Assembly: GCF_004104075.1 (NCBI RefSeq) | Contig: NZ_QOVK01000010.1 | Span: 62,001-126,000 of the forward strand | DNA length: 64,000 nucleotides | DNA from: Leeuwenhoekiella polynyae | GTDB taxonomy: Bacteria > Bacteroidota > Bacteroidia > Flavobacteriales > Flavobacteriaceae | Direction of reading: 5' to 3' | Part shown: in pieces, positions 1 through 64,000 of the stretch | Layout: each line of letters begins with the position of its first letter | How positions within the stretch are numbered: position 1 is the stretch's first letter | Notes under the pieces: model-generated | Told to the model about the DNA's origin: nothing | What the model saw: only the letters and a program-made list of their open reading frames with translations | The model's database searches: none | Position numbers and translations under genes: made by a program

Positions 1-2
1 AT

Positions 3-614
3 TCTATTCTAGATATAGGTACTGGCACAGGAGTTATTGCGCTGATGCTTGCACAACGCTGCAACGCTGAACTTGTTGACGCTTTAGAACTTGATGAGGA
101 TGCGTATGAGCAGGCCGTAGAAAATTTTGAGCAATCGCCCTGGGGTGACCGCCTGTTTTGCTATCACGCACATTTGTATGAGTTTGCCACAGAAATAGAA
201 GACACATACCACCTAATCGTATGTAATCCACCCTTTTTTGAAGGCTCTGTTACCTTACAAGAAGAGCAAACTAACTCAAAAGCTCGAGTGAATGCCCGTT
301 TTGAAGAATCGATGCCTTTTGACTTACTTGTTGCTTCGGTAAACCAACTTTTAAATCCTGAAGGAATTTTTTCAGTAATTATTCCGCGAATGCGTGAAGA
401 AGAATTTATAAAAATTGCTGCTCAAGCTAATTTATATCCCAGCCACATCACACACGTAAAAGGTAATCCTGAAGTTGTATCAAAGCGTTCTTTAATAGAA
501 TTCTCCCGCAAGCAAAATTCAATCAATAAAGACGAACTCATAATTGAAACAACAAGGCATCAGTACACCCAAGAATACATTGATCTTGTTGAAGATTTTT
601 ATATAAAAATGTAA
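3..614 (+). CDS. tRNA1(Val) (adenine-N6)-methyltransferase, 5'-truncated by window edge
   Basis: SAM-dependent methyltransferase of the TrmN6/YfiC type, which methylates A37 of tRNA-Val in enterobacteria. The frame is open from base 3 and starts inside the SAM-binding motif (LDIGTGTGV at visible residues 3-11), so about 35-40 N-terminal residues lie outside the window. The catalytic NPPFF motif, typical of N6-adenine methyltransferases, is at visible residues 75-79. The C-terminal part is complete and ends at a TAA. The fold and motif make an N6-adenine methyltransferase secure. The exact tRNA substrate is inferred from similarity to TrmN6. Confidence 0.85.
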   Translation, partial: SILDIGTGTGVIALMLAQRCNAELVDALELDEDAYEQAVENFEQSPWGDRLFCYHAHLYEFATEIEDTYHLIVCNPPFFEGSVTLQEEQTNSKARVNARFEESMPFDLLVASVNQLLNPEGIFSVIIPRMREEEFIKIAAQANLYPSHITHVKGNPEVVSKRSLIEFSRKQNSINKDELIIETTRHQYTQEYIDLVEDFYIKM

Positions 615-757
615 TCTGTTTTTAATTTCTTATTGAAAAATCAAAAGAATTGTTTCTGTTGCATTAGCAAAATGCTAAATTTAGATAGTTACGAGATACA
701 TTCATTAACGCATTAGTAATCGTAACGCGAAATGTTATCATTTTCAATAAGTACCTT

Positions 758-1936
758 ATGAAACCTGATCTTTTTGAAGCTCCAGATTATTACAACTTAG
801 ACGATCTTTTAACTGAAGAACACAAACTCGTGCGCACTGCTGCCCGGGATTGGGTAAAGCGTGACGTCTCTCCCATTATTGAAGAAGCCGCTCAAAAAGC
901 AGAATTTCCTAAAAAAATCATTAAAGGGCTTGCTGAAATTGGAGCCTTTGGCCCCTATATCCCTGAAGAATATGGCGGTGCCGGTTTAGATCAAATCAGT
1001 TATGGGTTGATTATGCAGGAGATTGAGCGCGGGGATAGCGGCGTGCGTTCTACAGCTTCAGTACAGTCTTCTCTGGTGATGTATCCTATTTACAAATTTG
1101 GTTCTGAGGCACAACGCAAAAAGTTTTTACCGAAACTAGCCAGTGGAGAGTTCATTGGATGTTTTGGTCTTACCGAGCCCGATCACGGTTCTAATCCCGG
1201 CGGGATGGTTACCAATTTTAAAAACAAAGGCGATCATTACTTACTTAACGGGGCAAAAATGTGGATTTCTAATGCACCCTTCGCAGATGTCGCTGTGGTA
1301 TGGGCAAAAGATGAAAGCGGTCGCATACACGGTTTACTAGTAGAACGGGGGATGGAAGGTTTTTCTACCCCCACAACCCATAACAAATGGTCATTAAGAG
1401 CTAGTGCCACTGGCGAGCTCATCTTTGACAATGTAAAAATTCCGAAAGAAAATCTGCTTCCTAATAAATCTGGGCTAGGCGCTCCGTTAATGTGCTTAGA
1501 TTCGGCTCGTTTTGGGATTGCCTGGGGTGCTATAGGCGCAGCGATGGACTGTTATGACACGGCTTTACGCTATGCAAAAGAAAGGCATCAGTTTGGAAAA
1601 CCCATCGGAGCATTTCAACTTCAGCAAAAAAAGCTTGCAGAGATGATCACCGAAATTACCAAAGCGCAACTTCTTGCTTGGCGTTTGGGATCGCTAAGAA
1701 ATGAAGACAAAGCAACCTCCTCACAAATATCTATGGCTAAGCGAAATAACGTTGAAATGGCATTAAAAATAGCTCGGGAATCTCGTCAAATTCTGGGAGG
1801 AATGGGCATCACCGGTGAGTACAGTATTATGCGCCATATGATGAATTTAGAGAGCGTTGTCACTTACGAAGGAACGCATGATATTCATTTACTCATAACT
1901 GGTATGGATATCACCGGATTAAATGCATTTAAATAA
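758..1936 (+). CDS. gcdH: Glutaryl-CoA dehydrogenase (acyl-CoA dehydrogenase family)
   Basis: FAD-dependent acyl-CoA dehydrogenase that oxidises and decarboxylates glutaryl-CoA to crotonyl-CoA, a late step of lysine and tryptophan breakdown. The length of 392 aa is usual. The catalytic glutamate lies in TYEGTHD (about E371). The arginine that distinguishes glutaryl-CoA dehydrogenases from other members, because it contacts the distal carboxylate, is present in SGVRSTASVQSS (R97). N-terminal, middle and C-terminal ACAD domains are all intact. It is a single gene with a 143-bp leader. A saccharopine reductase-like gene with an Lrp regulator lies 13 kb away and could feed the same pathway, but that link is inference. 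Confidence 0.88.
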   Translation: MKPDLFEAPDYYNLDDLLTEEHKLVRTAARDWVKRDVSPIIEEAAQKAEFPKKIIKGLAEIGAFGPYIPEEYGGAGLDQISYGLIMQEIERGDSGVRSTASVQSSLVMYPIYKFGSEAQRKKFLPKLASGEFIGCFGLTEPDHGSNPGGMVTNFKNKGDHYLLNGAKMWISNAPFADVAVVWAKDESGRIHGLLVERGMEGFSTPTTHNKWSLRASATGELIFDNVKIPKENLLPNKSGLGAPLMCLDSARFGIAWGAIGAAMDCYDTALRYAKERHQFGKPIGAFQLQQKKLAEMITEITKAQLLAWRLGSLRNEDKATSSQISMAKRNNVEMALKIARESRQILGGMGITGEYSIMRHMMNLESVVTYEGTHDIHLLITGMDITGLNAFK

Positions 1937-1991
1937 TAGTCTTAATAGCGAATATCAGGGTTAAAATAGCATATAGTCAAATTGAATTTTC

Positions 1992-1999
1992 TAATTTTG
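1992..1999 (+). promoter_or_regulatory. Putative flavobacterial -7 box (TAATTTTG)
   Basis: Matches the Bacteroidota primary sigma -7 consensus TAnnTTTG, 16 bases before the ATG of the DUF3050 gene. No convincing -33 TTTG is seen at the expected spacing. Confidence 0.4.
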
Positions 2000-2015
2000 C
2001 AGAAAATTATTTTGC

Positions 2016-2792
2016 ATGAGTAAGTACATCTATAAAGCTATCGCTCCGTACCAAGATGAGCTTTTAAATCACAGCCTATATAAAAATCTACGCACTCCGG
2101 CAGATTTACAATCATTCATGCAACATCATGTTTTTGCGGTATGGGATTTTATGTCTTTACTCAAAGCATTACAATTTGACCTCACTAAAGTTTCTACTCC
2201 TTGGTATCCTATAGGAAATCCTGAAATCAGATACCTGATTAATGAGATTGTTCTCGCAGAAGAAACAGATATCAATATAGAAGGTAAGCGCCAAAGCCAT
2301 TTTGAGATGTATCTGGACGCGATGAAAAAGTCTGATGCCTCTTTAGAGCAGATCAACACCTTTTTAAATCATATCACACACGGCACAGACATCTTTCTGG
2401 TTATTGCAGTAAGTGATATTCCTGAAAGTGTAAAAGAATTTTTACGATTTACTTTTGAGATTATTGCCGAAGGTAAACCACATAAAATAGCGGCAGCTTT
2501 CACTTTTGGCCGTGAAGATCTTATACCAGATATGTTTGGTAAAATCATCACTGAGATACAGAAGAATTTCCCCAAACAAGATTTAACACTTTTTAAATAT
2601 TACTTTGACCGTCACATTGAATTAGATGGCGACGAACACGGTCCAATGGCGCTACAAATGGTAGATGAACTTTGCGGTACAGACTCTCTTAAATGGGAGG
2701 AAGTAAAACATACTGCTATTGAAGCCTTAAAGCGACGCATTGTACTCTGGAGTGGTATCGAGCAAGAAATCAACGACAAGGTTTCAGCGTAA
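2016..2792 (+). CDS. DUF3050 domain protein (haem-oxygenase-like fold)
   Basis: A 258-aa cytosolic protein without signal peptide or membrane segment. It resembles the DUF3050 family, whose members are helical proteins with a haem-oxygenase-like fold and no settled function. The family-like N-terminal block FMQHHVFAVWDFMSLLKALQ (about residues 34-53) has conserved His and Trp, followed by an acidic stretch (EIVLAEETD) and a late HIELDGDEHGP segment (about 206-216) that could supply metal ligands. It stands alone between two unrelated genes. The family call is fairly firm; any metal-dependent oxidase role is inference. Confidence 0.75.
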   Translation: MSKYIYKAIAPYQDELLNHSLYKNLRTPADLQSFMQHHVFAVWDFMSLLKALQFDLTKVSTPWYPIGNPEIRYLINEIVLAEETDINIEGKRQSHFEMYLDAMKKSDASLEQINTFLNHITHGTDIFLVIAVSDIPESVKEFLRFTFEIIAEGKPHKIAAAFTFGREDLIPDMFGKIITEIQKNFPKQDLTLFKYYFDRHIELDGDEHGPMALQMVDELCGTDSLKWEEVKHTAIEALKRRIVLWSGIEQEINDKVSA

Positions 2793-2877
2793 TTTTCTGA
2801 TTAATTTCAAGGCTGTTTAAGACACGAAGAACACTTACGCTTCTGGTGTTAGTTGTATCTTTAGCTTAAAAAGCTCT

Positions 2878-3774
2878 ATGTCGTTTATATCTCGTTTTGA
2901 TCGGGCGTTAAAAAACGCACCGGTAATTCCGTTTTCAGACTCTAGCAAGTTTATCTTGTTTAGCGATTGCCACAGAGGTGATAACAGCAGCGCAGACGAC
3001 TTTGCCAATAACCGTAACATCTACTATCACGCTTTAAAACATTACTACAAAAATGGGTTTACTTATTGTGAGCTGGGTGACGGTGATGAACTTTGGGAAA
3101 ATATAAACTTCACGACTATTTTTGAATCGCATCAAAATGTATATGGTTTGATGCAACTATTTTTTAATGAAAACAGATTGCACCTGTTGTGGGGAAACCA
3201 TGATATGATTTACAAGAATAAACTCCAAGTTGAGAAAAATCTGTTTAGTTTTTTTGACCGCAAAACAGGCACAGACAAACCCCTTTTTCCCGGGATAACA
3301 GTAAACGAAGCTCTTATATTAAAGCATACTGAAACCGGACAGAAATTGTTTCTCTGTCACGGGCATCAGGCAGATTGGATGAATTATATCGCTTGGCGTT
3401 TTAATCGTTTTATGGTACGCGTATTATGGCGACCACTACAGGGAGTAGGTATTTTAGATCCTACCAGTCCCGCAAAAAACTATCATGAACTTATTAAGGT
3501 AGAGCGGCGTACCAAAAAATGGATCACGCAGCGAGACAATCAATTTACAGTTACCGGGCATACGCATCGCCCCAGATTTCCAGAACCGGGAGATATTGCC
3601 TATTTTAATGACGGAAGCTGTGTGCATCCACGTAGCATAACCGGTTTAGAAATCGAAAATGGAGCAATCTCGCTCATCAAATGGCAGATTGCCACTAACG
3701 ATGAGGGCGTTCTTAAAATCGTGAGGATTTTATTAGAAGGGCCTCAAAAACTCAGCGATTATCAAACCGAATAA
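2878..3774 (+). CDS. Calcineurin-like metallophosphoesterase
   Basis: A 298-aa soluble phosphoesterase with the complete metal-ligand series of the calcineurin-like superfamily: D30/H32 in FSDCHRGD, GDGDELWEN near 68, GNHD near 107, HGH near 160 and GHTHRP near 227. No signal peptide is present, so it should act in the cytosol on a phosphoester. The substrate cannot be read from sequence; a UDP-diacylglucosamine hydrolase (LpxH-like) role is possible but the C-terminal half is not typical. The SGNH gene starts 9 bases downstream on the same strand, so the three genes from here to 5313 are probably cotranscribed. Confidence 0.82.
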   Translation: MSFISRFDRALKNAPVIPFSDSSKFILFSDCHRGDNSSADDFANNRNIYYHALKHYYKNGFTYCELGDGDELWENINFTTIFESHQNVYGLMQLFFNENRLHLLWGNHDMIYKNKLQVEKNLFSFFDRKTGTDKPLFPGITVNEALILKHTETGQKLFLCHGHQADWMNYIAWRFNRFMVRVLWRPLQGVGILDPTSPAKNYHELIKVERRTKKWITQRDNQFTVTGHTHRPRFPEPGDIAYFNDGSCVHPRSITGLEIENGAISLIKWQIATNDEGVLKIVRILLEGPQKLSDYQTE

Positions 3775-3783
3775 AAAGCTAAA

Positions 3784-4509
3784 ATGAAAAATTACACGCT
3801 ATACATATTAAATGCAGTTACTATTCTCATTCTACTAGGATGTGGCGTCACTGAAGAAACTACCAGTACAACAGAAGAGCTTCCTATAGCGGAAGAAAAT
3901 TCAGATTACAGCTATCTGGCTTTGGGTGACAGTTATACCATAGGGGAAAGCGTTTGCAATACCTGTAGATTTCCTATTCAATTAGAAAATGCCTTAGAGC
4001 AATTAACTAATAAAAGTGTGCATACAGATATTATCGCCACAACAGGATGGCGCACAGATAACCTGATCGCGGCCATTGAAGATCAGAATCCTGATAAGAC
4101 TTATGACTTTGTCACCTTACTTATCGGGGTCAATAACCAATTTCAGGGAACACCTTTTAGTGTCTATGAGAATGAATTTTCGCAACTTTTAACAACTGCA
4201 ATAAATCTTGCGCAGGGTGAAAAAGAACGTGTTGTAATTATTTCTACACCAGATTATGCGTTTACCCCTTTTGGTCAGACCACTTCAAATCCGCAGCAGA
4301 TTTCTGATGAATTGGATAAATACAATGCCTATGCAAAAGAAATTGCAGAAAAGCGCAACGTAAAATTTTTAAATATCACAGACATAACCCGCAGGGGAAT
4401 AGCTGAGCCTAACCTCGTAGCTTCAGATGGCTTGCATCCTTCTGAAGATGCTTATGCAGAATTTGTAGATAGACTGCTTCCTATCGTCAACACCATCATT
4501 AAAGATTAA
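3784..4509 (+). CDS. SGNH/GDSL hydrolase lipoprotein (first of a tandem pair)
   Basis: A 241-aa exported esterase or lipase of the SGNH fold. The signal peptide ends in a lipobox (LLGC, C20), so it is probably lipid-anchored in the envelope. Block I with the catalytic serine is LALGDSYT (S50), block III is LIGVNNQ, and the catalytic Asp-His pair lies in SDGLHPS near residue 217. A CNTC pair follows the serine by nine residues and is kept in the neighbouring paralogue (CYTC), so a disulphide beside the active site is likely. Such enzymes hydrolyse acyl esters of lipids or sugars; the substrate is unknown. Confidence 0.85.
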   Translation: MKNYTLYILNAVTILILLGCGVTEETTSTTEELPIAEENSDYSYLALGDSYTIGESVCNTCRFPIQLENALEQLTNKSVHTDIIATTGWRTDNLIAAIEDQNPDKTYDFVTLLIGVNNQFQGTPFSVYENEFSQLLTTAINLAQGEKERVVIISTPDYAFTPFGQTTSNPQQISDELDKYNAYAKEIAEKRNVKFLNITDITRRGIAEPNLVASDGLHPSEDAYAEFVDRLLPIVNTIIKD

Positions 4510-4518
4510 AGCGAGACT

Positions 4519-5313
4519 ATGCCGGATAAATTTGTTGTTTATATTCTTGCTTTAGGCTTTCTTCTATCAGGGAACATTTTGGCCCAAAATCAAGAAAAAA
4601 GTAAACTACCTCTGGGCAAATCCATAATGCATTACTTTGAAGCAAATTTTCAATTTCGCGACAAGACCCAGAGTATTAAACCCTTTAGCGCTCCCAATAA
4701 AATTGCTTATCTGGCATTAGGAGATAGTTATACTGCCGGAACTAGTATTTGCTATACATGTGCTTTTCCGGTACAACTTGCTTATCTTTTAAATGAAAAC
4801 AAGTCTCGTGATGTACAAATTACCCGCTACGCTGAAGCCGGCTGGCGTACCGATGATTTGATCAATACATTAAAACTGAAAAATATTTCTTCAGATTTTG
4901 ATTTTACAACCTTACTCATAGGAAGTAATAATTTGTACCAGCGTAAAGCATTCAGTCAATTTAAAACCGAATTTTTACAACTTCTGGAATTTGCCATTAA
5001 TCACACTAAAAATAAAGCTGAAGGTGTATTTGTAATCTCGATACCAGATTATGCGTATACTCCATTTGGTCAAAAAGAAAACAATACCAAACGGATATCA
5101 AAGAAAGTAAACGCCTATAATTCTTTTATTGAGGAAGTAGCAAAACAGCGCGGAGTCAATTTTTTAGATATTACGGCTATAACAAAACGTGGACTTTCAG
5201 AACCTACTCTTATTGCCAAAGATGGTTTACATCTTTCTAAAAAAGCAAATACAGAGATTGTAAACAGGATTAAACCTTTTATTGAAAACGTATTGAAAGT
5301 AAAAGAGCCTTAA
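4519..5313 (+). CDS. SGNH/GDSL hydrolase, second tandem copy with repeat-derived insertion
   Basis: Paralogue of the gene 9 bases upstream, 264 aa. It has an N-terminal signal peptide ending near ILAQ, probably giving a secreted or periplasmic protein without lipobox. The catalytic serine is S70 in LALGDSYT, LIGSNN is block III, and DGLHLS carries the Asp-His pair. Compared with its neighbour it has roughly 20 extra residues before the GDS block. Residues 42-61 are encoded by a copy of a dispersed repeat that is otherwise intergenic in this window (compare 39270-39327). The reading frame is intact. The stop codon lies within the left arm of the terminator hairpin. Confidence 0.85.
   Translation: MPDKFVVYILALGFLLSGNILAQNQEKSKLPLGKSIMHYFEANFQFRDKTQSIKPFSAPNKIAYLALGDSYTAGTSICYTCAFPVQLAYLLNENKSRDVQITRYAEAGWRTDDLINTLKLKNISSDFDFTTLLIGSNNLYQRKAFSQFKTEFLQLLEFAINHTKNKAEGVFVISIPDYAYTPFGQKENNTKRISKKVNAYNSFIEEVAKQRGVNFLDITAITKRGLSEPTLIAKDGLHLSKKANTEIVNRIKPFIENVLKVKEP
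4642..4701 (+). repeat. Dispersed palindromic repeat (A subtype) inside a coding sequence
   Basis: This stretch matches the intergenic copy at 39269-39327 at about 51 of 59 positions by hand count. It opens with the identical CAAATTTTCAATTTCGCG and closes with CCAATAAA. It is read in frame as residues 42-61 of the second SGNH hydrolase, just before the catalytic block, and has no counterpart in the first. Confidence 0.8.
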
Positions 5314-5338
5314 AAACATATGCTTTTAAGGCTCTTTT
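5301..5338. terminator. Bidirectional hairpin terminator
   Basis: A 15-bp perfect stem (AAAAGAGCCTTAAAA and its complement) with an 8-base loop and A/T tracts on both sides lies between the convergent SGNH hydrolase and ferredoxin genes. The left arm contains the stop codon of the hydrolase. Confidence 0.9.
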
Positions 5339-5354
5339 ATATAGTTTAGTGTTC

Positions 5355-5675
5355 CTAACTCTCAGGAGCTAACTTCACTTCAAGTCCGTTAAGATCTGGC
5401 GTGATGGGTATCTGACATCCCAAACGACTGTTTTCTTCCACATTAAAAGCTTCAGAAAGCATCGCTTCTTCATCGTAGCCCATCTCATTCAGTTTATGAT
5501 CAGAAACCACATAACACTGGCAAGAAGCACACATAGCCATACCGCCACAGGTACCTTCTACGGGTAGTTCATACATCTTACAAACTTCCATCAGGTTTAA
5601 ATTCATATCAGTTGGCGCCTCAAGTGCGTGAGCCACTCCGTCCCGGTCGATCACGGTTATAGTTACATCTTGCAT
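5355..5675 (-). CDS. Adrenodoxin-type [2Fe-2S] ferredoxin
   Basis: A 106-aa electron carrier. The cluster ligands follow the adrenodoxin/ISC-type spacing C-X5-C-X2-C...C: C43, C49 and C52 in GTCGGMAMCASC and C87 in RLGCQI. An additional C54 is present. The pattern differs from plant-type ferredoxins (C-X4-C). It may donate electrons for Fe-S assembly or to a monooxygenase; the Fe-S factors NifU-like and Mrp are about 1.2 kb upstream on the same strand but separated by an unrelated gene. It has its own leader and shares a terminator with the convergent hydrolase. Confidence 0.9.
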   Translation of the reverse strand: MQDVTITVIDRDGVAHALEAPTDMNLNLMEVCKMYELPVEGTCGGMAMCASCQCYVVSDHKLNEMGYDEEAMLSEAFNVEENSRLGCQIPITPDLNGLEVKLAPES

Positions 5676-5759
5676 AATAGCTAGTATTAGAGCCCGCTAA
5701 ATTAAGAAAAATCCTTTTTTTAACAACTTAAAAAACCTAGTAAAATAGTAGGGTTAAAG

Positions 5760-6671
5760 CTAAACGTCACAGATTTTAATAGCCTCATCTAAAGCCGCAA
5801 TTTTATCTTCATAAGTAGGTATGAATTCTTGTGCTACAAAGCCCTCATAACCAGTTGCCAGAATAGCTTTCATAATCGCCGGATAGTTGAGCTCCTGAAC
5901 CTCTGTAATCTCATGCCTACCGGGAACACCACCTGTATGGTAATGCGCAATATATTGATGATAATCGCTTATGTTGCGAATCACATCACCTTCCATAATT
6001 TGCATATGATAAATATCGTATAGCAACTTAAAATTTTCAGAACCCAGACGCTCACACAATTTCACACCCCACGGAGTAGTATCACATTGATAGTCGTTAT
6101 GATCTATTTTACTGTTGAGCAGTTCCATAATGAGCACCACATTTTTTTCTTCGGCATATTTTGCAAGAGGCGCAAGACCTTCTGTACAATTTACAAGACC
6201 TTCTTCTTCAGTCAGATCCCTTTGATTACCAGAAAATACAATAACATTCTTTATACCTTGAGCACTGGCTTTATCTATAAGACCTTTATATTTTTCTTGT
6301 AAATCTTTATGATTTGCAGGATCATTAAAACCATCTGTAATGCTTGCAAAAGTATCTGTCGCTACCGCACATTTGAGTCCGTATTTTTCTACAGTTTCCC
6401 ACTCTTCAGGTGTTAGAAGATCTATTCCTTTCAGCCCTAAATCTGCTGCGCTTTTTGCAAAATCATCTAGCGAAATACTGTTATAGCACCAGTAACACGC
6501 AGAATGGTTTATGTTTCCCTTTAAAGGTTGCTCGGTTTCGGTTATCGGTGTTTCTTCGGTGGTATTATCAGATTCTGTTTTACAGCTTATTGCCGAAAAA
6601 CCCAACCCAATACCTGAAGTAGTTAAAGCAATATTGCGAATTGCAGACCTTCGACCTTTAGAATGACTCAT
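5760..6671 (-). CDS. Exported TIM-barrel protein, xylose isomerase-like / hydroxypyruvate isomerase-like
   Basis: A 303-aa protein of the AP endonuclease 2 / sugar isomerase TIM-barrel superfamily. The ATG at 6671 is preferred over one at 6707, because it puts the twin-arginine signal SKGRRSAIRNIAL at the very N-terminus. The signal ends near a Cys (FSAISC), so the mature protein could be lipidated after Tat export. Barrel ligands can be seen in IMELLNSKIDH, LLYDIYHMQIMEGD, HYHTGGVPGRHEI and GFVAQEF, matching hydroxypyruvate isomerase-like proteins (Glu, Asp, His, Glu). Periplasmic sugar-acid or keto-sugar isomerisation is inferred; the substrate is unknown. Confidence 0.8.
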   Translation of the reverse strand: MSHSKGRRSAIRNIALTTSGIGLGFSAISCKTESDNTTEETPITETEQPLKGNINHSACYWCYNSISLDDFAKSAADLGLKGIDLLTPEEWETVEKYGLKCAVATDTFASITDGFNDPANHKDLQEKYKGLIDKASAQGIKNVIVFSGNQRDLTEEEGLVNCTEGLAPLAKYAEEKNVVLIMELLNSKIDHNDYQCDTTPWGVKLCERLGSENFKLLYDIYHMQIMEGDVIRNISDYHQYIAHYHTGGVPGRHEITEVQELNYPAIMKAILATGYEGFVAQEFIPTYEDKIAALDEAIKICDV

Positions 6672-6746
6672 AATAGTATGTATAGAAAATTTGTTAAATA
6701 TAAGCATTAACTGTAACTTTTACATTTAAAGCAATAAAATAAAAAA

Positions 6747-6776
6747 AAGCCGGTAAAGAATGTTCTCTACCGGCTT
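6747..6776 (-). terminator. Rho-independent terminator of the nifU-like/mrp unit
   Basis: A 9-bp stem (AAGCCGGTA / TACCGGCTT) is preceded on the plus strand by an A-run, which gives a U-tail on minus-strand RNA. It lies 115 bases beyond the stop of the NifU-like gene, with a dispersed repeat in between. Confidence 0.8.
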
Positions 6777-6780
6777 ATCT

Positions 6781-6877
6781 AGAAAACCACTTTGGGGCAA
6801 GCCCATGAAGTAGTTTTCTGAACAATACATTTTTAGAACGAGACAAGTCTCGGAGCATTTAAATCTCGATTATCGAG
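6781..6877. repeat. Dispersed palindromic repeat, B subtype, most complete intergenic copy
   Basis: Three nested palindromes in order: an outer arm pair at 6781-6792 and 6808-6819 around GGGCAAGCCC, then CGAGACAAGTCTCG (6839-6852), then CTCGATTATCGAG (6865-6877) followed by TAAA. Related copies occur at 15041, 24187, 39270, 51420 and 57764. It sits between the NifU-like stop codon and its terminator and would be transcribed. Confidence 0.8.
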
Positions 6878-6891
6878 TAAAATAAAACCTT

Positions 6892-7137
6892 TTAATTAGG
6901 CATCACATTGATTACATGTTCTATCTGTGGAGCATGTTTTTTAATAGTCATCTCAACACCACTCTTCAAAGTCATTTGGTTTACACTACAGCCCACGCAA
7001 GCACCTTCTAGTTGTACTTTTACAGTAGTACCATCTTCTATACTCAATAAGGCAATATCACCACCGTCGCTTTGTAAAAACGGGCGAATTTCTTCTAGCG
7101 CTGCTTCGACTTTACTTTTTAATTCTGTATCTGTCAT
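6892..7137 (-). CDS. NifU-like Fe-S scaffold/carrier (NifU C-terminal domain)
   Basis: An 81-aa protein consisting only of the NifU C-terminal domain, which binds a transient [4Fe-4S] cluster through a CXXC pair, here C47 and C50 in EGACVGCSVNQMTLKSGVE. It begins 3 bases after the mrp stop, so the two are one operon. NifU/NfuA-type carriers and Mrp/ApbC ATPases both deliver Fe-S clusters to target proteins, and the pairing is common in Bacteroidota. The cytosolic location follows from the absence of any signal. Confidence 0.92.
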   Translation of the reverse strand: MTDTELKSKVEAALEEIRPFLQSDGGDIALLSIEDGTTVKVQLEGACVGCSVNQMTLKSGVEMTIKKHAPQIEHVINVMPN

Positions 7138-7140
7138 AAC

Positions 7141-8277
7141 TTATTTTTTAACAGCGGCACAACCTGCCATTGTAGTAATTTTTACAGCTTCTGTAGGAGG
7201 TAAACTATCGTTACGCTTCACTAACTCTTCAACACTATTGCGCGTCATGGTTTCAAAAGCTTCTGCTAATATAGTATCTTTTTGTAAAGCAGCAGGGTGA
7301 CCCACATCTCCACCTTCGCGAATGCTTTGCACTAATGGAATCTGGGCTAGTAAACGCACATCTAGATCTGCAGCTAAGTTACTAGCACCTTCTTTACCAA
7401 AAATATAATATTTATTCTCTGGTAATTCTTCTGGAGTAAACCACGCCATATTCTCTACAATACCCAATACTGGTACATTAATACTGTCTTGCTGAAACAT
7501 CGCCACACCTTTTTTAGCATCTGCTAAAGCAACGTTTTGCGGGGTGCTCACGACAACTGCCCCTGTTAATGGCATCGCCTGCACAATACTCAAGTGAATA
7601 TCTCCTGTTCCCGGAGGCAGGTCAACCAAAAGAAAATCTAATTCTCCCCAGGCCGCATCAAAAATCATCTGATTCAAGGCTTTAGAAGCCATAGGCCCAC
7701 GCCATACAACTGCCTGATCTGGTTTTGTAAAAAACCCAATAGACAAAATCTTAACCCCATAGCTTTCTACAGGTTTCATCTTTTGTTTGCCATCAACTTT
7801 TACTGAAAGCGGTTTCTCGTCTTGCACATCAAACATAATGGGAATAGACGGCCCATAAATATCGGCATCAAGAATACCCACTTTAAAACCCATCTTTTGC
7901 AGGCTCACCGCAAGATTGGCTGTTATTGTAGATTTACCTACGCCTCCTTTACCGGAAGCCACTGCAATAATATTTTGAATTCCCGGAATGGGCTTTCCTT
8001 TAATTTCGTTTTTAGGCGCTTTCTCGGGAGCATCAACCCTAACATTTACCTTAACCTGAGCTTTCATATGAACTTCAGCGTGAATAGCCTTCATAATCTC
8101 AACTTCAGCTTTTTTCTTGGCTTGTAAACTGGGATTTTTAATTGTGATATCTACGATTACTTCATCTCCAAAAGTCATCACATTTGTAACAGCTCCACTG
8201 GTTACCATATCTTCACCTTCTCCGGGTACACTTATGGTTTTTAGCGCGTTAAATATTGCTTGTTTCTCTAACTTCAC
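7141..8277 (-). CDS. Mrp/ApbC-family Fe-S cluster carrier ATPase
   Basis: A 378-aa P-loop ATPase with an N-terminal MIP18/DUF59 domain (about residues 5-80) and a deviant Walker A, GKGGVGKST, at 109-117. The ParA/MinD-type core continues with DADIYGPSIP and DLPPGTGD. Members bind and transfer Fe-S clusters. Start is GTG at 8277; the sequence from there matches the usual N-terminus and no ATG is nearby. A TATATTTG box lies 31 bases upstream. The NifU-like gene follows after 3 bases. The C-terminus ends with GCAAVKK instead of the CXXC found in many homologues, leaving one Cys there. Confidence 0.92.
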   Translation of the reverse strand: MKLEKQAIFNALKTISVPGEGEDMVTSGAVTNVMTFGDEVIVDITIKNPSLQAKKKAEVEIMKAIHAEVHMKAQVKVNVRVDAPEKAPKNEIKGKPIPGIQNIIAVASGKGGVGKSTITANLAVSLQKMGFKVGILDADIYGPSIPIMFDVQDEKPLSVKVDGKQKMKPVESYGVKILSIGFFTKPDQAVVWRGPMASKALNQMIFDAAWGELDFLLVDLPPGTGDIHLSIVQAMPLTGAVVVSTPQNVALADAKKGVAMFQQDSINVPVLGIVENMAWFTPEELPENKYYIFGKEGASNLAADLDVRLLAQIPLVQSIREGGDVGHPAALQKDTILAEAFETMTRNSVEELVKRNDSLPPTEAVKITTMAGCAAVKK

Positions 8278-8307
8278 GTTGTCTTACTTGGATTGATTCT
8301 AAAGGTG

Positions 8308-8315
8308 CAAATATA
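8308..8315 (-). promoter_or_regulatory. Putative -7 box (TATATTTG) of the mrp operon
   Basis: On the minus strand this reads TATATTTG, an exact match to the Bacteroidota TAnnTTTG consensus. It gives a leader of about 25 bases before the GTG start of mrp. Confidence 0.5.
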
Positions 8316-8412
8316 GGCCGAAAACTTCAGAACTCGAAAGAGTTATTGCCTATCTATTGGCAGAAAACTGAATGGTTTCCGGTATACATAATCACCTTAA
8401 ACTTAGTTTGAG

Positions 8413-8772
8413 TTATTGGTCGTCTTGTACGTCTAAACCTATCACAACAACCGGATCCCAAAAGTGTTTTTTAAAATCCTGAAGCTGGTCATTTTTTATA
8501 ATATGACCTTCGTTCTCTAGTAGTTGTTGCATAAGATCTGTACCGGGAAAATGATGTTTACCGGTAAGAACTCCGTTTCGGTTTAAAACACGGTGTGCCG
8601 GCACATCTTCTTTTTCTGAAGCTCCATTCATAGCATAGCCTACCATTCTTGCACTTTTTGCAGCACCCAGACATCTGGCAATAGCACCATAAGAAGTTAC
8701 TTTTCCGTAAGGAATTTGCCTTGCGACATCATAGACTCGTTCAAAAAAATTGAGGGTTTCAGACTTTGCCAT
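8413..8772 (-). CDS. Alkyltransferase-like protein (ATL, MGMT DNA-binding domain lacking the acceptor Cys)
   Basis: A 119-aa protein equal to the C-terminal DNA-binding domain of O6-alkylguanine-DNA alkyltransferase: PYGKVTSYGAIA helix-turn-helix (about 21-32), the arginine-finger region KSARMVGYAMNG, and the active-site block. The acceptor motif PCHRV is replaced by PAHRV (A59), so it cannot accept an alkyl group. Proteins of this kind (ATLs) bind alkylated guanine and hand it to nucleotide excision repair. The gene overlaps the end of the upstream transporter gene by 14 bases, so the two are cotranscribed. Confidence 0.88.
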   Translation of the reverse strand: MAKSETLNFFERVYDVARQIPYGKVTSYGAIARCLGAAKSARMVGYAMNGASEKEDVPAHRVLNRNGVLTGKHHFPGTDLMQQLLENEGHIIKNDQLQDFKKHFWDPVVVIGLDVQDDQ

Positions 8773-9391
8773 AAAGCATACGAATGAGTGTAAGCACGAC
8801 TAAGACTATCATCAAAGCTGCCATAAAATAATTAGAATACTTTGCAAAATTGCGGGGCTCGTGCTGAATGCGATTAAAACCTACTACATATAAATACAGT
8901 GCCGTGAATGTCCCAGATGCCGCAGCTAGCGTAAATAAAGCCACCTCAACCCAACCATTATTGCTCACACTAGTTACATTAAATGCTGCACTAAGCGCAC
9001 AAAAATATGGGATAGGCAAAACATTGATCACCGCCACAAAAACACCTTTTGCAAAACTGCGACGCCCTGAGTGTTTGGGGATTTCAACCTGTTTAACCTT
9101 ATTTTTTTTAGCCGCGATAAAAAAATAAACTGCCAGTATTCCAAAAATTACAATGCCTGTACGCAAAAGCGTGTTGCGTACAACTGGATGACTAAAAATA
9201 TAACGTGCTAATAAAATAGCAACAAACGCCTGAATTAAAACTACGATTGAAGCTCCTATGGCAACCAGAATTCCGTTACGCATCCCGCGATGCACGCAGG
9301 TCTTTGCGACAGACATATTAACAAGACCGGGAGGAAGTACGCCCAGAAAAGCCGCGAAATAAGTTATAAAAAAGAGCTTCGTTATTTCCAA
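8759..9391 (-). CDS. LysE-family exporter
   Basis: A 210-aa inner-membrane protein with about six hydrophobic segments and the LysE-family signature near the N-terminus (AAFLGVLPPGLVNMSVAKT, about 13-31). The family exports amino acids and related small molecules; the substrate is unknown. Start is TTG at 9391, which puts the first helix at the N-terminus; no ATG is available upstream. It follows trmB by 6 bases and overlaps the ATL gene by 14 bases, so trmB-lysE-atl form one unit. Confidence 0.85.
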   Translation of the reverse strand: MEITKLFFITYFAAFLGVLPPGLVNMSVAKTCVHRGMRNGILVAIGASIVVLIQAFVAILLARYIFSHPVVRNTLLRTGIVIFGILAVYFFIAAKKNKVKQVEIPKHSGRRSFAKGVFVAVINVLPIPYFCALSAAFNVTSVSNNGWVEVALFTLAAASGTFTALYLYVVGFNRIQHEPRNFAKYSNYFMAALMIVLVVLTLIRMLYGKV

Positions 9392-9397
9392 AAGTAA

Positions 9398-10072
9398 TTA
9401 GTTGATCCTGAATTTGATATAAGTTATCGCTTTACCTTTTTCAAGATACTGTTTTTCATAAAAAGTCTGTATACCTATTACTTCTTCTGGCGCTAAATGA
9501 TTGATATACACATTGTGATGCGCATACAAAATCTCGTGTCCCAGTCCTTCAAGAAGTCCCAATGTATACCCATGCATAAACTCACTGTCTGTTTTTAAAT
9601 GCATCACACCATCTGATTTCAAAATGGTTTTATAACGTGCAAGAAAATCAGGATTGGTCATCCTGTGCTTGGTGCGTTTATACTTGATCTGCGGATCTGG
9701 GAATGTGATCCAAATCTCAGAAATCTCATTTTCTGCAAAAGCTTTATCAACCAATTCGATCTGAGTTCGCATAAAACCGGCATTAGTGATATTCTCTTCT
9801 AAAGCCGTTTTTGCACCACGCCAAAAACGCGCACCTTTTATGTCTATCCCCAAGAAGTTTTTATCGGGATAGCGTTGCGCCAGACCCACAGTATATTCTC
9901 CTTTTCCACAACCCAATTCTAAAACAATAGGCTTGTCGTTTTTAAAGAAATCACGGTTCCAGTTTCCTTTTAAAGGAAATTCCTGTTCAGTCAAATCCTC
10001 TCGTTTTGGCTGAATTACATTGCTAAATGTTTCGTTTTCGCGAAAGCGTCTCAATTTATTTTTACTTCCCAA
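9398..10072 (-). CDS. trmB: tRNA (guanine46-N7)-methyltransferase
   Basis: A 224-aa SAM-dependent enzyme that makes m7G46 in the tRNA variable loop. The SAM motif LELGCGKGEYTVGLA is at about 51-65, followed by IDIKGARFWRGAK, WITFPDPQIKYKRTKHRM with the catalytic Asp, and the C-terminal Thr-Asp-Glu block (HLKTDSEF). Length is normal. Start is TTG at 10072 (MGSKNKLRRF), the usual family N-terminus. A TATATTTG box about 100 bases upstream is a candidate promoter. Confidence 0.93.
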   Translation of the reverse strand: MGSKNKLRRFRENETFSNVIQPKREDLTEQEFPLKGNWNRDFFKNDKPIVLELGCGKGEYTVGLAQRYPDKNFLGIDIKGARFWRGAKTALEENITNAGFMRTQIELVDKAFAENEISEIWITFPDPQIKYKRTKHRMTNPDFLARYKTILKSDGVMHLKTDSEFMHGYTLGLLEGLGHEILYAHHNVYINHLAPEEVIGIQTFYEKQYLEKGKAITYIKFRIN

Positions 10073-10388
10073 ATCTGATGATCTCTAATCCCGCAAGCGG
10101 ACGTTAATGCTTTAAAAACTTAAAACCACTGAAGCTTTTGCTCTCGCAAAATAGGCCTCTACAAAAATTCGCGTCAAATATACGGGTACTCCTTCACATG
10201 CGCTTCTATAATCAAGCTATAAAACATACTAACCTTTTGATAACACAATTAAAAATACACAACATGTTGATATTTAGAATACTACAAACAAACTATGTTT
10301 TTTCAAATAGTATACTAAACGGTATTTTTAATAGTTTGATAATCTAGCGGAAACGTTTAATTACCAGCTATGTTACATCTTTGTATTA
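10073..10388. other. AT-rich divergent intergenic region
   Basis: This 316-base spacer lies between the divergent trmB and glycosyltransferase genes. A minus-strand TATATTTG box at 10175-10182 could drive trmB. The rest is AT-rich with short A/T palindromic stretches. No convincing gene, RNA fold or repeat copy was seen. Confidence 0.5.
10175..10182 (-). promoter_or_regulatory. Putative -7 box (TATATTTG) for trmB-lysE-atl
   Basis: Exact TAnnTTTG match on the minus strand, giving a leader of roughly 95 bases before the TTG start of trmB. The long leader makes this less certain than the other boxes. Confidence 0.35.
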
Positions 10389-11558
10389 ATGAATAAACCA
10401 AAAAACATATTAGTCGCACCGCTTAACTGGGGACTGGGTCATGCTACACGCAGCATACCCATTATCCATGCGCTTTTGGCTGAAGGTTTTCAGGTTATCA
10501 TAGGTAGTGACGGTCCTGCGTTGCAACTACTTCAAAAAGAATTTCCGCAGCTTGAGTTTTTAGAATTTCCTTCTTATAAAATAGAATACGCTAAAAACGG
10601 AAAACGTTTTAAATGGAAAATGCTTTTGCGCAGTCCTAAAGTGCTTAAGGCGATCCGGCAAGAACGAGAATTACTTAAGAAACTGGTTAAAAACAAAAAA
10701 ATAGACGGGGTTATTTCTGACAACCGTTTAGGTCTTTACCACAACGATATACCTACCGTTTTTGTAACACACCAATTACAGGTTTTAAGCGGAAGCACCA
10801 CCCGTTTGACTTCGGCTATGCACCGCAATTATATTAAGCGTTTTGATGAGTGCTGGGTTCCTGATTTTTCTGGAAAAACCAATCTAAGCGGAAAACTAGG
10901 TCATCCTAAAAAGTTTGAAATCCCAGTAAAATATATTGGAGCTTTGTCGCGCTTAGAGCCTGTTGAGACTGAATCGCATTACGACATTATGGTGTTGTTA
11001 AGCGGCCCAGAACCTCAACGTACAGAGCTTGAAGAACTTTTAATGCACGAACTGAAGCACTATAAAGGTCAGGTGCTTTTTGTACGCGGTGTGATTGAAG
11101 AACAACAAACCGTTACCCGGAAAGAGCAGGTAAAAATTGTAAACTTTATGGAAACTGAAGATTTACAAAAAGCCATTTGTTCTAGCGACCTCATCATTAG
11201 TCGCTCTGGCTACACTACAGTAATGGATTTGTATAAACTGGGTAAAAAAGCCTTTTTTATACCAACACCCGGTCAAACCGAACAAGAATATCTTGCAAAA
11301 CGTTTGCAAAACAAAGGTGTTATACCCTTTAAAGAACAAGAGAATTTCAGCCTAAAAGCACTGAGCAAGGCTAAAGTTTATAGTGGTTTTAAACCCTTAC
11401 TCAACGAGGGAAGTTTCAACAGCACTGGTTTTAGGGAGCTCTTCAGCCTTTTCAAGAGTGAACGAAAATTCAGATCCCACTCCAAAGTCGCTTTCAATAT
11501 AAATCTTTTCGTCATGGGCTTCAATAATATGCTTGACGATAGAGAGACCAAGGCCTGA
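10389..11558 (+). CDS. MurG-like glycosyltransferase (GT28-type C-terminal domain), tail antisense to histidine kinase
   Basis: A 389-aa GT-B glycosyltransferase. The N-terminus has the glycine-rich LVAPLNWGLGHATRSIPII motif seen in MurG-like enzymes, and the C-terminal half has SRSGYTTVMDLYKLGKKAFFIPTPGQTEQEYLA (about 275-308), the UDP-sugar-binding region. Donor and acceptor are unknown; a cell-envelope role is likely. From residue 337 on, the gene runs antisense over the last 162 bases of the histidine kinase gene. Residues 337-360 still look like a natural C-terminal helix; residues after about 365 are antisense to the kinase ATP-binding domain and may be a run-on tail. Confidence 0.78.
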   Translation: MNKPKNILVAPLNWGLGHATRSIPIIHALLAEGFQVIIGSDGPALQLLQKEFPQLEFLEFPSYKIEYAKNGKRFKWKMLLRSPKVLKAIRQERELLKKLVKNKKIDGVISDNRLGLYHNDIPTVFVTHQLQVLSGSTTRLTSAMHRNYIKRFDECWVPDFSGKTNLSGKLGHPKKFEIPVKYIGALSRLEPVETESHYDIMVLLSGPEPQRTELEELLMHELKHYKGQVLFVRGVIEEQQTVTRKEQVKIVNFMETEDLQKAICSSDLIISRSGYTTVMDLYKLGKKAFFIPTPGQTEQEYLAKRLQNKGVIPFKEQENFSLKALSKAKVYSGFKPLLNEGSFNSTGFRELFSLFKSERKFRSHSKVAFNINLFVMGFNNMLDDRETKA

Positions 11559-12482
11559 TCCTCCTTCTCTGCGCGAACCACTTTTGTCTACGCGATAAAA
11601 CCGCTCAAATAGTCGCGGAATGTGTTCTTTAGCGATTCCTTCTCCATTATCAGTCACCCGCACAATAACTTTATTCTGAATTAGATTTTCAATAGAAATT
11701 TCTGTTGTACCGTCTTGCTTCCCATATTTTATAGAGTTTACAATAAGATTGGTAAGCAACTGCTGAATACGCTCCCGATCTGCATTTACATAAATGGGCT
11801 CATTGTAATCCATATCTGTAGTCAGCGTGATATTCTTTTTAGAAGCTTTCATCTCCAGCAACTCAAACGTGTCTTTTACCAGCACAACCATATCAAAATA
11901 TTCATACCGCAAGTTCAGATCTCCTACCTCTAGTTTAGAAATCATATCCAGATCACTCACCAGATAAACCAGACGCTCTACTGCTGCTGCTGCGCGTTTA
12001 AGGTATTTTTTGCGTACGCTTTTATCCTTCATCGCCCCGTCAAGAAGCGTGAGAATATAACCCTGCGTAGTGAATAAAGGTGTTTTAAGTTCGTGCGCCA
12101 CATTACCCATAAACTCTTTTCTGTACTCTTCACGTATCTTAAGCGATTCGATCTCTAATTTTTTACTGGCTGCAAAACGCTCAACTTCTTTAGTGAGCGT
12201 ATTCATATCTGTAGTTACTTGCCCGCGTCGTAAGGTTGTCACATCAAGCAGCGATACATCATCATAGATTTTCTTCACGCGTTTGTAGATAAAACGCTCA
12301 ACCCGCACCTGTATCAGCACAAAAGAAAACGCAAAGCACACGACAAAGAACAGCAGCGTAAACGACCAGTCAAAGGTATTTTTAAGATAGAAAAAAACGC
12401 TCACAAAGAGCGTTAGTGCAACAGTGATCATCGAAGATGAAAACACCGCAAAGCGATATGATTTTTTAAATTTGGCTGCCAT
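11397..12482 (-). CDS. PhoR-like sensor histidine kinase
   Basis: A 361-aa membrane histidine kinase. Two hydrophobic segments (about 12-33 and 40-58) are separated by only a few residues, so there is hardly any periplasmic sensor domain. The phospho-acceptor is H130 in GNVAHELKTPLF. The ATP-binding domain has NLIVNSIKYG (N box), DNGEGIA (G1) and GGSGLGLSIVKHII (G2). It starts in a TAATG overlap with the stop of the response regulator, so the two are translationally coupled. The arrangement and sequence resemble PhoBR of Bacteroidota; phosphate sensing is inference. Its last 162 bases are antisense to the glycosyltransferase gene. Confidence 0.9.
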   Translation of the reverse strand: MAAKFKKSYRFAVFSSSMITVALTLFVSVFFYLKNTFDWSFTLLFFVVCFAFSFVLIQVRVERFIYKRVKKIYDDVSLLDVTTLRRGQVTTDMNTLTKEVERFAASKKLEIESLKIREEYRKEFMGNVAHELKTPLFTTQGYILTLLDGAMKDKSVRKKYLKRAAAAVERLVYLVSDLDMISKLEVGDLNLRYEYFDMVVLVKDTFELLEMKASKKNITLTTDMDYNEPIYVNADRERIQQLLTNLIVNSIKYGKQDGTTEISIENLIQNKVIVRVTDNGEGIAKEHIPRLFERFYRVDKSGSRREGGSGLGLSIVKHIIEAHDEKIYIESDFGVGSEFSFTLEKAEELPKTSAVETSLVE

Positions 12483-13165
12483 TAAACCACAAATTTATAC
12501 CCTACACCTTTAATGGTTTTAAACTTTTTGTCTCCTATTTTTTCGCGTAGTTTTCTAATGTGTACGTCTATGGTTCTTCCGCCTACAACAACCTCGTTAC
12601 CCCAAACTTTATCTAGAATATCTTCGCGTTTAAAGACTTTACCGGGCTTTGAAGCAAGAAGCGAAAGCAATTCAAATTCTTTTCTGGGGAGTACCATTTC
12701 TTTTTTATCCTTAATGATTTTATACTCCTCACGGTTGATTACTAAATCTCCAATCTTTACAGAAGCATCACCTTCTTCCTCCTCTTTAAGACGACGTAAA
12801 AGAGCCTTTACTTTACTCACCAACACCTTGGGTTTTATAGGCTTTGTGATATAATCATCTGCACCTGCATCATAACCAGCAACCTGAGAGTAGTCTTCAC
12901 CACGGGCGGTTAAAAAAGTGATAATGGTTTCTTCATGCCCCGGTAACTTTCTAATCTGCTCACAAGCCTCAATACCATCCATCTCAGGCATCATAACATC
13001 TAGAATTATAAGATGTGGATTATTCTTTTTTGCGGCCTTAACTCCTTCTTTACCATTAGAAGCAGTAATCACCTGATAGCCTTCATTACTAAGGTTATAC
13101 CCTACAATTTCCAGAATATCCGGCTCATCATCAACCAGCAAAATTTTAATCTCTTTTTTCTTCAT
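12482..13165 (-). CDS. PhoB/OmpR-family response regulator
   Basis: A 227-aa two-component regulator with an N-terminal receiver domain (VDDE at 11-14, phospho-acceptor D56 in LIILDVMMPEMDG, Thr and Lys of the switch in FLTARG and YITKPIKP) and a C-terminal winged helix (REDILDKVWG, VHIRKLREKIGD, KGVGYKFV). It is the first gene of the pair and overlaps the kinase start by one base. It should bind DNA as a phosphorylated dimer. The target genes are not visible here. Confidence 0.93.
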   Translation of the reverse strand: MKKKEIKILLVDDEPDILEIVGYNLSNEGYQVITASNGKEGVKAAKKNNPHLIILDVMMPEMDGIEACEQIRKLPGHEETIITFLTARGEDYSQVAGYDAGADDYITKPIKPKVLVSKVKALLRRLKEEEEGDASVKIGDLVINREEYKIIKDKKEMVLPRKEFELLSLLASKPGKVFKREDILDKVWGNEVVVGGRTIDVHIRKLREKIGDKKFKTIKGVGYKFVV

Positions 13166-13300
13166 AAGGCTAAAAATTTAATGTAATCGTAAAGATACTG
13201 TTTAAATCTTGGCACAATAATGCTAAAAGCATTAGTAACATTTAGATAAAGTATACTTGCTTTAAAATTAATAAATGTTCTGCTGCTTTTCCATTTTAAA

Positions 13301-13308
13301 TACCTTTG
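13301..13308 (+). promoter_or_regulatory. Putative -7 box (TACCTTTG) deciding the start of the LuxE-like gene
   Basis: Exact TAnnTTTG match ending 17 bases before the ATG at 13326. Transcription from it would begin downstream of the alternative ATG at 13275, which supports the shorter protein. Confidence 0.5.
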
Positions 13309-13325
13309 CAACTCTAAAATTAGCT

Positions 13326-14303
13326 ATGCTCCCAGAATCTATTTTTAAAATTTCTAATGCTGCTGAATTTGAAACCTGCGCACTTGCATCTTTTCAGTTT
13401 CAGTGGGAACACAATGCGGTCTACCGTAAATTCTGTGACCATTTAGCTGTTATTCCTTCAGCAATTAATCAGGTTGAAAAAATACCCTTTCTTCCTATTC
13501 AGTTTTTTAAGGAGTTTAACGTTTTAGCTTCAACAGATGCTATTCAGACTACATTTACAAGCAGTGGCACCACCGGAAGCATCACTAGTAAACACCACGT
13601 CACAGACCTGAGTTTGTATGAATATAGCTTTCGCGAAAGCTTTAATTTACATTACGGTAACATCGAAGAGTATACAGTACTTGCGCTTTTACCTTCGTAT
13701 CTCGAGCGCAATGGATCTTCTTTAATTTATATGGTAGATTGCCTGATCAAAGACAGTAAAAATCCTGAAAGTGGCTTTTACTTAAACGATTATAACGGCT
13801 TGAGCAAAACGCTAAAACGCCTGGACGCAGCAGGAGAAAAGGTTTTATTAATTGGTGTTTCTTTTGCATTACTTGATCTGGTAGAGCAGTTTGATTTTAA
13901 GCTTCAAAACACCATTGTAATGGAAACCGGCGGCATGAAGGGTCGTCGTAAAGAACTAATTCGCGAAGAGCTGCATCAAATTCTTAAAAAAGGTTTTGGC
14001 GTAGCCGAAATTCACAGCGAATATGGCATGACCGAATTGCTTTCTCAAGGATATTCTAACGGTAAAGGTATTTTCACGTTACCCCCGTGGATGCAAGTTT
14101 TTATGCGGGATACTGAAGATGCACTACAACTTATAAAGCCCGGTAAAGCAGGTGGGATCAATGTGGTTGATCTTGCCAATCACTACTCATGCCCGTTTAT
14201 CGCCACTCAAGATCTGGGTAAGAAAATAGACGATAAACACTTTGAAATTCTGGGAAGATTTGACACCTCAGATATACGCGGTTGTAATCTTATGGTTTTG
14301 TAA
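13326..14303 (+). CDS. LuxE/PaaK-type acyl-protein synthetase-like enzyme
   Basis: A 325-aa member of the ANL-like LuxE family, which activates acyl groups with ATP. The P-loop-like TFTSSGTTGSITSKH motif lies at about 75-90 and HSEYGMTELLSQGYS near 235-250, with a closing GRFDTSDIRGCNLMVL. No lux genes are nearby, so bioluminescence is not implied; the isolated gene could activate an acyl donor for envelope or secondary metabolism. Start ATG 13326 is chosen over 13275 because a TACCTTTG promoter box lies between them. The gene is monocistronic and is followed by a strong terminator. Confidence 0.8.
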   Translation: MLPESIFKISNAAEFETCALASFQFQWEHNAVYRKFCDHLAVIPSAINQVEKIPFLPIQFFKEFNVLASTDAIQTTFTSSGTTGSITSKHHVTDLSLYEYSFRESFNLHYGNIEEYTVLALLPSYLERNGSSLIYMVDCLIKDSKNPESGFYLNDYNGLSKTLKRLDAAGEKVLLIGVSFALLDLVEQFDFKLQNTIVMETGGMKGRRKELIREELHQILKKGFGVAEIHSEYGMTELLSQGYSNGKGIFTLPPWMQVFMRDTEDALQLIKPGKAGGINVVDLANHYSCPFIATQDLGKKIDDKHFEILGRFDTSDIRGCNLMVL

Positions 14304-14386
14304 TTTTTTTTTAAAATTACTGTAAGTTATTTGTCATATAACCGACTTAATAACTGTTCATAATTGGTTGGTTAGTTAAGTTGGAA

Positions 14387-14424
14387 AACCCGGTTACTTG
14401 ATATTCAAAAGTACCGGGTTTTTT
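14387..14424 (+). terminator. Terminator of the LuxE-like gene
   Basis: An 8-bp GC-rich stem (AACCCGGT / ACCGGGTT) with an 18-base loop is followed by a run of six T on the plus strand. It lies in the convergent gap before the Lrp gene. Confidence 0.85.
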
Positions 14425-14458
14425 ATTGGTTCAATCAAAACCATTTTTGGTTTTCAAC

Positions 14459-14929
14459 CTAAATCTGAATCTGCCTTTCTATTTGTTGATTTAAGGAAAT
14501 AAAAGTTTCTGTTCGTGAAACACCGTCAATAGCCTGTACTTTTTTGTTGAGTAAGTGCATCAGGTGTTCGTTATTTTTACAGAGTATTTTAATGAAAATT
14601 GACCAGTTTCCGGTGGTATAATGACACTCTAAAACTTCAGGGATTTCTTCAAGCTGTTTAACCGCTTTGGGGTTGCTCATTGCCCGGTCGAGATAAATCC
14701 CTATAAAAGCCATGGTATTATATCCTAAAACTTTAGGATCTACTGTAAATTTTGAACCGGTAATTAAACCTGATTTTTCCAATTTGCGCAGGCGCTGGTG
14801 AATAGCAGCACCCGAGATCCCTACTTGTCTGGCAATCTCTAAAATGGGTTTTCGTGCATCATCCATCAACTGACGTAAAATGATTTTATCTATTCCGTCA
14901 ATTGCTATTTGTTCGTTTACGATTTTCAT
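14459..14929 (-). CDS. Lrp/AsnC-family transcriptional regulator
   Basis: A 156-aa regulator with an N-terminal winged helix (DKIILRQLMDDARKPILEIARQVGISGAAIHQRLRKLEKSG, about 14-54) and a C-terminal RAM/AsnC ligand-binding domain (about 75-150). The family senses amino acids and forms octamers. It lies directly downstream of the saccharopine reductase-like gene on the same strand, 183 bases away with a dispersed repeat in the gap, so control of lysine metabolism is a reasonable guess. It has its own leader. Confidence 0.9.
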   Translation of the reverse strand: MKIVNEQIAIDGIDKIILRQLMDDARKPILEIARQVGISGAAIHQRLRKLEKSGLITGSKFTVDPKVLGYNTMAFIGIYLDRAMSNPKAVKQLEEIPEVLECHYTTGNWSIFIKILCKNNEHLMHLLNKKVQAIDGVSRTETFISLNQQIERQIQI

Positions 14930-15040
14930 AACCTATAATTTGTCACCTAAAAGTAGCAATAAACTTACTTCACACAAGCTCTAACTGAATAAAAGTTATA
15001 ATCGTAAACTATTCTCCGGCAAATCCGCAAGGCATTATTA

Positions 15041-15097
15041 GAAAACAGCTTTTGACTTTGCTGCACGTTTTGAAGTATTTTAATCTCGATTACCGAG
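15041..15097. repeat. Dispersed palindromic repeat, B subtype
   Basis: It starts with GAAAACAGCTTTTGACTT, shared with the copy at 57790, and ends with CTCGATTACCGAG (15085-15097) followed by TAAA. The middle palindrome has decayed. It lies between the saccharopine reductase-like gene and the lrp gene. Confidence 0.7.
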
Positions 15098-15112
15098 TAA
15101 ACTAAATTAAGC

Positions 15113-16477
15113 TTATTCGTGATGTGGGTTATAGCCCAAATAAGGCACTTCGTATTCTTTAAAAATAATTCCGTGAGTCTCTAACTCATCAAGAATAGGG
15201 TTGTAAACTTCTTTTGAAACCGGCAATTGTACTCCCGGATTGGCAATAACACCGTTTAAAATCTTTAACGCTGCTATACCCACCGGTAAACCCACCGTTT
15301 TTGCCATTGCGGTATAGGTTTGATTCTCGCCCACACTTACCATAGTTGAATCTATTTGTTTTTGCTCGCCCTTGAGTTCATAACCAAACTTATGATACAT
15401 TACGATCATATCTTTATCATTGTGATCAAGCGTCCATTTATCTTCAAGAATGCGTTGCAGGCATTGAGCAGGAGTTGCTTTCCGAAGCCCAATTTTTTTA
15501 GTTTTATCAAATAAATTCAATTCTAAGAGTTTATCCCACAGCAAATCATCCTGATCAATCTTGAGCATATGACGCAATTTTAACTGCACAGAGTCTGTAG
15601 GAGAATACGGCAAAAATAAGTTTGTAAACTCGCGGTAGCTCATCGTTTCTGTATCCTGCAAAACATAACTATCATCTGTCATCCCGAGTTGTACAAAAAG
15701 ATTCCATGCTCGTGAAAAACCTACTCTACGCATGGTCCCTCTATATAACGTAAGCACATCTTCAAGACCGTAGATGCTTCGGTATTTTAATGAATTACGG
15801 TTTGCATACGCCTCAAATCGCCCGTAACCCTCCACATCAAGAAATTCTGTTCTTCTGAAAAGTCTTTGATAGGGAATGTATTTGTAGGTTCCTTCCTGAA
15901 TAAACTCTGCTGCACCACCTTGCCCGGCTAAAACCACATTTCTAGGATTCCAGGTAAATTTATAATTCCAGAGATTATCATCACTTTCAGGAGCAACTAA
16001 TCCGCCACAAAACGATTCAAACAAAAGTAGTTTACCTCCCTGATCTCTAATGCGGTCAATCACCCGCATTGCGCTCATATGATCAATACCGGGATCCAGA
16101 CCTATTTCGTTCATAAAAATAAGTCCGCTTGCGGTTACCTCTTTATGTAAGGCTTCCATCTCCTCGCTGATATAAGAAGCCGTTACCATATTTTTTTTGA
16201 AGCGTAAACAATCTCGTGCTATTTCGATATGCAACCGTGCGGGCAACATACTAATTACAATAGCAGCATTTTTAATTAGTTGTTGTCTCACCTCAGTATC
16301 TGCTATCTCTAATTGAATGGCTTCTACACACGCCCAGTCTTTTGCCAGTCGCGTTGCATTAATGAACTCCTTATCAGCAACAATTAAACGCAAGTCCTCG
16401 GTGATAGCATTTTCGGCTAAATATTTTATAAGCTGTGCAGTAGATTTTCCTGCTCCTATAATTAAGACATTTCGCAT
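15113..16477 (-). CDS. Saccharopine dehydrogenase family protein (saccharopine reductase-like)
   Basis: A 454-aa NAD(P)-dependent oxidoreductase. The Rossmann motif VLIIGAGKSTAQLIKYL opens the protein, and a saccharopine dehydrogenase-type catalytic domain follows (NEIGLDPGIDHMSAMRVI near 122-139, then SFCGGLVAPE). The C-terminal region KTVGLPVGIAALKILNG matches the L-glutamate-forming (LYS9-type) branch. It would interconvert saccharopine and aminoadipate semialdehyde plus glutamate, in lysine breakdown. The lrp gene follows on the same strand. Glutaryl-CoA dehydrogenase elsewhere in the window fits such a route. Confidence 0.85.
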   Translation of the reverse strand: MRNVLIIGAGKSTAQLIKYLAENAITEDLRLIVADKEFINATRLAKDWACVEAIQLEIADTEVRQQLIKNAAIVISMLPARLHIEIARDCLRFKKNMVTASYISEEMEALHKEVTASGLIFMNEIGLDPGIDHMSAMRVIDRIRDQGGKLLLFESFCGGLVAPESDDNLWNYKFTWNPRNVVLAGQGGAAEFIQEGTYKYIPYQRLFRRTEFLDVEGYGRFEAYANRNSLKYRSIYGLEDVLTLYRGTMRRVGFSRAWNLFVQLGMTDDSYVLQDTETMSYREFTNLFLPYSPTDSVQLKLRHMLKIDQDDLLWDKLLELNLFDKTKKIGLRKATPAQCLQRILEDKWTLDHNDKDMIVMYHKFGYELKGEQKQIDSTMVSVGENQTYTAMAKTVGLPVGIAALKILNGVIANPGVQLPVSKEVYNPILDELETHGIIFKEYEVPYLGYNPHHE

Positions 16478-16540
16478 ATTAAAATAGTATTTTTACTCCT
16501 GTTGAATTTAATCATTTGATCGCGCATTAAAACACGTATT

Positions 16541-16927
16541 ATGAAAAGAACGCTTCTCATCACCGGTTCGCTTTTAGGTTTAACAGCAGTCATTCTGGGA
16601 GCTTTTGGAGCCCACGGCCTTAAGGAGAGTTTAACTCCCGAAGCTATAAATTCATTTGAAACCGGTGTGCGTTACCAAATGTACCATGCATTCTTACTGC
16701 TATTAACCGGTACTGCCTTACCCTTAACTGAAAAAGCTCAAAAAAGCACATTTTATCTGATTCTTTTAGGCGTGCTTTTATTCAGCGGTTCTATTTATTT
16801 ACTCACCACAAAACCTCTTACGGAAATTGATATTTCGGCCATTGCCTGGATTACCCCAATAGGCGGTGCTTTACTAATCTCAGCCTGGATTCTAATTACC
16901 TATAATTTTATTAAATCTGTAAAATAA
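16541..16927 (+). CDS. DUF423 family membrane protein
   Basis: A small 128-aa integral membrane protein of the DUF423 (YgdD-like) family with four predicted hydrophobic segments (about 5-22, 47-64, 72-88, 97-122). The family hallmark GAFGAHGLKESL is at about 22-33 and the YQMYHAFLLL block follows. Function in the family is unsettled. It is divergent from the saccharopine reductase-like gene, 63 bases apart, and pckA starts 71 bases downstream on the same strand. Confidence 0.85.
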   Translation: MKRTLLITGSLLGLTAVILGAFGAHGLKESLTPEAINSFETGVRYQMYHAFLLLLTGTALPLTEKAQKSTFYLILLGVLLFSGSIYLLTTKPLTEIDISAIAWITPIGGALLISAWILITYNFIKSVK

Positions 16928-16998
16928 TCAATTGCTTTATACTTATTGATAAAATTAAAGCACTAATTTTACCGCGTATTTACTAAAAATTCAATTTT

Positions 16999-18609
16999 AT
17001 GGCTTCAACTGCCTTATTTACGAAAACGATTTCGTTATCAAAATACGGAATCAAAAATGCAACAGTTCAGTATCAATTAGACCCTCAAGAACTGCACCAG
17101 ATCTGTGTAGAAAATGGTCTGGGTAAAACAACAGCTTCTGGAGCTCTCGCAATAAATACCGGGAAATTTACCGGACGGTCCCCTAAAGATCGATTCATTG
17201 TGATTGACGAGCTTACGCGCGATGAAGTATGGTGGGGAGATATCAATATCCCATTTGACAAACTCAGGTTTAGTCGCCTGCGCGAAAAAATACAGACCTA
17301 TCTTTCTGACAAAAAACTTTTTGTAAGAGACGCCTTTGCTTGTGCCGATCCCCGATATCGTCTGGGAATACGCGTGATCAACGAGCATGCATGGTCAAAT
17401 TTGTTTACTCATAATATGTTTTTGCGACCTACTGAAGAAGAGTTAGAGAGTTTTAAAGAAGACTGGCTCATTCTCAATGCACCTGGATTTAAGGCTAATC
17501 CTGAAATTGACGGTACGCGACAAGAAAATTTTGCGATCATCAGTTTTGAAGAAAAAACAATTTTAATAGGCGGCACGGGATACACAGGTGAGATCAAGAA
17601 AGGAATTTTTTCGGTATTGAACTTTCTTCTTCCTACCCAGAAAAATACGCTACCTATGCACTGTTCTGCTAACGTAGGAGAAAATGGAGAAACAGCTATT
17701 TTCTTTGGACTTTCTGGTACAGGTAAAACAACCTTGAGTGCAGATCCCTCCCGAAAGCTCATAGGCGATGATGAGCACGGATGGACACCAGACAATACAA
17801 TATTCAATTTTGAAGGAGGTTGCTATGCCAAGGTTATCAATCTTTCTGAAGAACAGGAACCGGATATTTTTGGGGCGATTCAAGGAGGTGCATTGTTAGA
17901 AAATGTTAGTGTAGCCGAAAATCAAGAAGTAGATTATACAAACACATCTATTACCCAAAATACCCGCGTAAGCTACCCGATACATCATATTAATAATATT
18001 CAGACTCCTTCAACAGGTAAAAAGCCTACAAACATTTTCTTTTTAACAGCAGATGCTTTTGGGGTTTTGCCTCCTATCTCAAAACTCACTCCGGGACAGG
18101 CTGCTTATCATTTTATAAGCGGTTACACAGCAAAAATTGCAGGTACCGAAGCAGGTGTTACCGAACCTACTCCTTCTTTTTCGGCTTGCTTTGGAGCGCC
18201 ATTTATGCCATTACATCCTACACGCTATGCTGAGATGCTTATTGCTAAAATGCAAGAAACCGGCGTTAATGTATGGCTTATCAATACCGGGTGGACGGGT
18301 GGCCCTTATGGAATAGGAAAACGTATGGCACTAAAGTATACCCGCGCGATGATTAATGCAGCACTCGATAATAAGTTGGGAGAAATCAACCACGAAGACT
18401 ATCATATTCACTCTGTTTTTGGAGTTGCCCAACCGCGCACCTGTCCCGGTGTTCCTGATAGCGTGTTGAGTCCTCGACAAACCTGGAACAACGATGAAGG
18501 TTATTATAAAACGGCTCACAAACTGGCTACAGCTTTTAAAGCAAATTTTAAAAAATATGAAGCATATGCAAGTGAAGCAATAATGAATGGGCAACCAACT
18601 TCCGAGTAA
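16999..18609 (+). CDS. pckA: Phosphoenolpyruvate carboxykinase (ATP)
   Basis: A 536-aa cytosolic enzyme converting oxaloacetate and ATP to phosphoenolpyruvate, ADP and CO2, the first step of gluconeogenesis. The kinase-1a P-loop GLSGTGKTTLSADPSRKLIGDDEHGW, broken here only for reading, is near residues 237-262, with the second metal-binding aspartates in the same block. ATP-type signatures GRSPKDRF (about 58-65) and INTGWTGGPYGIGKRM (about 431-446) are present. Length matches ATP-dependent enzymes, not the GTP type. A 362-base spacer with unusual structure follows. Confidence 0.96.
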   Translation: MASTALFTKTISLSKYGIKNATVQYQLDPQELHQICVENGLGKTTASGALAINTGKFTGRSPKDRFIVIDELTRDEVWWGDINIPFDKLRFSRLREKIQTYLSDKKLFVRDAFACADPRYRLGIRVINEHAWSNLFTHNMFLRPTEEELESFKEDWLILNAPGFKANPEIDGTRQENFAIISFEEKTILIGGTGYTGEIKKGIFSVLNFLLPTQKNTLPMHCSANVGENGETAIFFGLSGTGKTTLSADPSRKLIGDDEHGWTPDNTIFNFEGGCYAKVINLSEEQEPDIFGAIQGGALLENVSVAENQEVDYTNTSITQNTRVSYPIHHINNIQTPSTGKKPTNIFFLTADAFGVLPPISKLTPGQAAYHFISGYTAKIAGTEAGVTEPTPSFSACFGAPFMPLHPTRYAEMLIAKMQETGVNVWLINTGWTGGPYGIGKRMALKYTRAMINAALDNKLGEINHEDYHIHSVFGVAQPRTCPGVPDSVLSPRQTWNNDEGYYKTAHKLATAFKANFKKYEAYASEAIMNGQPTSE

Positions 18610-18629
18610 AAGCATAATGAAACCACAGT

Positions 18630-18696
18630 CCTACCACACTCCTACCACACTCCAACCACACTTTACCACAAAATCTGTGGGTGAATGTGGTTTGGC
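18630..18696 (+). repeat. 11-bp tandem repeat leading into a long hairpin
   Basis: Three consecutive 11-base units of CCTACCACACT type (18630-18640, 18641-18651, 18652-18662) run into a fourth partial unit. The last units pair with TGTGGGTGAATGTGGTTTGG downstream around the loop AAATC, forming an imperfect stem of about 20 bp. No T-run follows, so this is not a standard terminator. Confidence 0.65.
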
Positions 18697-18923
18697 TATG
18701 GATTGACTATTGGGTTACCTGTAAGCATTCCTATCTTATAACTAGTGGATAATAGCTATACGGGATTATGGGAATAGCTAGGAATAAGGTGCATTTAGAA
18801 GTCGATTTAGGAAAATGAAAATGCAGCATTCTATTCTCTACAGATTAATTGCAATTTTTGCTTAAACACAACAATTAAGCTTTATGCCGCCTTTGATCTA
18901 AACAGTAGAAAAACGCTAAACAA

Positions 18924-18950
18924 AAAAAGGCTCCTCAATGGAGCCTTTTT
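18924..18950. terminator. Bidirectional terminator between pckA and hemD-like gene
   Basis: An 11-bp stem (AAAAAGGCTCC / GGAGCCTTTTT) with loop TCAAT lies in the convergent gap. It has T-runs in both orientations and can serve either transcript. Confidence 0.9.
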
Positions 18951-18971
18951 ATTGTAACGTGATGTATAAGA

Positions 18972-19724
18972 TCATTTCTTATTTACATCATCAATATACT
19001 TTTCTAGAGCCATCGTCATCGATGGTGTTTCTGGTGTAGGTGCCATAATGTTAACTTTAAGTCCGGCTTCTTCTACTGCTCTTACCGTTGAATTTCCAAA
19101 CACAGCAATACGCGTATCGTTTTGTTTAAAATCTGGAAAGTTCTCAAACAGAGATTTGATTCCGCTGGGGCTAAAGAAAACTAAAATATCATAGGTCACA
19201 TCTTTTAAATGTGACAGGTCACTTACTACAGTACGGTAAAATATACCACGATCCCAAGTAAGTTTTAGGTCGTTTAGTACGTTAGGTACTTCAGGTTTTA
19301 AAGAATCTGAAGAAGGCAATAAGAATTTTTCGCTTTTATACTTTTTCAGAATGGGTGACATTTCTGTAAATGTACGTTTACCCACATAAATCTTACGCTT
19401 ACGGTAAACTACATATTTTTGCAGATAATAGGCTACTGCCTCACTCTGACAAAAATACTTTAAACTGTCTGGCACTTTAAAACGCATTTCTTCCGCTATG
19501 CGGAAAAAATTATCAACTGCATTACGACTGGTTAAAATAATAGCCGTGTATTTGCTTAAGTCGATTTTTTGATGTCTAACCTCTTTGCCAGGTACACCTT
19601 CAACGTGTATAAACGGGATAAAGTCAACTTTTACTTTCTTCTTTTCCTGTAATTCAAAATAGGGAGAATTCTCAACTTTTGGTTCTGGTTGCGAAACCAA
19701 AATAGTCTTCACTTTCATAGACAT
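18972..19724 (-). CDS. hemD: Uroporphyrinogen-III synthase-like protein
   Basis: A 250-aa protein of the HemD family, which closes and inverts hydroxymethylbilane to uroporphyrinogen III in haem synthesis. Typical elements are KTILVSQPEP at the N-terminus, TAIILTSRNAVDNFF (about 63-77) and ILVFFSPSGIKSLFENFPDF (about 181-200), followed by AVFGNSTVRAVEEAGLKV. HemD sequences are poorly conserved, so assignment rests on this overall pattern. It follows the DUF4271 gene, an arrangement common in flavobacteria. The ATG at 19724 or the one two codons later could start it. Confidence 0.8.
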   Translation of the reverse strand: MSMKVKTILVSQPEPKVENSPYFELQEKKKVKVDFIPFIHVEGVPGKEVRHQKIDLSKYTAIILTSRNAVDNFFRIAEEMRFKVPDSLKYFCQSEAVAYYLQKYVVYRKRKIYVGKRTFTEMSPILKKYKSEKFLLPSSDSLKPEVPNVLNDLKLTWDRGIFYRTVVSDLSHLKDVTYDILVFFSPSGIKSLFENFPDFKQNDTRIAVFGNSTVRAVEEAGLKVNIMAPTPETPSMTMALEKYIDDVNKK

Positions 19725-19760
19725 TCTAAATTTGTGTTTAACTCACACCACTTTAACTAC

Positions 19761-20420
19761 CTATATAAAACTAAACACCTTATATAAAATGAAGTAGGGC
19801 GCGATTTCAAGAGCGCAAAGGTACAAAATAAAATAAAACAGATTATTGTAAATCAACTTTTCATACCTTCTATAGGTGTTGAAAAGGCTAATTATATTAA
19901 AAATCACAAATATTCCTACCACAATCTGGATCACAAGCAGAGTAGGGTGTACTGCATAAACAAATATTGCATTTACCGGCAACAGGATTAATGCAAAATA
20001 ACTGCGGTAACTCAATTTTGACAATTGGTAGGCATTGAGCTGTTGCTCCCCACTAAATAGAACACCTAGCATACGCTCTATAAAAAACTTTAAAGAGACA
20101 AAGACAACATATGCCAGCACAATACGCAGATACAATAAAAAAGAGGTGACATCTGAGCTAATAGCAAATTGTATAAAAGCGAGGTAGATAAAAAGAGAAA
20201 TAGAAAGAAACTGCGAAGCAAAAAGAATCAAATTAAAAGGATTCTCAAATTGAATATCTTTACCAGCCTTAAGAAGGTACTTTTCATTTATAAGTAACTC
20301 TGCAAAATCTATAAAACGAGACTCGTAAGCGACTTTTGCGATAGTAATAAGTATTAAACATGCCACAAACACCAGAGTAATCCAGTCATTACTTGTAACA
20401 CTTCGTTCTAAGGCTTGCAA
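19761..20420 (-). CDS. DUF4271 membrane protein
   Basis: A 219-aa integral membrane protein with about six hydrophobic segments, of the Bacteroidota-specific DUF4271 family. Start is TTG at 20420 (MQALERSVTSNDWITL); no ATG precedes the first membrane helix. It lies 36 bases upstream of the hemD-like gene in the same direction. This neighbourhood is typical of flavobacteria, but no function is known. Confidence 0.78.
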   Translation of the reverse strand: MQALERSVTSNDWITLVFVACLILITIAKVAYESRFIDFAELLINEKYLLKAGKDIQFENPFNLILFASQFLSISLFIYLAFIQFAISSDVTSFLLYLRIVLAYVVFVSLKFFIERMLGVLFSGEQQLNAYQLSKLSYRSYFALILLPVNAIFVYAVHPTLLVIQIVVGIFVIFNIISLFNTYRRYEKLIYNNLFYFILYLCALEIAPYFILYKVFSFI

Positions 20421-20503
20421 ATTCTAACTTTTTTGAGAGGTTAAAATTACTATAATTACGAGAGTTTAGAGAAAAGTGCCCAACAATTAACGCCCAAAAT
20501 AAT

Positions 20504-20511
20504 TACATTTG
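20504..20511 (+). promoter_or_regulatory. Putative -7 box (TACATTTG)
   Basis: Exact TAnnTTTG match 17 bases before the ATG of the GT2 gene. It would drive the GT2-dihydroorotase-lipoprotein operon. Confidence 0.5.
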
Positions 20512-20528
20512 CGATTAAATTACTTACG

Positions 20529-21260
20529 ATGGCTAGTTCGCTCGTCATAATCCCCACCTATAACGAAGCAGAGAATATTGAAAAGCTGGTGCGCAATATT
20601 TTTGCGCAGCAACGTGCCTTTGATGTCTTGGTTGTAGACGATAATTCTCCAGACAAAACGGCTGTTTTGGTAAAAAGCCTGCAGCAAGAATTTATAGGAC
20701 AGCTACACCTGCTGGAGCGTCCCGGTAAAAATGGTCTGGGCACCGCCTATATTGCAGGATTTAAATGGGCCTTAAAGCGGGATTATGCTTATATTTTTGA
20801 GATGGATGCAGATTTCTCGCATGCCCCTAATGATTTGATACGTCTTTATAACGCCTGTTCAAAAGGAGGCGCAGACCTGGCAATAGGCTCAAGATATAAG
20901 ACCGGAGTTAATGTGGTAAATTGGCCAATGGGGCGTGTCCTAATGTCATATATAGCGTCAAAATATGTTAGATTTATAACTGGCTTAGATATTGCAGATA
21001 CTACCGCAGGTTTTATTTGCTATAAACGCGAGGTTCTGGAGCAGATCACACTCGACAAGATAAAATTTGTAGGGTATGCGTTTCAGATAGAGATGAAGTT
21101 TAAAGCTCATTTATTAGGCTTTAACATCACTGAAGTGCCCGTAATCTTTGTAGATCGTACAAAGGGAACCAGTAAAATGAGCACCGGTATATTCAGCGAA
21201 GCTGTTTTTGGTGTTCTAGGAATGAAAATTAAAAGTCTTTTTAAAAGTTACGAGATTTAA
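20529..21260 (+). CDS. Polyprenol monophosphomannose synthase-like GT2 glycosyltransferase
   Basis: A 243-aa family 2 glycosyltransferase similar to dolichol/polyprenol-phosphate mannose synthases. The nucleotide-sugar site is visible in VIIPTYNEAENIEKLV, VVDDNSPDKT, EMDADFSH (DXD) and AIGSRYKTG. C-terminal membrane helices of eukaryotic-type enzymes are absent. It should transfer a hexose to a polyprenyl phosphate carrier at the inner membrane. It is the first gene of a three-gene operon (next gene one base after the stop). Confidence 0.87.
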   Translation: MASSLVIIPTYNEAENIEKLVRNIFAQQRAFDVLVVDDNSPDKTAVLVKSLQQEFIGQLHLLERPGKNGLGTAYIAGFKWALKRDYAYIFEMDADFSHAPNDLIRLYNACSKGGADLAIGSRYKTGVNVVNWPMGRVLMSYIASKYVRFITGLDIADTTAGFICYKREVLEQITLDKIKFVGYAFQIEMKFKAHLLGFNITEVPVIFVDRTKGTSKMSTGIFSEAVFGVLGMKIKSLFKSYEI

Positions 21261-21261
21261 G

Positions 21262-22602
21262 ATGGAAAAGGTACTTATCAAAGATGCACATATTGTAAAC
21301 GAAGGCACCATCATGCGTGGTGATGTTTATATCGAAAATGGAATTATACAAGAGATAAGTCAAAATCTCAGTGTTAAAGGACCTGATGTACATGTATTTG
21401 ATGCAGAAGGGAAACACCTTTTACCGGGCGTTATTGATGACCAGGTTCATTTTAGAGAACCGGGACTTACCCATAAAGCAACCATAGAATCAGAATCACG
21501 TGCTGCTGTGGCCGGAGGTATTACTTCTTTTATAGAAATGCCTAACACCATCCCACAGACCACAACAATCGAAAAGCTTGAGGAGAAATTCAGCAGAGCT
21601 GCTGAGACCTCTTATGCGAATTACTCCTTTATGTTTGGCGGCACAAACGACAATCTTGATGAGATCAAAAAAGTTGATAAAACTAAAGTAGCCGGACTCA
21701 AATTATTTTTAGGTAGTTCTACCGGAAATATGCTTGTAGACGATGAGGCTGTTTTGCGTGAGATTTTTAAAAGCACAGACCTTCTCATTTCGGTGCATTG
21801 CGAAGATGAAGAGACCATTCGTAAAAACCTTGAAATTTACAAAGAGCGCTATGGGGATGATATTCCTATTAACATGCATCCTATAATTCGTAGTGACGAA
21901 GCTTGTTATTTATCTTCTTCACGCGCAATCGCATTAGCTAAAGAAACGGGTGCTCGCTTGCATGTTTTTCACCTTTCAACAGCTAAAGAAATGGAGCTTT
22001 TTGACAAAAAGACTCCGTTAAAAGATAAAAAGATCACCGCAGAGGTTTGTATTCACCACCTATGGTTTTCTGATGCAGATTATGACGAAAAACAAACGCT
22101 CATAAAATGGAATCCTGCTGTAAAAACACAAAAAGATCAGGATGCCCTCTGGGAAGCCTTACTGGATGACCGCCTTGATGTGATCGCAACAGATCACGCG
22201 CCGCATACTTTAGAAGAAAAACAAAACGTATACACTAAAGCTCCCAGTGGTGGCCCGCTCGTACAGCACGCACTACCTGCAATGCTAGAGATGTATCATG
22301 AAGGCAGAATAAGTCTGGAGAAAATTGTAGAAAAAATGTGTCACAACCCTGCGATACTTTTTGAAGTGGAAAAGAGAGGTTACATCAAACCCGGCTATTA
22401 TGCTGATCTTGTTTTAGTAGATCTCAATAATCCGTGGACGGTTACTACAGATAATATTTTATACAAATGCAAATGGTCTCCTTTTGAAGGCAGCACCTTT
22501 AAATCACGTATTTCACATACGTTTGTAAACGGCCGTTTAGCCTATAAAAACTTCAAAGTATACGATGAGCGTCACGCGCAGCGTTTAACCTTTAATAGAT
22601 GA
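21262..22602 (+). CDS. pyrC: Dihydroorotase
   Basis: A 446-aa zinc amidohydrolase of class I type that cyclises carbamoyl aspartate to dihydroorotate in pyrimidine synthesis. The usual first metal pair HXH appears as QVHFRE (GVIDDQVHFREPG, about 57-69), with Gln in place of the first His; other ligands are in SVHCEDEE, HVFHLST and ATDHAPHT. The carboxylated lysine would be in AGLKLFLGSSTGN. The Gln for His change is seen in many Bacteroidota members annotated as dihydroorotase, but it leaves some doubt about strict activity. Cotranscribed with the GT2 gene and overlaps the lipoprotein gene by 4 bases. Confidence 0.86.
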   Translation: MEKVLIKDAHIVNEGTIMRGDVYIENGIIQEISQNLSVKGPDVHVFDAEGKHLLPGVIDDQVHFREPGLTHKATIESESRAAVAGGITSFIEMPNTIPQTTTIEKLEEKFSRAAETSYANYSFMFGGTNDNLDEIKKVDKTKVAGLKLFLGSSTGNMLVDDEAVLREIFKSTDLLISVHCEDEETIRKNLEIYKERYGDDIPINMHPIIRSDEACYLSSSRAIALAKETGARLHVFHLSTAKEMELFDKKTPLKDKKITAEVCIHHLWFSDADYDEKQTLIKWNPAVKTQKDQDALWEALLDDRLDVIATDHAPHTLEEKQNVYTKAPSGGPLVQHALPAMLEMYHEGRISLEKIVEKMCHNPAILFEVEKRGYIKPGYYADLVLVDLNNPWTVTTDNILYKCKWSPFEGSTFKSRISHTFVNGRLAYKNFKVYDERHAQRLTFNR

Positions 22603-23078
22603 TGCAAAAAGTAGTTTTAGCGCTGTTTGGTTTGGTTTTCATTTTGAGTTGTAACGAAGTTCAAACTCCTAAAAAACCTGATGATTTTATCAAAAAGGAT
22701 AAAATGACAGATATCTTGTATGATATCTCACTAATGCGAGCGCTCAAAACCTACAGTGTTAATGACATGGTTGTTTTGGGTCTTCAGCCAGATTCATACA
22801 TCTATAAGAAATATGATGTTGACAGCCTGCAGCTTGCAAAGAGTATTGATTATTATTCGGTGAATTTTAATGAATACACAGCTATGTGGGAAGAAGTAGG
22901 TGAGCGACTAACCGCCCAACGCGATGCGTTGCAGTTCAAACAAAATGAACTAGACAGTATTCGTTTAGAGAAAAGTAACCGCAGACGAGACTCCATAAAA
23001 AAAGTCAATATGGTTAAGCCTGATTCTAAAGACATAAAGGTAGAAAATGATTCTTTATTAGAATCTGTAAGCAGTTAA
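22599..23078 (+). CDS. DUF4296 lipoprotein
   Basis: A 159-aa lipoprotein: signal peptide with lipobox FILSC (C18), then a DUF4296 domain (KPDDFIKKDKMTDILYDISLMRALK, about 26-50) and a charged, likely coiled C-terminal tail. It overlaps the end of pyrC in an ATGA arrangement, hence is translationally coupled. Its 3' end overlaps the convergent epimerase gene by 21 bases. The family is restricted to Bacteroidota and has no known function. Confidence 0.82.
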   Translation: MMQKVVLALFGLVFILSCNEVQTPKKPDDFIKKDKMTDILYDISLMRALKTYSVNDMVVLGLQPDSYIYKKYDVDSLQLAKSIDYYSVNFNEYTAMWEEVGERLTAQRDALQFKQNELDSIRLEKSNRRRDSIKKVNMVKPDSKDIKVENDSLLESVSS

Positions 23079-24071
23079 ATGCTTCGCAATACGACTTATT
23101 GTAGATTCTATGTCGCGATATTCAAAACCCAACTCTTTTTTAAGCTTAGAATTATCGTAAACACTTTCTGTGTACGCAGATCTTGCAGTGCTTTTAGTCA
23201 ACTTGCGACGTTTTCCAAAAAGACTCGCGAACCAGTCTAACTTCCAGGCCAGATCTAACTGCCATTTTTTTAATTCTTTATTCGGAAGCGCCACACCTAA
23301 AGCCTTAGCTATTTGATCTAAAATTATTTTGAATTTCAGATTGTGGCTCACCAGAATAAATCGTTCGTTTTTGACCGAAGCATGCATCAATAGAACCATT
23401 GCTCTCACGACATCTTCTACATCCACAAAACCTGTCGCTCCGGGAACCGAATACTTCAATCCCTTCTGAACCGTTCTGAAAAGTGCGCCGCTTCCTCCTT
23501 TATAAAAACCTTCTCCAAAAATCACTCCGGGGTTTACAACAACCACATCAAGACCTTCCTGAGTACCACGCCAGACCTCCATCTCTGAAGCAAACTTAGA
23601 AATACTATAAACACTATTTTCTTTTGTAGCTTCCCATTGCGTTTCTTCGGTCACTGCTTTTGGACTATCTCCTAAAGCCGCCACTGAACTCACATAACAT
23701 AGCTTCTGAATTTTATTTTTAAGACAAAGATTCACCACATTTGCGGTACCTTCTACATTGATTTTTTGAAGCGTTTCAAAGCGTTTTGGGCTGAAAGAAA
23801 CCAGCGCAGCACAATGATAAACGTTTGTAATTCCCGAGAATGCTTCGGTTAAAGCAGGAATATCAGTAACGTCTGCCTGCATCCATTCAATCTTATAAAA
23901 ATCTGCTGCTGCTGATTCTGACTGCTCATTTTTCCACTTAAAAAGCGATTCAACGGGATCTATTTTCTCTTGTGTTCTGTAAATAGCACGAATATTTTTT
24001 TCGCCTTGCACAAGTAACTCCCACAGCAAATGCGAACCCACTAAACCGGTACCTCCCGTTACTAAAATCAT
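23058..24071 (-). CDS. NAD-dependent epimerase/dehydratase family protein
   Basis: A 337-aa extended short-chain dehydrogenase. The nucleotide-binding GGTGLVGSHL motif opens the protein (residues 5-14), and the catalytic Tyr-X3-Lys is YSISK at about 154-158, with an upstream serine in SSVAALGD. Substrate is unknown (nucleotide sugar or dihydroflavonol-like). The ATG at 24071 is chosen over 24122 because it places the Rossmann strand at the N-terminus and lies 9 bases after a TAACTTCG promoter-like box on the minus strand. The 3' end overlaps the DUF4296 gene by 21 bases. Confidence 0.85.
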   Translation of the reverse strand: MILVTGGTGLVGSHLLWELLVQGEKNIRAIYRTQEKIDPVESLFKWKNEQSESAAADFYKIEWMQADVTDIPALTEAFSGITNVYHCAALVSFSPKRFETLQKINVEGTANVVNLCLKNKIQKLCYVSSVAALGDSPKAVTEETQWEATKENSVYSISKFASEMEVWRGTQEGLDVVVVNPGVIFGEGFYKGGSGALFRTVQKGLKYSVPGATGFVDVEDVVRAMVLLMHASVKNERFILVSHNLKFKIILDQIAKALGVALPNKELKKWQLDLAWKLDWFASLFGKRRKLTKSTARSAYTESVYDNSKLKKELGFEYRDIESTISRIAKHLTAYRF

Positions 24072-24186
24072 AGCTGCGAAGTTAGTGATATTCTTACTTT
24101 CTTGTCGTGGTGGCTTGCGCATTATATTTATATTTGCCAGCTAGTAAATTGTCATTAAGACAAGCACAGCAGGTATTAAAATAAAA

Positions 24187-24199
24187 CTCGATTATCGAG
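24187..24199. repeat. CTCGATTATCGAG palindrome upstream of tyrS
   Basis: A perfect 6-1-6 palindrome followed by TAAA, identical to the one at 6865-6877, lies 23 bases before the tyrS ATG. A decayed remnant of the GGCAAGCC core appears to precede it. Confidence 0.75.
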
Positions 24200-24222
24200 T
24201 AAAGACGCAGAAAACAGCAATT

Positions 24223-25521
24223 ATGATCAGTAATTTTGTAGAAGAGCTAAAATGGCGCGGCATGATTCACGATGTGATGCCGGGCACCGAAGAACATCTT
24301 ATGGAGACCATGCGCTCTGCTTATGTAGGGATCGACCCTACTGCAGACTCGCTTCACATAGGTCACTTGGTAGGCGTTATGATGCTCAAACATTTTCAGG
24401 CAAGTGGCCATAGGCCTATTGCTCTTGTTGGTGGTGCAACGGGTATGATTGGTGATCCTTCAGGAAAATCTGATGAACGTAATCTGCTTGATGAAGAAAC
24501 CTTGCGTCACAATCAGGAAGCTATAAAAGAACAACTGTCACGCTTCTTAGATTTTGATTCTGACGAAGAAAATGCAGCCGTTCTGGTTAATAATTACGAC
24601 TGGATGAAAGATTTTAGCTTTCTCGAATTTATACGTGATGTGGGTAAACACATCACCGTAAACTATATGATGGCTAAAGATTCGGTTAAAAAACGCTTGT
24701 CTGCAGAATCTGCTGAAGGCATGAGTTTTACTGAGTTTACCTACCAGCTCGTTCAGGGTTATGACTTTTTGCACCTCTACCGTGAAAAAGATCTAACGCT
24801 TCAAATGGGTGGAAGCGACCAGTGGGGTAACATCACCACGGGAACTGAATTGGTGCGTAGAATAGGTGGTGGTAAGGCATATGCCATGACTTGCCCGCTC
24901 ATCACTAAAGCAGACGGGACCAAATTTGGAAAAACTGCCGGTGGCAATATCTGGTTAGATGCAGAACGTACTTCGCCCTATAAGTTCTACCAATATTGGT
25001 TAAATACAAGCGACGAAGATGCTGCGAAATACATCAAGATTTTTACTTTTTTAGGAAAAGAAGAAATCGAAAATCTTATTACTGAGCATCAGGAAGCCCC
25101 ACACCAGCGTACACTTCAGAAACGTCTCGCGGAAGAAGTGACCATGAGCACGCATGGTATAGAAAATTATGAGAATGCCGTTAAAGCGTCAGAAATTCTC
25201 TTCGGAAAGTCTACTGCTGCAAACCTGAAGGCGCTTAATGAAAAGACCTTTTTAGATGTTTTTGAAGGGGTACCGCAAGCGGAAGTGAGTCGTGGCGAGA
25301 TTGAAGCCGGACTAGACATTATCGCTGCTCTTGCTGAAAAAACAGGTTTCCTTTCTTCTAATGGAGAAGCACGTCGTGCTTTAAAACAAAACTCCATTTC
25401 TGTAAATCAGGAAAAAGTAGAAGATGGCTACACCGTTACAACTGAAGATCTGATCAACAACCGTTTTGTCTTACTCCAACGCGGTAAAAAGAATTATTTC
25501 GTAATCCGTATTTTAGATTAA
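24223..25521 (+). CDS. tyrS: Tyrosyl-tRNA synthetase
   Basis: A 432-aa class I aminoacyl-tRNA synthetase. The HIGH motif is HIGH at 45-48 in [10 protein letters not shown], the KMSKS equivalent is KFGKT near 230, and tyrosine contacts are visible in YDFLHLY and GGSDQWGN. The C-terminal S4-like RNA-binding domain (about 365-432) is complete. The gene starts just after a dispersed palindrome and ends before two stacked hairpins. It appears fully intact. Confidence 0.96.
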
Positions 25522-25577
25522 TGAGAAACTATTCTCATTAAAAAAGCCTCAAACATAGTTTCTGTTTGAGGCTTTTT
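25520..25577. terminator. Two adjacent hairpins, the second a strong bidirectional terminator
   Basis: AATGAGAA-ACTA-TTCTCATT (25520-25539) includes the end of the tyrS stop codon. It is followed immediately by a 15-bp stem of AAAAAGCCTCAAACA type (25541-25577) flanked by T-runs. It separates tyrS from the convergent HELGH-protein gene. Confidence 0.9.
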
Positions 25578-25579
25578 AC

Positions 25580-26188
25580 TTATTGTGCTTTCTCAAAGAT
25601 TTGCTTTATCTCATTAAAAAATTCATTAAACTGTGACTTATGCTTTTCTGCTAAATTACTTAACTCATTAATTCTATAAAATTCTATATAATACAAGGTC
25701 TTTTTATCCAATTGTAGCTCATCTTTATCTTTAATATATTTTTTAAAATCAAGATTGAATAAGTCTTTAAAATCAGACTTTTCGATCTTATTCAAAAAGA
25801 TTTCATTTATATAAGACCTCATCTTCGAAACTTTATCAGCTCCAATCTTGTGGTATAAAATATCATAATCCTTCTTACCACGATAGAATTCAATTGAGTC
25901 TATTTGTGAAGGTGAAAAGCACTTAATATAATCTTCATTCAGATAAAGAGATTGAAGAATACAACCATATAGTGTTATAACTACTTCATTAATCTCAATT
26001 TTATTATAATTACCCTTTCTTCTAAAACAACCCTCATAATCTAAAAATTGACCAGTATTCCTATTTAAAACAGAATCTATTCTCAAAGAGTAATCATCTT
26101 CATTGAAGTTAAAATCTGTTAACATCCTCGCAAGACAGTGCCCCAATTCGTGAATTACAACCGTTTTAAATTTCTCTTCAATTTGCAT
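25580..26188 (-). CDS. Unrecognised protein with HEXXH motif (possible M41-like metallopeptidase)
   Basis: A 202-aa AT-rich gene that I do not recognise. Near the N-terminus is VVIHELGHCLARML, a zinc HEXXH motif (about residues 13-17). Further on YGCILQSLYL and KKDYDILYHKIG are reminiscent of the glycine-rich and Asp-containing segments that follow HEXXH in FtsH-type (M41) peptidase domains, although no AAA domain or membrane segment is present. Rich in Lys, Asn, Ile and Tyr, unlike its neighbours, which suggests recent acquisition. ATG 26188 is used; a TTG two codons upstream is the alternative. It sits alone between two terminators. Confidence 0.55.
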   Translation of the reverse strand: MQIEEKFKTVVIHELGHCLARMLTDFNFNEDDYSLRIDSVLNRNTGQFLDYEGCFRRKGNYNKIEINEVVITLYGCILQSLYLNEDYIKCFSPSQIDSIEFYRGKKDYDILYHKIGADKVSKMRSYINEIFLNKIEKSDFKDLFNLDFKKYIKDKDELQLDKKTLYYIEFYRINELSNLAEKHKSQFNEFFNEIKQIFEKAQ

Positions 26189-26204
26189 TATCAAATTTGT
26201 TTAA

Positions 26205-26240
26205 AAAACCCCATCAACAAAATCCTGTTGATGGGGTTTT
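26205..26240 (-). terminator. Terminator of the YugP-type peptidase gene
   Basis: A 15-bp perfect stem (AAAACCCCATCAACA and complement) with a 6-base loop lies between the peptidase stop and the start of the HELGH-protein gene. A-rich sequence on its left supplies the U-tail for minus-strand RNA. Confidence 0.88.
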
Positions 26241-26264
26241 TATTTTTTAATGTGCTTTTAAGCA

Positions 26265-26972
26265 CTAGCGTCTTCCTCCAAAAATTTGAAGTGCGAAGTA
26301 TAATAAAGTTGCAAGTGAACCTATCGCTGCCACAACATAGGTACGAGCAGCCCATTTAAGTGCATCTGCTGCACCATCGTGTTCCTGACGTGTCAACATA
26401 TTGGATGATTCTAACCAGGCCAAAGCACGATTACTCGCATCATATTCTACCGGTAAGGTTATGAAGGAAAATAAAGTTCCCATCGCAAAAAGTCCTAAAC
26501 CGATAAGTGCTACAGTCATCCCTAATCCAGAACCAATGATTGACATCAACACCACACCACCTATAATTACAAACATAGACATCCGAGAAGCCACGCTAAC
26601 TACAGGCACCAATTTAGAACGCATGGTCAACCAACTATACGCTTTTGCGTGCTGCACGGCGTGCCCGCACTCGTGTGCTGCTACCGCAGCCGCAGCGGCA
26701 TTCCGCTGATTGTACACCGGTTCACTCAAGTTTACCGTTTTATTGGCAGGGTTGTAATGGTCTGTCAACTGGCCCTGTACCGAAATGACTTTTACATCAG
26801 TAATCCCATTATCACTAAGCATCTTGCGAGCAATTTCAGCTCCGCTCATCCCATTTTGTAAGTGTACTTGTGAATACTCTTTAAACTTACTTTTTAATTT
26901 ATTACTAACTAACCAACTTACTAGTGCGATTGCACCTATAAGTATATAGTAGCCCATATATCCTCCAAACAT
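26265..26972 (-). CDS. YugP-family membrane zinc metallopeptidase
   Basis: A 235-aa inner-membrane protease of the YugP (neutral zinc metallopeptidase) family. An N-terminal membrane helix (about 5-22) is followed by the zinc motif HECGHAVQHA (about 100-109), two central hydrophobic segments (about 125-170) and a C-terminal helix (about 210-230). Members are thought to degrade or process membrane proteins; the substrate is not known. The gene has its own terminator, and a repeat-rich spacer separates it from leuS. Confidence 0.88.
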   Translation of the reverse strand: MFGGYMGYYILIGAIALVSWLVSNKLKSKFKEYSQVHLQNGMSGAEIARKMLSDNGITDVKVISVQGQLTDHYNPANKTVNLSEPVYNQRNAAAAAVAAHECGHAVQHAKAYSWLTMRSKLVPVVSVASRMSMFVIIGGVVLMSIIGSGLGMTVALIGLGLFAMGTLFSFITLPVEYDASNRALAWLESSNMLTRQEHDGAADALKWAARTYVVAAIGSLATLLYFALQIFGGRR

Positions 26973-27172
26973 AATTTTTAGTTTTAATTCATTAAAGCTA
27001 ATGAATAATTAGCAAAAAATAAGCCGAAAACATCAGCTGACGTATTGGCTGTCACTTCGAGTTTTTGATGGAGGTCATTACCGGAATTAAAAGTTTCGAG
27101 AGGGATCGCTTTGATACACCGCTCCTTTGGTCCCGTTACTCAGCGACCGGTTTACTCCAAGTTTTAGTCAGT

Positions 27173-27228
27173 TCGAGCGCAGTCGAGAACCAAACTACAT
27201 TTAAAGCTAGCATCTCGACTGCGCTCGA
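27173..27228. repeat. 16-bp inverted repeat (TCGAGCGCAGTCGAGA)
   Basis: Perfect arms at 27173-27188 and 27213-27228 separated by 24 bases, followed by TGTGACACTGAG. The motif resembles the 'ctcgactgcgctcga' repeats that are scattered through many Bacteroidota genomes. Confidence 0.8.
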
Positions 27229-27295
27229 TGTGACACTGAGAATTCCAGAAATATTATACCTTGTATTTCTAATTTTGTATTTCCGATTTTCAATT

Positions 27296-27317
27296 CCCCC
27301 TTTGGGGGTTTAGGGGG
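27296..27317. repeat. Solo right-end copy of the CCCCC/GGGGG element at the leuS stop codon
   Basis: CCCCCTTTGGGGG followed by TTTAGGGGG, closely matching the right inverted repeat of the DUF559 element (29893-29916). The leuS stop codon TAG occupies the three bases right after it (27318-27320). Confidence 0.8.
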
Positions 27318-30300
27318 CTAGCCTACAAAATTCACGATCTTTCCGGGAACCACGATGACTTTTTTAGGTTCGCGACCGCCTAAATATTCCTGAGTTTTCT
27401 CGTATGCACGTACCGCTTTTTCGATTTCTTCTTTAGAAAGATCTAGCGGAAGCTCCATTGTAAAACGCATTTTCCCGTTAAACGAAATCGGGTATTCTTT
27501 ACTGCTTTCTACCAAATGCTTGGCGTCAAACTCCGGAAACGGTGCCGTTGCAATCGAACCTTCGTGACCCAATAAACTCCATAATTCTTCTGCGATGTGT
27601 GGAGCATACGGCGAAATCAAAACCACCAAAGGTTCCAGCACTTCACGGTTGTTACATTTTGCAGCAGCCAACTCGTTAACGGCAATCATGAAGGTAGAAA
27701 CCGAAGTATTGAAACTGAAGTTCTCGATATCTTCCTGCACCTTTTTGATGGTTTTATGAAGAACTTTAAGCCCCTCGGTCCCCGAAGGGGAAGCATCAAC
27801 GTAGAACTCACCAACATTTCCATTAGGATCAACTTTGTGATACAACTTCCAGAGTTTTTTGAGGAAGTTATGTACTCCGGTTATTCCTGCAGTATTCCAG
27901 GGTTTTGCCTGCTCTAACGGACCTAAAAACATCTCGTACATACGCAAGGTATCGGCGCCGTACTCCTCACAAATATCATCGGGGTTTACCACGTTGTATT
28001 TGGATTTGGACATTTTTTCTACTTCGCGTGAAACTTTTACTCTATAATCTTTTGCACCTGAATCAGGAAAAATAATTCTCAATGACTCATCAATAAAAAT
28101 TGAATTTACAAGCTCCTTTCTCCAATTCCGAAACTCAGGAACATCTAATAAATTTGATGTATTTACAAAGGAAACATCAACAACAAATTTTCTTCCTCTA
28201 TCCAAGACCTTTACATTAAGATTTTTATGACCTAAATCTTTTTCAATTTCATTAGAATACCATTTTTCTATTTCAGAAAGCTTTTCTTTAAAATGATCAT
28301 TAAAATTGCTTTCCTGATATGCAGGAAGGAAATCACTCGAGAAAAATAAAGGCCTTAAAGAAATATAGTCCGACACATCTATTGCTTCATCCATAGTCAA
28401 TTCAGATTCATCATACTCAACATAAACTGAATGTGCAAAAGCACTCTCCCCCAAAATCATCCCCTGATTGATGAGCTTTTTAAACGGCTCTTCAACTGGG
28501 GCGAAGCCACGGTCTTTTAAAAATTTCACCCAGAAACGGCTGTATAGTAAATGACCAGTAGCGTGTTCGCTACCTCCAATGTAGAGGTCTACATTTTGCC
28601 AGTACTCCATCGCTTCTTTTGATGCAAAAGCCTCGTCGCGCAAGGCTTTCTCCATATACCTAAAGAAATACCAGCTGCTTCCTGCCCAACCGGGCATGGT
28701 GTTCAGCTCCAGCCCATAAACACCCGAAGGGGTATTCTCAGCATCAGCTCCCCCTTTGGGGGTTGGGGGGCCTACTACTTCGTTGGTATTCGTATCCCAA
28801 TGCCACTTCGTGGCGCGACCTAGTGGCGGTTCACCTTCTTCGGTGGGTAAGTATTTTTCTACTTCCGGGAGCTCTAAAGGCAGGTATTTCGCATCAATCA
28901 TTTGCGGCATACCGTCCACGTAATAAACCGGGAAGGGTTCTCCCCAATAGCGCTGACGGCTAAAGACTGCATCTCGCAGGCGGTAATTGACTTTTCCTTT
29001 ACCGGCGCCTATTTTCTCCAATTCTTCAATCGCTTTAGGAAGCGCCTGCTTGTATGAAAGTCCGTTTAAGAAATCAGAATCTTTCAACGGTGTATTGTCC
29101 TTTTCGGCGTAAGCCTGCTCGCTGATATCAATTCCGTCAAAAATATTTTTAATCGGAATACCAAAATGTGTCGCAAAATCCCAGTCGCGCTGATCCCCGC
29201 AAGGTACGGCCATCACCGCACCGGTACCGTAACCGGCCAGTACATAATCCCCTATCCAGATCGGGATGGGCTCTTTAGTAAATGGGTGCTCTGCATAAGC
29301 CCCAGTAAATGCCCCCGAAATAGTCTTTACATCAGCCATACGCTCGCGCTCGCTACGCTTGGCAGTCGCCTCAATGTAGGCGTCAACCTCAGCCTTTTGC
29401 TCAGGTGTGGTAATCTCCTGTACCAGGTCCAACTCGGGTGCCAGCGTCATAAACGTTACCCCAAAAATAGTGTCGGGACGGGTGGTGAAGACTTCAATCC
29501 CCCTAACCCCCGAAGGGGGAACAAACGCATCTAAACTTGCTGTGATCTGATCGATCACCTTTTGCAAATCATGAAGAACTTCTTCATTTTTAAACCGAAT
29601 AACTTGATATCCTATATCTTCTAATACTTCTGTTCTTGCCTGATCTTTTCCCTGTTGATTATCGTGAACAGATCCGTCTACTTCAATTATAAGTTTCTTC
29701 GAAAGACATACAAAATCAACAATATACTCATCAATAACGTGCTGCCTTCTGAATTTTGAATCCAGTTTTTTTCCACTCAAAACTTCCCAAAGCAGCTGTT
29801 CTGCTTCAGTAGGCTGAGATCGCATTTTTTTTGCTTTTTCATTCAGCAACGCTGAATTATTTCCCCCTGTCCTATATCCCGGCTTACTTGTAGTTCCCCC
29901 TTTGGGGGCTAGGGGGAATTTGACCATCGCCCCTTTACTTCTACCAATCCAGTTGGTTTGTGAATCTTTAAGCGGTTGTGGCCAGTCGATATCTTGTAAA
30001 CCGTCTAATAAACGCTGTGCGTATGCGCTGATGCGCATACTCCATTGGGTCATTTTTTTACGCACTACGGGATGCCCACCACGTTCTGAAACGCCGTTAA
30101 CAATCTCATCGTTTGCTAATACGGTACCCAAAGCCGGACACCAGTTTACTTCGGTTTCAGCCAGGTAGGTTAAGCGGTATTTTAAAAGTATTTCCTGTTT
30201 TGCTTTCGCGGAAGCGTTTTTCCAATCTTCAGCAGTAAAAGATTCCACATCTTCATCGCACACCGCATTTACAGAAGTATTTCCTTCAGCTTCAAATTTG

Positions 30301-30785
30301 GCGATCAGCGTGTCAATATGTTCCGCTTTGTTGCTGTCGTTGTTGTACCAACTTTCAAAAAGCTGAATAAAAATCCACTGTGTCCACTTATAATATTCGG
30401 GATTTGACGTGCGCACCTCGCGACTCCAGTCAAATGAAAAACCGATTTTATCCAATTGCTCGCGGTAACGGGCAATATTGGTTTCGGTAGTGATTGCCGG
30501 GTGTTGACCGGTTTGAATCGCATATTGCTCTGCCGGAAGTCCAAATGAATCATACCCCTGTGGATGCAACACATTATACCCTTGATGCCGTTTGTAACGC
30601 GCATAAATGTCACTGGCGATATACCCTAGCGGATGACCCACGTGCAGTCCCGCCCCAGAAGGATAGGGAAACATATCAAGCACATAATATTTAGGCTTAT
30701 CGCTGTTGTTTTGGGCTTCAAAGGTTTTGTGTTCTTTCCAAAACTGTTGCCACTTTTCTTCTATCGCGTTAAAATCGTAATTCAT
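27318..30785 (-). CDS. leuS: Leucyl-tRNA synthetase carrying an in-frame DUF559 nuclease insertion
   Basis: Class I synthetase charging tRNA-Leu. HIGH is HVGH (48-51), KMSKS is 924-928, and the CP1 editing domain shows TTRPDTIFG (from residue 434). At 1155 aa it is over 200 residues longer than the usual ~920-950. The excess is explained by: residues 291-429, a DUF559 endonuclease domain inside inverted repeats, between VKF and the IEVFTTRPDT editing strand; residues 672-691, a short ORF-less copy of the same element; about 998-1006, a solo end; and an expanded AT-rich segment (about 785-915) before KMSKS. The frame is unbroken. Whether the inserted protein parts are tolerated as such or removed cannot be told from sequence. 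Confidence 0.93.
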   Translation of the reverse strand: MNYDFNAIEEKWQQFWKEHKTFEAQNNSDKPKYYVLDMFPYPSGAGLHVGHPLGYIASDIYARYKRHQGYNVLHPQGYDSFGLPAEQYAIQTGQHPAITTETNIARYREQLDKIGFSFDWSREVRTSNPEYYKWTQWIFIQLFESWYNNDSNKAEHIDTLIAKFEAEGNTSVNAVCDEDVESFTAEDWKNASAKAKQEILLKYRLTYLAETEVNWCPALGTVLANDEIVNGVSERGGHPVVRKKMTQWSMRISAYAQRLLDGLQDIDWPQPLKDSQTNWIGRSKGAMVKFPLAPKGGTTSKPGYRTGGNNSALLNEKAKKMRSQPTEAEQLLWEVLSGKKLDSKFRRQHVIDEYIVDFVCLSKKLIIEVDGSVHDNQQGKDQARTEVLEDIGYQVIRFKNEEVLHDLQKVIDQITASLDAFVPPSGVRGIEVFTTRPDTIFGVTFMTLAPELDLVQEITTPEQKAEVDAYIEATAKRSERERMADVKTISGAFTGAYAEHPFTKEPIPIWIGDYVLAGYGTGAVMAVPCGDQRDWDFATHFGIPIKNIFDGIDISEQAYAEKDNTPLKDSDFLNGLSYKQALPKAIEELEKIGAGKGKVNYRLRDAVFSRQRYWGEPFPVYYVDGMPQMIDAKYLPLELPEVEKYLPTEEGEPPLGRATKWHWDTNTNEVVGPPTPKGGADAENTPSGVYGLELNTMPGWAGSSWYFFRYMEKALRDEAFASKEAMEYWQNVDLYIGGSEHATGHLLYSRFWVKFLKDRGFAPVEEPFKKLINQGMILGESAFAHSVYVEYDESELTMDEAIDVSDYISLRPLFFSSDFLPAYQESNFNDHFKEKLSEIEKWYSNEIEKDLGHKNLNVKVLDRGRKFVVDVSFVNTSNLLDVPEFRNWRKELVNSIFIDESLRIIFPDSGAKDYRVKVSREVEKMSKSKYNVVNPDDICEEYGADTLRMYEMFLGPLEQAKPWNTAGITGVHNFLKKLWKLYHKVDPNGNVGEFYVDASPSGTEGLKVLHKTIKKVQEDIENFSFNTSVSTFMIAVNELAAAKCNNREVLEPLVVLISPYAPHIAEELWSLLGHEGSIATAPFPEFDAKHLVESSKEYPISFNGKMRFTMELPLDLSKEEIEKAVRAYEKTQEYLGGREPKKVIVVPGKIVNFVG
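27770..27794. repeat. Solo left-end copy of the CCCCC/GGGGG element inside leuS
   Basis: GCCCCTCGGTCCCCGAAGGG and the following GAAGC resemble the left inverted repeat of the DUF559 element. It is read in leuS as residues about 998-1006 (ASPSGTEGL), after the KMSKS domain. Confidence 0.7.
28713..28770. repeat. Short ORF-less copy of the DUF559-associated element inside leuS
   Basis: A left-type end (28713-28732, containing CACCCGAAGGGG) and a right-type end (28748-28770, CCCCCTTTGGGGG then TTGGGGGG) are separated by 15 bases. It is read in frame as leuS residues 672-691 (GPPTPKGG...TPSGVYG). It looks like a miniature, non-coding derivative of the larger element. Confidence 0.75.
29499..29916 (-). 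mobile_element. DUF559 element with 24-bp terminal inverted repeats inserted in leuS
   Basis: The left end (29499-29522, CCCCCTAACCCCCGAAGGGG then GAAC) and right end (29893-29916, the complement of CCCCCTAGCCCCCAAAGGGG then GAAC) match at 22 of 24 positions. AAT lies outside both ends and may be a 3-bp target duplication. The interior encodes a DUF559/Vsr-like nuclease domain: M321 as a possible internal start, TEAEQLLW, FRRQH, then D357 (IVDFVC), E368 and D370 (IIEVDG) as PD-(D/E)XK-type residues, and VIRFKNEEV. A 7-bp hairpin (ATTCAGC/GCTGAAT) lies just upstream of M321. The element is open in the leuS frame throughout. Confidence 0.85.
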
Positions 30786-30826
30786 CCTAGGTTCATTTGT
30801 TGAAATTGCTTTAAGACTTGTAAACT

Positions 30827-30894
30827 GTCAAACTGAGCTTGTCGAAGTTTCAACCCATTAGTCATTAATTGGTCTTCGACAGGCTCAGACTGAC
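30827..30894. repeat. 21-bp inverted repeat (GCTTGTCGAAG type) upstream of leuS
   Basis: Arms at 30827-30847 (GTCAAACTGAGCTTGTCGAA then G) and 30874-30894 match at about 18 of 21 positions. It is the 'actgagcttgtcgaag' palindrome found in many Bacteroidota intergenic regions. It lies between panE and leuS, 42 bases before the leuS start. Confidence 0.8.
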
Positions 30895-30983
30895 AAACGA
30901 AATCTAAAGCATATCTTTTAGAAGCGGCAAATTTAACGATTTAAAAGCGATTTGAGACTTCAGATTCCTTCATCAAAATTTAG

Positions 30984-31907
30984 TTAAGACCGCGCCTCTT
31001 TTTCCATAGGTAATAAGCACTCGTAAATGAGTTCGTTTACCGGGACTGAAACCCCTAACCGTTTCCCTTCCCGAACAATATACCCATTAAAATTATCGAG
31101 TTCGCTGGGTTTGCCTTCCATAATATCCCGTTGGGTGGAAGCAGTAACCTCAGCATCTTGATTTTGAATCACTTCAAAAACCGAATCCATATGGGCTTCT
31201 GTTAGATTTATTCCTTTGGCTTTTGCAACTTTAAAAATCTCTTGGGCAGTATCTTTCATCATCTGGAACAGGTATTCGCTGGAACGTATTTTACCCATAG
31301 GCACGCGGGTTAATCCGCCAATACCGCTTATCGTACAGATGAATAAAAATTTCTTCCAGATCTCAACCTGAATGTTTTCTACTGAATCACTCACAAAACC
31401 AGCTTCCTGAAACAATTCCTGAAGGGCTTTTATGCGGTCAGTAAGACTGCCGTTGAGTTCTCCAAATATTATAATTGGCTCAAACGTAAGATGTTTTATT
31501 TTACCGGGACCGTCTTTAAAAGCTATAATTCTGCACAATCCTCCTAAAACCTGAGCATCGGGCAACACCTCGAGAATTTTCTCTGCATTTGCAGCACCAT
31601 TTTGCAAGGGTAAAAACACGGTTTCAGATTTTACATACGGCTTTAAAGCTTGAATACTCTCAGGAACTTGCCAGGATTTAACACCTAGAATCACTAAATC
31701 CGGAGTAGGTATTTCGCTGAGATCATCAGTTGCCAGATCGGGTTCCGCTACAAAATCGCCTTTGTAACTGGTTACCTGCAATCCATTTTGTTTAATCGCT
31801 TCCAGATGCTTTCCGCGAGCGATAAACGTTATATGATTATTGGTTTTAGTCAGTTTTCCGCCAAAATAGCCGCCAACTCCTCCTATTCCGTATATTAAAA
31901 TGTTCAT
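30984..31907 (-). CDS. panE: 2-dehydropantoate 2-reductase (ketopantoate reductase)
   Basis: A 307-aa NADPH-dependent enzyme reducing ketopantoate to pantoate in pantothenate and CoA synthesis. The Rossmann motif ILIYGIGGVGGYFGGKL is at the N-terminus, LGVKSWQV and LPLQNGAANAEKI follow, and the catalytic Lys lies in EIWKKFLFICTISGI (about 188-202). The C-terminal helical domain with KPSELDNFNGYIVREGKRLG is complete. Divergent from ftsX. Some homologues act on other 2-keto acids, so substrate is by family only. Confidence 0.87.
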   Translation of the reverse strand: MNILIYGIGGVGGYFGGKLTKTNNHITFIARGKHLEAIKQNGLQVTSYKGDFVAEPDLATDDLSEIPTPDLVILGVKSWQVPESIQALKPYVKSETVFLPLQNGAANAEKILEVLPDAQVLGGLCRIIAFKDGPGKIKHLTFEPIIIFGELNGSLTDRIKALQELFQEAGFVSDSVENIQVEIWKKFLFICTISGIGGLTRVPMGKIRSSEYLFQMMKDTAQEIFKVAKAKGINLTEAHMDSVFEVIQNQDAEVTASTQRDIMEGKPSELDNFNGYIVREGKRLGVSVPVNELIYECLLPMEKEARS

Positions 31908-32039
31908 CAGTTTATCATTTTCAGGGTTAAGCTTTTAATTATAAGATGTTTCAACCCTTATAAACGCTGAAAGTAGCGAAAGCTTTGATATAAAAATACA
32001 AAATGCGAAATGCGTACGTTTAAGAAGCACGAACTTTAG

Positions 32040-32047
32040 TATTTTTG
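32040..32047 (+). promoter_or_regulatory. Putative -7 box (TATTTTTG) of the ftsX cluster
   Basis: Exact TAnnTTTG match 33 bases before the ftsX ATG, with a GTTTAAG that could serve as -33 element about 17 bases further up. Confidence 0.45.
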
Positions 32048-32080
32048 CCCACTAGTGGTATCTAAATTTTAAGCAGCAAT

Positions 32081-32959
32081 ATGGCATCATCTTTTGAAAA
32101 GTTTCAACGTCGCAGATTGATCTCATCTTATTTTTCGGTGATTTTAAGTATTGCGTTGGTGCTCTTCTTACTCGGTCTGCTGGGACTTCTGGTGCTGAAT
32201 TCTAAAAAAGTTGCTGATCATTTTAAGGAGCAAATCGCGCTTACGATCTATCTGAAAGATGACGCCAAAGATGTTGAGATCAAGCAACTTGAAAAAACAC
32301 TGGCACTAGCAGATTATACAAAATCGACTCAGTTTGTTTCTAAGGAAGATGCTGCAGAAAAACACAGCAAAGAAATAGGGGAGAATTTTATGGATTTTCT
32401 GGGGTACAATCCACTGCAGAACTCTATTGACGTTTACCTCAAAGCTGACTTTGTAGATGCCGCTCAGGTAAAAGAAATTGCCGACAATTTACTCGCAAAA
32501 GATTTTGTGGAAGAAGTAAACTACGATCAACCCTTGATCTCTTTACTCAACGATAATATCAAAAAAATAAGTTTGTGGATTGTGATCATCAGCGGCGTAT
32601 TTACGCTCATCGCTGTTTTGCTCATCAACTCTGCGATACGACTTTCAGTTTACTCTAAACGATTTACCATAAAAACCATGCAAATGGTAGGCGCTACCAA
32701 AGGTTTTATTCGCCGCCCGTTTATCTGGCTGAGTATGAAACTGGGAATGGTAGGCGCATTAATTGCTCTGGCGGGGATGGCTGCGGTTTTATATTATTTA
32801 AACCAGACCTTTCCTGAGCTTGAACTACTTGCTGATCCTGTAATTCTCGCTATTTTATTTGTAGGTGTATTTGTAGCAAGCGTTATTATAACTTGGTTCA
32901 GTACTTTTTTAGCCACACAGCGTTTCTTAAATTTAAGAACAGACGAATTATACTATTAG
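32081..32959 (+). CDS. ftsX: Cell-division ABC-transporter permease-like protein FtsX
   Basis: A 292-aa inner-membrane protein with the FtsX layout: one N-terminal membrane helix (about 20-42), an extracytoplasmic domain (about 45-165) and three C-terminal helices (about 168-190, 220-245, 257-280) in a permease domain containing the TMQMVGATKGFIRRPF coupling segment. With FtsE (not in this window) it activates peptidoglycan hydrolysis during division. First gene of ftsX-DUF3098-uppP-truB, a cluster conserved in flavobacteria. Confidence 0.92.
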   Translation: MASSFEKFQRRRLISSYFSVILSIALVLFLLGLLGLLVLNSKKVADHFKEQIALTIYLKDDAKDVEIKQLEKTLALADYTKSTQFVSKEDAAEKHSKEIGENFMDFLGYNPLQNSIDVYLKADFVDAAQVKEIADNLLAKDFVEEVNYDQPLISLLNDNIKKISLWIVIISGVFTLIAVLLINSAIRLSVYSKRFTIKTMQMVGATKGFIRRPFIWLSMKLGMVGALIALAGMAAVLYYLNQTFPELELLADPVILAILFVGVFVASVIITWFSTFLATQRFLNLRTDELYY

Positions 32960-33005
32960 GTAAAGACATCGTGTCTTTTAAATCATAACATTTAACCCTT
33001 TAAAA

Positions 33006-33281
33006 ATGGGAGAACAAAAGCGTAAAAAGCAAAACGAACTGCACCGCAGTAGTTTTATTTTTAAAAAGAAAAATTATAAAGTGATGTTGATAGGTCTGGG
33101 TGTTATTGCACTTGGGTTTATTTTAATGTCTGGTGGCGGCAGCGATAACCCTAATGTCTTTAACCCGGAGATTTACAACTGGAGACGTATACGTCTGGCT
33201 CCTGCTTTGGTCTTAATAGGGTTTGGGATTGAGGTCTATGCGATATTGCTGAATCCTGATAAGAAAAAGAACGCCAACTAA
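33006..33281 (+). CDS. DUF3098 membrane protein
   Basis: A 91-aa protein with two hydrophobic segments (about 24-41 and 65-82) joined by a short loop containing SGGGSDNPNVFNPEIYNWRRIRLAP, the core of the DUF3098 family (split by one Arg-rich stretch). It lies 46 bases after ftsX and 20 bases before uppP on the same strand. Its constant position between these envelope genes suggests a part in envelope assembly, but no function is known. Confidence 0.85.
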   Translation: MGEQKRKKQNELHRSSFIFKKKNYKVMLIGLGVIALGFILMSGGGSDNPNVFNPEIYNWRRIRLAPALVLIGFGIEVYAILLNPDKKKNAN

Positions 33282-33301
33282 CCTCCTTTCAACCTTTTTA
33301 A

Positions 33302-34099
33302 ATGGATATAATTGACGCAATAATACTGGGTATTATTCAAGGACTTACCGAATTTTTACCGGTATCATCAAGTGGTCACCTCGAGCTGGGAAAAGCGATT
33401 TTAGGAGACAGCACCTTACCGGAAGAAAGTTTACTTTTTACCGTAGTACTTCATTTTGCAACCGCCTTGAGTACGCTGGTTGTTTTTAGGAAAGACATCC
33501 TTGAAATCATAACAGGTTTGTTTCAGTTTAAATGGAATGAAGAAACACAATTTTCTTTAAAAATCATTATCTCGATGATCCCTGCGGTGTTTATAGGACT
33601 CTTTTTTGAAGAGCAACTCGAATCACTTTTTGGCGGAAATATTCTTTTAGTTGGAATGATGCTCATCATTACCGCCTTATTGCTTTGGCTAGCAGATAAA
33701 GCAAAAGACACTCAAAAACCGGTAACCTATCGCAATGCTTTTGTAATCGGTATAGCTCAGGCTATCGCTATGCTTCCCGGAATTTCTCGCAGTGGCGCTA
33801 CAATTTCAACCTCGGTTTTATTAGGAAATGATAAAAGTAAAGCTGCTCGGTTTTCATTCTTAATGGTGGTTCCGTTGATTTTTGGGAAAATCGCTAAAGA
33901 TATTTTAGGTGGTGAGATCACTACTGAATCGGGTAACTTCACCGCTCTTTCTATAGGTTTTGTAGCTGCTTTTGTAAGTGGGCTTATCGCCTGTACCTGG
34001 ATGATCAAATTGGTTAAAAAGAGCAAGCTTTCTTGGTTTGCCGTTTATTGCCTGATCGTAGGAATCATTGCCGTAAGTTTTGGTTACTATAATTTATAA
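33302..34099 (+). CDS. uppP: Undecaprenyl-diphosphate phosphatase
   Basis: A 265-aa integral membrane phosphatase (BacA/UppP family) that recycles undecaprenyl pyrophosphate to the monophosphate for peptidoglycan and other envelope polymers. Both signatures are intact: the glutamate-rich GLTEFLPVSSSGHLELG near residues 14-30 and the PGISRSGATISTS motif near 160-172. Seven to eight membrane segments are expected. Activity also gives some bacitracin tolerance. Third gene of the ftsX cluster. Confidence 0.95.
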   Translation: MDIIDAIILGIIQGLTEFLPVSSSGHLELGKAILGDSTLPEESLLFTVVLHFATALSTLVVFRKDILEIITGLFQFKWNEETQFSLKIIISMIPAVFIGLFFEEQLESLFGGNILLVGMMLIITALLLWLADKAKDTQKPVTYRNAFVIGIAQAIAMLPGISRSGATISTSVLLGNDKSKAARFSFLMVVPLIFGKIAKDILGGEITTESGNFTALSIGFVAAFVSGLIACTWMIKLVKKSKLSWFAVYCLIVGIIAVSFGYYNL

Positions 34100-34139
34100 C
34101 CAACTCTCACCTGAATAAAAATCATTAACAGAAATACGT

Positions 34140-34844
34140 ATGCAGTTTACCGAAGAACAATTTAAAGAGGGGCAGGTTTTGTTATTTGACAAACCGCTCA
34201 ATTGGACCTCTTTTCAGTTGGTAAACAAAGTACGCTGGCTCATTCGCAAAGCCTATAAGATCAAAAAGATTAAGGTAGGTCACGCCGGCACCTTAGATCC
34301 ATTAGCAACTGGCTTGTTAATCATCTGCACCGGTAAGTTCACCAAGCGCATAGAAGAATTTATGGGTCAGGAAAAAGAATATACAGGCACTATTGTTTTA
34401 GGAGCCACAACACCTTCTTACGACTTAGAAACCGAAATTGACGCGACCTTTCCAACAGAACACCTCCATGAGGAATTGATTCAACATGCAACTGCGCAAT
34501 TCACCGGAAACATTCAGCAGAAACCACCTGTTTTTTCTGCTTTAAAAAAAGAAGGAAAACGCCTGTATGAATTTGCGAGAGCAGGCGAAGCAGTAGAAAT
34601 ACCGAGCAGAGAAGTGCAAATTTCAGAATTTGAAATCACCTGTATTGCGCTTCCTGAAGTTCACTTCCGCGTACGCTGCAGTAAGGGAACGTATATTAGA
34701 TCACTTGCGCACGACTTTGGTAAAGCCTTAGAAAGTGGCGGACATCTTTCCGCTTTGCGCAGAACAAAAATTGGTGATTTTGATGTCGCTAACGCTATAT
34801 CCTTAGAAAATTTTGAAACAGCCTTAAAACAGGCTGAAGCATAA
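34140..34844 (+). CDS. truB: tRNA pseudouridine(55) synthase
   Basis: A 234-aa TruB-family enzyme making pseudouridine 55 in the T-loop of tRNA. The catalytic Asp lies in VGHAGTLDPLATGLL (about 48-62). QKPPVFSALKKEGKRLYEFAR and CSKGTYIRSLAHD are the other family motifs. It lacks a long C-terminal PUA domain, as is common for the shorter bacterial members. It follows uppP by 40 bases and ends the cotranscribed cluster. Confidence 0.95.
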   Translation: MQFTEEQFKEGQVLLFDKPLNWTSFQLVNKVRWLIRKAYKIKKIKVGHAGTLDPLATGLLIICTGKFTKRIEEFMGQEKEYTGTIVLGATTPSYDLETEIDATFPTEHLHEELIQHATAQFTGNIQQKPPVFSALKKEGKRLYEFARAGEAVEIPSREVQISEFEITCIALPEVHFRVRCSKGTYIRSLAHDFGKALESGGHLSALRRTKIGDFDVANAISLENFETALKQAEA

Positions 34845-34901
34845 TACAATTCCTCTGTTTTTCTTCCGTTTTGTTTAACAGCCGCACACGCCGCGTTTTT
34901 G

Positions 34902-34909
34902 TATTTTTG
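34902..34909 (+). promoter_or_regulatory. Putative -7 box (TATTTTTG)
   Basis: Exact TAnnTTTG match ending 5 bases before the ATG of the TonB-like gene, which implies a very short or absent leader. Confidence 0.45.
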
Positions 34910-34914
34910 AACCG

Positions 34915-35649
34915 ATGAAACTATCACCTGAAGATAAAGCAATGTTGATCACCTTTACCGGTGCCAGTATCTTTGTGATTGTTTTTCTCTTTCTTACGGT
35001 GGCACCTTACGACACTTCTCAGGTAGAAGAATTCATTCCCATTCCCATAATCCAGGATGATCCAGAAGAAGAACTCCCAGAACTTCTTAACGAAGAAGAG
35101 TTACAACAAACGCAGCAAATGACTAATCAGGCTCAAAACAGCAACAGGCTGAAACGAGAAGCCAATCGGTATTTTAATCAGCAAAATGAAGTAGATAATG
35201 CTTTAAAAACCGATTCAGAAAATACAACGGCCTCTGAAGATGATCAGGGAGAAGATGAGAATTACCCGGACTATCAATCTCGAATCGCCGCACTGCGTCA
35301 AAAAAGAAGCCAGCAACAATCTTCTGGGGATACTGAAAAAACAGAAAAGATTTCTAAGGTAAATACTTCAAGTTACCGTCGAAGCACAGTTACCTATCAG
35401 CTTAAAGATCGAAATGCAATACAAATTCCGAATCCTGTTTATACCTGTGATGCCACAGGAAAAGTGGTCATCAACATTCAGGTAAATGGTATAGGTGGGA
35501 TTATGAAAGCTTATTTTAATAAAGCAGCATCAACCACAACAAACGGATGTCTGGTAGATCAAGCTTTAGAATATGCTGAGCAAGCTATTTTTAATAAAAG
35601 TGAACGAGATTCTCAGCTGGGCTCTATTACATTCGAGTTTCAAGGTTGA
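34915..35649 (+). CDS. TonB-like energy-transducing protein
   Basis: A 244-aa single-pass membrane protein: one N-terminal helix (about 11-29), a periplasmic linker rich in Glu, Gln and Asp (30-130; PEEELPELLNEEELQQTQQ) and a small C-terminal domain (about 160-244) with GKVVINIQVNGIGGIMKAYFN, which resembles TonB C-terminal folds. Two Cys (YTCDATG and NGCLVD) may form a disulphide. It lacks a classical Pro-rich linker, so it is best called TonB-like. The 3' end overlaps the convergent thioredoxin-like gene by 23 bases. Confidence 0.72.
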   Translation: MKLSPEDKAMLITFTGASIFVIVFLFLTVAPYDTSQVEEFIPIPIIQDDPEEELPELLNEEELQQTQQMTNQAQNSNRLKREANRYFNQQNEVDNALKTDSENTTASEDDQGEDENYPDYQSRIAALRQKRSQQQSSGDTEKTEKISKVNTSSYRRSTVTYQLKDRNAIQIPNPVYTCDATGKVVINIQVNGIGGIMKAYFNKAASTTTNGCLVDQALEYAEQAIFNKSERDSQLGSITFEFQG

Positions 35650-36265
35650 GGACGCGTAAGATTTCGGCTAGTTCTTTAACAACCGATTTTCCTTTATCTT
35701 GATTGTACCACTGTTGCAAACTTTCTTTAAAAGTTGCCGTAACCACATCATTTTCTTCCTTAAAATCATCTACCAGCTTTTGAGCCGCCTGAGAACGCGA
35801 ACCCCAATCCATCAAAACAGAATCATCTTTAGGATCTTGTATAATAAGCTTGGGTATAGACTTAGAGCCGTTAGTCAAAAACGCATCCATCAACTGTGGA
35901 TTTTCATCCCGAAGAACCAATTTTAAATCTATCGCCGGCTGTAGTTCTGCTATCTTCTGCATAACTGCCACTGCCGGTGGGGCATCACCACACCAGCTTT
36001 CTGTAATCACCAACCAATTTAAAGATCGGTTTAATTCAGTAATGAGCTTTTGCTGCTCTTCAGTAAAACGCAAAATCTTATCCCAACGTTTCATCCTGCG
36101 ATAATTGAGAACGGTATAATTAGATAAAGCTTCGGTTTGTGTATGGCCGGTGCTGGTAAACGACTCTGCGTGGTTTTCAACAAGTAAGCGATACTCTGCA
36201 TAGGTCATCGCATTTTTAAATGCTTTGGTTACCAGATCTTGCTTTTCTAAGGTAGTTATAGTCAT
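35627..36265 (-). CDS. Thioredoxin-fold protein with a single active-site cysteine
   Basis: A 212-aa cytosolic protein. The thioredoxin core is at WLVITESWCGDAPPAVAVMQKI (about 83-104, given here broken only by the text). The usual CXXC is reduced to CGDA, with one Cys, as in many Bacteroidota members of this family, and the cis-Pro region is KSIPKLII (about 134-141). With a single Cys it may act as a monothiol exchange protein or bind a partner instead of oxidising dithiols. Overlaps the convergent TonB-like gene by 23 bases. Confidence 0.8.
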   Translation of the reverse strand: MTITTLEKQDLVTKAFKNAMTYAEYRLLVENHAESFTSTGHTQTEALSNYTVLNYRRMKRWDKILRFTEEQQKLITELNRSLNWLVITESWCGDAPPAVAVMQKIAELQPAIDLKLVLRDENPQLMDAFLTNGSKSIPKLIIQDPKDDSVLMDWGSRSQAAQKLVDDFKEENDVVTATFKESLQQWYNQDKGKSVVKELAEILRVLNLETRM

Positions 36266-36359
36266 AAAGAAAAAGTCGCTGTTTTTTTAGTGAACTTACA
36301 ATCTAAAAAACAAACTACTCGCGCAAGATTAAATATCTTTAAGCTCTTAAACTTTACTT

Positions 36360-36935
36360 ATGGAAAAACACAAATGTGGCTGGTGCGTGGGCGATAAACT
36401 TTATGAGGCGTATCACGATACAGAATGGGGCGTGCCGGTTTATGACGATGCCCGGCTTTTTGAATTCCTGATCTTAGAAACCTTTCAGGCCGGGTTGAGT
36501 TGGATCACTATTTTGCGCAAGCGCGAAAACTTCCGCGAAGCGCTTGATAATTTCGATTATAAAAAGATCGCTAATTATTCTGAATCTAAACTTCGAGAAC
36601 TGCTCAGCAACCCCGGAATCATCAGAAACAAACTAAAGGTCAACGCAACGGTTTCTAACGCTAAAGCTTTTATGAAGATTCAGGAAGAATTTGGTAGTTT
36701 TTCAAAATACATCTGGAGTTTTGTAGATTATAAACCGGTTCAGAATTCTGTAATTTATTACAAAGAAGCCCCGGCGACAACAGCGATTAGCGATGCACTT
36801 TCAAAAGATCTAAAAAAAAGAGGGTTCAAGTTTACCGGTTCGACCGTAGTTTATGCGCATATGCAAGCCACCGGAATGGTAAATGATCACGAAGTGAATT
36901 GCTTTAGATATGCTGAAATGAAAGCGCTAGGTTAA
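36360..36935 (+). CDS. tag: DNA-3-methyladenine glycosylase I
   Basis: A 191-aa base-excision repair enzyme of the Tag family, removing 3-methyladenine from DNA. The N-terminal zinc-binding Cys lies in KCGWCVGD, and the YHDTEWGVPVYDDARLFE segment and the glutamate in LETFQAGLSWITILRKRENFR (about 39-58) form the base-binding pocket. C-terminal VNDHEVNCFRY provides the remaining His and Cys zinc ligands. Length is normal. It overlaps the convergent aat gene by 9 bases. The ATL protein at 8413 would act on a different set of alkyl lesions. Confidence 0.94.
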   Translation: MEKHKCGWCVGDKLYEAYHDTEWGVPVYDDARLFEFLILETFQAGLSWITILRKRENFREALDNFDYKKIANYSESKLRELLSNPGIIRNKLKVNATVSNAKAFMKIQEEFGSFSKYIWSFVDYKPVQNSVIYYKEAPATTAISDALSKDLKKRGFKFTGSTVVYAHMQATGMVNDHEVNCFRYAEMKALG

Positions 36936-37568
36936 AACAGATAAGAATTCTGCTCTGGATATCTCAGCTGCTCCCATACTTTCAAGATGCTCTGTATAAA
37001 CCTGGCAATCTATTAATTTGTAATTGTTTTTCTGAAGTTTTTGCGCCAAAGTAATCAGAGCTACTTTACTGGCATTGCTGGTTTTTGCAAACATACTTTC
37101 GCCACAAAAGACCTTCTTTTCTTTTAAATTTATTCCATAAAGACCGCCTACTAATGTGTCGCTTTCCCATATCTCAACAGATTCTGCGAAACCTTGTTTA
37201 TGGAGTTCTAGATAAGCATCTACCATTTCATTAGTAATCCACGTACCGTACTGACCGTCGCGTTCAATACGCTTACAATTTAAGATCACATCTAAAAAAG
37301 CCGTATTAAAAGTCACTTTAAACCGTTGCTCCCGCAAGACCTTTCGCATGGTTTTAGAAACGTGAATATTTTCAGGAACCAGAACCATTCGGGGATCTGG
37401 AGACCACCATAAAACAGGTTGACCATCATTATACCATGGGAAGATTCCTTTAGAATAAGCATCAATCAAACGCTTTACCGTTAGATCTGCACCCACTGCC
37501 AGCAGTCCGTCTGCATCTGCAAGGCTGTAATCTGGAAATGGCTGATCTGGAGTTATGAAAACGATAAT
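36927..37568 (-). CDS. aat: Leucyl/phenylalanyl-tRNA-protein transferase, apparent AUU start
   Basis: Transfers Leu or Phe from tRNA to N-terminal Arg/Lys of proteins, marking them for the N-end rule. Motifs are intact: YSKGIFPWYNDGQPVLWWSP, GTWITNEMVDAYLELH, GGLYGI, FCGESMF and LIDCQVYTEHLESMGA. The first ATG/GTG/TTG in frame is GTG at 37496, which would remove about 24 residues that belong to the family (PFPDYSLADADGLLAVGADL). Reading upstream, the frame stays open to a TAA at 37569-37571. The codon right after it is ATT (37566-37568), then ATC GTT TTC. ATT in the position of the normal ATG gives 213 aa, the usual length. The start is the uncertain part; the function is not. Confidence 0.82.
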   Translation of the reverse strand: MIVFITPDQPFPDYSLADADGLLAVGADLTVKRLIDAYSKGIFPWYNDGQPVLWWSPDPRMVLVPENIHVSKTMRKVLREQRFKVTFNTAFLDVILNCKRIERDGQYGTWITNEMVDAYLELHKQGFAESVEIWESDTLVGGLYGINLKEKKVFCGESMFAKTSNASKVALITLAQKLQKNNYKLIDCQVYTEHLESMGAAEISRAEFLSVLT

Positions 37569-37645
37569 TTATGATTTTAATAAAAAACTGCAGCTTACTT
37601 TGTTTAATTGCTATTTTTTTTCGAAATTTAAAGTAACCTATTCGA

Positions 37646-37653
37646 TAATTTTG
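37646..37653 (+). promoter_or_regulatory. Orphan -7 box (TAATTTTG) with no gene downstream
   Basis: Exact TAnnTTTG match on the plus strand in a gap where both flanking genes are on the minus strand. A TTTA about 15 bases upstream is a weak -33 candidate. A terminator lies 50 bases downstream. Confidence 0.35.
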
Positions 37654-37659
37654 TTCATC

Positions 37660-37730
37660 ATTGCTTTTTTAGTTTATTAAATAGGTTAACCTAAAACCAA
37701 TTAAAAAGCTCTTTAACCAGAGCTTTTTTC
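37660..37730 (+). ncRNA. Candidate small RNA between aat and the DUF3127 gene
   Basis: A promoter-like TAATTTTG at 37646-37653 is followed about 50 bases later by a plus-strand terminator hairpin (37703-37728) with a T-rich tail, giving a predicted transcript of about 70 nt. No open frame of note lies in it and no plus-strand gene ends nearby (tag ends 770 bases upstream, with aat in between). Evidence is limited to these two signals. Confidence 0.3.
37703..37728 (+). terminator. Orphan plus-strand terminator
   Basis: A 10-bp stem (AAAAAGCTCT / AGAGCTTTTT) with loop TTAACC and tail TTCTTTTT. No protein gene on the plus strand ends near it. Confidence 0.75.
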
Positions 37731-37770
37731 TTTTTACAAAAGCTAGACTCACGAACTTTAATAACAAAAA

Positions 37771-37805
37771 ATACCCCGGAAACTTATAAAAAGCACCCGG
37801 GGTAT
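37771..37805 (-). terminator. Terminator of the DUF3127 gene
   Basis: A 9-bp stem (ATACCCCGG / CCGGGGTAT), A-rich on the left so that minus-strand RNA has a U-tail, 22 bases past the stop of the DUF3127 gene. Confidence 0.85.
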
Positions 37806-37826
37806 TCGTTGTATTTAACGTGCTTT

Positions 37827-38204
37827 TTAGAAAGGCAAATCATCATGATCATCATCACTAAAGTCTGATGCCGGCTCAAACTGGTCTGCTGGTGGAACCG
37901 GTGGCATACCTGCTGCCGGAGCTCCCGCCTGAATATTTTCTATTCTCCAACCTTGTATGCTGTTGAAATATTTAGTCTCTCCTTGTGGGTTTACCCATTC
38001 TCTTCCACGTAGATTGATGCTGATTTTTACATTCTGACCTACATTAAAGTTATTAAGTAAGTCTGTTTTATCTTGTACAAACTCAACCATTATCGTTTGT
38101 GGATACTGCTCTTCGGTAATTACAACAACCTCTCGCTTTCTAAAACCATTGCTTCCAAAGGTTTGTGTTTCTCCTATCAATTTAATTTTTCCCTGTACTT
38201 CCAT
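37827..38204 (-). CDS. DUF3127 protein (OB-fold, SSB-like tail)
   Basis: A 125-aa protein of the DUF3127 family, predicted to have an OB-fold (residues 1-92; REVVVITEEQYPQTIMVEF, VGQNVKISINLRGREW, YFNSIQGWRI). A Pro/Ala-rich linker follows (APAAGMPPVPPADQ), and the C-terminus is strongly acidic and ends DDDHDDLPF. That ending closely mimics the DDDIPF tip with which single-stranded DNA-binding protein recruits repair and replication partners. Binding of single-stranded nucleic acid is inferred. It lies downstream of the flavin reductase gene on the same strand with a 34-base gap. Confidence 0.82.
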   Translation of the reverse strand: MEVQGKIKLIGETQTFGSNGFRKREVVVITEEQYPQTIMVEFVQDKTDLLNNFNVGQNVKISINLRGREWVNPQGETKYFNSIQGWRIENIQAGAPAAGMPPVPPADQFEPASDFSDDDHDDLPF

Positions 38205-38238
38205 TTCTGTCGTTTTGATGTTTTATATGCCTGTTCTC

Positions 38239-39120
38239 TTAGGCTAAAATTAATTTCCAGGCATCGCCTGTATTATCTTGCTGAATCAGTTTTTGAATCT
38301 CTTTATGCAAAGCTACCGTATCACCGGTAGTTACCAAATTTTGTAGCGATGAGTTTTCATCTAAATATTTTGCCACAGCATCAGCATCAGGCATTAGTTC
38401 TACATTCCCCAGACGTCCCAGATCATTTCCGGTAAGAATGGTACTCATACGTATTGCTTCTGGCAAGGCATCAACGCCTACACCTAAATTACGCAAAGGT
38501 TTTGGCACTTCAAACATTCCATCTATTGCACGGGTATACCAGTTACCCCCCATACGCGCAACGAGGTCTAGTTTATGCTCGTCTAAAGTATTGGCTTCTG
38601 TCAACACCGCTTTTTGAATATGAATTTTTACAATCTCACAAATCACCAGGTTTCCTGCACCGCCTTCAGTACCCAAAGCCACTACATCTTTTACTTTACA
38701 TTCTAACTGAACCGGAGATTCTTTTACTCGAAAAGGCTTAACCAGCTCTGAATTTTCTTTAGTAAAACCCGCTTTTATAAATTCGTCTACGCCGGCATCA
38801 TATTCTGTACTTGCTAGTGACATCTGTTGTACCATCGCATAATTAACGATGTTGATCACCACTTCTTTTGTTTCTAAAATATTTTCTAACGTGTGTTTTG
38901 TAGTGTTATCTCGGCCTCTTCTTACAGGGGAAAAAACTACAACAGGTGGATTCGAACTAAACACATTAAAAAAACTATAAGGCGCCAAATTAGGATTACC
39001 TTTAGCGTCTAAAGTGCTTGCAAAAGCAATGGGTCTAGGCCCTACAGAACCAGATAACACACTGTAAATTTGCGAATTATCAGTCACTTTAGGGTCTATA
39101 CTTAAGATTTCTGTACTCAT
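38239..39120 (-). CDS. Flavin reductase-like / flavoredoxin protein
   Basis: A 293-aa FMN-binding split-barrel protein of the flavin reductase-like family. Family features are YSVLSGSVGPRPIAFAST with the following NLAPYSFFN and PPVVVFSPVRR (about 15-65) and the central DKFIKAGFT-like segment. The C-terminal extension beyond about residue 210 is of unknown role. ATG 39120 is chosen over 39141 because a TACCTTTG promoter box ends only four bases upstream of it. It probably reduces or carries flavin; the partner enzyme is not evident. Confidence 0.83.
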   Translation of the reverse strand: MSTEILSIDPKVTDNSQIYSVLSGSVGPRPIAFASTLDAKGNPNLAPYSFFNVFSSNPPVVVFSPVRRGRDNTTKHTLENILETKEVVINIVNYAMVQQMSLASTEYDAGVDEFIKAGFTKENSELVKPFRVKESPVQLECKVKDVVALGTEGGAGNLVICEIVKIHIQKAVLTEANTLDEHKLDLVARMGGNWYTRAIDGMFEVPKPLRNLGVGVDALPEAIRMSTILTGNDLGRLGNVELMPDADAVAKYLDENSSLQNLVTTGDTVALHKEIQKLIQQDNTGDAWKLILA

Positions 39121-39124
39121 GTCG

Positions 39125-39132
39125 CAAAGGTA
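39125..39132 (-). promoter_or_regulatory. Putative -7 box (TACCTTTG) of the flavin reductase gene
   Basis: Minus-strand TACCTTTG, an exact match to TAnnTTTG, ends four bases from the ATG at 39120. The transcript would be nearly leaderless, which excludes the earlier ATG at 39141. Confidence 0.5.
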
Positions 39133-39269
39133 GTCAACCACTTCAATACTTAAAACCGTTTTGAATACAATAATTCTTTAAGAAATACTTTATATTTAAA
39201 TTGGGTCAACTTTGTAATTTGGGGCTTGTATGCTACCTCTAGGAGAGCCCACGTGGCATTCGTTAGAAA

Positions 39270-39391
39270 CAAATTTTCAATTTCGCGGCAAGCCTCGGAG
39301 TATTAACCCCTTTGGCGGTGCCAATAAATACTGTAATGACTATCAACTTTGAGGTATTCCTCGAAAGATTATAATCTCGATTATTGAGTAA
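39270..39391. repeat. Composite dispersed repeat (A then B subtype) upstream of histidine kinase
   Basis: The A part (39270-39327) carries CGCGGCAAGCCTCGG and ends CGGTGCCAATAAA. The B part ends in CTCGATTATTGAG (39376-39388) followed by TAAA, 18 bases before the kinase ATG. The A part is the closest relative of the copy translated inside the second SGNH hydrolase. Confidence 0.8.
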
Positions 39392-39406
39392 AAAGAACAT
39401 GTTCCT

Positions 39407-40564
39407 ATGAATTTTAATACAGATCAGCGCTTTATACGCTGGTTTATCATTTTTGCGGCAGTTGTCATCACTGCATTAATTCTCTGGAATGTCTCCTTGT
39501 TTTTTGACCAACTCAAACAGGCAGAGCGTGACCGCATGGAAGTATGGGCTTCATCAATGGAAGCTTTTAATACCGAGGACATCAACCAGTATTATGCACT
39601 AAGTCAGAAAATCAACTCCAAAAATCAGTATATACCTATAATCATAACCGATTATAAGGATAGCATTGTAAACAGCATCAATATTCCTGAAGGCGTTCTG
39701 GACGATCCTATTCAATCCCAGGAAATTTTGATGGAAATGGCCGCAGAAAACGATCCTATACGCATCGACATATTGGGTGGAGAACTTTGGTATGCCTATT
39801 ACGGGCATTCTCCCGTGATCAATCAGTTGAAGTATTTTCCTGTAGTGCTTGTAATAATTGTAATCTTATTTATCGGAGTTATTTACTTTTTCTACGCCAC
39901 CTCAAAAGCTTCCGAACAAAACCTGTTATGGGCCGGTATGGCTAAAGAAACAGCACATCAGATAGGAACTCCACTTTCCTCTTTAGTAGGGTGGACCGAA
40001 ATTTTAAAAGCCGAAAATGTAAATCCCGAGTACATTGAAGAAATAAACAAAGACATCAACCGTCTAGAAACGATTACCGGCAGGTTTTCAAAAATTGGAA
40101 GTATACCGAAACTAGACGCAACAAATATTATCACTGAAACTCAGGAAGCCTTTGAATATCTTGCTAACAGAAGTTCAAAGCTTATAGACTTTGAAATCGA
40201 TGTTCCGCCAAAAGGACAACTTTTTGTAATGCTGAATAAAGAGCTATACGCCTGGAGTATTGAGAATCTGGTGAAGAATGCCATCGATGCTATGAAGGGT
40301 AAAGGAAAGTTAACCCTAACCATCAAGCGAGACACAAGGTATGTTAGAATTTTGATTTCTGATACCGGCAAGGGTATTCCTAAAATGAATTTCTCAACTA
40401 TTTTTGAACCTGGTTATACAACAAAAAAGCGGGGCTGGGGACTAGGCTTATCACTCACAAAACGCATTATTGAAGAATATCACGACGGTCAGGTGCGTGT
40501 GCTGAATAGTGAGATCAACAAAGGAACTACGTTTCAAATCGCTTTAAAACTTATTGAATCATGA
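39407..40564 (+). CDS. Membrane sensor histidine kinase
   Basis: A 385-aa histidine kinase with membrane helices at about 12-33 and 143-163 that enclose a roughly 110-residue periplasmic sensor region. The acceptor is H184 in AKETAHQIGTPLSSL, the ATP domain has NLVKNAIDAM (N box), SDTGKGIP (G1) and KKRGWGLGLSLTKRI (G2). No response regulator is adjacent. It overlaps the Nudix gene by 4 bases (ATGA), so the two are coupled. The signal is unknown. Confidence 0.9.
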   Translation: MNFNTDQRFIRWFIIFAAVVITALILWNVSLFFDQLKQAERDRMEVWASSMEAFNTEDINQYYALSQKINSKNQYIPIIITDYKDSIVNSINIPEGVLDDPIQSQEILMEMAAENDPIRIDILGGELWYAYYGHSPVINQLKYFPVVLVIIVILFIGVIYFFYATSKASEQNLLWAGMAKETAHQIGTPLSSLVGWTEILKAENVNPEYIEEINKDINRLETITGRFSKIGSIPKLDATNIITETQEAFEYLANRSSKLIDFEIDVPPKGQLFVMLNKELYAWSIENLVKNAIDAMKGKGKLTLTIKRDTRYVRILISDTGKGIPKMNFSTIFEPGYTTKKRGWGLGLSLTKRIIEEYHDGQVRVLNSEINKGTTFQIALKLIES

Positions 40565-41148
40565 ATGATAATGTGAGGAATATGCAGGTGAGCATTCTTT
40601 CAGACAATTGGTACACTTTAAAAAAGGTAGAGTTTGAGTACCTCAACAACAGTAAACAATGGGAAAAGCAATCTCGTGAAGCTTACGACCGGGGTAACGG
40701 TGCTGTGGTTCTGCTTTATAATACCGATAAAAAAACGGTAATCCTCACACGACAGTTTAGAATGCCTACGTATCTCAATAAAAATAAAGACGGGATGATG
40801 ATTGAAGCTTGTGCCGGCTTACTGGATGAGAACGACCCTAAAACGGCTATTTTAAAAGAAATTGAAGAAGAAACCGGATACCGTATAAAAACGGTTGAAA
40901 AAGTCTTTGAATCTTATATGTCTCCGGGTTCTGTTACCGAAATTCTCTACTTTTTTATAGCAGAATATTCTGAAAAAGAAAAAGTCTCAGAAGGTGGTGG
41001 CGCAACAGATGAAACCGAAAACATTGAAGTACTTGAATATCAATTCAAGGAGGCATTAGACCTAATTAAAACGGGCGCAATTAAAGATGCTAAAACCATT
41101 ATGTTGCTACAATATGCTCAAATAAATCTGGAGAATCTTATGAAATAA
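40561..41148 (+). CDS. Nudix hydrolase, GDP-mannose pyrophosphatase-like
   Basis: A 195-aa Nudix enzyme similar to NudK/ADP-sugar pyrophosphatases. The Nudix box spans about 80-102 with the core ILKEIEEETGY, preceded by MMIEACAGLLDE. NDKTVILTRQFRMPTY-like sequence upstream is usual for NDP-sugar hydrolases of this subgroup. It would cleave a nucleotide sugar to sugar phosphate and NMP. Start overlaps the kinase stop in ATGA. Substrate preference is not certain from sequence. Confidence 0.85.
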   Translation: MNDNVRNMQVSILSDNWYTLKKVEFEYLNNSKQWEKQSREAYDRGNGAVVLLYNTDKKTVILTRQFRMPTYLNKNKDGMMIEACAGLLDENDPKTAILKEIEEETGYRIKTVEKVFESYMSPGSVTEILYFFIAEYSEKEKVSEGGGATDETENIEVLEYQFKEALDLIKTGAIKDAKTIMLLQYAQINLENLMK

Positions 41149-41180
41149 TTTAATTTCGCAAGACAACCAACCTATCTCCT

Positions 41181-41534
41181 ATGGCTTCTAAGTACGTGAA
41201 ATTTGGGGAATCCAAACTGCGTAATAACTGTCCTAAATGCTTTGCCCAAGATGGGCTCACGTTTACCTTTTTTAATAAGTTAGAGGAGAATAAGCTCATT
41301 AAACGATCTACTAAAGAAGTGAAGGGAGAGCTTAATTGCAGCCATTGTGAGTCTATGATATACCCCGGCCTTTGGACCGATGAGATCGACCGGGTATATT
41401 TATATAATCTGAAACGCTTTGGGAACCCTGACACCTACACGCGCTATAAGCCTTTAGCTATAATTATCTTAATCGCTATTGTAGTTGCCGGTGCAGCTGT
41501 GGCATTTGCCATTTACAAGTTTCAAACTCCTTAG
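41181..41534 (+). CDS. Hypothetical tail-anchored protein with two CXXC pairs
   Basis: A 117-aa protein that I cannot assign. It has NNCPKCFAQ (C16, C19) and LNCSHCES (C52, C55), two CXXC knuckles that together could bind one zinc as a ribbon, and a C-terminal membrane helix (about 91-112) with a short tail, so it should be anchored facing the cytosol. It follows the kinase and Nudix genes on the same strand. Its last four bases overlap the convergent hit gene. Confidence 0.6.
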   Translation: MASKYVKFGESKLRNNCPKCFAQDGLTFTFFNKLEENKLIKRSTKEVKGELNCSHCESMIYPGLWTDEIDRVYLYNLKRFGNPDTYTRYKPLAIIILIAIVVAGAAVAFAIYKFQTP

Positions 41535-41920
41535 AGAGCTGCCTGTATTTTTTCGGCTAAGGCTTTAAACGCTTCTGCTTCCATTTTAGTTTTTGAAATA
41601 AAACGAGCGTCTTCCATTGAAGTCAACGGAATCAAATGCACATGTACATGGGGCACTTCAAGGCCTATTACAGAAACACCTATACGCTTACACTCCACAA
41701 CCTGTTCTAATGCTTTTGCAACCTTTCGGCTAAAAGCCATAAGTGCCATATAATCTGCTTCCGGAAGATCAAATATTTTATTTACTTCCTTCTTAGGAAT
41801 ACAAAGCGTGTGACCCTTTGCATTAGGATTTATATCTAAAATCGCGATGTGTTTCTCATCTTCGGCAACAATATAACCGGGGATTTCGCGATTGATTATT
41901 TTAGTGAAAATAGATGCCAT
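41531..41920 (-). CDS. HIT family hydrolase (HINT-like)
   Basis: A 129-aa nucleotide hydrolase/transferase. The histidine triad is HVHVHLIPL (about 93-101), with FTKIINREIPGYIVAEDE at the N-terminus and NAKGHTLCIPKKEV in the middle, all typical of HINT-type proteins that hydrolyse AMP-lysine and related phosphoramidates. In related genomes it commonly directly follows greA; here greA (minus strand, 50278-50754) is about 8.3 kb away, with the SusC-SusD-esterase locus in between. Confidence 0.92.
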   Translation of the reverse strand: MASIFTKIINREIPGYIVAEDEKHIAILDINPNAKGHTLCIPKKEVNKIFDLPEADYMALMAFSRKVAKALEQVVECKRIGVSVIGLEVPHVHVHLIPLTSMEDARFISKTKMEAEAFKALAEKIQAAL

Positions 41921-42271
41921 AATTTCTGTTTTTTCTGGTAACAGTCAGTCAAAATAACTCTTCTAATATTAAAGACCAAATAATTATGATGCAACACACA
42001 AAAAATATTAACACCAATTTAACTACCGCTAAATTATAAATTATAAAATCCAAAATTTAGTTAAAAAATTAATTTTCGTTTAAAAAAACCCAAATAAAAT
42101 ACATAAAACTTTCTACAACAATTTATTTGTAAATGAATTAATAATTCATAATCAATCTGATTTTTGTCGTTTGTCGATGCCGCATTGTCGTCTGCCTATT
42201 TATTTATGTTTTTTTTTAGATTATCTGGTATTTAGTATCCTTAACATTTCAATCATACTAACATAACATTT
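41921..42271. other. AT-rich control region upstream of the susC-type gene
   Basis: A 351-base divergent spacer, very AT-rich. Around 42166-42195 TTGTCG or TTTGTCG occurs three times within about 30 bases (the last after GCCGCA), which could be a regulator site for the SusC-SusD operon. A short palindrome TGAATTAATAATTCA lies near 42133. No TAnnTTTG box stands out. Confidence 0.4.
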
Positions 42272-45200
42272 ATGAAACAAAAATTATTGCATTTAGTACT
42301 GCCAATATTTTTTCTGTGCATGCAAGGTATACACGCTCAGGAACAAGTGGTGACGGGAACAATTTTAGATACGGAAACTGGCACACCTATTCCCGGGGTT
42401 ACCGTTGTAGTGAAGGGAACCAGTAACGGAACCGTATCAGATTTTGATGGGAATTACAGCATTGAGGCTTCTACTGATTCTGAGTTGATCTTCTCCATGA
42501 TTGGATTTACAACTCAGGAAATTGCCATTAACGGTAAGAACAAATTAGACGTATCACTTGCAGTAAGCACAGAAGCCCTTAGCGAAGTAGTAATTACTGC
42601 TTTAGGTATAAAAAGAGAAACCAAAGCTCTTGGTTATGCCATGACCGAAGTAGAAGGTGAAGAACTAGCTAAAACCAATACCGTAAATCCAGTACAGGCT
42701 TTACAAGGAAAGGTAGCTGGTGTAAGTATTGGGGCTTCTGATGGAGGATTATTTGGTAATTCTAAAATCCAAATAAGAGGAGTTTCATCATTGAATTCTA
42801 GCAACAACCAGCCAATTTTTGTTATTGATGGTGTTATTCTTGACAATAACGTTTCTAACAACAGTGCAGACTGGTCAAATTCGGCTAATGATTACGGAAA
42901 TATTCTGAAGAACTTAAATCCCGATGATTACAAAACAGTTTCGGTTCTTAAAGGTGCAGCTGCTACTGCACTATACGGTTCTCGTGGTATTAACGGTGTA
43001 ATTCTTATTGAAACAAAAGATGGCTCTAGTGCTCGTGGAATAGGAGTTTCGGTTAAACAATCTATAGGTATAGACTACGTTTACAATACGCCAGATTTAC
43101 AAAATGAATTTGGACCAGGAACCCTTGCTGGTTATGTAGATTATGGTAATCAAGATGCAAATAATAACTATTATCGTTTTGACACCAATCAATTTTATTA
43201 CAATGAAGATGGTCAACGTACACTAATTAACCATGCAGGCGGGGGCTTAAGTTATGGACCTCGTTTTGACGGAGACTTGATTGAAGATTATGACGGAAGT
43301 TTAATTCCTTATGTTGCTAGAAAGAATAACATGAAAAATGCCTATGACATGGGGATTAACAGCAACACTGCATTTTCTGTAAGTGGGGGTAATGAAAAAG
43401 GAAACTTTTATCTTTCTGATTCTTACAACAAAAGAACAGGTACTTTACCAAACAATAGCTTTGAGAGAAATGCATTCTCTTTTAAAGCATCTTATAATTT
43501 AACATCTTGGTTAAAAGCAAGCGCAGCTATTTCTTACACACAATCTAATTCACAGAATGCGCAAGATGCGATCTCTCAAAACTTTTTTGAAGGAGGTTTT
43601 GAAAGAACCTATAATACTGAGAAATATACACAGCAAAGATTTTGGCAAGCATCTCACGGAGGTGTACCCAGTTCTGACTATGGTGATGAATTTGCGTTCG
43701 CTCCAAACAGAAGCTTATGGTTTAGCTACAATACACTAAATGATCAAAATAAAGAAACTGTAACCAGACCTATTATCACATTAACAGCAGATCCAATAGA
43801 TTGGTTAACCATAACAGCACAAGTAAGCGCTAATGATTATACTACAAAATACGAATCTAAATCATTAGGAAGTGGGTATGCTAATGAAGGCGGTCAATAT
43901 GTTTTAAATCATTCTAAAGATTTGACCAGAAATGGAAAATTGACATTAAACTTTCATAAAAATATAAACCAAGACATAACATCTAATTTATTAGTTGGTG
44001 CCGAAATATGGGATCAGGAAAAATCATTTAGCGATGTGAGAACCGATGGAGGTTTGATCGTTCCTGGAAGATTTTTTATGGATAATTCAAAAAGAAATCT
44101 AATTTCTGATGCGGGAATCTTTGGTACAAAACAGATAAATTCATTATATTTTCTATCTAGTTTTGGCTACAAAGATCAACTATTCTTAGACATAACGGGT
44201 AGAAATGACTGGTCTTCGGCATTAGTTTATACGGATGGTTCAGGTACTAATTCTTATTTTTATCCATCAGTTTCAACATCTTGGTTAACAAGCGAAACTT
44301 TTAATCTTCCAAGCTGGATAACTTTTAGCAAATTGCGTGCATCTTGGGCTCAAGTAGGTAGCGATACAGATCCATATGCTATTAATAACGGATATAGCAT
44401 CAACAACTACGAGATGGCAGGTGGAGATTTTATCTATAATAACGGAGTTTCAACAACTCTAGTAGATAATAAAATTCAGCCTGAGCGTAAAAACTCTTTT
44501 GAAGTTGGAATGGATACTCGATTATTCAGCAATCGCTTAGGTTTTGATTTTGCATACTATAATGAAACTATTAAAAATCAGATTGGTTCTGTGCCAATTC
44601 CTGAAGAATCGGGATATGGTAATTTATTTACAAACATTGGAACATTAAGCAACTACGGTGTCGAATTGACTGTTTATGGAAGTCCTGTTAAAACTCAAAA
44701 CTTTGAGTGGAATACAACCTTTAATTATTGGAATAACACCACAAAAGTAAAGGACTTACACGAAGACTACGGTGAGTTCAAAAAGTTAGGTGGTGATGTT
44801 GACTACGGTAACTTTAGGGTAGGCTCTGTTGCATTTGAAGGTGGCGAATATGGGGTATTAATGTCTGACAGTGCTATAAAAAGATGGCAATCTACAGATG
44901 CAAATGGTAACCCCATCGAAGATCCAAGAAACGGGATGAAATTATTAACTTATAGTGATTCTCGTCGCGGTGCTTATTACCAGCGCAGCGGTACTGTAGA
45001 AAAAGTAGGTAAAGTACAACCTGATTTTGAAGGATCTTTACTCAATGAATTTAATTATAAAGGTATTACTCTTTCTGTATTGCTTGATGCACGATTTGGT
45101 GGCAACATTGCATCTTACTCTAGCAAATATGGTACAGCTTATGGTTATTTAGATGCATCTTTAAGAGGTCGTGCTCCAGAATATGGCGGCGTAACCTGGA

Positions 45201-45685
45201 CTTCACAATATGCCGATATTGCAAACAGAACCTATTCTGACGGTATAATACCTGAGGGTATTTTTCAAGAAGGCCAAACTGTTACCGCTCCCAATGGAAG
45301 CTCTGTTGATGTAGGAGGTATGACTTATCAAGAAGCTTACGAACAAGGTTACGTTGAGCCTACTCACGCTAGTTTCTACCATTACTTCACAAATGCTTGG
45401 AGTTCCGGGGTTGTAAATGACGACTGGTTTAGTGAAGTTAAATATATTGCTTTGCGTAACATTTCATTAGGATACAACCTACCTAAGAGCATTAGTGATA
45501 AACTCAACGCACGTAACTTATATATAGGTATAAATGCCAGAAATCTTGGTTATCTATATAACTCTTTACCAAACAATATAAATCCAGAGAGTTTTAGAGG
45601 TACAGCAAGCTCAGACTCATTTAGAGAACGATCCTTTGCACCGTACACTGCAAATTACACCATGACTATCTCTTTAGATTTTTAA
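42272..45685 (+). CDS. SusC/RagA-type TonB-linked outer-membrane transporter
   Basis: An 1137-aa outer-membrane receptor. The order is signal peptide (1-23, ending IHAQ), a carboxypeptidase-like beta-sandwich domain (about 26-100; GTILDTETGTPIPGVTV), the TonB-box region and plug (about 112-245; GKVAGVSIGASDGGLFGNSKIQIRG, broken by this text), and a 22-strand barrel ending in an aromatic-terminated ISLDF. It would import an oligomeric nutrient with the SusD-type lipoprotein encoded 13 bases downstream. The substrate is unknown; an exported esterase follows. AT-rich compared with flanking genes. Confidence 0.93.
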   Translation: MKQKLLHLVLPIFFLCMQGIHAQEQVVTGTILDTETGTPIPGVTVVVKGTSNGTVSDFDGNYSIEASTDSELIFSMIGFTTQEIAINGKNKLDVSLAVSTEALSEVVITALGIKRETKALGYAMTEVEGEELAKTNTVNPVQALQGKVAGVSIGASDGGLFGNSKIQIRGVSSLNSSNNQPIFVIDGVILDNNVSNNSADWSNSANDYGNILKNLNPDDYKTVSVLKGAAATALYGSRGINGVILIETKDGSSARGIGVSVKQSIGIDYVYNTPDLQNEFGPGTLAGYVDYGNQDANNNYYRFDTNQFYYNEDGQRTLINHAGGGLSYGPRFDGDLIEDYDGSLIPYVARKNNMKNAYDMGINSNTAFSVSGGNEKGNFYLSDSYNKRTGTLPNNSFERNAFSFKASYNLTSWLKASAAISYTQSNSQNAQDAISQNFFEGGFERTYNTEKYTQQRFWQASHGGVPSSDYGDEFAFAPNRSLWFSYNTLNDQNKETVTRPIITLTADPIDWLTITAQVSANDYTTKYESKSLGSGYANEGGQYVLNHSKDLTRNGKLTLNFHKNINQDITSNLLVGAEIWDQEKSFSDVRTDGGLIVPGRFFMDNSKRNLISDAGIFGTKQINSLYFLSSFGYKDQLFLDITGRNDWSSALVYTDGSGTNSYFYPSVSTSWLTSETFNLPSWITFSKLRASWAQVGSDTDPYAINNGYSINNYEMAGGDFIYNNGVSTTLVDNKIQPERKNSFEVGMDTRLFSNRLGFDFAYYNETIKNQIGSVPIPEESGYGNLFTNIGTLSNYGVELTVYGSPVKTQNFEWNTTFNYWNNTTKVKDLHEDYGEFKKLGGDVDYGNFRVGSVAFEGGEYGVLMSDSAIKRWQSTDANGNPIEDPRNGMKLLTYSDSRRGAYYQRSGTVEKVGKVQPDFEGSLLNEFNYKGITLSVLLDARFGGNIASYSSKYGTAYGYLDASLRGRAPEYGGVTWTSQYADIANRTYSDGIIPEGIFQEGQTVTAPNGSSVDVGGMTYQEAYEQGYVEPTHASFYHYFTNAWSSGVVNDDWFSEVKYIALRNISLGYNLPKSISDKLNARNLYIGINARNLGYLYNSLPNNINPESFRGTASSDSFRERSFAPYTANYTMTISLDF

Positions 45686-45698
45686 AAAAAAGACTAAA

Positions 45699-47558
45699 AT
45701 GAAAAAAAATATAACTCCATTACTAATTTTGCTAATGATCTTTGCTGCAAGCTGCGATAAAGATGATTTTGCAGAATTAAACAGTGACCCTTCTTCACTT
45801 TCAGAGCCAGATTTAAGATTTTCTATGACTAAATCTATAGAGCAAATGTATGGCAACGACTATACGATTTGGTTCTATAATAATTTTGACTATATATATC
45901 CTTGGACTCAAGTAGCTACTGCTGCAGCTGGAGGAGGAAATAGTGAAGCTGTAGTCGAGATGGGCGAAGTGGGAACTCAAAACATATACAATGCTCTTAT
46001 TCCAAATACAAGAGATATAAGAGCTCGTATTGATGCTATGAGTGAATCAGAGCAGGAAGCTAGAAAAGCTCTCAGAGCCATGACATTCCCAATTCAGATA
46101 CAACCTGCTATAACCATAACAGACCTTTACGGCTCGATGGTTTATTCAGAAGCTGGTCTTGCACCATATACAACGCCCGCTCTGCTTACACCTAAATATG
46201 ATACTCAAGAAGAGTTATTTAATATCTGGTTAGACGAGCTTGATGCAGCTATTGAAGATTTATCAGCAGCAAATCAATTTGAGATAGGGGATCAAGATCT
46301 TATTTACAACGGTGACTACTTGAAATGGGCTAAGTTTTGTAATCTTCTCAAACTAAAAATAGCTGTCCGAATGATCAACACAGATTTTTCACGAGCTATT
46401 TCTATAGCAGAAGAAGTCGCAAACTCACCGGTTGGCTATATGGATGATGTAAGCGAAGACTTCATTTATAAACGCGGTATCAATTATAGAGGTACAGGTA
46501 ACCCTATGGGAGTTGGAGCAGGATCTATAGAACTTATAGATTTTATGGCTGAAAATAAAGATCCAAGGCTGAAAGTTCTTTTTGATAAAAACTCATTTAA
46601 TGGCGAGGTAGTTCAAGCATTTATAGATGCAGAACAAGAATTACCACCTTATGTTGAGCAATATGTGATGCTTGATAGCGATGGCAATTTTGAAGGCTGG
46701 TCTGGTCCTGGAGAACCTTGGGTGAGGTATTTTGGAGTACCGCTATCTCCTGATGCTGTTTTTAAAGCTGAAAATAATATCTATTTTAATCAAAATATTA
46801 ACAATAGAATTAATATAGACGGAGTTGAAAAAGCATATGCTTCAACTTCTAATTTTGCTGAACGCATTACACGTACTGGAATTAATTTTACATATCCTAC
46901 TAAGCCAGGTGGTCGTGTGATTCAGCGTACAGATAATTTTCCTCCACTACAAGTTATTTTGGGGTCTTCAGCTGAAACAAATTTATATTTAGCAGAATTC
47001 AAATTACTAGGAGCTTCTTTGCCTGATGATGCTCAAGGTTACTTCAATAAAGGTGTTCGCTATTCTGCTTTACGCTTAGACATGTTAGCAGAGAATAACG
47101 GTTTCCCCTATTATGATGAAGATCCTGTTTATAATGATGCAACACTTTCGCAGGCAGGAGCTACCAAATTGAAAGATGGAGAAATTGATAATCTATTGAG
47201 TCAGCCAGCTTACGATCTAAATAGTGATGGTTTAGAAAAAGTATATATTCAGCAATACATTAACTTTGCAGTTACTCCGGGAGATTTATGGACAACAGTA
47301 CGTCGATCAGGAATCCCTAAAGCTTCTAGTGAATACTTGCCTAGAGATCCATTCTTAGCAGGAGGTTCTCCATTAACCGTTCCTCGTCGTTTTACAGTAA
47401 GAACACCTACTGAAGACAATAAAAACTTTGAGAATATGAGTGAGGCTTACAAGCAACAAGGCTTTACAACAGGCTCAAATGTGCCTCAAGTTTTAAATGC
47501 AGAACGCTTATGGTTTGACAAAGCAAACCCGAACTATGGAGCAGGACCTAAACAATAG
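45699..47558 (+). CDS. SusD/RagB-type nutrient-binding lipoprotein
   Basis: A 619-aa surface lipoprotein. The lipobox is MIFAASC (C19), followed by an acidic DKDD stretch that fits lipoprotein export to the cell surface in Bacteroidota. The sequence has the four-TPR scaffold of SusD-like proteins of the second (SusD-like_2) type: NNFDYIYPWTQVA, ITDLYGSMVYSEAG and NGDYLKWAKFCNLLKLKIAVRM. It forms the lid over the SusC-type channel encoded just upstream. The unusual length is due to C-terminal loops. Confidence 0.88.
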   Translation: MKKNITPLLILLMIFAASCDKDDFAELNSDPSSLSEPDLRFSMTKSIEQMYGNDYTIWFYNNFDYIYPWTQVATAAAGGGNSEAVVEMGEVGTQNIYNALIPNTRDIRARIDAMSESEQEARKALRAMTFPIQIQPAITITDLYGSMVYSEAGLAPYTTPALLTPKYDTQEELFNIWLDELDAAIEDLSAANQFEIGDQDLIYNGDYLKWAKFCNLLKLKIAVRMINTDFSRAISIAEEVANSPVGYMDDVSEDFIYKRGINYRGTGNPMGVGAGSIELIDFMAENKDPRLKVLFDKNSFNGEVVQAFIDAEQELPPYVEQYVMLDSDGNFEGWSGPGEPWVRYFGVPLSPDAVFKAENNIYFNQNINNRINIDGVEKAYASTSNFAERITRTGINFTYPTKPGGRVIQRTDNFPPLQVILGSSAETNLYLAEFKLLGASLPDDAQGYFNKGVRYSALRLDMLAENNGFPYYDEDPVYNDATLSQAGATKLKDGEIDNLLSQPAYDLNSDGLEKVYIQQYINFAVTPGDLWTTVRRSGIPKASSEYLPRDPFLAGGSPLTVPRRFTVRTPTEDNKNFENMSEAYKQQGFTTGSNVPQVLNAERLWFDKANPNYGAGPKQ

Positions 47559-47576
47559 GTCATAAATACTAAATCT

Positions 47577-47607
47577 AACGGGTCATTTAACGATGACCCG
47601 TTTTTTT
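47577..47607 (+). terminator. Terminator after the susD-type gene
   Basis: A 9-bp stem (AACGGGTCA / TGACCCGTT) with an 8-base loop and seven T. It may partly separate the transporter genes from the downstream esterase gene. An ATG at 47593 lies inside the hairpin, which argues against its use as a start. Confidence 0.85.
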
Positions 47608-47625
47608 AATTTAAACACTTACCTA

Positions 47626-50205
47626 ATGAAATTTAACTGGCTTTTATACAGTTTGCTTGCTTTAACCTCTTTTTCATTTGCTCAAACTAAGCAAGGAAAT
47701 ATTGTTCAATATTTTGGAAAAGAAAAAGTAGAAGATGTTAGCGAAGGAACCATACTCCATTTATTTACTGAAGGTCTCATTTTAAAGAAAAAAGGATTCT
47801 CTTTTAGTAATGACGCAGTTTCAAGTAATCCTGTTTTCGCAGAAATACTCAATAAAAAATTAACTACATCAATACAAGAAATTAAAATAACAGATTCTTT
47901 TTCTGGAGAAACTCTTGAGTGGGAGCCCTTAAAAACACAGGATAAAAACGAGTTTAACGATCGTGGTTTACGCTCAGGATATTTATATCTTGAGTATAAT
48001 TCAAAAATTGAACAAACCATACTTTTTGAGGCTTCAGGTCACACAAATGTTTTAATTAACGGGCTTCCTCACGAAGGCGATCATTATGACTTTGGGTGGA
48101 ATTTGATTCCTGTAAAACTTAACAAAGGTAAAAACGAATTTATACTTTCTGGAGGACGGTTTGCAACCATGCGTGCCAGACTCTTAAAAGCTGACCATCC
48201 TTTTCAATTCACAAAAAGAGATCTTACACTTCCAGACCTTTTATTAGAAGAGTCTAAGCCAGTATATGGTGCAATTCGAGTAATGAACACAACAGATAAA
48301 TGGTTTAAAAACGGAAAGATTCATGTAAAAATAGAAGATACTGAAATTACGACTCCGGTTCCTAATATATCCCCTCTTATCGTTAGAAAGGTTCCATTCA
48401 AAATAGCAACGCCAGATGGTTTAGTTGATCAAGAAACCGTAAATGCTTATATAACACTACTTGATAAATCTGGAAAAATACTAAGTACAGACACCTTAGA
48501 ACTCGTAGTAAAATCAAAGTACAAACATCACAAAAACACCTTTATAAGTCACATAGATGGGAGTGTACAATATTACAGCGTAGCTCCTTCTCTTAACAAA
48601 GACTCACCTAATCAAGCTTTATTTTTCTCTGTTCACGGAGCTTCTGTAGAAGCTGTAAACCAAGCAAATGCTTACAAACAAAAAGACTGGGGACATTTAG
48701 TAGCACCTACAAACCGCAGACCCTATGGTTTTGCGTGGGAAGACTGGGGAAGACTTGACGCTTTAGAAGTTCTTGATGAAGCCGAAAAATTGTTTAATAC
48801 AGATAAACAACACACCTATTTAACAGGCCATTCTATGGGTGGTCATGGTACTTGGTATCTTGGCGCGACGTATCCAGACCGTTTTGCAGCAATTGCTCCT
48901 TGTGCTGGTTACCCTGATCTGCTGCTATACCGCAACAATTCTATTGAACGTATGAAAGAAATGCCTACTGAAAATTTCGATAGGTTTGGTATAACAAAAG
49001 ATGAGTTTTTAAAGAAAGTGACTCTATCTTTTGACAATGATACAGATGCACTTTTAGATTCTATTATTCGTAGAGCCGGCAATCCAAGCCGCACACTAAA
49101 ATTAAAACGCAACTACCTGCACTATGGGGTTTATATTTTACACGGAGAAAAAGACAATGTTGTTCCAACTTCAATTGCAAGAGATATGCGAGAAACTCTA
49201 GGGAAATTTCATAATGATTTTGCGTATTACGAATATCCAGATGGCCAGCATTGGTATGGCGATGAGAGTGTAGATTATCCATTGCTTTTTGATTTTTTTA
49301 AAGCCCGAAAAATTAAAGCTCCAGAAGACATCGATGAGATTGAGTTTTCAACTGGATCCCCCGGAGTTTCTGCTAGTTCTAATTATGTGAGTATTTTTCA
49401 GCAGAAAAAACCCTTTGAAATAAGTTCGTTTCAATTGAAAAAAGAAAAAGGTAAACTAGATATTAATACAGTAAATACTGCTTTATTAAAATTAGATTTA
49501 CAGGATGCTGCAATTACAAATGATACTTTATTGATAGACAACCAGCAACTGGTAATCGCATCTAAAGAAACAGTTTATTTAGAGAAAAAATCTAAACAAT
49601 GGACTATTACAAAAGCCCCAAAAACTTCTGAAAAAAATCCCCACAGAAATGGCGGATTCAAAGACGCCTTTAGAAAAAAAATGGTATTTGTATACGCTTC
49701 AAATGGATCTCAAGAAGAAAACGACTGGTATTATAATCGTGCTAAATTTGATGCTGAAAAGTTCTGGTATCGTGCAAATGGTTCGGTAGAGATTATAAGG
49801 GATCGCGATTTTGAACTTAGTAATTATCCAAATCAAAATATAGTTATGTATGGAAATAAAAATAATAATAGTTCTTGGAACAAGATTTTGAAATTCTGCC
49901 CCATACAAGTAAGTAATAATTTAATAAAAGTGGGATCTAAAAAACTTGAAGGAGATCAATGGGGTGCTCTTTTTATTTATCCTCGAGATGATAGTGATAC
50001 AGCAAGTGTAGGGGTCGTTACTGCAACGGGAATAAAAGGGATGAAAGGCGCTTATGCAAATGATTATTTAGAAAATGGAACGACTTTTCCAGATGTATTG
50101 ATTTTTGACGACACAATGATGAAGTCTGGTATTTCAGGCGTGAAATCCAGTGGTTTCTTTGGTAATGACTGGTCTGTTGAAGAAGGTGACTTTATCTGGA
50201 GATAG
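47626..50205 (+). CDS. Secreted alpha/beta-hydrolase (prolyl oligopeptidase/esterase-like)
   Basis: An 859-aa exported hydrolase. Start ATG 47626 puts a signal peptide (FNWLLYSLLALTSFSFAQ) at the N-terminus; the earlier ATG 47593 lies in a terminator stem. The N-terminal part (about 25-200) includes a jelly-roll-like segment (NVLINGLPHEGDHYDFGWN) that might bind carbohydrate. The alpha/beta-hydrolase core has the nucleophile in TGHSMGGHGTW (about 400-410), an Asp in HGEKDNVVP and the His in YPDGQHWYGD. About 260 further residues follow. Together with the SusC-SusD pair it may deacylate or cleave an imported polymer; the substrate is unknown. Confidence 0.78.
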   Translation: MKFNWLLYSLLALTSFSFAQTKQGNIVQYFGKEKVEDVSEGTILHLFTEGLILKKKGFSFSNDAVSSNPVFAEILNKKLTTSIQEIKITDSFSGETLEWEPLKTQDKNEFNDRGLRSGYLYLEYNSKIEQTILFEASGHTNVLINGLPHEGDHYDFGWNLIPVKLNKGKNEFILSGGRFATMRARLLKADHPFQFTKRDLTLPDLLLEESKPVYGAIRVMNTTDKWFKNGKIHVKIEDTEITTPVPNISPLIVRKVPFKIATPDGLVDQETVNAYITLLDKSGKILSTDTLELVVKSKYKHHKNTFISHIDGSVQYYSVAPSLNKDSPNQALFFSVHGASVEAVNQANAYKQKDWGHLVAPTNRRPYGFAWEDWGRLDALEVLDEAEKLFNTDKQHTYLTGHSMGGHGTWYLGATYPDRFAAIAPCAGYPDLLLYRNNSIERMKEMPTENFDRFGITKDEFLKKVTLSFDNDTDALLDSIIRRAGNPSRTLKLKRNYLHYGVYILHGEKDNVVPTSIARDMRETLGKFHNDFAYYEYPDGQHWYGDESVDYPLLFDFFKARKIKAPEDIDEIEFSTGSPGVSASSNYVSIFQQKKPFEISSFQLKKEKGKLDINTVNTALLKLDLQDAAITNDTLLIDNQQLVIASKETVYLEKKSKQWTITKAPKTSEKNPHRNGGFKDAFRKKMVFVYASNGSQEENDWYYNRAKFDAEKFWYRANGSVEIIRDRDFELSNYPNQNIVMYGNKNNNSSWNKILKFCPIQVSNNLIKVGSKKLEGDQWGALFIYPRDDSDTASVGVVTATGIKGMKGAYANDYLENGTTFPDVLIFDDTMMKSGISGVKSSGFFGNDWSVEEGDFIWR

Positions 50206-50213
50206 TTAAGTTT

Positions 50214-50258
50214 AAAAGCTGAGTTCAATAAAAAATATCATAATTGAACTCAGCTTTT
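50214..50258. terminator. Bidirectional terminator between esterase and greA
   Basis: A 16-bp perfect stem (AAAAGCTGAGTTCAAT and complement) with a 13-base AT loop lies between the convergent esterase and greA genes. Confidence 0.9.
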
Positions 50259-50277
50259 AATATCAAAATCAACAGTA

Positions 50278-50754
50278 TTACGTTCTGCTTATTTCAAGAA
50301 TATCAAACTTCATCGTACCATTAGGCACACTTACCTCTGCGACTTCGCCTACTTTTTTTCCTAATAAGCCTTTTCCTATGGGAGAATCTACAGAGATTTT
50401 TCCGCTTTTCAAATCAGCTTCACTTTGCGCAACCAACTTATAGGTCATTTCCTGACCGTTAGTCTGGTTTTTAATTTTTACTGTAGAGTGGACCAGCGCT
50501 TTTGAAGTGTCTAATTGCGACTCATCAATAATACGTGCATTTGACACGATCTCTTCCATTTTAGAGATACGCATCTCTAGCATTCCCTGAGCTTCTTTTG
50601 CAGCATCGTATTCTGCATTCTCACTCAAATCCCCTTTATCACGAGCCTCTGCAATAGCTTGCGAAGCCTTAGGACGCTCAACATCTTTTAACTGATTGAG
50701 TTCGTCTTTTAATTTTTTTAGTCCTTCTGCGGTATAGTATGATACTTTACTCAT
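50278..50754 (-). CDS. greA: Transcription elongation factor GreA
   Basis: A 158-aa factor that stimulates RNA polymerase to cleave backtracked transcripts. It has the N-terminal coiled coil (about 1-75; EGLKKLKDELNQLK, SENAEYDAAKEAQGMLE with the catalytic acidic tip) and the C-terminal FKBP-like domain (about 80-158; ISVDSPIGKGLLGKKVGEVAEV). Length and start are standard. It ends before a terminator shared with the esterase gene. hit, which usually follows greA in this group, is 8.3 kb away. Confidence 0.96.
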   Translation of the reverse strand: MSKVSYYTAEGLKKLKDELNQLKDVERPKASQAIAEARDKGDLSENAEYDAAKEAQGMLEMRISKMEEIVSNARIIDESQLDTSKALVHSTVKIKNQTNGQEMTYKLVAQSEADLKSGKISVDSPIGKGLLGKKVGEVAEVSVPNGTMKFDILEISRT

Positions 50755-50902
50755 AACTTCGTTTATTTATGCACAATGCGATGTATGTAATTATCGTTTA
50801 ACAATTGTGTTTATACTATGGTAAAGTCTTACCCTGATATATAAACACAAAAAATCCCATTAATTAACGGGATTAAGTGTTGCTAATATACGAATTTATT
50901 AA

Positions 50903-51376
50903 TTGTTACTCCTAAAATCTTATAAATTGACAATCTCATCTGTTACTAAAATCCTAAAAAGAGGACTATTAACCGCTTTATTCTGCACGCTGACATTTTC
51001 GTGTAGTTCTGACGATAACCGCATCAACAACCCTAATGTTAATCCTATCTCATTCTCTATTAATTTAAACACAAACTTCCCAGAATATAGCCAGTTACAA
51101 TTTCCTGGAAATGCTATTTATGTTGCTAATGCAGGCATACGCGGTGTTTTTGTGATAAATACGGGTTCTTCTATACGCGCCTGGGAAGCAACCGACCCCA
51201 ATCACGTGCCCAATGCTTGTTCTACAATGAATTTAAATGGAGTAGAAGCAACCTGCTCTTGTGAAGACAACACGTACACCTTGTACACTGGTCAGGACAC
51301 CAGCCAGGAATTATCTTACACACTTATTGAATACCGGGTTTCACAAAATGAAAATAATATAATTATTTCAAATTAA
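50903..51376 (+). CDS. Small lipoprotein with degenerate Rieske-like domain
   Basis: A lipoprotein of about 149-157 aa. There is no ATG: TTG at 50903 or 50927 starts the frame, and the latter gives a compact signal peptide ending in TFSC (lipobox). The C-terminal part, with HVPNACSTMNLNGVEATCSC and YTLYTGQ, resembles small flavobacterial Rieske-like lipoproteins, but the standard CXH...CXXH ligands of a 2Fe-2S cluster are not complete, so cluster binding is doubtful. Divergent from greA. Function unknown. Confidence 0.55.
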   Translation: MLLLKSYKLTISSVTKILKRGLLTALFCTLTFSCSSDDNRINNPNVNPISFSINLNTNFPEYSQLQFPGNAIYVANAGIRGVFVINTGSSIRAWEATDPNHVPNACSTMNLNGVEATCSCEDNTYTLYTGQDTSQELSYTLIEYRVSQNENNIIISN

Positions 51377-51419
51377 ATATTCACTAGCCGTCTCCGTTAA
51401 GAGTATTTAAAAAATAGTT

Positions 51420-51432
51420 CTCGATTATTGAA
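51420..51432. repeat. Decayed CTCGATTATTGAA palindrome
   Basis: A 13-base relative of CTCGATTATCGAG followed by TAAA, abutting the terminator of the TonB-dependent receptor gene. The upstream core is decayed (CGTCTCCGTTAAGAGTATTT). Confidence 0.55.
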
Positions 51433-51437
51433 TAAAA

Positions 51438-51459
51438 AAAGCCGGCAAATGCCGGCTTT
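51438..51459 (-). terminator. Terminator of the TonB-dependent receptor gene
   Basis: A 9-bp GC-rich stem (AAAGCCGGC / GCCGGCTTT) with loop AAAT. An A-run on the left supplies the U-tail for minus-strand RNA, 23 bases past the stop codon. Confidence 0.88.
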
Positions 51460-51481
51460 AAAGATTGCCTCCCAAGGTTCC

Positions 51482-53698
51482 CTAAAATCGTACAGTCGCT
51501 CCTACTAAAAAGTTGATTTTAGCCTGCGGATAATACCCGGCACCTTCAAGGGTAGTAACGGTTCCCGGATTTGTAAAATCATCATCATAAGTGAAAAAAT
51601 ATCCATTAGACACATATTCTTCGCTGAAGATATTATTAACCAAAGCCGTTAATGTAATCGACTTAGCAAAGCCGATTCCTTCTAAATCATACTGAAAGTT
51701 TAAATCATTTATAAAATAAGCTTCAAGCTTAGAACTTGCGGCATCTATATTACCCAGATATTGCTCACCAACATACTTAGATAATAGCGAAAAACGCAAC
51801 TTCTGAATCGGGAAAAAATCAATTCGATTACCGGCAACAATGTTAGGAGAAAACGAAATATTGGTATTTCCCAGATTCTGCAAGACACCGTCTCTTTGAA
51901 AGAAAAAATCTCGGTTTTTATTAGTACTTAAAGCCACGTTTGGTGAAATCGCAACCTGACTTCCTAACTGGAAACCGGCTTCTACTTCTACACCCAGACG
52001 GTAACTAGAACCGCTATTTTGGCGTATCGCCGCACCCACATCATCTATCGCTCCGGTAAGCACCAACTGATCCCGGTAATCCATATAATACACATTAGCA
52101 TAAATACGCGAACGATCTTTAGTAAAACGATATCCCAGTTCAAAATCGTTTAAAGTCTCTGGTACGGGATTTCCATTTTCAAAATCAGTACGGTTAGGTT
52201 CGCGGTTTGCTCTGGCATAAGAAGCATATACTTTACTCGATTCATCAACGGTAAATGTCACACCCGCTTTAGGGTTGAAAAACGAGTAATCTTTATCGAT
52301 TCTAAAAGGGGTAGTATCATCCGCCAAGCCGTCTGTTTTATAGGTGATAAAACGTCCCTGCAAGTCTCCAAAAATACTCCAAGTGTCATCGATTCTCCAG
52401 GTTGCTTTAGCAAATGTTGTAAACTCATTTTTATCTGCTGTACCATTATAGTACCGATAACCAGCCTCTTCTGTTTGTGAGAAATAACGTGCCCAGGTGA
52501 TCTCACCATAATGATCACCGGTATAAATACTACCAAAAACTCCTGCATCAAAATCAATGTTTTTATCAGAGTAATTGGTGGTCAAATTCGCAACATAGTA
52601 GCGATTATCTAGCCAGCGACGGCGTATCAAATCTGTATCTGCTTGCAACTCTCCATCAATTTCATAAGGCTCCCAGCCTATGAAATCAAAAGTAGCATCA
52701 TTAGAAAAATTCACATTGGCATAATACCAAGAGTCTACATACTCTTCAAAAAAGCCGCGACCCATTGTATAGTTTAATGCAAGGTTAGTAGACCAGCCCC
52801 CACCATATTTTTGATTCCATAATAACTGCACGTGGTCTTGCTTATAATTGTCTACCTGATTCTCATAAAAACCTTCTAAATTTCCAGCATCATCATATTG
52901 AAAACCTATAGGGTTATAGGTGCGGTTGGTTTCTAAAGTCTGTTTATCGATACCATTCCAAGATTGATACGTAATCTCGTGACCTCCAAAAACAATTGCT
53001 TTAAGCAGTGTGTTTTCATTACGATATTCTCCTTGTAAAAAATAAGATTTCAAGTCAGAACTCGCCCGGTCTACATAACCATCAGATTTTATGGTCGAAA
53101 GCCTTCCGGAAAAACTAAAGTGATCGCTAATCAATCCGGTACCAAATTTCACATTCGCTCTGCGGGTATTAAAAGATCCGCCTGAAGCGCTAACCTGAGC
53201 ATAAGCTTTATCTTCTGCCGCATCGGTAAGAATATTCAAACTTGCACCAAAAGCTCCGGCTCCGTTAGTAGAAGTCCCTACCCCACGTTGCAACTGCACA
53301 CTTTGTATAGAACTGCTAAAATCTTGCAGGTTTACAAAAAAACTACCCAGACTTTCTGTATCATTATAGGGGATCCCGTTAATGGTCACGTTAATCCCTT
53401 GATTCCCTGTTCCGCGGACACGAAAACCCGTGTACCCCACTCCTGCTCCTGCGTCTGATGTAGTTACAACGCTAGGCAGATAATTGAGTAAAATGGGTAA
53501 ATCCTGACCCAGATTACGCTCGTTAATTTCCTCTTTAGAAAGATTGCTGTAGGTGATGGGTGAATCTGCATCTACCCGGATTGATTTTACAAGTACCTCA
53601 TCGAGTTTGTTTACAGATGTGGTGTCTTGCGGTGTTTGTTGTGCGAGTGCGCCAAAAGTTGTCAAACTGGCAGCACAGGCGAATAAAAGTGATTTCAT
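51482..53698 (-). CDS. TonB-dependent receptor under TPP riboswitch control (thiamin-type)
   Basis: A 738-aa outer-membrane receptor: signal peptide (1-19, ending ALAQ), a TonB-box region (LDEVLVKSIRV), a plug domain (about 45-160; DLPILLNYLPSVVTTSDAGAG, GFRVRGTGNQGINVTINGIP broken by text) and a barrel ending in the family's final VGATVRF. It lacks the carboxypeptidase-like N-terminal domain of SusC proteins. The leader carries a TPP riboswitch, so the receptor most likely takes up thiamin or a derivative across the outer membrane. The identity of the substrate rests on that regulatory link. Confidence 0.88.
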   Translation of the reverse strand: MKSLLFACAASLTTFGALAQQTPQDTTSVNKLDEVLVKSIRVDADSPITYSNLSKEEINERNLGQDLPILLNYLPSVVTTSDAGAGVGYTGFRVRGTGNQGINVTINGIPYNDTESLGSFFVNLQDFSSSIQSVQLQRGVGTSTNGAGAFGASLNILTDAAEDKAYAQVSASGGSFNTRRANVKFGTGLISDHFSFSGRLSTIKSDGYVDRASSDLKSYFLQGEYRNENTLLKAIVFGGHEITYQSWNGIDKQTLETNRTYNPIGFQYDDAGNLEGFYENQVDNYKQDHVQLLWNQKYGGGWSTNLALNYTMGRGFFEEYVDSWYYANVNFSNDATFDFIGWEPYEIDGELQADTDLIRRRWLDNRYYVANLTTNYSDKNIDFDAGVFGSIYTGDHYGEITWARYFSQTEEAGYRYYNGTADKNEFTTFAKATWRIDDTWSIFGDLQGRFITYKTDGLADDTTPFRIDKDYSFFNPKAGVTFTVDESSKVYASYARANREPNRTDFENGNPVPETLNDFELGYRFTKDRSRIYANVYYMDYRDQLVLTGAIDDVGAAIRQNSGSSYRLGVEVEAGFQLGSQVAISPNVALSTNKNRDFFFQRDGVLQNLGNTNISFSPNIVAGNRIDFFPIQKLRFSLLSKYVGEQYLGNIDAASSKLEAYFINDLNFQYDLEGIGFAKSITLTALVNNIFSEEYVSNGYFFTYDDDFTNPGTVTTLEGAGYYPQAKINFLVGATVRF

Positions 53699-53805
53699 TC
53701 GTAAAAATTTTTACGAATAAAAGGGGCGATTATTCCGTGTTACTATTAGTTAATAAAATGCAATGTTGCTTAAAAACAACCCGGTCCTCACAGGTATTTT
53801 AAGCG

Positions 53806-53896
53806 ATTCCCTTGGCGGCATTATCCGCCCAGGTTCATTGGGTATGATCTCAGCTCGCTTTCTGAATAAACAGAAGTTTAAGCACCCCTTTGAGAT
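53806..53896 (-). promoter_or_regulatory. TPP riboswitch (thi-box)
   Basis: On the minus strand the conserved TPP aptamer elements occur in order: AAAGGGGTGC, a variable stem-loop, GCTGAGAT with ATACCC, TGAACCTGGGCGGATAATGC and CGCCAAGGGAA. These match the P2/P4 cores of known thiamin pyrophosphate riboswitches. It lies in the 5' leader of the TonB-dependent receptor gene (start 53698), about 110 bases upstream. Thiamin pyrophosphate binding would be expected to lower receptor expression. Confidence 0.93.
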
Positions 53897-53979
53897 TAGG
53901 CGGCAAATGTAATGCAATATTTCTGCTTTTATAAAAAAATTAAGGTGTTTTATTTTAGGGTGGCTTAATTTTAGAACCT

Positions 53980-56385
53980 ATGAAAAATACCAAACGCTCT
54001 ATAACACTTAAGGTTTTGACAGGCTATCTGCTAATAGGTTTGCTTATCTTTTTTGCGATTTGGTTTATTTATCCGCAGATTAAAACCTTTCTATATCCTC
54101 CTAAAAAAGAACAAGCCACTAATCAAAAGCTCACCTTTACCAGCAATGCGCTGAGCTATCTTTATGAAGCTGAGACGATAGGTAGAACAGCGATGGCGAC
54201 GGGTTCTCAGAATCAATTTGGCAAATATGAAGTTCTCGTTGATAGTATCACCATTCAGCTAGATTCTTTACAAGGTATAACAGAAACCAAAGAACAAAAT
54301 GAGCAATTAGACAGTATCAAAATGTTGTTGTCAAACAAGACCAGTAACATCCGCTCAATGGTGCGCTTACGCGAAGAGCAATACTCCCGTAATTATTATG
54401 ATGAAGCGCTTTCTGAACTCATAAAAGAAGATATTTACTTTGAAGATTATGCTAATGATCCCCGCTTAGATTCTGTAGATGCCTATACAAAAAAAGTGAT
54501 TGTTGATATGATGGAATACATCAGAAAAGACAATACAGATAAGGATCAGAATATGGCTTCAATGGCACAAACTGTACGCAAGACTCTGGCAAAAATAGAA
54601 ACCCGAAAGAAAGAACTCGAAATCAACATCATAAACCGTGAAAATACGCTACTTGCCAACGACCGTGACATCAACCTTAAGATCAGAAATCTTCTGAGTA
54701 CGCTTGAACGTGAAGGAACGATGACAGCGAGGCAGCGCGAAGCTCTACTCAATAGCCGTATTGAAGAAATCTCTAATACCTTAAAAATTATAGGTGGCAT
54801 CAGTATTATTCTTGCTTTAGGCTTTGTCATAATGATTTTTAAAGATGCGTCCCGCAGCCAGCAATACAGTACTGAACTTGAAAAAAGTAACGCCGTTGCG
54901 CAATCCCTATTAAAGAGTAGAGAACAATTAATGGCGACAGTGACACATGATATGCGCTCTCCCCTCAATACGGTTTTAGGCTTTACAGAATTGCTTAAAA
55001 AGACACCTGTTGATGCTAAACAATTACGGTATTTAGATACTGTTCAAAAATCTGGGGATTATATTTTAAAACTGGTTAACGATTTACTTGATTTTGCAAA
55101 GCTGGAAGCCGGTAAGATCACTATTGAAAAAATACCGTTTAACCCTAAAAAATTGATTGAAGATGTCGTTGCAGTAAGTTTACCACAACCTATAAAATCT
55201 GGCGTTGAAATTAGCACTGAGATTTCTGAAGAGGCAAATCAAATCTTTCTAAGCGATCCTTTTCGCATCAAACAAATACTCGCCAACCTCATCACTAACG
55301 CTTATAAATTCACTGAAAGTGGAAGCATCAACATTACTGCACAAATTGTAAAAAGCAGTCTGAAATTTGAAGTAATTGATACCGGCCAGGGGATTCCTAA
55401 AGAAAAACAGCAACTCATTTTTAAAGAATTTTCACAGGCAGAAGAAACCACACAGCGCAAATTTGGCGGTTTTGGTCTTGGCCTTTCCATATCAAAAAAG
55501 TTAACTAAACTACTTAAAGGGAAATTATCTTTAAATAGTACTCCAGGCAAAGGAAGTACATTTACCGTTTCTATTCCTGTTGAAAAAACAGAACAGCAAG
55601 AGTCTGTTAAATCCGTTTCAATTTCAAATAAAAATCTAAATTCAATTGAACGTATTCTAATCGTTGATGACGAACCAGTACAAATCAAACTTACTCAAGC
55701 TACTCTAGCTCCTTATGACTTAGAGACAGATACTGCAAACAATGGAGCAGAGGCTTTAAAACTGCTTAAAACAAAAAAATACGACCTCATCCTTTCAGAC
55801 ATACAAATGCCTGTTATGGATGGAATTGCCCTAATTAAAGAACTTAAATCAACAATTGAAACCGCTCAAATACCTGTAATTGCTCTGAGTGGAAACGGGA
55901 CGCTCAAACAAGCAGATTACAAACATTTTGGCTTCGCCGAAAACTTAAAAAAGCCATACAAACCAGATGAACTGGTTCAAGCTATCAGCACGATAAGTGC
56001 TTTAGAAAAAAAGAAAATTGAATCCAATCCAATTGTCTTAAAATCTAACTCTGATTTATTCAGTATTGAACAATTGAAAGAATTTGTAGGTGACGATAAT
56101 GAAGCTTTAAAGAGTATTCTTACTGTGTTTTGTGAGAGCACTGAAGAAAGTTTAGAGAGCTTAAACGCACAAACTATAGACATCAAATCTATTAATGACA
56201 CTGCACATAAAATGCTTCCGATGATGCGACAGCTTGAAGCTTCAGGGATTGTCGCTATTCTTGAAAAATTAGAAAAACCCACACTTCAAAAGATTCCGAA
56301 GGCAGAGATACAATCAGCTATATTAAGCGTTAAGGAAAAATCTAAAACCTTGGTAGATTTGCTAAGACAAACTCTTACAACTTAA
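53980..56385 (+). CDS. Hybrid sensor histidine kinase with receiver and HPt-like domains
   Basis: An 801-aa membrane kinase. N-terminal helix at about 12-32, a long largely helical extracytoplasmic region, a second helix near 270-288, then the kinase core (acceptor His in TVTHDMRSPLNTVLGF, near 325; ATP domain with NLITNAYKF, DTGQGIP and FGGFGLGLSISKK). A receiver domain follows (about 560-680; IVDDEP, Asp in ILSDIQMPVMDG, KKPYKPDEL), and a C-terminal HPt-like helix bundle with AHKMLPMM, where the His can accept phosphate. Convergent with the NtrC-type gene with an 11-base overlap, so that regulator may be its partner. Confidence 0.88.
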   Translation: MKNTKRSITLKVLTGYLLIGLLIFFAIWFIYPQIKTFLYPPKKEQATNQKLTFTSNALSYLYEAETIGRTAMATGSQNQFGKYEVLVDSITIQLDSLQGITETKEQNEQLDSIKMLLSNKTSNIRSMVRLREEQYSRNYYDEALSELIKEDIYFEDYANDPRLDSVDAYTKKVIVDMMEYIRKDNTDKDQNMASMAQTVRKTLAKIETRKKELEINIINRENTLLANDRDINLKIRNLLSTLEREGTMTARQREALLNSRIEEISNTLKIIGGISIILALGFVIMIFKDASRSQQYSTELEKSNAVAQSLLKSREQLMATVTHDMRSPLNTVLGFTELLKKTPVDAKQLRYLDTVQKSGDYILKLVNDLLDFAKLEAGKITIEKIPFNPKKLIEDVVAVSLPQPIKSGVEISTEISEEANQIFLSDPFRIKQILANLITNAYKFTESGSINITAQIVKSSLKFEVIDTGQGIPKEKQQLIFKEFSQAEETTQRKFGGFGLGLSISKKLTKLLKGKLSLNSTPGKGSTFTVSIPVEKTEQQESVKSVSISNKNLNSIERILIVDDEPVQIKLTQATLAPYDLETDTANNGAEALKLLKTKKYDLILSDIQMPVMDGIALIKELKSTIETAQIPVIALSGNGTLKQADYKHFGFAENLKKPYKPDELVQAISTISALEKKKIESNPIVLKSNSDLFSIEQLKEFVGDDNEALKSILTVFCESTEESLESLNAQTIDIKSINDTAHKMLPMMRQLEASGIVAILEKLEKPTLQKIPKAEIQSAILSVKEKSKTLVDLLRQTLTT

Positions 56386-57739
56386 TATTGTAGTGCTTGA
56401 GTTTATTGTAAAGTGTTTTGCGATCAATATGAAGAAGTCTTGCAGCTTTGCTTTTATTACCCCCGGTTTTTTCCAATGCATCTAAAATAAGCTCCTGCTC
56501 ATTTTTAGAATTAAAGAGTGCAAACGGCTCATCTTTTATGCTTTCTTTTGAAAGCATTATTTCGCGAGGCAAGAGTTTTAGAGGAATAATAGCATCTTGC
56601 GTTAATAAAACAGAGCGCTTTACGATATTCTTCAGTTCTCTCAAATTCCCCGGCCAGTCATATCTTTTTAAAGCCTCTATAGCTTCATCACTAAAACCGG
56701 TCACCTCTTTCTCAAGTTCTGCATTGGCTTGATCCAAGAAAACATTTACAAAAAGCATCAAATCTTCCTGACGATCACTCAGGCGTGGCATTTCGATTGA
56801 AAATTCATTCAATCTGTGATACAGATCTTCTCTGAATTCATTCTCTTTTATAGCTTCCTCCAGATCTTCATTGGTAGCAGCAACCACACGTATATCAACC
56901 GGGATTTCCTTGTTACTACCCACCGGTTTTACTTTTCGCTCCTGTAAAGCTCTAAGCAGCTGCACCTGCAACTCGTAAGATAGATTTCCTATTTCATCTA
57001 AAAAAAGTGTACCTCCATTAGCTGCTTCAAAATGCCCCACTTTGTCTGTAACTGCTCCTGTAAAAGAACCTTTAATATGACCAAAGAATTCGCTACTTGC
57101 TAGTTCTTTAGGTATTGCACCGCAATCAACAGCTATAAATGGCTGATCGCTACGTTTGCTTTTATCGTGAATACTTTTTGCAACATATTCTTTACCAGTA
57201 CCGCTATCGCCAATTATCAAAATAGACATCGTAGTAGGTGCTACAAGGTCTACATATTGATTGAGTTTTGCTGCGGCATCACTTACCCCTTTTATAAAGT
57301 TAGCACTTGTTGCAGATGCAACTTCCCCATTTTTCTTTTTTGGATTTTGTTTTGGCTCAGAAGTGCTTTGTGAATTTTCCTGAATATTGAGGGCTTTATC
57401 TATAATCTTCAAGAGTTCATCAGGACGTACCGGTTTTGAAATATAATCAAAAGCGCCGGCCTTCATAGCTTCTACAGCTTTATTAATTTCGGCATAACCG
57501 GTCATTAATATCGCCGGGATAGCTGAATACTTCTCTTTAATGAAATTCAAAATACTAAGTCCGTCATCATCTGGCAAACGAACATCTGTAATCACCAGAT
57601 CTGTCGCTCCTTCATCTAATATTTTGTAAGCTTCACCAGCTGTAAACGCACTTTTAACTTCAAAGCCTTTTTTACCGAGAAAGGTCTCAAGCATTTTACA
57701 AAAGGCAACATCATCTTCTATAAGGAGTATTTTAGACAA
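56375..57739 (-). CDS. NtrC-family sigma54-dependent response regulator
   Basis: A 454-aa regulator: receiver domain (1-120; LLIEDD, phospho-Asp in LVITDVRLPDDDG, switch Lys in YISKPVRP), AAA+ domain (about 145-375; Walker A GDSGTGKE, GAFTGA-equivalent GSFTGA, Walker B GGTLFLDEIG) and a Fis-type helix-turn-helix (about 410-454; GGNKSKAARLLHIDRKTLYNKL). Start is TTG at 57739 (MSKILLIEDD). A longer frame to 57838 is possible, but its extra residues come from a dispersed repeat and are not part of the protein. Convergent with the hybrid kinase. Confidence 0.92.
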   Translation of the reverse strand: MSKILLIEDDVAFCKMLETFLGKKGFEVKSAFTAGEAYKILDEGATDLVITDVRLPDDDGLSILNFIKEKYSAIPAILMTGYAEINKAVEAMKAGAFDYISKPVRPDELLKIIDKALNIQENSQSTSEPKQNPKKKNGEVASATSANFIKGVSDAAAKLNQYVDLVAPTTMSILIIGDSGTGKEYVAKSIHDKSKRSDQPFIAVDCGAIPKELASSEFFGHIKGSFTGAVTDKVGHFEAANGGTLFLDEIGNLSYELQVQLLRALQERKVKPVGSNKEIPVDIRVVAATNEDLEEAIKENEFREDLYHRLNEFSIEMPRLSDRQEDLMLFVNVFLDQANAELEKEVTGFSDEAIEALKRYDWPGNLRELKNIVKRSVLLTQDAIIPLKLLPREIMLSKESIKDEPFALFNSKNEQELILDALEKTGGNKSKAARLLHIDRKTLYNKLKHYNIKL

Positions 57740-57763
57740 GGTAGATAGTTTTAGTAAGTCACC

Positions 57764-57840
57764 TTGGGCAAGCCCAAAATGTATTAAAAAGAAACAGCTT
57801 TTGACTTCAAGGCAAGCCTTGGAGTATCTCAATCTCAATT
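57764..57840. repeat. Dispersed palindromic repeat, B subtype, two palindromes intact
   Basis: TTGGGCAAGCCCAA (57764-57777) and CAAGGCAAGCCTTG (57808-57821) are perfect palindromes, joined by sequence shared with the 15041 copy. The final CTCGAT...palindrome has decayed to CTCAATTATTATG. Confidence 0.78.
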
Positions 57841-57956
57841 ATTATGTTAAAAGTACAAATACCATTAACTGCGGTAACTAATAAAATCATAAAAAACGTT
57901 AAGAAAATATCTTTCGATTCTTATGATCTAGACACTTGAATTTGAAAATAAACTAC

Positions 57957-58004
57957 CTCGCGGCAAGTCTCGGCGTTTTAAACCCATTAGCGGTGCCAAT
58001 AAAA
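57957..58004. repeat. Dispersed palindromic repeat, A subtype
   Basis: CTCGCGGCAAGTCTCGGCG, then TTTTAAACCCATTAGCGG and TGCCAATAAAA. It matches the A part at 39285-39327 with a few substitutions. Confidence 0.78.
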
Positions 58005-58012
58005 CATAAAAA

Positions 58013-58034
58013 AGCCCCGATTCTCATCGGGGCT
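58013..58034 (-). terminator. Terminator of the small secreted-protein pair
   Basis: A 9-bp stem (AGCCCCGAT / ATCGGGGCT) with loop TCTC and an A-run to the left, supplying a U-tail on minus-strand RNA. Confidence 0.88.
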
Positions 58035-58091
58035 CAATCTTGAATTTTTAACCATTCTATTTATTAAAAATTCAAATTAGGGAAACCTAAC

Positions 58092-58418
58092 CTACTCTTT
58101 TGGTTCGATCCATTCACCTGCAGCATTTATATATGCAGTTTCTGGCTCGGCCCCTTCTGTTGCTAATGTTAATTTAAAAGTTTTATTTTCTGAGTCAACC
58201 CAGGCTTCAGTTACATCAGCTCCAGTTTTATCCTCTTCAACTGCTTTAGTCACAGTTACAGGTAAATCTGAAACTTCAATTTTAGTGTATCCATCTACCG
58301 GAGCTTGTAATTCTGTAGTAGCTTGCGCTACATCTCCTGTGGTTTCTTGAGCTGTTACTCCTTCTGCTGCAAAAAGCATTGTTGCTGCTGCAGCTACGGT
58401 CATTACTAGATTTTTCAT
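58092..58418 (-). CDS. Small secreted protein, tandem copy 2 (PepSY-like)
   Basis: A 108-aa exported protein, mature part acidic. ATG 58418 is chosen so that the signal peptide MKNLVMTVAAAATMLFA is N-terminal; it is nearly identical to that of the upstream paralogue (58485-58811). The mature part (SDLPVTVTKAVEEDKTGADVTEAW, KTFKLTLATEG) has the look of PepSY-like inhibitory or adaptor domains, but I cannot assign a function. Cotranscribed with its paralogue, 66 bases downstream of it. Confidence 0.7.
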   Translation of the reverse strand: MKNLVMTVAAAATMLFAAEGVTAQETTGDVAQATTELQAPVDGYTKIEVSDLPVTVTKAVEEDKTGADVTEAWVDSENKTFKLTLATEGAEPETAYINAAGEWIEPKE

Positions 58419-58484
58419 AATCCTATATTTTGTGCACACACTGGTGCTTTGATTAAAATTGATTTATTAAAAGGGAGACTCTTG

Positions 58485-58811
58485 TTACTGAATCTTTACC
58501 CATTTACCTTCTTCATTGATGTAAGCCGTCTCTGCTTCTGCACCTTCTGCTTTCAACATCAATTTATAAACGCTCAATTCTTCATTGAAATACGCTTCTT
58601 CAACTGTAGAACCTGCTTTGTCAGTTGCTACTGCATTAGTAACTGTTTCTGGTAAAGCTGAAGTTTCAATTTTCTCAAAACCATCCTGTACAGGTGCTTG
58701 CACTTCAGTCTCAGTCATTGCTACTTCAGATTCTGTTTCTTGTGCTGTTATGTTTTCTGTAGCGAAAAGCATTGTTGCTGCTGCGGCTACGGTCATTACT
58801 AGATTTTTCAT
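58485..58811 (-). CDS. Small secreted protein, tandem copy 1 (PepSY-like)
   Basis: A 108-aa paralogue of the following gene, with signal peptide MKNLVMTVAAAATMLFA and a similar mature part (ETSALPETVTNAVATDKAGSTVEEAYF, SVYKLMLKAEG, broken by text). The signal-peptide DNA is almost identical between the two copies while the mature parts have diverged, which suggests an older duplication with conserved or converted 5' ends. Both have the same length. Function unknown; the location should be periplasm or outside the cell. Confidence 0.7.
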   Translation of the reverse strand: MKNLVMTVAAAATMLFATENITAQETESEVAMTETEVQAPVQDGFEKIETSALPETVTNAVATDKAGSTVEEAYFNEELSVYKLMLKAEGAEAETAYINEEGKWVKIQ

Positions 58812-58998
58812 AATTCTATATTTTCTTGTTTATTGTTATTTTATTTGAGCTGTTTCAGTTACAAACTCATTTAACTATATAGCAAAACCGTACCATAGCA
58901 ACTGCAGTACAGCTCAGCCCCATTAAGTAGCTGATTATGGGACAAATAAAGAAATGTGATAAAAAAGGCTTTGTGTAGAAGAAGAGTATATTCCACAA

Positions 58999-59027
58999 AA
59001 AAAGTGTAGAATTAATCTACACTTTTT
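58999..59027 (-). terminator. Terminator after the arfB-type gene
   Basis: A 12-bp perfect stem (AAAAAGTGTAGA / TCTACACTTTTT) with loop ATTAA, 29 bases beyond the stop codon. Confidence 0.9.
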
Positions 59028-59055
59028 AATAAATACCCTAAAATATTTGGAATAC

Positions 59056-59457
59056 TTAAAAAGAAGGCGGTTTTCGATTGGCTTTCTTTTCTGCATTTTT
59101 CTTTTTAGAATCAAGCCTGCGTCTTTTTGAAGCTAAAGTAGGTTTTGTCTTTTTTCGTTTTTTAGGTTTAATAAGTGCCTTCTCTAGCAAGCGCATTAAA
59201 TTTTTAAAAACCTCTTGTTTGTTTTTATGCTGGCTGCGGCTTTGATCATAAGATAAAACCAATTGATTTTCTGATGTGAATTTTGAAGACAGTCGTTTTT
59301 TAAGACGCTCTGTCTGATCCTCATCAAACACAATAGAAGCATCAAGATCCCAATGCAGCATGACTTTAGTAGAAGTCTTATTTACATGCTGACCTCCGGG
59401 ACCACTGCTGCGCACTGCCTTAAAATTACATTCTGTATACAGCAGGTTTTTATCCAT
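59056..59457 (-). CDS. arfB: ArfB/YaeJ-type peptidyl-tRNA hydrolase
   Basis: A 133-aa release-factor-like protein that rescues stalled ribosomes by hydrolysing peptidyl-tRNA without a stop codon. The catalytic GGQ is in SSGPGGQHVNKTSTKV (about 17-32), and a highly basic C-terminal tail (KKRKKTKPTLASKRRRLD, about 95-120) would lie in the empty mRNA channel. No codon-recognition domain is present. It starts in a TAATG overlap with the DUF4301 gene, so it is coupled to it. Confidence 0.92.
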   Translation of the reverse strand: MDKNLLYTECNFKAVRSSGPGGQHVNKTSTKVMLHWDLDASIVFDEDQTERLKKRLSSKFTSENQLVLSYDQSRSQHKNKQEVFKNLMRLLEKALIKPKKRKKTKPTLASKRRRLDSKKKNAEKKANRKPPSF

Positions 59458-61001
59458 TAAGCTTTTGTCTGATGTGATGGTTTTAGTAAATCATTTACCG
59501 TTTTAACCGGATTGAAGGTTTCCAAAGGCACTTCAACAAATAGAGTATTCCAGCGTGCCATCGCACCGTTCCACAATCCCGGAAGTTCTAATGCTTTAAT
59601 TTCGTTTCCTCCATCTGTTTTATAAGCTATAAATGCTAAGTCTGGATTCACATAATCAAGCAGATTGTATTTTTTACCATTATAATTACGTACACCGGCA
59701 ACAATATCTACCGGATTGAAGTGTGTTGAATTTTTAAAGATCTCTCCCTGTTTAGCGTCTTTAGTGTTTACCTGTGCGCCTTCAATTATCTGCAGGGCTA
59801 CTTTACCACTTTCATCTTCAACCCAAAATGGACCACCTCCGGGCTCTCCTTCATTTTTAACCATACCGCAAACACGGATAGGTCTATCTAGTAATTCAGC
59901 TAAATAGCTTTTCTTTTCTTCTGTTGAAAAATCTGTATAATCGGAATCGATACGTGTACTGAAGTCTTCTTTTAAAAAGGTTACTAATTCCTCAAGTTCG
60001 TTTTCAGAAATTGTATTCTTATCTAAAAGTGCTGCATATTTAAATACCTGAGCTTGCTTTTCTAAAAGTAAACCGGCTAAAATACGTTTGCTTCGGGCTA
60101 AAGTTTGAATCTGATCCTGAACCAATACATTATCTATATTCTTTATAAAAATCACATCTGCATCCACATCGTTCAGGTTTTCAATCAATGCCCCGTGACC
60201 TCCGGGACGAAACAACAATGAACCGTCACCTTTACGATACAATTTATTATCCATAGTAACAGCAACAGTGTCTGTTTCCGGCTTCTGAAACGAATAATCA
60301 ACATCAAAGTTAACTCCTGTTGTATTGCTTACTGAAGCGTGAATGGTATCAAATTCTTTAACGAATGCCTCCTTATGCTCTGGCGAAACGGTAAAATGTA
60401 GTGTTGCTTTATCGCTTTTTGCCGCATATGCTGCAGCCTCATGCAAATGCTCTTCAAAAGCTGTTGCTTTGTAACATCCGTAATAATGAAATGGGATCAA
60501 GCCTTTAGGTAAATTACCGTAGTCCTCACCGTTTTCACTCATCATTGTTTTGATAAACGCATATTTCTTAGTGTTTTCATCGGCTTTGGTTTCTTCATCA
60601 AGCCCATCTATAATGTGATTGTAAAATGGAAACTCCTCATAACCGGCAAAAAACTTCTTCATATGATTATCCCCGGTACGTTCTAGATATTCATCTATTG
60701 TTTCTTTAGAAGCATTGTAGTCCTCTAAAAACTGATAGATCTTTTTAAACATACGGCTGGCAGCACCAGAGGCTGGTGTGAACTTTAAAAGATCGAGTTC
60801 TGATTTTTTATCTTCATAAAAATCTAGAAACTTCAATTCTTCTGCTTCAGCAAGTTTAAAAATTCCGTCTGATGTTGTTGCAGGTGCTACTAGTTTAACA
60901 TTAGGCACCCCATTAACAAAAAGATCAATTTGACTTTCTACCTGTTTTGCAGTTAAGCCGTGATCTTTGATTTCGTTGATTTCTTGGTCTGTAAAATTCA
61001 A
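59457..61001 (-). CDS. DUF4301 family protein
   Basis: A 514-aa cytosolic protein of the Bacteroidota DUF4301 family. The segments TPASGAASRMFKKIYQFLEDY (about 77-97, split by text) and KGDGSLLFRPGGHGALIENLN (about 255-275) resemble sugar-nucleotidyltransferase-like motifs, but no enzymatic function is established. Start is TTG at 61001 in a TTGA overlap with the nadR-like stop codon. The last base pair of the stop overlaps the arfB start. It thus lies in one coupled series: pnuC, nadR-like, DUF4301, arfB. Confidence 0.82.
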   Translation of the reverse strand: MNFTDQEINEIKDHGLTAKQVESQIDLFVNGVPNVKLVAPATTSDGIFKLAEAEELKFLDFYEDKKSELDLLKFTPASGAASRMFKKIYQFLEDYNASKETIDEYLERTGDNHMKKFFAGYEEFPFYNHIIDGLDEETKADENTKKYAFIKTMMSENGEDYGNLPKGLIPFHYYGCYKATAFEEHLHEAAAYAAKSDKATLHFTVSPEHKEAFVKEFDTIHASVSNTTGVNFDVDYSFQKPETDTVAVTMDNKLYRKGDGSLLFRPGGHGALIENLNDVDADVIFIKNIDNVLVQDQIQTLARSKRILAGLLLEKQAQVFKYAALLDKNTISENELEELVTFLKEDFSTRIDSDYTDFSTEEKKSYLAELLDRPIRVCGMVKNEGEPGGGPFWVEDESGKVALQIIEGAQVNTKDAKQGEIFKNSTHFNPVDIVAGVRNYNGKKYNLLDYVNPDLAFIAYKTDGGNEIKALELPGLWNGAMARWNTLFVEVPLETFNPVKTVNDLLKPSHQTKA

Positions 61002-61558
61002 ATTAGTAAAGAATTTAAGTGGTTGGTAATAAATTGTAGTCGTTCTTCTAGACTTCCTTTGACCAAAATGTAGGGGCGATCATTATCAATTAAAGCTTGT
61101 CTAAAATACTCGAACATTTCTTCTCGTTGTTCCGGGCGATCACGTAAATCATCTGCTTGCCAGGGCGTATCTATATATGTTAACAAATAGAGATCATACG
61201 TATTGCTTTTTGCAGCTTCTGCTACTTGGGTATCACACCATCCGTCATAGTATGCTTCGCTGTAAACCTTTGTTTCTAAAAGATCTGTGTCACAAAATAC
61301 TGTTTTTTTTCCGGAATCGACAGCTTCATTTTCCAACTTCATCTGTCCAATAGCGATGGATAGTATGTCTTGAGGTTCACAAATTTTTTGCTCTTCATCC
61401 CATTTCTGCTGAAGGTATTCCCGAGCAAACTCGGGCACCCAGGCACCATCATAATATTCTGAGAGTTTCTTTGAAAGTGTAGTCTTCCCGGTACTTTCGG
61501 GGCCAAAGAGCACGATTTTTATACAGTTTCCGGTATGTTGTTGAGGTATTTTTTCCAC
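60998..61558 (-). CDS. NadR-like nicotinamide riboside kinase
   Basis: A 186-aa ATPase similar to the kinase domain of NadR, which phosphorylates nicotinamide riboside. Walker A is GPESTGKTTL (about 19-28), followed by VPEFAREYL; a Walker B-like FCDTDLLETKVYSE lies near 90. Start is GTG at 61558 (MEKIPQQH); a longer frame up to 61678 overlaps pnuC and is not used. The start still overlaps pnuC by 40 bases. With PnuC upstream the pair fits uptake and trapping of nicotinamide riboside for NAD salvage. Confidence 0.85.
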   Translation of the reverse strand: MEKIPQQHTGNCIKIVLFGPESTGKTTLSKKLSEYYDGAWVPEFAREYLQQKWDEEQKICEPQDILSIAIGQMKLENEAVDSGKKTVFCDTDLLETKVYSEAYYDGWCDTQVAEAAKSNTYDLYLLTYIDTPWQADDLRDRPEQREEMFEYFRQALIDNDRPYILVKGSLEERLQFITNHLNSLLI

Positions 61559-62151
61559 GCGATAAAGCCATAAATAGCAAGCACAGTAAAAATAAGATAT
61601 TGAAAACTGGTAAATGTGAAGCCTTTGTAAAAATATAGGGGAACCGAAATAATATCTCCTATAATCCAATAAATCCAATTTTCAATTTTGCGTTTAGCCA
61701 TTAACCACATACCCACAAAAAATAGGGCCGTTGTAAGAGTGTCTACATAAGCCGTCCAACTATTCCATTTATCAAAAACATTGTACACAGCAAATACAAA
61801 AATGATGGTCACAATAAAAATGAAAGCAGACCAGGTATGTTCTTTTTTAGTGGTTTTTGAAATAGGCGTCACGTGCTCTGCATCTGTTTTTCTGGTCCAA
61901 ACATACCACCCGTAAACACTCATCAAGAAATAATAAGCATTGATCATCATATCACCCAGCAAACCCCATTTTAATAATAGATAGACAAAAATTGAGGTGC
62001 TAATCATTCCTATAGGATATACCCAGATATTATTCTGTTTTGAATACCAGACCGAAAGCAACCCGAAAATAACGCCCACGATCTCAAGAATAATTGATGA
62101 CGTTTCATAACCTGCATATTGCCCAAAAAAGAAATCTACAATTGAATTCAT
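61519..62151 (-). CDS. pnuC: PnuC-family ribosyl-nicotinamide (or thiamin) transporter
   Basis: A 210-aa membrane protein with about seven hydrophobic segments. PnuC landmarks are present: YSKQNNIWVYPIGMIST near 37-53, the WNSWTAYVDTLTTALFFVGMWLMAKRKIENWIYWIIGD stretch (about 128-165, given here without a break only in part of its length) with the paired Trp, Thr and Asn. It imports nicotinamide riboside; thiamin-specific relatives (PnuT) exist. The adjacent NadR-like kinase favours nicotinamide riboside. Overlaps that gene by 40 bases and lies 3 bases after the pcrB-type gene. Confidence 0.87.
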   Translation of the reverse strand: MNSIVDFFFGQYAGYETSSIILEIVGVIFGLLSVWYSKQNNIWVYPIGMISTSIFVYLLLKWGLLGDMMINAYYFLMSVYGWYVWTRKTDAEHVTPISKTTKKEHTWSAFIFIVTIIFVFAVYNVFDKWNSWTAYVDTLTTALFFVGMWLMAKRKIENWIYWIIGDIISVPLYFYKGFTFTSFQYLIFTVLAIYGFIAWKKYLNNIPETV

Positions 62152-62154
62152 ACG

Positions 62155-62880
62155 CTAAAATTCACCTTTTTCAAAAGCAGTACCTACAACTACAAGATCT
62201 GCGCCCGCCTCGTAAGCTTGCTGAAGCTTTAGAGGAGTTCTGATTCCTCCACCTACAATTAACGGAATAGAGATTGCCGACTTTACCGCCTGAATGATTT
62301 CGGTAGAAACCGATTTTAAAGCACCGCTTCCGGCCTCAAGATAAATCAATTTTTTACCAGAATATTCACCTGCAAGTGCTGTGCTTACTACACGTTCAAC
62401 ATCATGGTGTGGCAAAGCCTGTGTGTGACTCACGCGTTCTACAGCTGTTTTTATTCCGCCGTCAATCAAAATATAACCCGTGGGAATAATCTCTAGGCCT
62501 GAATGCTGTAACTGCTTTACAGACTTTATTTGTTGTCTTATTAAATACTCTGGGTTCTCACCAGATAACAGAGTTAAAAAAAGTATTCCGTCTGCTGCTT
62601 TTGAAATCTGCTTATAATCGCCTGGAAAAAGAATTACCGGCAAATCTGTATTCTTTTTTAGTATTTGAACGGTAAGTTGTGTTTGTGTCTGGGTTGCTGT
62701 GCTTCCGCCAACAAGAATGTGTGTAGTAAATTCGGGTAAGTGTAACACCTGTTGAATCAAGGTATCTTTAGAATGTTCTTCAGGATCAAAAAGGATTGCA
62801 AAACATTTTTTTTGATTCTTTGCAGCTTCCTGCAAGTCTTTATAAATCCGTTTTCCGCTCTGCGTAAATTCATCAATCAT
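62155..62880 (-). CDS. PcrB-type prenylglyceryl phosphate synthase
   Basis: A 241-aa TIM-barrel prenyltransferase of the geranylgeranylglyceryl/heptaprenylglyceryl phosphate synthase family (GGGPS/PcrB), which joins a polyprenyl diphosphate to glycerol 1-phosphate as an ether. Family motifs: LFDPEEHSKDT (Asp for Mg2+), HILVGGSTATQTQ (about 54-66), YLEAGSGA and IVGGGIRTPLKLQQAYEAGADLVVVGTAFE (last strands, split by text). Archaeal-type ether lipid chemistry in a bacterium is unusual in general, although group members occur in Bacteroidota. Prenyl chain length is unknown. Follows the PPTase gene by one base. Confidence 0.88.
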   Translation of the reverse strand: MIDEFTQSGKRIYKDLQEAAKNQKKCFAILFDPEEHSKDTLIQQVLHLPEFTTHILVGGSTATQTQTQLTVQILKKNTDLPVILFPGDYKQISKAADGILFLTLLSGENPEYLIRQQIKSVKQLQHSGLEIIPTGYILIDGGIKTAVERVSHTQALPHHDVERVVSTALAGEYSGKKLIYLEAGSGALKSVSTEIIQAVKSAISIPLIVGGGIRTPLKLQQAYEAGADLVVVGTAFEKGEF

Positions 62881-62881
62881 A

Positions 62882-63514
62882 TCAAAGCGCTAAAGCATAA
62901 ACACAGGTAAAACCTTCAAACTCCAGAAAATCAATAGCGTATTTACTTTGATTGCCGTGATAATTGATAACAGCATCCGTTTTATAATCATCAAAATCAA
63001 AATCGGTTACATTGATGTGCTGTAAAAAACTAAGCCCCTTAACTCCGTAAATCTTATAAAGTGATTCTTTAGCACCCCAAACAATGGTCAATTTTCTAAT
63101 AACAGCATCGTCATTAGCCAACGTACGGTATTCTTTCAACGGAGTAAAGCGGGAGGCAATGCGCAAAATCTTATCGCGTTGCATTTCGATATCTATACCC
63201 ACCTCAATAGCATCACTTATAATAATTGCGGTAAAATTATAAGAATGGGTGATCGAAATATGTTTACCATTATGCAAGTGTGGCTTTCCATTTTCGGTAT
63301 AATACAAATCCTGATCGGTATAACCGGCTTGATGCAAAAGGTGTCTAATACTTAAAAATCCACGGCGGTGCAGTTCAGACTTCATACTCTCAAAACGCGC
63401 TTTACAATGTGGTGTCAAATTCACATTTTGAGACAACTCCTCAAGAGGCTCTTCCACTTTCCAGATGTAAACCTGAGTGGTTGCATTAGGCGTTATAGTT
63501 TTGAAAAGTGGCAC
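62882..63514 (-). CDS. 4'-phosphopantetheinyl transferase superfamily protein
   Basis: A 210-aa Sfp/AcpT-like enzyme that transfers phosphopantetheine from CoA to a carrier-protein serine. The Mg2+-binding motif is VGIDIEMQRDKIL (about 108-120) and the second is WGAKESLYKIYG (about 152-163). Start is GTG at 63514, as no ATG is available before MPLFKT. It lies on the opposite strand from ahcY with a short divergent gap. The target carrier protein is not in the window. Confidence 0.86.
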   Translation of the reverse strand: MPLFKTITPNATTQVYIWKVEEPLEELSQNVNLTPHCKARFESMKSELHRRGFLSIRHLLHQAGYTDQDLYYTENGKPHLHNGKHISITHSYNFTAIIISDAIEVGIDIEMQRDKILRIASRFTPLKEYRTLANDDAVIRKLTIVWGAKESLYKIYGVKGLSFLQHINVTDFDFDDYKTDAVINYHGNQSKYAIDFLEFEGFTCVYALAL

Positions 63515-63534
63515 GTTAACTAGTGATTATTACG

Positions 63535-63542
63535 TATTTTTG
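63535..63542 (+). promoter_or_regulatory. Putative -7 box (TATTTTTG) of ahcY
   Basis: Exact TAnnTTTG match 30 bases before the ahcY ATG, in the short divergent gap with the PPTase gene. Confidence 0.5.
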
Positions 63543-63571
63543 CAAAAAATAAGAATTGTAAATATAAGATT

Positions 63572-64000
63572 ATGTCAACGAAAACCGTGCAATATGTTCC
63601 TTATAAAGTCAGAGATATTTCTTTGGCCGCATGGGGTAGAAAAGAAATAGAATTAGCTGAAGCAGAGATGCCGGGCCTTATGGCTCTAAGAGAAGAGTAT
63701 GGTGCTGAACAACCTTTAAAAGGGGCTCGTATTGCAGGATGTCTGCATATGACCATACAAACTGCTGTTTTAATTGAAACACTTGCGGCTCTTGGTGCAG
63801 ATGTTACTTGGAGTTCTTGTAATATTTTCTCTACTCAGGATCATGCTGCTGCAGCTATTGCTGCTGCCGGAATTCCGGTTTATGCCTGGAAAGGAATGAA
63901 TGAAGAAGAATTTAACTGGTGTATTGAGCAGACTTTATTCTTTGGTGAAGAGCGCGAGCCGTTAAATATGATTCTTGATGACGGTGGTGATTTAACCAAT
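63572..64000 (+). CDS. ahcY: Adenosylhomocysteinase, 3'-truncated by window edge
   Basis: First 143 codons of S-adenosylhomocysteine hydrolase, which splits S-adenosylhomocysteine into adenosine and homocysteine and so keeps SAM-dependent methylations running. The N-terminal family signature is clear: [23 protein letters not shown], then [22 protein letters not shown], then [17 protein letters not shown], and DDGGDLTN at the window edge. No sign of damage in the visible part. Confidence 0.95.

Follow-up and report, generated by a model that had tools for sequence, protein, structure and literature searches.

An in-frame DUF559 nuclease with palindromic ends in the leucyl-tRNA synthetase gene of Leeuwenhoekiella polynyae: a probable homing-type element without splicing

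How does a nuclease come to sit in the middle of an essential aminoacyl-tRNA synthetase, and what keeps it there? The question is raised by leuS in a 64,000-nucleotide stretch of the Leeuwenhoekiella polynyae genome (contig NZ_QOVK01000010.1; this whole stretch is called the window here). The window belongs to an assembly of 4.79 Mb in 47 contigs, which carries the label G000, and the genus label g1, in the comparisons below. The gene is one open frame, and an element of 418 bp lies within that frame at a position that we call site A; a second position in the same gene is called site B. The features, in coordinates of the window, are as follows.

27318..30785, minus strand: leuS (leucyl-tRNA synthetase), the host gene, 1155 aa in one open frame
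29499..29916, minus strand: the element, in frame at leuS site A, 418 bp, with palindromic inverted-repeat ends
29532..29843, minus strand: DUF559 (PF04480) Vsr-like nuclease domain, leuS residues 315-418
29499..29519, minus strand: triple-block palindrome at the downstream end of the element (leuS sense), CCCCCTTCGGGGGTTAGGGGG
29896..29916, plus strand: triple-block palindrome at the upstream end of the element (leuS sense), plus-strand reading CCCCCTTTGGGGGCTAGGGGG
28720..28770, minus strand: bare (nuclease-less) palindrome, in frame at leuS site B, finder match 28750-28769
27770..27791, minus strand: further palindrome in the C-terminal part of leuS, reading ASPSGTEGL
27296..27317, plus strand: palindrome abutting the leuS stop codon, reported by the triple-block finder

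A first-pass annotation of this DNA had described a 418-bp segment bounded by inverted repeats, flanked by AAT, open in the leuS frame, encoding a DUF559/Vsr-like nuclease, and placed directly before the editing-domain strand VFTTRPDT, and had taken it for neither an intein nor a usual IS. Each part of that description holds. The inverted repeats were found again, with 25-nt arms (29498-29522 and 29893-29917) that are 92% complementary, and they are the only pair reported by a search of 28900-30500 (seed 9, 12 nt or more). AAT is present at both outer borders of the element. A Pfam scan of the whole leuS product matches PF04480 at residues 315-418 with an E value of 2.9e-36 (profile positions 4-108 of 109) and places the domain between the first catalytic part of LeuRS and the editing domain; the insert as a whole spans approximately residues 293-429, immediately ahead of VFTTRPDT, and empty relatives do not have this stretch. 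In the same scan, nothing beyond DUF559 and the LeuRS domains was matched in the leuS frame: there is no Hint or intein domain, no transposase, and no HUH (Y1) domain, which speaks against both an intein and a usual IS. A group I or group II intron is likewise rejected, as Rfam gave no match to either at an E value of ≤1 within 27000-31000. An sRNA model matched below threshold at the 5' side of leuS in that Rfam search. An assembly artefact is ruled out because the insert recurs in many genomes. The closest named LeuRS among the fetched loci, that of Leeuwenhoekiella marinoflava (L204; 92% over 340 residues), has a site-A insert of its own. A structure model of whole LeuRS was poor (mean pLDDT 53, pTM 0.30, 17 sequences) and was left unused.

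What kind of nuclease is carried in this position? In an alignment of 85 domains, which excludes the decayed copies L022 and L108, residues E329, D357, E368, and D370 are invariant and H374 is nearly so; across these domains, which come from very different places, the E, W, Q, D, F, E, D, D, and R columns do not vary. The dN/dS of the insert is approximately 0.1 (range, 0.08 to 0.2, for pairs of one lineage), and, judged from such comparisons, the nuclease is under purifying selection. A structure predicted from the 85 sequences (pLDDT 86, pTM 0.81) is closest to the DUF559 protein ngo0050 (3hrl; Z 15.7), and it also matches the homing endonuclease I-Bth0305I (3r3p; Z 12.3, rmsd 2.5, 94 residues) and Vsr (1cw0; Z 9.9). 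Foldseek matches the model to 3r3p with an E value of 4.3e-5, and sequence profiles match 3hrl at 2.5e-33 and 3r3p at 1.4e-6. Thus, by Foldseek, Z score, and profile, the DUF559 domain has the catalytic fold of a known homing endonuclease; it is small (approximately 100 aa) and without an obvious extra DNA-binding region. Decayed copies exist as well: in the leuS inserts of G014 and G148, an active-site Asp and His are lost, and the palindromes are absent too. These losses would fit a cycle of gain, decay, and loss, with the caveat that absence of palindromes is by itself unspecific, as intact copies without detectable ones exist.

What, then, are the ends of the element? In each, one more block comes after a small hairpin (C5-loop-G5-spacer-G5), an arrangement that we call a triple-block palindrome (C-arm, loop, G-arm, spacer, and G-block). 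In the whole 64-kb window, the triple-block finder reports five palindromes, those listed above, and all five are within leuS or touch its stop codon. The bare palindrome at site B is common to G000 and G004 and is missing in several species of the genus, and the same site holds a full DUF559 insert in other Bacteroidota (L147, L151, L156, and L255). At 27770-27791, relatives carry another sequence that is just as long, and this palindrome perhaps reflects conversion or chance rather than insertion. Among 21 elements with both ends defined, AG stands to the left of the C/G blocks in 10 and CT to the right in 11, and 7 have a direct repeat of 3 or 4 bases at the border or at most 2 bases from it (2.3 expected by re-pairing; 4 of 2,000 as high). 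With one element taken per host label, such repeats occur in 4 of 12 (0.97 expected; 8 of 2,000 as high). Taken as candidate target duplications, these repeats vary in length, and two distinct cases (CCGG and TTAA) are self-complementary and may be a mere extension of the inverted repeat.

The first-pass annotation had also asked whether the end repeats coincide with DUF559 ends elsewhere, and the palindromes are in fact enriched 14- to 20-fold near DUF559 over three locus sets. Per kilobase, near versus far, there are 1.70 versus 0.118 in the first set, on which the finder was made (near including the domain itself, far beginning at 600 bp, and a few loci counted twice), and 3.91 versus 0.209 in the second set and 3.81 versus 0.191 in the third set of named loci, where near covers 250 bp on each side of the domain and far is beyond 1,000 bp. 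At least one palindrome lies within 250 bp of 48 of 80 domains in the first set (on both sides in 28, with many of the 32 that have none being intact), 52 of 60 in the second (both sides in 29), and 67 of 80 in the third (both sides in 49). Within 250 bp on either side of 140 DUF559 domains, with a few loci again entering twice, 208 triple-block palindromes were counted, versus a mean of 6.1 and a maximum of 13 in 20 dinucleotide shuffles. Across genomes, a loose form of the pattern has 487 matches in 44 DUF559 genomes (best match 2.3e-10 or better) versus 37 in 76 others, among which sit 16 genomes with weaker matches (p 7.6e-10); G068 and G085 give 239 of the 487, and a single hairpin may match repeatedly. 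The backwards control of this pattern gives 19 matches in the 44 genomes and 25 in the 76. Palindrome and nuclease sequence distances are also correlated, with rho 0.185 (0 of 2,000 permutations) overall and 0.25 (2 of 2,000) for standalone elements alone, host relatedness being uncorrected in both. In G000, bare copies stand in pairs approximately 100 bp apart or singly, and some are in frame, for example, in an aspS-like gene (L014).

Is this the signature of RAYT/REP-like or transposon-like mobility, in which DUF559 acts on its own palindromic ends, moving the element and the bare palindromes, and in which shared sites are simply permissive loops? The enrichment beside the nuclease in three locus sets, the way in which palindrome number per genome goes with DUF559, a distance correlation that is weak but beyond permutation, and border repeats that are somewhat commoner than by re-pairing would all be expected of such mobility. 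Some genomes also hold several copies: three related ones in G316, in a UvrD-type gene, a GATase_5 (purL-type) gene, and a standalone frame, and, in G108 (L086), two standalone ones that are separated by 1.4 kb and whose domains are identical. However, a target duplication of constant length is absent, the element has no transposase domain, the palindrome-nuclease correlation is uncorrected for the relatedness of host genomes, and the inserts group by host gene far beyond shuffled labels, which argues for site-bound spread. We therefore regard this explanation as unlikely.

Alternatively, could the nuclease be a passenger? The palindromes would then spread by other means (slippage or recombination between repeats), and DUF559 cassettes would be carried between them and moved by leuS transfer. 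Bare palindromes are indeed common, also in frame (in the aspS-like gene, at leuS site B, and at leuS site A of G042), other repeat families have also been inserted at leuS site B, and many intact nucleases have no palindrome visible to the finder. A mere passenger, however, would hardly keep its active-site residues and a dN/dS near 0.1 across very different hosts, and palindrome numbers go with DUF559; the decayed G014 and G148 copies have lost their palindromes as well, although such absence alone is unspecific. Taken together, these points make a passenger nuclease very unlikely.

Does the insert come and go at site A, or do all relatives carry it? Universal presence, with no empty site, would have spoken against a mobile element, and this is not what was found. 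Within genus g1, 8 of 13 genomes are filled at site A (G000, G001, G002, G005, G006, G007, G009, and G012) and 5 of 13 are empty (G003, G004, G008, G010, and G011), with the empty alleles having at the insert point a linker that varies and is 14 to 18 residues long. With the leuS product as the query against 60 relatives, the alignment ran through residues 293-429 in most filled alleles and broke there in the empty ones; the G012 alignment also breaks there, yet its allele holds a more distant DUF559 insert. Two other genera are filled at site A in this search, in G014 (decayed) and G035. A query with an empty-type LeuRS found no second leuS in eight filled genomes (G000, G001, G002, G005, G006, G007, G009, and G035), and thus the insert-bearing LeuRS must work, or is cut after translation; judged from these alleles, the mature essential enzyme seems to retain the insert. 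The recG insert is present in 1 of 58 genomes; alleles without it align on both sides of the insertion point with zero or few bases between, in a loop that differs from one empty allele to another. Thus, in both leuS and recG, alleles with and without the insert occur at a fixed position.

Does the insert share the history of its host gene? On a LeuRS host tree of 39 rows with the insert columns left out (19 filled and 20 empty, filled being oversampled), the filled and empty states require 13 changes, of which well-supported branches impose at least 10, and their clustering is no stronger than that of shuffled labels. Genus g1 is one clade in this tree (98/99), and a single clade of the seven distinct g1 nucleases is rejected (p-AU 0.024, with 93 columns and a test chosen after the first tree). 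In the nuclease tree, G000 and G002 have their closest neighbours among leuS inserts from other genera, and G007 stands apart from both groups. A single clade of all leuS site-A nucleases is not rejected (p-AU 0.37), and we thus do not claim separate foundings at site A. Across hosts, the inserts group by host gene (13 changes versus 32.4 when shuffled), and jumps between hosts are few, an example being an M23 gene inside the metH clade. The trees omit L058 (the same gene as L038), L002 (the same as L017), L024 and L167 (duplicate domains), and short or broken domains; a second nuclease tree is also without the decayed L022 and L108.

Silent divergence tells a similar story on a finer scale. 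In four of eight same-lineage pairs, the nuclease is far less diverged than the surrounding leuS, and the insert thus arrived after the hosts had split: the nuclease domain versus the rest of leuS is 0.037 (2 of 54.7 sites) versus 0.454 for G001-G009 (p 2e-11), 0.182 (10 of 55 sites) versus 0.438 for G000-G002 (p 1e-4), 0.352 (19 of 54 sites) versus 0.637 for G005-G001, and 0.352 (19 of 54 sites) versus 0.670 for G005-G009. No host-gene window of equal size is as low in any of these four pairs (0 of 85 to 91). In the other four (G005-G006, G001-G006, G009-G006, and G005-G012), insert and host divergence are equal. Thus, inserts enter the same place apart from the gene and are also inherited, and vertical descent of the insert is, as far as these pairs indicate, also common. 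Transfer of whole leuS together with its insert is rejected as the sole cause in the four pairs in which the insert alone is younger. No long coconversion tract was seen beside the insert. By the trees, and in four of the eight pairs though not the other four, the history of the insert differs from that of the host gene.

How far does the phenomenon extend beyond leuS? At E values of ≤1e-10, 120 genomes of the family have 68 DUF559 places, 19 of them in frames of at least 280 aa, and DUF559 is present in 163 of 395 genomes of the phylum; among the best 150 places listed from these 395, 51 are in frames of at least 280 aa. Sixty loci were fetched from the phylum list, 52 of them picked for open frames of at least 200 aa, and the 80 named loci were found by a query built from in-gene nucleases, so that their in-gene share (75 of 80 in frames of at least 280 aa) is biased. 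Pfam scans of selected proteins place DUF559 in frame in about 30 host genes of Bacteroidota. The hosts are listed below; where a name goes beyond the Pfam name, it is one that we presume from sequence motifs.

Interior insertions: leuS (two sites), ileS, valS, metG, hsdR, hsdM, type IIG enzyme, type ISP enzymes, recG, recJ, UvrD-type helicase, Lhr-type helicase, MazG protein, metH (several sites), methylmalonyl-CoA mutase, GH31 enzyme, DegT aminotransferase, CoA transferase
End fusions: hisD, ilvA-like gene, hemD, hemF, hisF, rnhA, gmk, ispF, GATase_5 (purL-type) protein, FGase, SpoU methylase

The terminal fusions could in part be read-through of neighbours, an explanation that would not account for the interior insertions. 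Strongly conserved motifs adjoin the inserts (VFTTRPDT, TMPGWAGSSW, KGDVHDIGKN, TATPIPRTL, and GSGKS), whereas the loops that hold the inserts differ between empty alleles. Matches were found in 6 of 50,697 phage records and 38 of 72,556 plasmid records, none at ≥60% identity, and there is thus no obvious vector. Might the nuclease instead be a useful domain, recruited for an added function in LeuRS and the other hosts? An intact frame and purifying selection would suit such a fusion, as would the fact that some hosts are DNA enzymes (recG, recJ, hsdR, and the UvrD-type protein). However, close relatives manage without the domain, the hosts are unrelated (leuS, metH, hemD, hisF, ispF, and gmk), the sites entered are variable linkers, and one metH holds two DUF559 domains (L191). 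We consider recruitment for a useful function extremely improbable.

In total, the observations above are consistent with a model in which the insert is probably a nonsplicing mobile element of the homing type that occupies a variable loop in the host protein and keeps the frame open. This reading draws on a combination that homing would predict: purifying selection acts on a nuclease with a homing-endonuclease fold, empty alleles occur at fixed sites, insert lineages mostly keep to one site and seldom jump, and in some pairs the insert is younger than its host gene. Homing, that is, copying into an empty allele, would fit these data better than free transposition. Against it stand the equal divergence of insert and host in four of the eight pairs, the absence of a long coconversion tract, the 32 of 80 first-set domains with no palindrome visible to the finder, and a nuclease that, unlike I-Bth0305I, has no obvious extra DNA-binding region. 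In this model, two G/C-rich palindromic ends enclose a single small nuclease domain (DUF559) of the Vsr/EDxHD fold, and LeuRS would be made with the nuclease as an extra domain. We posit that the nuclease, within LeuRS or as a shorter product, would cut an empty incoming leuS allele or, alternatively, an empty chromosomal allele when a filled allele enters; repair by homologous recombination would then copy the element into the cut allele. Recent transfer specific to the insert at a fixed site was seen for some pairs. On rare occasions, a copy may be founded in a different gene or between genes, perhaps helped by the palindromic ends, and loss of the nuclease would leave bare palindromes or decayed domains, both of which were observed. 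Residence in frame would shield the nuclease from decay, because a frameshift or stop in the element also breaks the essential gene. We further speculate that the conserved stretch would offer a stable DNA target, while the adjoining loop would tolerate the extra domain. The first-pass annotation had proposed a self-spreading nuclease element tolerated by keeping the frame, and this proposal fits the patchy presence, the younger inserts in four of eight pairs, the approximately 30 host genes, and the lack of a splicing or transposase domain, with movement read from comparison.

How would such an element relate to systems already known? REP sequences are short dispersed palindromes that are extragenic and whose number is linked to a palindrome-flanked enzyme gene (RAYT, for REP-associated tyrosine transposase). 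The likeness lies in dispersed palindromes whose number goes with such a gene; in contrast, the enzyme here is a Vsr-fold nuclease and is often within genes. Inteins are also in-frame, nuclease-bearing inserts in conserved genes with a patchy distribution, but leuS has no Hint domain, and the element is shorter, and the loop that holds it adjoins the conserved motif without interrupting it. A possible precedent for insertion into a coding gene is the fusion of homing endonuclease genes into rps3 of fungal mitochondria. I-Bth0305I, of the EDxHD/Vsr-like homing endonucleases, shares with the leuS insert its catalytic fold, presence or absence at a fixed site, and inserts that are in some cases younger than the host gene. 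However, this enzyme is a group I intron homing endonuclease with extra DNA-binding regions and a target of nearly 60 bp, and self-splicing partners free homing endonucleases to live in conserved genes (PMC3943268), whereas no intron or intein was found at the leuS insert, which stays in frame. Rickettsia palindromic elements, as described in a further source, are approximately 150 bp of palindromic DNA found in frame, and tolerated, in unrelated protein genes (PMC10969869); the leuS element, too, brings palindromic DNA into a protein gene in frame, a likeness by description. That description mentions no nuclease (PMC10969869), whereas here the palindromes enclose a conserved nuclease in all but some copies, which are bare. 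Caulobacter VsrA and ngo0050 (3hrl) belong to the same Pfam family or fold. The SOS response in methylase-less Caulobacter depends on VsrA, a DUF559 protein, and in the accessible part of that report, neither palindromes nor in-frame insertion is reported (PMC12907096). A full-text search of the open-access literature for literal terms returned no description of palindrome-flanked, in-frame DUF559 elements, which is weak evidence of absence.

The distribution of the inserts suggests a little-noticed kind of selfish DNA. That these elements form a class of their own is a proposal for which we see the balance as even: such a class would consist of homing nucleases without a self-splicing partner, residing in frame in loops of essential proteins as a permanent extra domain, with palindromic ends that seed bare palindromes, and spread phylum-wide in Bacteroidota. 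Such a class would account for the spread of palindromic DNA in frame. If the reading proposed here is right, DUF559, a family "of unknown function," would gain a job, in-frame palindromic DNA would have a possible engine, and proteins would have a route by which to gain whole domains. Recognition of the element would also help to correct the annotation of many Bacteroidota genes.

Beyond leuS, the genome of L. polynyae (G000) carries a DUF559 nuclease domain fused in frame 5' of hemD (L001; G000:C1:399123-399437), a fusion that is present in four genomes of the family, this one included, and that is accompanied in L001 by a palindrome of another type. Bare palindromes, i.e., palindromes with no DUF559 domain, also lie inside or at the edge of reading frames at three further loci of the same genome (L014, L009, and L013); judging by their sequence, we take these frames to resemble aspS, hisB, and msrB.

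Outside this genome, one locus (L086; G108:C2:233061-237764) holds two DUF559 copies that are identical in the domain and spaced 1.4 kb apart. In each of two Vibrio phages, a reading frame distantly matches DUF559 (L276:2192-2929 and L277:2171-2911; 32 to 33% identity), and both frames run antisense inside an intein-bearing gene. Four close DUF559 relatives (L222, L229, L237, and L246) sit on contigs labeled as belonging to other phyla (Nitrotoga, Paceibacterota, Marithrix, and Anaerolineae); these labels reflect either transfer or misbinned contigs.

Several other features are found at leuS itself. An inverted repeat lies immediately upstream of the gene (~30825-30895), and residues ~783 to 866 of LeuRS (window ~28439-28188), ahead of VDVSFV, form a second hypervariable stretch, unrelated to the first, that diverges strongly in both length and sequence among species of the genus. 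At site B, the second insertion site in leuS, two genomes of the same genus (G007 and G012) have a different repeat inserted in frame in the same loop, reading QVQHDE...HSELDSESH. All five of the triple-block palindromes that the palindrome finder located in the 64-kb window fall within leuS or touch its stop codon (27296-29916), and leuS appears to be a hot spot for such palindromes.
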